A stretch of DNA of 12,914 bases from Candidatus Roizmanbacteria bacterium CG10_big_fil_rev_8_21_14_0_10_45_7 (GTDB taxonomy: Bacteria > Patescibacteriota > Microgenomatia > UBA1406). The notes below the pieces were generated by a model. The model saw only the letters and a program-made list of their open reading frames with translations. It was not told the DNA's origin and did no database searches. Every line of letters starts with the position of its first letter. The first letter of the stretch is position 1. Positions 1-12,914 of the stretch are shown one piece after another. A program made the translations under genes and the position numbers. The stretch covers positions 1,140 through 14,053 of the forward strand of contig PFEE01000032.1 in assembly GCA_002793745.1 (NCBI GenBank), given 5' to 3'.

Positions 1-61
1 GGCAATAGGCGACAAGCACATCGTTTCTTTTTTGAGCCGAATAATATCAGATTTTGACGTA

Positions 62-868
62 TTATACGTGACGGTTATGATGGCGATGCGGCCCATGAAC
101 GCTTAAGTAATATAATAATCCGATATACGAAAGCCATTCCATGTACGCAAACGCCCCATCAAGCACTATACGAAGCGGGCCGTCACGATAGCCTTTATCT
201 TTAATATACCGTGCCCAAAACATGTGCAGAGGATACATGAATAACTTTTTAAGTGACAACGGCTCATTTTTTTCATACCGCTGCCGTGCCAACCGTATAC
301 CGTAGTCGGTAAATTTGGTTATCAGTTGAAACAGGTTTTGATATGAATAATGATCAATAAAAGAGTTCAGTTTTTTGGTTGTTTTTTTGTTCCTGGCCTG
401 GTATCGAGCATGTACAGCAGTATTGATCAATTGTATGGCACTGGTATGAAACAACACTAATTTACGATATTGCTCCCCCCCGTAGCGCAGTGGCCTCCCA
501 AATAGGTGATTGCGAAACGGAATCCAGTAAGCCGTCGGTGCCGGGTTGGACGATAATAATGATTGGATTTCGGTCTGTAGTTCGGCGGTTACCACTTCAT
601 CGTGGTCAAGCACTAATATCCAGGGATAACGCGCCTCTGCCAATGCCAGTTCACGCAGCTTGCCTTCGTCGTGATGTGCCAGCTCATGGAATGTGCGCGC
701 ATGGTAATTGTGGGCAATAGCCAGCGTATTGTCGGTACTGCCATTATCAATCAATACAATATCATCGACCCACCTAAATACTGATGCTAATGATTTTTCT
801 AAAAGATACCCACCATTTTTAACGATATATACGACCGAAAGCTCAAGCTTCGTGTTGTGTTTGTCCAT
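62..868 (-). CDS. Family 2 glycosyltransferase (WaaE/KdtX-like)
   Basis: This 268-residue protein probably transfers a sugar from a nucleotide-sugar donor to an envelope glycan or lipid on the cytoplasmic side of the membrane. It has a GT-A fold layout: the N-terminal strand SVVYIVKNGG (11-20), the nucleotide-binding segment IDNGSTDNT (40-48) and the metal-binding DXD-type motif LDHDE (87-91). This resembles the WaaE/KdtX subgroup of GT2. The C-terminal third is rich in aromatic and basic residues and probably contacts the membrane or acceptor. The frame is open further upstream, but I chose the ATG at 868 because an AGGAG Shine-Dalgarno (complement of 874-878) sits 5 bases before it and family similarity starts there. 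It diverges from the nuclease gene. Donor and acceptor cannot be told from sequence. Confidence 0.9.
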   Translation of the reverse strand: MDKHNTKLELSVVYIVKNGGYLLEKSLASVFRWVDDIVLIDNGSTDNTLAIAHNYHARTFHELAHHDEGKLRELALAEARYPWILVLDHDEVVTAELQTEIQSLLSSNPAPTAYWIPFRNHLFGRPLRYGGEQYRKLVLFHTSAIQLINTAVHARYQARNKKTTKKLNSFIDHYSYQNLFQLITKFTDYGIRLARQRYEKNEPLSLKKLFMYPLHMFWARYIKDKGYRDGPLRIVLDGAFAYMEWLSYIGLLYYLSVHGPHRHHNRHV

Positions 869-883
869 GAACTCTCCTATTAT
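855..883 (+). promoter_or_regulatory. Candidate promoter of the thermonuclease gene
   Basis: TTGTGT (855-860) and TATTAT (878-883) are 17 bases apart. The -10 matches the sigma-70 consensus at 5 of 6 positions and the -35 at only 3 of 6. Transcription would begin near 890, leaving a leader of about 17 bases with the GGAGG at 894-898. The -35 lies inside the first codons of the divergent glycosyltransferase. This is by-eye evidence only. Confidence 0.3.
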
Positions 884-893
884 AAAGCACAAT

Positions 894-898
894 GGAGG
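894..898 (+). promoter_or_regulatory. Shine-Dalgarno GGAGG deciding the nuclease start
   Basis: A perfect GGAGG lies 8 bases before the ATG at 907. It overlaps an in-frame ATG at 892, which therefore cannot use it. This favours 907 as the true start. Confidence 0.75.
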
Positions 899-906
899 AT
901 TTACTG

Positions 907-1368
907 ATGACACTTGCAACCCTGCTGCTAGTGGTAGGCGGTTTCTGGGGCAACGGCAACCCGCAAACAACCCGTGCCACGCGTATTATTGACGGAGATA
1001 CCATAGTTATTGAAGGGAAACAGCATGTACGCTATATCGGGGTGGATACGCCAGAAATTACGCATAATACAAAAGGAATATCCGAATGTTATGGAGAAGA
1101 GGCAACAGCCTACAATAAAAAACTGATACAAAATAAGGAACTTATAGTAAGCAAAGACGCGTCATGGAAAGACCGCTACGGAAGATTGTTGCGGTATGTG
1201 TATGTTAAACAAGACGGCAAACGGATACTGGTCAATGAAGAACTGATACGGCAAGGGTATGGAAGCGTATTGTTTATTGCTCCGGATATTCATAAGGCTC
1301 CCCAGCTGGTTTTGGCACAACTGGACGCCATGGTCCATAAGCGCGGCATGTGGAAAGCGTGTCCCTAG
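907..1368 (+). CDS. Thermonuclease (staphylococcal nuclease-like), secreted or membrane-anchored
   Basis: This 153-residue SNase-fold phosphodiesterase is expected to cleave DNA and RNA using Ca2+. Every catalytic position of the staphylococcal enzyme is present: IDGDT (28-32; D31 matches D21), R42 (R35), VDTPE (46-50; D47, T48 and E50 match D40, T41 and E43) and DRYGR (89-93; R93 matches R87). The downstream NEELIRQGYG segment is also typical. A short hydrophobic N-terminus (2-13) followed by a Gly/Asn-rich linker suggests export or anchoring outside the membrane. A reduced-genome cell could use it to obtain nucleotides from environmental nucleic acid, but that role is inferred. The start at 907 is chosen over 892 on Shine-Dalgarno spacing. 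The stop lies 29 bases before the tRNA gene on the same strand. Confidence 0.92.
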   Translation: MTLATLLLVVGGFWGNGNPQTTRATRIIDGDTIVIEGKQHVRYIGVDTPEITHNTKGISECYGEEATAYNKKLIQNKELIVSKDASWKDRYGRLLRYVYVKQDGKRILVNEELIRQGYGSVLFIAPDIHKAPQLVLAQLDAMVHKRGMWKACP

Positions 1369-1372
1369 CGCG

Positions 1373-1381
1373 TGGTATACT
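1373..1381 (+). promoter_or_regulatory. Candidate extended -10 promoter for tRNA-Val
   Basis: TGGTATACT is an extended -10 (TG, one base, then TATACT at 1376-1381). No good -35 was found at 16-18 bases upstream, which is usual for extended -10 promoters. The predicted start, near 1388, is about 10 bases before the mature tRNA. The first gene of the accessory region begins 12 bases after the tRNA and could be read from here too. Confidence 0.4.
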
Positions 1382-1397
1382 AATATCTGCATTATTT

Positions 1398-1470
1398 GCT
1401 CGTGTAGCTCAGTTGGTAGAGCGTTCCGTTCACATCGGAGAGGTCCCTGGTTCGAGCCCAGGCACGAGCA
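1398..1470 (+). tRNA. tRNA-Val (anticodon CAC)
   Basis: A full 73-base cloverleaf folds by hand. The acceptor stem is 1398-1404 with 1463-1469, all seven pairs Watson-Crick. The D stem is GCTC/GAGC with an 8-base loop. The anticodon stem is 1424-1428 with 1436-1440 (first pair T-G), with loop TTCACAT and anticodon CAC at 1431-1433. The variable loop is AGGTC. The T stem is CCTGG/CCAGG with loop TTCGAGC, and the discriminator is A1470. CAC reads the valine codon GUG. CCA is not encoded (the next bases are CAT), so it must be added after transcription. The 3' half, from 1435 on, is repeated at 2720-2758, marking this gene as a likely integration site. Confidence 0.95.
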
Positions 1471-1473
1471 CAT
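1435..1473 (+). repeat. Left 39-bp direct repeat (tRNA 3' half, attL-like)
   Basis: These bases run from the anticodon-stem 3' strand through the T arm, acceptor strand, discriminator and three flanking bases. They match 2720-2758 at 37 of 39 positions; the differences are 1452 T to C and 1457 C to T. The repeat unit is 1285 bp. Repeats built from a tRNA 3' end are the typical attachment sites of tyrosine-recombinase elements. Confidence 0.9.
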
Positions 1474-1482
1474 TGTCATCTC

Positions 1483-2220
1483 ATGAAATTTGATTTACCT
1501 GGAACCTATGATTTTCAAGAGCATTCTTGGTTCTCTCCCCATTTAGTAATTAAGGCGATGAGACAATTAGCTCATATCTATCGGAGCAATGTTGAATCCA
1601 AACGAGAATTTCAACTGGCTAGAGAAATGTTTAATAGTGCAATTGCATTATTAGGTGCATACGAGTTACATCACGATAATAGATACTACCTTCAACCCAA
1701 TTTACAGAATGCTTCTCCAGATATTGTGGCGGTTAAGTTTACAGAATCTGTCGAAGGCGTGGTGCTAGAAGTTAGTCAGCTAGAATTAGTAGAAATGAAC
1801 GATTATTCATCAACAAATGATGTAGTTAATTTTCTGTTAAAAACTAAGTTATCCTCTAGAAAAAGCTATGATAGTAAAACGATAATTCTTTGTGTAGTTA
1901 ATAAAGAAATACCGGTAAATAGCTTGGAGATTTCAATGGAACTTAAAAAGATTAGATCTGCATCTACAATCTATATTGTAGGAAAAGCGCAGGGTAATAA
2001 TAGCGATTGGGTTATTTTTTCTCCTTACCCAGACTTAATAAAACCTGTAATTTATAATATTACCAAGACTATGGAGAAGTATGACTTACCAAGTCCTATG
2101 ATGTTGCGAAGAAAAATAATAAAGAAAATTCTGTATGTGAATGCGTCTCCGAAGCCGACTTCAATTTATGACATTTTTAATCTTAAAGAAGAACGGTTGA
2201 AGAAATACTTAAGAACTTGA
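1483..2220 (+). CDS. Hypothetical protein, possibly a degenerate PD-(D/E)XK-like fold
   Basis: I do not recognise this 245-residue protein. It appears soluble, with no signal peptide or membrane segment. The N-terminal third (about 18-62) looks helical and includes E42. Next comes QNASPDIVAV (75-84), then GVVLEVSQLE (92-101), then a hydrophobic strand TIILCVVN (133-140), a second strand STIYIVGKA (161-169), and a basic C-terminus (209-217 and 235-245). A PD followed by a strand carrying E-V-S recalls the beta-hairpin core of PD-(D/E)XK nucleases, but the usual lysine is replaced by S98, so catalysis is doubtful. The fold assignment is only a guess. The ATG is 12 bases after the tRNA with no Shine-Dalgarno, so the mRNA may be released by tRNA 3' processing and be nearly leaderless. 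The next in-frame ATG is residue 26. It is AT-rich relative to the flanking chromosome. Confidence 0.75.
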   Translation: MKFDLPGTYDFQEHSWFSPHLVIKAMRQLAHIYRSNVESKREFQLAREMFNSAIALLGAYELHHDNRYYLQPNLQNASPDIVAVKFTESVEGVVLEVSQLELVEMNDYSSTNDVVNFLLKTKLSSRKSYDSKTIILCVVNKEIPVNSLEISMELKKIRSASTIYIVGKAQGNNSDWVIFSPYPDLIKPVIYNITKTMEKYDLPSPMMLRRKIIKKILYVNASPKPTSIYDIFNLKEERLKKYLRT

Positions 2221-2225
2221 ATTAG

Positions 2226-2300
2226 TTATTTCGTGCAGATGGTGCTGCCGACGTTCCTGAATTCTTTGTTTGAATCCGCTTGCGACCCTTTACTTATTGT
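2226..2300 (-). pseudogene. Relic of a phosphodiester glycosidase C-terminus
   Basis: Read on the minus strand, this gives an open stretch of 24 codons ending in TAA, with another TAA immediately upstream (2301-2303). Its last 13 residues, KEFRNVGSTICTK, align with the C-terminus of the intact glycosidase, SEFTNVGSIVCVL, with 7 identities, and both are followed directly by a stop. At DNA level 2247-2267 matches 2778-2798 at 19 of 21 bases. The relic is tail to tail with the 245-residue gene, with stops 5 bases apart. It looks like what remains of a second glycosidase copy, mostly deleted or replaced. The match is short, so chance is unlikely but not excluded. Confidence 0.6.
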
Positions 2301-2307
2301 TTAAAAT
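2280..2307 (+). promoter_or_regulatory. Candidate promoter of the 125-residue membrane protein gene
   Basis: TTGCGA (2280-2285) and TAAAAT (2302-2307) are 16 bases apart and match consensus at 4/6 and 5/6. AGGA at 2321-2324 lies 8 bases before the ATG at 2333. The -35 falls within the glycosidase relic. The region is AT-rich, so a chance match is possible. Confidence 0.35.
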
Positions 2308-2332
2308 TGGATGAAGATGTAGGATTTAGTGA

Positions 2333-2710
2333 ATGAAATCCAACAAAGCTAACTATATAGTAAGGGGAGTTTTAATCGGGGTATCTCTGGCTATTTTACA
2401 ACAGATTTATATGTGGCAATACGCATTGCCAGAGACTAATATTGGATTCGTGCTACGAATTATTACCATACCCCTTACTATTATTCTATTTTTTTCTAAT
2501 CTAATTTGGATTGTTAGTAGTGTGGCACTTTTTAGTATAGTGGATTATTCTAGTAATTTTTTTGTTATTCCCGAACCAGGTAGCATTAATAAATTTATTC
2601 CAGAATTAACTTTTGCGGGGCATCTTGCTGTTTTTAGTGCAAGCTTGGTTATTCATATAGTGTTAGGTGGATTTGTAGGAATGATTGGGACAAGGCTGAA
2701 GCAAAAGTAA
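2333..2710 (+). CDS. Hypothetical small integral membrane protein
   Basis: I do not recognise this 125-residue protein. It is very hydrophobic, with probable membrane spans at about 9-27, 38-70 (long enough for one or two) and 95-118, giving three or four in total. A polar loop with FVIPEPGSINKF (77-88) separates the last two. The ends are basic (MKSNK and RLKQK), which would place the N-terminus inside. An AGGA Shine-Dalgarno 8 bases upstream supports the start. Its stop is 9 bases before the decayed tRNA copy. It is as AT-rich as the 245-residue gene and sits in the same cassette. Possible roles include partner of that protein, holin-like or immunity protein, but nothing in the sequence picks one. 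Confidence 0.72.
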   Translation: MKSNKANYIVRGVLIGVSLAILQQIYMWQYALPETNIGFVLRIITIPLTIILFFSNLIWIVSSVALFSIVDYSSNFFVIPEPGSINKFIPELTFAGHLAVFSASLVIHIVLGGFVGMIGTRLKQK

Positions 2711-2719
2711 TAACCGCAG

Positions 2720-2758
2720 TCGGAGAGGTCCCTGGTCCGAGTCCAGGCACGAGCACAT
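2720..2758 (+). repeat. Right 39-bp direct repeat (tRNA-Val 3' fragment, attR-like)
   Basis: This copy of the tRNA 3' half lacks any 5' half, so it is not a tRNA gene. It differs from the intact gene only at tRNA positions 55 (T to C, removing the invariant TPsiC uridine) and 60 (C to T), both in the T loop; the T stem CCTGG/CCAGG is intact. Such changes suggest this copy is free of selection. It ends one base before the stop codon of the convergent glycosidase gene. Confidence 0.9.
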
Positions 2759-2759
2759 G

Positions 2760-3551
2760 TTATAGTACGCATACGATACTGCCGACGTTGGTGAATTCTG
2801 AGAGGTGTTCATCGGGAGTGATTATGCCTGATGCACTTCCGCCATCAAGATTAAGAGCAGACTCAAATGATAAGTTTTCTGTATCTCCAATGGCAGTTAA
2901 TAACTGCGGCAACTGCGCCAGCAGTGGCCCTTCCAGTTGTGATGTGGGAAAGAAGATGGTTATAAACACTACAGCTCCATCGGTGGTATGCGCAATCAGC
3001 GATCGGCGGGCATATTTATCATCGGTAATGGTTAAGTTTCGGGCCACGCCTTGTTCAATAAGTAGCGGGCCGTTTTGCAATGCTTCTGCTACACCTGAAG
3101 AGGGGATACTGCGTGCAATGGCTGCCGTGCCGTCATTGAGTAAATACCAAAAGCCATCGAGCAACGTACTTACAGAGTTAGCCTCACGTTCTTCTTTTGA
3201 ATCATGAGTAAGTAGGCCCAGTGGAGCGCCGTCTGAAGTATAAAATCCGCCGTTTATAGCGGCCGTGCAGTGGTGTTCTTGAGCAAGACGCTTCATAGTT
3301 GCCTGCTTGGGATTGCTGATTACCGTTGTGTTGGGTATATTGTGCGGCGCAACTATATAATAGATATAGCGATATTGTTTTCCGTTAAAGGCAATGATGT
3401 GCTGTTTTGATTCTTCCGGGGTTATTGCTAACGAATCATCATTCTTTACGGTATCGGGTTTGGAAACTGGTGGCACTTTAGGGAGACGGTATATATACCA
3501 GGCACCGAGTGCGATTGTTGTTATGATTAACCCCGAAATAATATATTTCAT
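2760..3551 (-). CDS. Membrane-anchored phosphodiester glycosidase (NAGPA-like domain)
   Basis: This 263-residue protein has one N-terminal membrane span (3-21), a Pro/Asp-rich linker (23-46) and a NAGPA/DUF2233 phosphodiester glycosidase domain. Family landmarks are AINGGFY (98-104), QNGPLLI (159-165), ARRSLIA (181-187) and LNLDGGSAS (233-241). Family members release sugars linked through a phosphodiester, such as GlcNAc-1-phosphate caps; bacterial members are often linked to envelope glycans. Here it would act outside the membrane, and its place at the end of a cell-wall cluster fits that, though the substrate is unknown. GGAG (complement of 3558-3561) lies 6 bases before the ATG. The gene starts at the base right after the rodA stop, so the two are probably co-transcribed. 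A relic of a similar C-terminus lies at 2226-2300. Confidence 0.88.
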   Translation of the reverse strand: MKYIISGLIITTIALGAWYIYRLPKVPPVSKPDTVKNDDSLAITPEESKQHIIAFNGKQYRYIYYIVAPHNIPNTTVISNPKQATMKRLAQEHHCTAAINGGFYTSDGAPLGLLTHDSKEEREANSVSTLLDGFWYLLNDGTAAIARSIPSSGVAEALQNGPLLIEQGVARNLTITDDKYARRSLIAHTTDGAVVFITIFFPTSQLEGPLLAQLPQLLTAIGDTENLSFESALNLDGGSASGIITPDEHLSEFTNVGSIVCVL

Positions 3552-4586
3552 TTAGAGCTCCCGTAATTTTTTTTGTATGGCAAGCCCGATAAATACCGTC
3601 AGTATCGCAGATCCTCCGTATGAAATCAGCGGAAACGGTACGCCCACCACCGGAAGAAGGCGTAAATTCATACCGATATTAATGGCAGTTTCCAAAAACA
3701 GGTAGATGCAAAAACCGGCGCAGTACAGCTGATGCAGCGGATTTTTTTCCTCAAGCGCTTCTTTAAGCAATGAGTATAAAAACCAGCTAAATAAACAAAT
3801 AAGAAAGAATGCGCCGACAAAACCAAATGCCTCGGTCCATGAGGCAAAGATAAAATCAGTATGCGCCTCGGGCAAAAAATTAAGCCGTGACTGCGAGGTG
3901 CGAAATAAGCCTTTTCCTAAAAATCCGCCTGAACCAATGGCAATAACCGACTGCAGTGAATTATAGTTGATGCCCAATGGGTCAAGCGCCGGGTTAAGAA
4001 ATGACGTAAGGCGCGCCAACTGATAGGGTTTAAGGAGGCGTTCAGCAAAAAACACTCCGGGAAGGGGAATGAGCGCGATAACAATAAACTGCCACAGCTT
4101 GATGCCACTGTAGACAATAAGAAAAAAGCCGGTTAAGGCAATTAACATACTGGTTCCCAAATCCGGCTGGGCAAATACGAATGCGGATGGTACGGAGCAT
4201 AACAGCAATACTTTTACATAGTTACCCCACGATTCACTGGGGCGATAGCGGTTAACCCATAGGCTTAAAGTAAGAATAAAAAAGGGAATAAATATAACCG
4301 ATGGCTGCAACGAGAAACCAAAAAACGGAAACCAGCGACGGGACCCGCGTACCGGGTCGCCAAATACCAGCAGCGCCGCCAAAACTACAATACCTATGAT
4401 TGATAGCAGCGCGCTGGTGTGAACTACGGTGTCAGGGGCTATTTTTTTGGTAATAACGACATACAGGATGATGCCGGCACCAAGGAACAACAATTGATAC
4501 AGGGCGCTGGTAGGGGAGAATACTGTTTGAGCGCTGACGCCACATAACCCTAGCAGCACCGCAAGGACAAACGGTGTGTTTTTCAC
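3552..4586 (-). CDS. rodA: Rod shape-determining protein RodA (SEDS peptidoglycan polymerase)
   Basis: RodA polymerises lipid II into glycan strands for sidewall growth, usually with a class B penicillin-binding protein. This 344-residue polytopic protein shows the SEDS signatures GSRRWF (81-86), QPDLGTS (140-146), LPEAHTDFIFA (238-248) and FPLISYGGS near the C-terminus. D244 corresponds to the essential aspartate in the large extracellular loop. RodA rather than FtsW is preferred because the protein lacks a basic cytoplasmic tail and a better FtsW lies upstream. The usual QPSE motif reads QPSV (94-97). The start is GTG and overlaps the ileS stop by 4 bases (GTGA), which suggests translational coupling. 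No partner PBP2 gene is adjacent in the window. Confidence 0.93.
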   Translation of the reverse strand: MKNTPFVLAVLLGLCGVSAQTVFSPTSALYQLLFLGAGIILYVVITKKIAPDTVVHTSALLSIIGIVVLAALLVFGDPVRGSRRWFPFFGFSLQPSVIFIPFFILTLSLWVNRYRPSESWGNYVKVLLLCSVPSAFVFAQPDLGTSMLIALTGFFLIVYSGIKLWQFIVIALIPLPGVFFAERLLKPYQLARLTSFLNPALDPLGINYNSLQSVIAIGSGGFLGKGLFRTSQSRLNFLPEAHTDFIFASWTEAFGFVGAFFLICLFSWFLYSLLKEALEEKNPLHQLYCAGFCIYLFLETAINIGMNLRLLPVVGVPFPLISYGGSAILTVFIGLAIQKKLREL

Positions 4587-7540
4587 GTAATACGCGTAAC
4601 CTCAACTGCGTCGGTATCGTGGAATGAAATGTTTTTTGCCAGCACGCGATGCCCGATAGCTTTTGCGTTGGGCTTAAATCCGCTGGGAAGTGTCACGGCT
4701 ACCCATTCGGTTAGTTCACAACCCATCTCTTTCCGTTTTTGCTGTATCTGTCGTATGATGTCGCGCAGTTTGCCTTCCTGTTCAAGCTCAGGAGTCATGG
4801 TCGTATCAAGCTGCGCTGATGCTTTTGCGGCAGCCGTATCATACTGAAAAGTAATGTCTTTAATGTTAAGCTCAGCCTCCAGGAGGCGTTTATATTCATC
4901 TTCATTTTTGGGCAACGCAAATGTATGATCGCCGGGCAGGGCGTAGGTTATGCCAGAGAGTACCTGACGTACTTTTATACCTTGTTCTTTGCGCACCGAG
5001 TGTCCCAACTCGGCAAGCGTTTTAACCAGCTCCATGTCGGCATTAAGTTGTGTATTTCTCCACTGCTTTGACATCTCAGGCCAGCTCTTAAGGTGCACGG
5101 ATTTGAATGTTGGACTGATATGGCTGTTGAGCTCCTCTGAATAAAACGGTAAAAATGGTGAAAGAGCAACGCAAAAATCTGATAACACGCTGTGCAGTGT
5201 GGTGTAGAGCGCGTGCTTATCTGCTTGGTTGTCGCTGTTGGTCCATACGCGCTGGCGGGAAAGGCGGATGTACCAGTTTGACCACGTGGTGACAAAGTCC
5301 TGCAGGGCCAGTGAGGCCATATCGGGTTTAAATTGTGACAGGGAACGGTAGACCTTTTCCAATGTTACTGCCCAGTAGGAAAGCAGCCATTGGTCAAGGA
5401 GAGAAAGTTTGGCGGATTGAGCAAGCTTAGCTTGGTGATCAAGTTTCGTGTAGGTATGATAAAACTTGAGAATATTCCACAGCGGTAGATGGAAAGCGCG
5501 CTGCGTTTCTCCGGCCTTATGGTACCCAAACAAAGCATTTTTTTTAGGATCCTGGGTAACATAGATCCAGCGCATCACATCAACACCGATTTTGTTGGCT
5601 GCCTCATTAAATTCAATCATGTTGCCCGATGATTTGTGCATAGGCTTGCCTTTTTCATCCATTAAGGTGGCGTATCCCAACACCCGCTTAAAGGGCGCGG
5701 TGCGCTCAAGCGCCGTAGACATGGCAATCATGGCATAAAACCAGTTTTTGAATTGTCCGGGAAAGCTTTCGGTGATAAAGTCGGCCGGAAACCAGTTCTT
5801 CCAGTATTTTTTGTCATGGCGGTATGACAGTGTTGAATAGGGAACGATGCCGGCGTCGAGCCACGGATTTCCCACATCATCTATGCGCGAAAGCGGGCAC
5901 GAGCAGCTTGAGCAGGCAATTTTTACTTCATCAATCCACGGCTTATGGGGAGTATGCCCCTTAAAACGATCGAACCCGGAAACGGCACGCTTCTCCAGAT
6001 CATGCTCGCTTGATACCACTTCAAACGTCTTGCAATGGGCACACTCGTAGATAGGCAACGCCAGTCCCCAATAGCGATTCTTTTTGCTGATAAGCCAGTC
6101 GTGCATATTATTGAGCCAGTCAAGCTCACGCTCAAGTCCAAATGAGGGCATCCAGATGATGGATTTGGCAACGTCAATCATTTGTTGTCTGAAGGTACGC
6201 TTTTTTTCATCGGTTGCGTCGGGTCGGTCCATAGCGATGTACCATTCATCGGCTATTTTCCACACCAGTTCGGTTTTACAGCGCCAGCAGGCAGGATAGC
6301 GATGCTTATAGGGTACAATAGCAAATATCCAGTTTTCGCCTTTGGTTTCGAGCTCCTTAAGGTAGTCAAAAATAATCTCCGGATGCTTTTTGGCATTTTT
6401 ACCGCTTAGCTCACCCAGGTGGGACAGGTAATCGGCATTGTCGGCAATGATCGGAATCATAGGAAGCCCGTACTTTTTACCCAGTTTAAAATCTTCGGTT
6501 CCGGCGCTCACGGCAGTATGCACCAAACCTGTGCCTTCGGTTGTTGAGATAGGCATAATCAGCTCATCGGTAGCAATAACGGTATGAAATTTTTCGGGAT
6601 TGGCTAATGCCACCTTCGCCACCGCCTCTAGCTGGTCAAACGCTCCAGTATAGCGCAGACCAACCAACTCTGTACCAAAGGACGTTTTAATGGTTTTAGG
6701 CGTATCGTTTCCAAAGACCGATGCAATGCTGTCTTTGGCTACCCAATACCGATCGCCGGTGGTTCCTTCAACCAATGCGTATTCCAGTTTTTCGTTGACC
6801 GCAACGGCGATATTGGCCGGAATGGTCCAGGGTGTAGTGGTCCATACCAGTAAGTACTCGCGTTTACGTCCCATGAGGGGCAGCTCAAGGTAGATTGAGT
6901 CATGGACTATCTCTTTGTAATCCTCAGTCAGCATTTCGTGCTGCGATATGGCGGTTTCGCATCGGGGGCACCACGGCACTGATTCGTGGCCTTTATACAG
7001 CCATTTTTTGTGGTGACACACGGATAAAAACTGCCAAATCATATAGTTGTTTTCCGGGTCCATGGTAAAGTACGAATGATCCCAGTCCATAAAATATCCC
7101 AGGCGCTGGCTTTGCTGGGTTTGTACGCCTGAAAATTTTATAACCCGTTCTTTGCACAGGGTTACGAACCGGTCGATTGATGCAAAACGGTCACCGGGAA
7201 TCAGATTTTCAATATCTTTTTTGTTGCGGATTTTTAGCTCTTTTTCTACCTCCACCTCCACCCATAATCCCTGGCAGTCGAATCCGTTTTGAAATCGCAG
7301 TTTATGGCCCAACAGGTTATGGAATTTTTGCCATAGGTCCTTGTAAGTCCGGCCCCATCCGTGGTGAACACCCATAGGATTGTTTGCGGTAATGGGCCCG
7401 TCGATAAACGAGAAACGCTTTTTTGCTTTGCTGTTTTTAGTAAGATAGGCGTTAAATATACCCTCTTTTTTCCATCTATTAAGCCATTGCTGTTCCAATT
7501 CAGGGAAGTTGGGTACAGCTGGCAATTGGTGATCGCTCAT
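4583..7540 (-). CDS. ileS: Isoleucyl-tRNA synthetase, IleRS2-like with GXHH signature
   Basis: IleRS attaches isoleucine to tRNA-Ile in the cytoplasm. The 985 residues show the class I catalytic core split by a CP1 editing domain. The HIGH region reads NPMGVHHGWGRTYKD, giving G57-V-H-H60 where HXGH is usual. GFDCQG (86-91) replaces GWDCHG. A zinc-type WCPRC (190-194) follows. The editing domain has WTTTPWT (233-239) and EGTGLVHTAVSAGTEDF (335-351). CWRC (418-421) and C500/C503 with C543/C546 are further likely metal sites. KMSKS reads PMHKS followed by SGN (633-640). The tRNA-binding helical domain and a short C-terminal domain follow. The overall type is the eukaryote-like IleRS2. It lies between ftsZ (15 bases) and rodA (4-base overlap), with no visible Shine-Dalgarno. 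No truncation is seen. Confidence 0.95.
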   Translation of the reverse strand: MSDHQLPAVPNFPELEQQWLNRWKKEGIFNAYLTKNSKAKKRFSFIDGPITANNPMGVHHGWGRTYKDLWQKFHNLLGHKLRFQNGFDCQGLWVEVEVEKELKIRNKKDIENLIPGDRFASIDRFVTLCKERVIKFSGVQTQQSQRLGYFMDWDHSYFTMDPENNYMIWQFLSVCHHKKWLYKGHESVPWCPRCETAISQHEMLTEDYKEIVHDSIYLELPLMGRKREYLLVWTTTPWTIPANIAVAVNEKLEYALVEGTTGDRYWVAKDSIASVFGNDTPKTIKTSFGTELVGLRYTGAFDQLEAVAKVALANPEKFHTVIATDELIMPISTTEGTGLVHTAVSAGTEDFKLGKKYGLPMIPIIADNADYLSHLGELSGKNAKKHPEIIFDYLKELETKGENWIFAIVPYKHRYPACWRCKTELVWKIADEWYIAMDRPDATDEKKRTFRQQMIDVAKSIIWMPSFGLERELDWLNNMHDWLISKKNRYWGLALPIYECAHCKTFEVVSSEHDLEKRAVSGFDRFKGHTPHKPWIDEVKIACSSCSCPLSRIDDVGNPWLDAGIVPYSTLSYRHDKKYWKNWFPADFITESFPGQFKNWFYAMIAMSTALERTAPFKRVLGYATLMDEKGKPMHKSSGNMIEFNEAANKIGVDVMRWIYVTQDPKKNALFGYHKAGETQRAFHLPLWNILKFYHTYTKLDHQAKLAQSAKLSLLDQWLLSYWAVTLEKVYRSLSQFKPDMASLALQDFVTTWSNWYIRLSRQRVWTNSDNQADKHALYTTLHSVLSDFCVALSPFLPFYSEELNSHISPTFKSVHLKSWPEMSKQWRNTQLNADMELVKTLAELGHSVRKEQGIKVRQVLSGITYALPGDHTFALPKNEDEYKRLLEAELNIKDITFQYDTAAAKASAQLDTTMTPELEQEGKLRDIIRQIQQKRKEMGCELTEWVAVTLPSGFKPNAKAIGHRVLAKNISFHDTDAVEVTRIT

Positions 7541-7555
7541 GAGTGAGTGATTATA

Positions 7556-8650
7556 CTACATCCCGCCGCGGCGCCGCAAGAAGGCCGGAATTTCAAGTTC
7601 ATCTTCATTATCGGTGATGATGTCGGATGATGACTGCTGGCTGGTGGAGGGCTCATTACCCATGCGAAATGATGTGGGGCCGACCGGTGTTTTAGCATGA
7701 TCCGCAAATCGGGTTGCGACTAGCGTAATTTTAATTTCATCTTTCATGTTATTGTCGATGGCCGCACCAAAAATGATTTGTGCACCCGGATCAACACTCT
7801 TGGTGATAAGCTTTGCCGCTTCATCTACTTCGCTCATGGAAAGATCCTCTCCACCCACAATGTTGAACAGTACCCCCTTGGCGCCGTCAATGGATAGCTC
7901 CAAAAATGGTGACGATATGGCCTGTCGCACCGCGAGCGCCGCCCTCTTTTCGCCTGATGCCTGGCCGATACCCATAATAGCCGTACCTGAGCCTTGCATA
8001 ATGGTTTTAACATCGGCAAAGTCAACGTTAATAAGCCCCGGTAGGGTAATGATTTCAGCCAGTCCTTTTACGCCTTGGGTAAGCACGCTGTCAACTTCAC
8101 GAAAAGCTTGTAACAGACTGAGTTTGCGCTCTTTAATTTCAAGAATTTTTTCATTGGGTATAGTAATGAGTGCGTCAACTTTTTGAGCGAGCTCTGCAAT
8201 GCCGACCTCAGCCGCCGCCATGCGTCGCGATCCTTCAAACGAAAACGGTTTGGTTACCACGGCAATGGTGAGCGCTCCGGTTTCGCGGGCAACGTCTGCA
8301 ACAATAGGCGATGCTCCGGTTCCGGTTCCTCCGCCCATGCCCGAGGTAATAAACACGAGGTCAGCTCCATCAAGGTAATCTTTGATGCGCTCCCTTGATT
8401 CTTCGGCTGCCTGCTTGCCTACATCGGGATTGCCGCCGGCACCCAATCCCCTCGTTACCTTTTCACCAATCTGCAGCTTACTTTCGGATTTGTTTCCCAT
8501 AAGCGCCTGGGCATCGGTATTAACGGAAATAAACTCAACTCCGTCTACTTGCTCATGTTCGATAAGGGTGGTTAGGGCGTTGGATCCGGCTCCACCGACG
8601 CCGACGAGTTTTATTTTTGCGATTTTTTTTGCATCAGGCTTAATCAGCAT
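7556..8650 (-). CDS. ftsZ: Cell division protein FtsZ
   Basis: FtsZ is the tubulin-like GTPase that polymerises into the division ring. In 364 residues it has GVGGAGSNA (17-25), NTDAQAL (44-50), the G-box GGGTGTG (106-112), the T7 synergy loop NVDFADVK (208-215), a Ser/Asp-rich linker (about 328-350) and the C-terminal peptide [11 protein letters not shown] (351-361), which in other bacteria binds FtsA. All catalytic features are present, so it should be an active filament former. The start fits family length, but no Shine-Dalgarno is visible. It follows ftsA by 15 bases. Confidence 0.98.
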
Positions 8651-8665
8651 ACTTGGTGTAGGGGG

Positions 8666-9937
8666 TTATTTTGAACCCGGAATAAAATTTTTAAAGAAAG
8701 AAACCACTTGTGAAAATTGCTCTTTAACGGCGCCGCCTGAAAAAATTTTAGGCAGCTCGGGCATGGTAAACGATCCACCCTGTTTGCTGCTCATATCTTT
8801 GCTGAACAGCATGGCACCAACCAGTGCGGCATATTCCGGCTGAGTTAGTTCGTCAGCGACACCGCCCAGCAATTTGGGCGTCCCGGTACGAACGGGAAGC
8901 GAGAAACGATCAGCCATGCGTTCACGCAAATAGGGCGTTGACATACCGCCGCCGGTAAGGATAATGCCTGCCGGCATTTTACCGATTAGTTCATTTTGTC
9001 GAATTTCGCGCTCTAAAAAGTCAAGCAGCTCGTCAAGACGGGGATATATGATGCCTTCCACTAACTCTTTTTTACTGATGTTCTGCATTTTTTCGGTTAA
9101 ATGAAGCGAAGCAATGGAGATCTCATCCTCGGTATCCTCAGGATGTTTGTCTTTGTACTGGTACAGGTAGCGTTTTACTTTTTCGGAGGATTCAAGCGAA
9201 ATGCGAAGCCCGGCAGAGATGTCGTTGGTAACATTGCGTGCGCCCAAGGGAATCACACCGGTATATACGACAGCGTTGTCGCAGTATACACATATATCGG
9301 TCGTACCCGCTCCGATATCAAGCAGCATGCAGCCTATTTCTTTTTCGGTTTCGCTTAACATCGCGTATGACGCGGCCAGCCCTGAAAATACAAACCCTTC
9401 AATATCAATGCCCAGCATGCTGCATACCTTGCGGATATTGTTGAGGGATATCGTGCTGGCCGTAACAATATGGGTATTCACCTCAAGCCGTACGCCGTTC
9501 ATGCCAATGGGGTTTTTGATTTCACCTTGGCCGTCAACAATAAATTCTTTGGGCAGTACATGAATAATTTCTCGGGTAGTTGCGAGCGATACTGCGCGGG
9601 CTGATTCAATGACACGTTCAATATCCTCTTCCTGTATATCGTTGGTTTGATAGTTAACTGCAACGACGCCATGGGAATTAAGGGATTGAATATTGGGCCC
9701 TCCGACTACGACAATCGCACGGTTAATGCGGTTTCCTGCCATCCGCTCAGCCTGGGTAATGGATTCCTCCAGTGACTTGCTGGCTTCGTTAATGTCGATG
9801 ATCTGGGATTTTTTAATGCCTTTGCTGGGTACGGCCGAAAAACCGATAATGCGCGGCGACCCTGTTTCCTTATCAATAGCAGCGACGGCAGTGCCTATTT
9901 TGTCTGATCCTATATCGATTATTGCTATTTGGTCCAT
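8666..9937 (-). CDS. ftsA: Cell division protein FtsA
   Basis: FtsA is the actin-like protein that tethers FtsZ filaments to the membrane. The 423 residues show phosphate-1 DIGSDK (8-13), an inserted 1C-type domain (about 83-165), phosphate-2 LLDIGAGTTDI (205-215) and the nucleotide-binding LTGGGM (327-332). The last 20 residues, around EQFSQVVSFFKNFIP, form an amphipathic helix, the usual membrane-targeting sequence. With the intact FtsZ tail encoded by the next gene, the FtsA-FtsZ contact is probably conserved. It starts 5 bases after the ftsQ stop, with no clear Shine-Dalgarno. Confidence 0.96.
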   Translation of the reverse strand: MDQIAIIDIGSDKIGTAVAAIDKETGSPRIIGFSAVPSKGIKKSQIIDINEASKSLEESITQAERMAGNRINRAIVVVGGPNIQSLNSHGVVAVNYQTNDIQEEDIERVIESARAVSLATTREIIHVLPKEFIVDGQGEIKNPIGMNGVRLEVNTHIVTASTISLNNIRKVCSMLGIDIEGFVFSGLAASYAMLSETEKEIGCMLLDIGAGTTDICVYCDNAVVYTGVIPLGARNVTNDISAGLRISLESSEKVKRYLYQYKDKHPEDTEDEISIASLHLTEKMQNISKKELVEGIIYPRLDELLDFLEREIRQNELIGKMPAGIILTGGGMSTPYLRERMADRFSLPVRTGTPKLLGGVADELTQPEYAALVGAMLFSKDMSSKQGGSFTMPELPKIFSGGAVKEQFSQVVSFFKNFIPGSK

Positions 9938-9942
9938 ATATA

Positions 9943-10629
9943 TTACTTGATAAGTATAGGTTTATCATACCGCATGTCCACACGCGATACAGCAATGCTC
10001 TCTCGTTTGAGCATTTCTTGTATATTGTGCACTAATCGGCTATTTTTATCAATATTCTTTTGGGTCGTGAGGAGGTAGATGGGGGCGTCTGTGTTCAACT
10101 GCAGCTTGAGCCTTAGCTCAATGGTGCGGGGACTGACAATGCGAATCTCTTGGGGCTTTTCGTGATACTCATTAAGCCGTGCAATAAGCTTGAGCGCATA
10201 GGTAATTTCCCTGAAATCAATAATCGAGCCGATTCTGCGCATGTAGGCGGGTATGTCACCGTAGTAGCGTATACGCGGCAGTTTTTCACTATCTGAAATT
10301 GATAATACTTTTCCCTTTGTTGAGAGGATAATCGCTGAATTGCTTGCAATAAGCTGTGCAAAAGGCGTTGAAAGGGTGGTGTGTATCACGAGCGTTCCCG
10401 GGAATTGCTTGGTAATTGATACGGAGTCGAGGAGGGGATACCGTTGTAATACATTGTCAATAATTTCGTTTGATGAAATCATGATCATATTTTTGCCTGC
10501 AAATTGACGGGTATAGGTGTCGGTGAGGGGCGGGGTGCTGGAAATAGAAGTAATGGTGGTTACCCGTAAAAACGTTATGCCGGCTGCTATGGCTATGAGG
10601 GTAGCGCTTAAGCGTAGAAATGCCCGCAT
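9943..10629 (-). CDS. ftsQ: Cell division protein FtsQ/DivIB
   Basis: FtsQ is a bitopic divisome protein linking cytoplasmic FtsZ/FtsA to the FtsW/FtsI wall synthase. This 228-residue protein has a very short cytoplasmic tail, one membrane span (5-23), then a POTRA-like domain (about 45-95) with GKNMIMIS and YPLLDSVSITKQFPGTLVI, the typical 'W-V-x-x-A-x-V-x-R-x-x-P-x-x-L-x-I' pattern with divergent residues. The C-terminal VDMRYDKPILIK matches the FtsQ end signature. The start is 2 bases after the murG stop, indicating coupled translation. Identity rests on topology, POTRA pattern, tail and position before ftsA. Confidence 0.9.
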   Translation of the reverse strand: MRAFLRLSATLIAIAAGITFLRVTTITSISSTPPLTDTYTRQFAGKNMIMISSNEIIDNVLQRYPLLDSVSITKQFPGTLVIHTTLSTPFAQLIASNSAIILSTKGKVLSISDSEKLPRIRYYGDIPAYMRRIGSIIDFREITYALKLIARLNEYHEKPQEIRIVSPRTIELRLKLQLNTDAPIYLLTTQKNIDKNSRLVHNIQEMLKRESIAVSRVDMRYDKPILIK

Positions 10630-10631
10630 GG

Positions 10632-11741
10632 TTACGGCTTCGCAATGGCAGTAAGTAGGTTTGCTCCGGAGATAATAAGCGATTTATATGACTCCAGTTT
10701 TTGATAGGCCTGGGTATGTTCCATCCGTGAAGCATAGAGTTTTTCGCACAGCTGCGATAGTGTATCGGCACTTCCGGACTCCTCCATTAAAATTCCGGCT
10801 CCTGCTTGGGCAATACACTGAGCATGCTTCCGTTGTTCATCATTGGGTGCAATGGGAAGCGGTATTAAGATACTGGGGAGCGCATAGTGCACGAGCAAAA
10901 AGAACGTGTTTGCGCCGCTTCTGGTTATGCATAGGTCCGCGTTCTGCATAAAAAACGCTATTTCCTGAGGCAATAATTGCCTTATTGGGTAGTAATTGTC
11001 TGACCGATATGATTGCAATTGTTCAAAATCTTTGTAAATACTTGATCCAATTTGATGAACAATTTGATATTTCTGAATTAATATATCAATATCTTTTTTG
11101 AATAATTCGTTAACATTATGAGCACCACTACTACCTCCCATGATCAATAATAATGGTCTATTTTTATTACGATTAAACCAGGCTGGAGCCTTCGGATTTA
11201 AAAAAGAGCTGTGATAGGGATTGCCAATGAGCCGTGTTTTATCATGAGGAAACCATTTTGCTGCTTCAGGGAAGGCTATGTACACTTTTCGTGAAAAACG
11301 CATGAGAAATTGGTTTGCCTTACCGGGCGCAATGGTTTGTTCATGCAAGTATACCGGTATGCGCAACATCCAGCCGGCAATGCATACGGGGATTGCCAGA
11401 TAGCCCCCAAATGAAATAATATACTCGGGTCTTTGGGTTCTAAACTGTTTAAGCGCAGTAAAAAAACTAATGAAGAAATTTTGAATAACGCTCTTATTTA
11501 ACCGAGCCCCGGGTATGGAAATAAAGGTGACATGGGGGTTTGACCCGATAAGGCTGTGTTCAATAGTGGGAGATTCTCCCTCGGAGAAGGCATGCGTGCG
11601 CCCAAAAAATTGTATCTTCGACTTACCGGCTGCCTCAAGCGCTTCCACTAATGCATAGGCCGGTGAGAAATGTCCTCCGGTTACAGCAACCGTTTCCTTA
11701 TCGACGGTTCCGTCGTGCGGTGCTGGTTCGTTTTTGCTCAT
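10632..11741 (-). CDS. murG: MurG-like UDP-GlcNAc transferase, divergent
   Basis: MurG adds GlcNAc to lipid I to make lipid II at the inner face of the membrane. The 369 residues follow the GT-B plan: VTGGHFSPAYAL (20-31), FGGY (111-114), HEQ (133-135), GNP (173-175), GGSSGA (202-207), TRSGANT (273-279) and APNDEQRKHA (298-307). Two departures from E. coli MurG stand out: the G-loop GGTGGH reads AVTGGH, and the donor ribose-binding glutamate (E269 in E. coli) aligns with L282. The region for residues about 184-254 is much more AT-rich than the rest. The gene overlaps the end of ftsW by 44 bases; no alternative ATG, GTG or TTG start suits the G-loop better. A related GT-B enzyme of other specificity is possible, but position favours MurG. 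Confidence 0.87.
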   Translation of the reverse strand: MSKNEPAPHDGTVDKETVAVTGGHFSPAYALVEALEAAGKSKIQFFGRTHAFSEGESPTIEHSLIGSNPHVTFISIPGARLNKSVIQNFFISFFTALKQFRTQRPEYIISFGGYLAIPVCIAGWMLRIPVYLHEQTIAPGKANQFLMRFSRKVYIAFPEAAKWFPHDKTRLIGNPYHSSFLNPKAPAWFNRNKNRPLLLIMGGSSGAHNVNELFKKDIDILIQKYQIVHQIGSSIYKDFEQLQSYRSDNYYPIRQLLPQEIAFFMQNADLCITRSGANTFFLLVHYALPSILIPLPIAPNDEQRKHAQCIAQAGAGILMEESGSADTLSQLCEKLYASRMEHTQAYQKLESYKSLIISGANLLTAIAKP

Positions 11742-12807
11742 GATTGAGGTAAATGTTAATGGCTATGCCAAACAGCGCGTAATAGGTAAGCAGCGACGAT
11801 CCTCCGTATGACAGAAACGGCAAAGGAATACCGGTTAGTGGTATGAGTTGTACCATTGCTCCTAAGTTTACCAAGACTTGCACGCCAAATAAAAAGAATA
11901 CGCCGGCGGCAAGCAGGAATCCCAAGCGGTCTTTAGCGGCAAACAAGTTACGGTACAACAAAAAGAGTATGGTGATATACACGATAATAATGAGGGTTCC
12001 ACCGATAAAGCCAAAGTTTTCACCAATAATGGCAAATATCGAGTCGGTATGCGCTTCAGGCAGAAACTGAAATTTCTGTTTTGAAGCGCCAAAGCCGGTG
12101 CCGAATATGCCGCCCAGCGACAATGAGGTGTTGACCTGTGAGATATGGTAGCCGATTCCTTGAGGATCAAGTGAGGGGTTAAGAAATGTCATAATGCGCC
12201 GCATACGGTACGCAGAAGTTAGGGCAAGGGCAAGGGCAGCAGCAGTAGCGGCAGGAATGAGGAAGAGGATGTGCTGCAAGGGCGCGCCGGATATGATGTA
12301 CAAAAACAATGCGGAGCTACCCAACAGCGCGGCTGTTCCCAGGTTTGGCTGAAACATAACCAGGGTAATGATGCATCCGGTGAGAATAAGGAATGCGAAA
12401 AATCGGTCACGTTCCTTGTAGCTGAACCAGGCTGATAGGTACACAATGAGGCTGAGCTTAGTCATTTCCGAAGGCTGTACGGTGATAGGCCCCAGGCGCA
12501 GCCAGCGTTTGGCTCCCAAGACATTGGTATATAACCCAGGTACAAACACGAGCAACAGTAGTACCAGATTGGCGATCAGAAGGGGAAGCGCCAGTTGGTA
12601 CAAGCGGTGGTAATCAAACTTAGAGAAGAAGGCAAGTACGATGAGCGATAGGAAAAACCAGATAACTTGGTTTTTGACAAAGTAAAGTGAATCACCATAC
12701 ACCCGCGCCGCGGTAATGGATGATGCTTCGTAAATCATGAATATGCCCATAAGCGTCAGCAGAATGGGTAGTAGATACAGCAGTTGTAGATGTGTTTTGG
12801 GATTCAT
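11698..12807 (-). CDS. ftsW: Cell division protein FtsW (SEDS peptidoglycan polymerase)
   Basis: FtsW polymerises septal glycan from lipid II with its PBP partner. The 369-residue polytopic protein has about ten membrane spans and the SEDS motifs GAKRWLRLG (98-106), VQPSEMTKLS (110-119), QPNLGTA (153-159), LPEAHTDSIFA (249-259, with D255 at the essential aspartate) and PLTGIPLPFLSYGGSS (323-338). The C-terminal tail is strongly basic (HEQKRTSTARRNRR), as often in FtsW. Its position after mraY and before murG and the intact QPSE motif distinguish it from the second SEDS gene at 3552-4586. It starts 20 bases after the mraY stop. Confidence 0.95.
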   Translation of the reverse strand: MNPKTHLQLLYLLPILLTLMGIFMIYEASSITAARVYGDSLYFVKNQVIWFFLSLIVLAFFSKFDYHRLYQLALPLLIANLVLLLLVFVPGLYTNVLGAKRWLRLGPITVQPSEMTKLSLIVYLSAWFSYKERDRFFAFLILTGCIITLVMFQPNLGTAALLGSSALFLYIISGAPLQHILFLIPAATAAALALALTSAYRMRRIMTFLNPSLDPQGIGYHISQVNTSLSLGGIFGTGFGASKQKFQFLPEAHTDSIFAIIGENFGFIGGTLIIIVYITILFLLYRNLFAAKDRLGFLLAAGVFFLFGVQVLVNLGAMVQLIPLTGIPLPFLSYGGSSLLTYYALFGIAINIYLNHEQKRTSTARRNRR

Positions 12808-12825
12808 ACACTACTCTTAAGTGTA
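12807..12825 (-). promoter_or_regulatory. Possible hairpin over the ftsW translation start
   Basis: In the mRNA sense, TACACT and AGTGTA form a perfect 6-bp stem around a 7-base loop (TAAGAGT). The 3' arm includes the A of the ftsW ATG and the loop holds the only purine-rich Shine-Dalgarno-like bases (AAGAG). It may modulate initiation. A 6-bp inverted repeat can occur by chance. Confidence 0.25.
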
Positions 12826-12827
12826 GC

Positions 12828-12914
12828 TTATTTAAGAAACGCAATCCAGAGGCCAAACACCGAACAGATTATGGTGATAAGCCAAAAACGGAAAACAATT
12901 TTAGACTCGTGCCA
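12828..12914 (-). CDS. mraY: Phospho-N-acetylmuramoyl-pentapeptide-transferase MraY, C-terminal part
   Basis: Only the last 28 codons are inside the window; the gene continues beyond 12914. The residues begin WHESKIVFRFWLITII and end GLWIAFLK before TAA. This matches the MraY end, where an E/P-containing loop and the VxRFW(I/L)I signature precede the last membrane span. MraY transfers phospho-MurNAc-pentapeptide to undecaprenyl phosphate to form lipid I, the substrate of the MurG encoded two genes later. It sits 20 bases before ftsW on the same strand, in the conserved dcw order. Confidence 0.85.
   Translation of the reverse strand, partial: WHESKIVFRFWLITIICSVFGLWIAFLK

Follow-up and report, generated by a model that had tools for sequence, protein, structure and literature searches.

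Downstream of an intact tRNA-Val gene in Candidatus Roizmanbacteria bacterium CG10_big_fil_rev_8_21_14_0_10_45_7 lies a short segment that ends in a second copy of the tRNA 3' half. Taken as a whole, the arrangement is best explained as a small element without an integrase that integrated at tRNA-Val, a mini-island resembling the cis-mobilizable elements (CIMEs), and we regard this explanation as probable. The segment was studied within a window of 12,914 nucleotides, the whole stretch of DNA analysed, and the genome to which it belongs (G000) is 80% complete. We propose that an element with a tRNA-Val 3' half in its attachment site, presumably as a circular intermediate, would have recombined with the host tRNA-Val(CAC), the crossover lying inside the anticodon loop. 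A new functional 3' half, now the proximal copy, would have come from the element, and the host's own 3' half would have been pushed 1285 bp downstream, where it forms the distal copy. The minimal content now found between the copies would comprise ORF1 as cargo of nuclease-like character, what is probably a scrap of a glycosidase gene, and ORF2, with no recombinase. The geometry points to a tyrosine integrase as the responsible enzyme, which would be either absent from G000 or unassembled. If this explanation is right, it gives base-level knowledge of the ends of an element in a Patescibacteria-type genome, together with an allele signature that tells an imported tRNA half from a displaced one.

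The Repeat at tRNA-Val(CAC)

The intact tRNA-Val(CAC) gene occupies positions 1398..1471 on the plus strand (ARAGORN; Rfam 1398-1470, 66.6 bits). Its 3' end takes part in a direct repeat, with an attL-like proximal copy inside and at the end of the intact gene (1435..1473, plus strand) and an attR-like distal copy at 2720..2758 on the same strand. An earlier sequence-only reading of the window had described a 39-bp direct repeat here, and both its identity (37/39) and its spacing (1285 bp) were reproduced; the BLAST self-match of the pair has an E value of 4e-12. The block comprises the last 37 nt of tRNA-Val, from nucleotide 38 in the anticodon loop, immediately after the anticodon, together with the two bases that follow the tRNA. 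Outside the block, the in-register similarity of the two copies is no better than chance. The intact tRNA and the displaced 3' fragment have the same orientation, and the geometry of the repeat is that of anticodon-class integration at a tRNA gene. The same reading had proposed a search for further copies in the rest of the genome; across 83 order genomes, with a cut-off of E 1e-7, no match other than the window copy was listed as confined to the 3' half of tRNA-Val. No viral contig with the repeat was found, and the phage matches listed for window positions 1400-2800 are restricted to the part of the query with the tRNA end.

Composition and Gene Content of the Segment

The segment had also been described as low in GC, as indeed it is: the GC content of positions 1474-2719 is 0.34, against 0.44 in the left flank and 0.47 in the right. 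The same holds for third codon positions, with GC3 values of 0.29 and 0.27 in the two ORFs of the segment, as opposed to 0.42-0.55 in ten other genes of the window. To the left lies a gene for a staphylococcal-nuclease-like protein (892..1368, plus strand; Pfam SNase, 2.5e-20) and to the right a phosphodiester glycosidase gene (2760..3551, minus strand; Pfam NAGPA, 1.3e-15), both of which are conserved in G001, the one other genome of the genus compared.

Neither ORF1 nor ORF2 has an above-cut-off family match in Pfam, PHROGs, PADLOC or NCBIfam. These searches bear out the claim that the segment encodes no recombinase, in that neither ORF contains a recombinase domain. Families of integration and transfer genes are likewise absent from both ORFs, and no serine integrase gene overlapping a tRNA in antisense is found between the repeats. 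The description of the pair as orphan genes, however, holds for ORF2 but not for ORF1, which belongs to a conserved family with 45 database entries including its own. Both ORFs are also present in the protein database on a contig of 32,398 bp (the contig of the window measures 14,053 bp). ORF2 (2333..2710, plus strand) encodes 125 aa, and a protein search returned the protein itself as the sole match; its hydrophobic stretches, as judged from hydropathy, are membrane-like, and its product may be a membrane protein.

Five bases past the ORF1 stop lies, on the minus strand, a probable vestige of a glycosidase gene tail (2226..2265), for which the support is moderate. It reads EFRNVGSTICTK and then a stop, similar to EFTNVGSIVCVL, with which the flanking glycosidase ends. 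When the target was the final 60 nt of the glycosidase gene, picked after the match had been seen, none of 500 shuffles was as good; against the whole gene, 2 of 200 were. The vestige peptide shows 8 identities (stop counted), compared with at most 7 in 60 shuffles. It takes part in a second, weaker repeat of the segment, between 2235-2265 and 2769-2799 (25/31), which resembles the tail of a phosphodiester glycosidase gene. If the vestige is real, the cassette would formerly have had a different glycosidase gene as its neighbour, which would place it at the corresponding site in close relatives.

A glycosidase tail beside ORF1 would suggest a donor with ORF1 next to its own glycosidase gene, as expected if no integrase had taken part. 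In that case a linear piece of the locus from a sister species, carrying the tRNA-Val 3' half, ORF1 and the glycosidase tail, would have entered by homologous recombination at the shared tRNA and been joined elsewhere on the right by illegitimate recombination. We consider this route unlikely: the boundary on the right coincides exactly with tRNA nucleotide 38, a position within the anticodon loop that site-specific recombination predicts, and ORF2 lies past the tail, without a known source.

The ORF1 Family

ORF1 (1483..2220, plus strand) encodes 245 aa, and its start lies 11 nt past the tRNA end (window 1471-1483), so close that the tRNA promoter may drive its transcription. The protein has 44 relatives besides itself in the protein database and none in the phage, plasmid and viral collections searched. 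Its distribution is patchy (9/373 genomes of the class), and in four of nine other genomes its homologs are located 1.8-9.1 kb from a serine-integrase gene that overlaps a tRNA; the probability of such proximity arising by chance is on the order of 1e-3, a rough, uncomputed estimate assuming about 3 integrases per Mb. If the explanation is right, these neighbourhoods link an unnamed conserved family of nuclease-like proteins to mobile elements at tRNA sites.

The nuclease-like character of ORF1 is itself weakly suggested by structure comparison, in which its best matches were the restriction endonucleases AspBHI, MspJI and PaqCI, albeit weak and mixed with unrelated folds. Its possible likeness to these enzymes lies in the weak structure match and in P79-D80 and E101. 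An alignment of 33 sequences (32 of the 45 database entries and the window sequence) shows all three residues to be invariant; position 99 is mostly Q or N, and an invariant lysine such as is usual in (D/E)xK was not seen there. The one sub-threshold Pfam match to note is DUF697, at 17.3 bits against a cut-off of 27.7. Elsewhere, in locus L031 of genome G067, a 37-nt direct repeat of non-tRNA sequence (290-326 and 3148-3184, 89% identical) brackets an ORF1 homolog downstream of a tRNA-Ser. A neighbour of that homolog seemed HEPN-like by eye; Pfam gave no match, and the impression was dropped.

The Same Locus in Relatives and the Origin of the tRNA Halves

The G001 genome, which contains the sequence JANLHK010000119.1 (Ca. 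Roizmanbacteria P6-15), shares with the window the gene order SNase, tRNA-Val, glycosidase, its flanks being 81% (left) and 79% (right) identical to those of the window. Between tRNA and glycosidase gene, G001 carries a different gene on the opposite strand, encoding 218 aa, in an insert with a GC content of 0.29. This protein has two database relatives besides itself, none in viral contigs, and domain searches assigned it to no family. The only two genomes known to have this locus in common thus carry different content in the slot. The comparison of the locus in relatives that the sequence-only reading had called for thus yielded different cargo, but neither a second repeat in G001 (132 of 200 shuffles score as high) nor an empty site in either of the two genomes; its suggestion of a reused cargo slot stands as far as the differing content goes, although from two genomes only. 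In the third genome of the family, G002, a glycosidase homolog lies in a 3.6-kb locus without a tRNA, and the glycosidase gene is present in 3 of the 83 genomes of the order.

The sister genome also bears on which tRNA half belongs to the host. The T-loop sequence TCCGAGT occurs in both the G001 tRNA and the distal fragment, whereas the functional tRNA of the window has TTCGAGC. Over the block, the distal fragment agrees with the G001 tRNA at 36 of 37 positions, the single mismatch lying in the acceptor stem and matching each genome's own 5' strand; the functional half differs from the G001 tRNA at 3 of 37. In nine other tRNA-Val genes of the order, with a CAC or TAC anticodon, the T-loop reads TTCGAGT, TTCAAGT or TTCGAAT. 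Since all nine carry T where the G001 tRNA-Val (L005:1501-1575) and window positions 2720-2758 carry C, T is probably the ancestral state; this T-loop position is nearly always U in tRNAs. Because it is the distal fragment, and not the functional half, that carries the derived base of the sister, the functional half looks imported with the insert, and the simplest reading makes the distal copy the displaced host end, an argument that draws on two positions and few sequences. The event would appear to be recent, as suggested by a dead fragment that has hardly changed though the flanks differ by a fifth.

These alleles also weigh on a reading in which nothing was integrated and the tRNA 3' end was duplicated in place, with later gene gain or divergence. 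That the locus can be read as two units, each consisting of a tRNA 3' half with a glycosidase tail behind it, fits such a duplication, but the functional tRNA would then have had to change at two sites of its T-loop, with the dead fragment retaining the sequence of the sister. With the foreign composition of both ORFs and the other content in G001 also against it, we deem duplication highly improbable. Site-specific integration at the tRNA 3' end, which the sequence-only reading had inferred, is by comparison well supported by the geometry, the foreign composition, the alleles and the different insert of the sister.

The Search for an Integrase

That reading had further proposed looking for a tyrosine recombinase in the rest of the genome. 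Three matches were indeed found in G000, but by eye they look like Xer types: one is Xer-like and the other two are apparent halves of a second protein. The halves, L051:2495-3252 and L052:6808-7281 (contigs C50 and C78), are contig-end fragments resembling one split Xer-type tyrosine recombinase, the split presumably reflecting an intein just before the SFAT motif, as judged by eye. In G016 and G034, open frames of 736 and 760 aa match only the first 135 positions of the tyrosine recombinase domain.

Neither 16 tyrosine-recombinase loci, a non-random set picked by hand from the matches in the 83 genomes of the order, nor 18 serine-integrase loci yielded an autonomous relative with this repeat geometry. 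The 16 tyrosine-recombinase loci contain no tRNA fragment running from anticodon to end; two of them (L184, L188) lie beside a tRNA-Leu. In L188 (G067), a tRNA-Ser copy appears by eye to be interrupted in the T-loop by an insertion of about 40 nt that itself has two hairpin-like parts; after it come an intact copy and another 3' half that carries this insertion too (8702-8824, 9096-9183 and 9338-9402). Displaced halves were sought in the serine-integrase loci with tiled, ungapped searches, compared with 50 control tiles per locus; 18 of 22 loci were testable, three had too little sequence and one had no tRNA found. Matches of 27 bp in L143 and L144 were rejected as displaced halves, as by eye they fall within different tRNA-Ser genes that look full-length. 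Some loci have short matches immediately beyond the tRNA, for example L131, L142, L129 and L139, as well as L125 and L129 with E 0.2-0.4 in another comparison; these may be short att cores or chance.

These loci matter for the further possibility that one of the tRNA-directed serine-integrase islands of the class produced the insert or gave rise to it by deletion. The four ORF1 homologs near such integrases are consistent with it, as is the presence in G000 of two large serine recombinases, one of them overlapping a tRNA-Val(CAC) on contig C76. Yet none of the 18 testable serine-integrase loci has a displaced tRNA half, nor do the joined stretches of G240 and G132, and a 25-base stretch from the 3' end of the C76 tRNA occurs only once in G000 even with up to 3 mismatches allowed, leaving this origin very unlikely. 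Since the block is of the class called A by Islander and the 18 serine-integrase loci show no such repeats, we favour a tyrosine integrase, one not seen in this 80%-complete genome.

Serine Integrases Overlapping tRNA Genes

The tRNA-Val(CAC) on C76 is a second and different one, overlapped by a 512-aa serine integrase that reaches the contig end (L056:7463-9032); the island of this integrase is not assembled. With this integrase as query, a match was found in 74 of 137 genomes of the class at E 1e-30. A large serine integrase gene is overlapped by an antisense tRNA at 30 of 33 loci, made up of 30 returned loci (query included; L089-L118) together with L048, L030 and L034, the last two found via ORF1. 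The three exceptions are L099 and L106, which have no tRNA, and L104, which has a sense tRNA close to its start and extends beyond its contig. Among 20 further, weaker matches chosen by hand down the list (L191-L210), 13 show the antisense overlap and none a sense tRNA at that end. Many tRNA species are targeted, and at the overlapping loci the antisense tRNA ends the integrase reading frame. No published report of such an overlap was found in the part of the literature covered on serine integrases, tRNA genes and mobile elements of Patescibacteria, the Candidate Phyla Radiation or Microgenomates.

A broader and rather doubtful proposal is that tRNA 3' ends are shared docking sites in these Patescibacteria-type genomes. 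They would serve both a widespread serine-integrase lineage, which inserts such that the integrase frame is completed by the antisense tRNA, and small, still-mobile cassettes without an integrase, the window element being one, that move related nuclease-like cargo between species and restore the host tRNA with their own 3' half.

Comparison with Known Systems

Streptococcal ICEs that use a serine integrase and reside in rumA have their att site in the 3' end of the integrase gene, such that the target alters the integrase C-terminus (PMC4701971, in part). As far as that part of the source goes, they parallel only the serine-integrase loci, their target being a protein gene, and are unrelated to the window element. 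The tRNA islands of serine integrases in the class share with it a tRNA site and, in some cases, a nearby gene of the ORF1 family; in contrast, they keep their integrase and have no displaced tRNA half.

Islander, which deals with tyrosine integrases, defines class A by a crossover in the anticodon loop (PMC4383910, in the sections available). The window element is alike in its intact tRNA and displaced 3' fragment of the same orientation, with a crossover in the anticodon loop, but differs in having no integrase ORF inside or overlapping it and in its spacing of 1285 bp, as opposed to 2-200 kb. By the filters described in those sections, Islander would reject the element because it has no integrase and is shorter than 2 kb.

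The closest likeness is to the CIMEs, described in the available portion of the source as retaining att-like repeats while lacking integration and transfer genes (PMC5704250). The window element keeps attL and attR as the 39-bp repeats, one of them in the intact tRNA, and by that description it is similar in lacking such genes and in its position at a tRNA 3' end. It differs in its size of 1.3 kb, with two genes, and in having no known parent ICE or IME. As for decay from an ICE or IME, the ORF1 family lies near integrases elsewhere and no parent element was found. We call the element CIME-like because its att sites are kept and its integration and transfer genes are absent; it may descend from a larger element. 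With att sites kept and the integrase absent, it appears to work like a cis-mobilizable element, of a kind already known, for which mobilization by a helper is putative.
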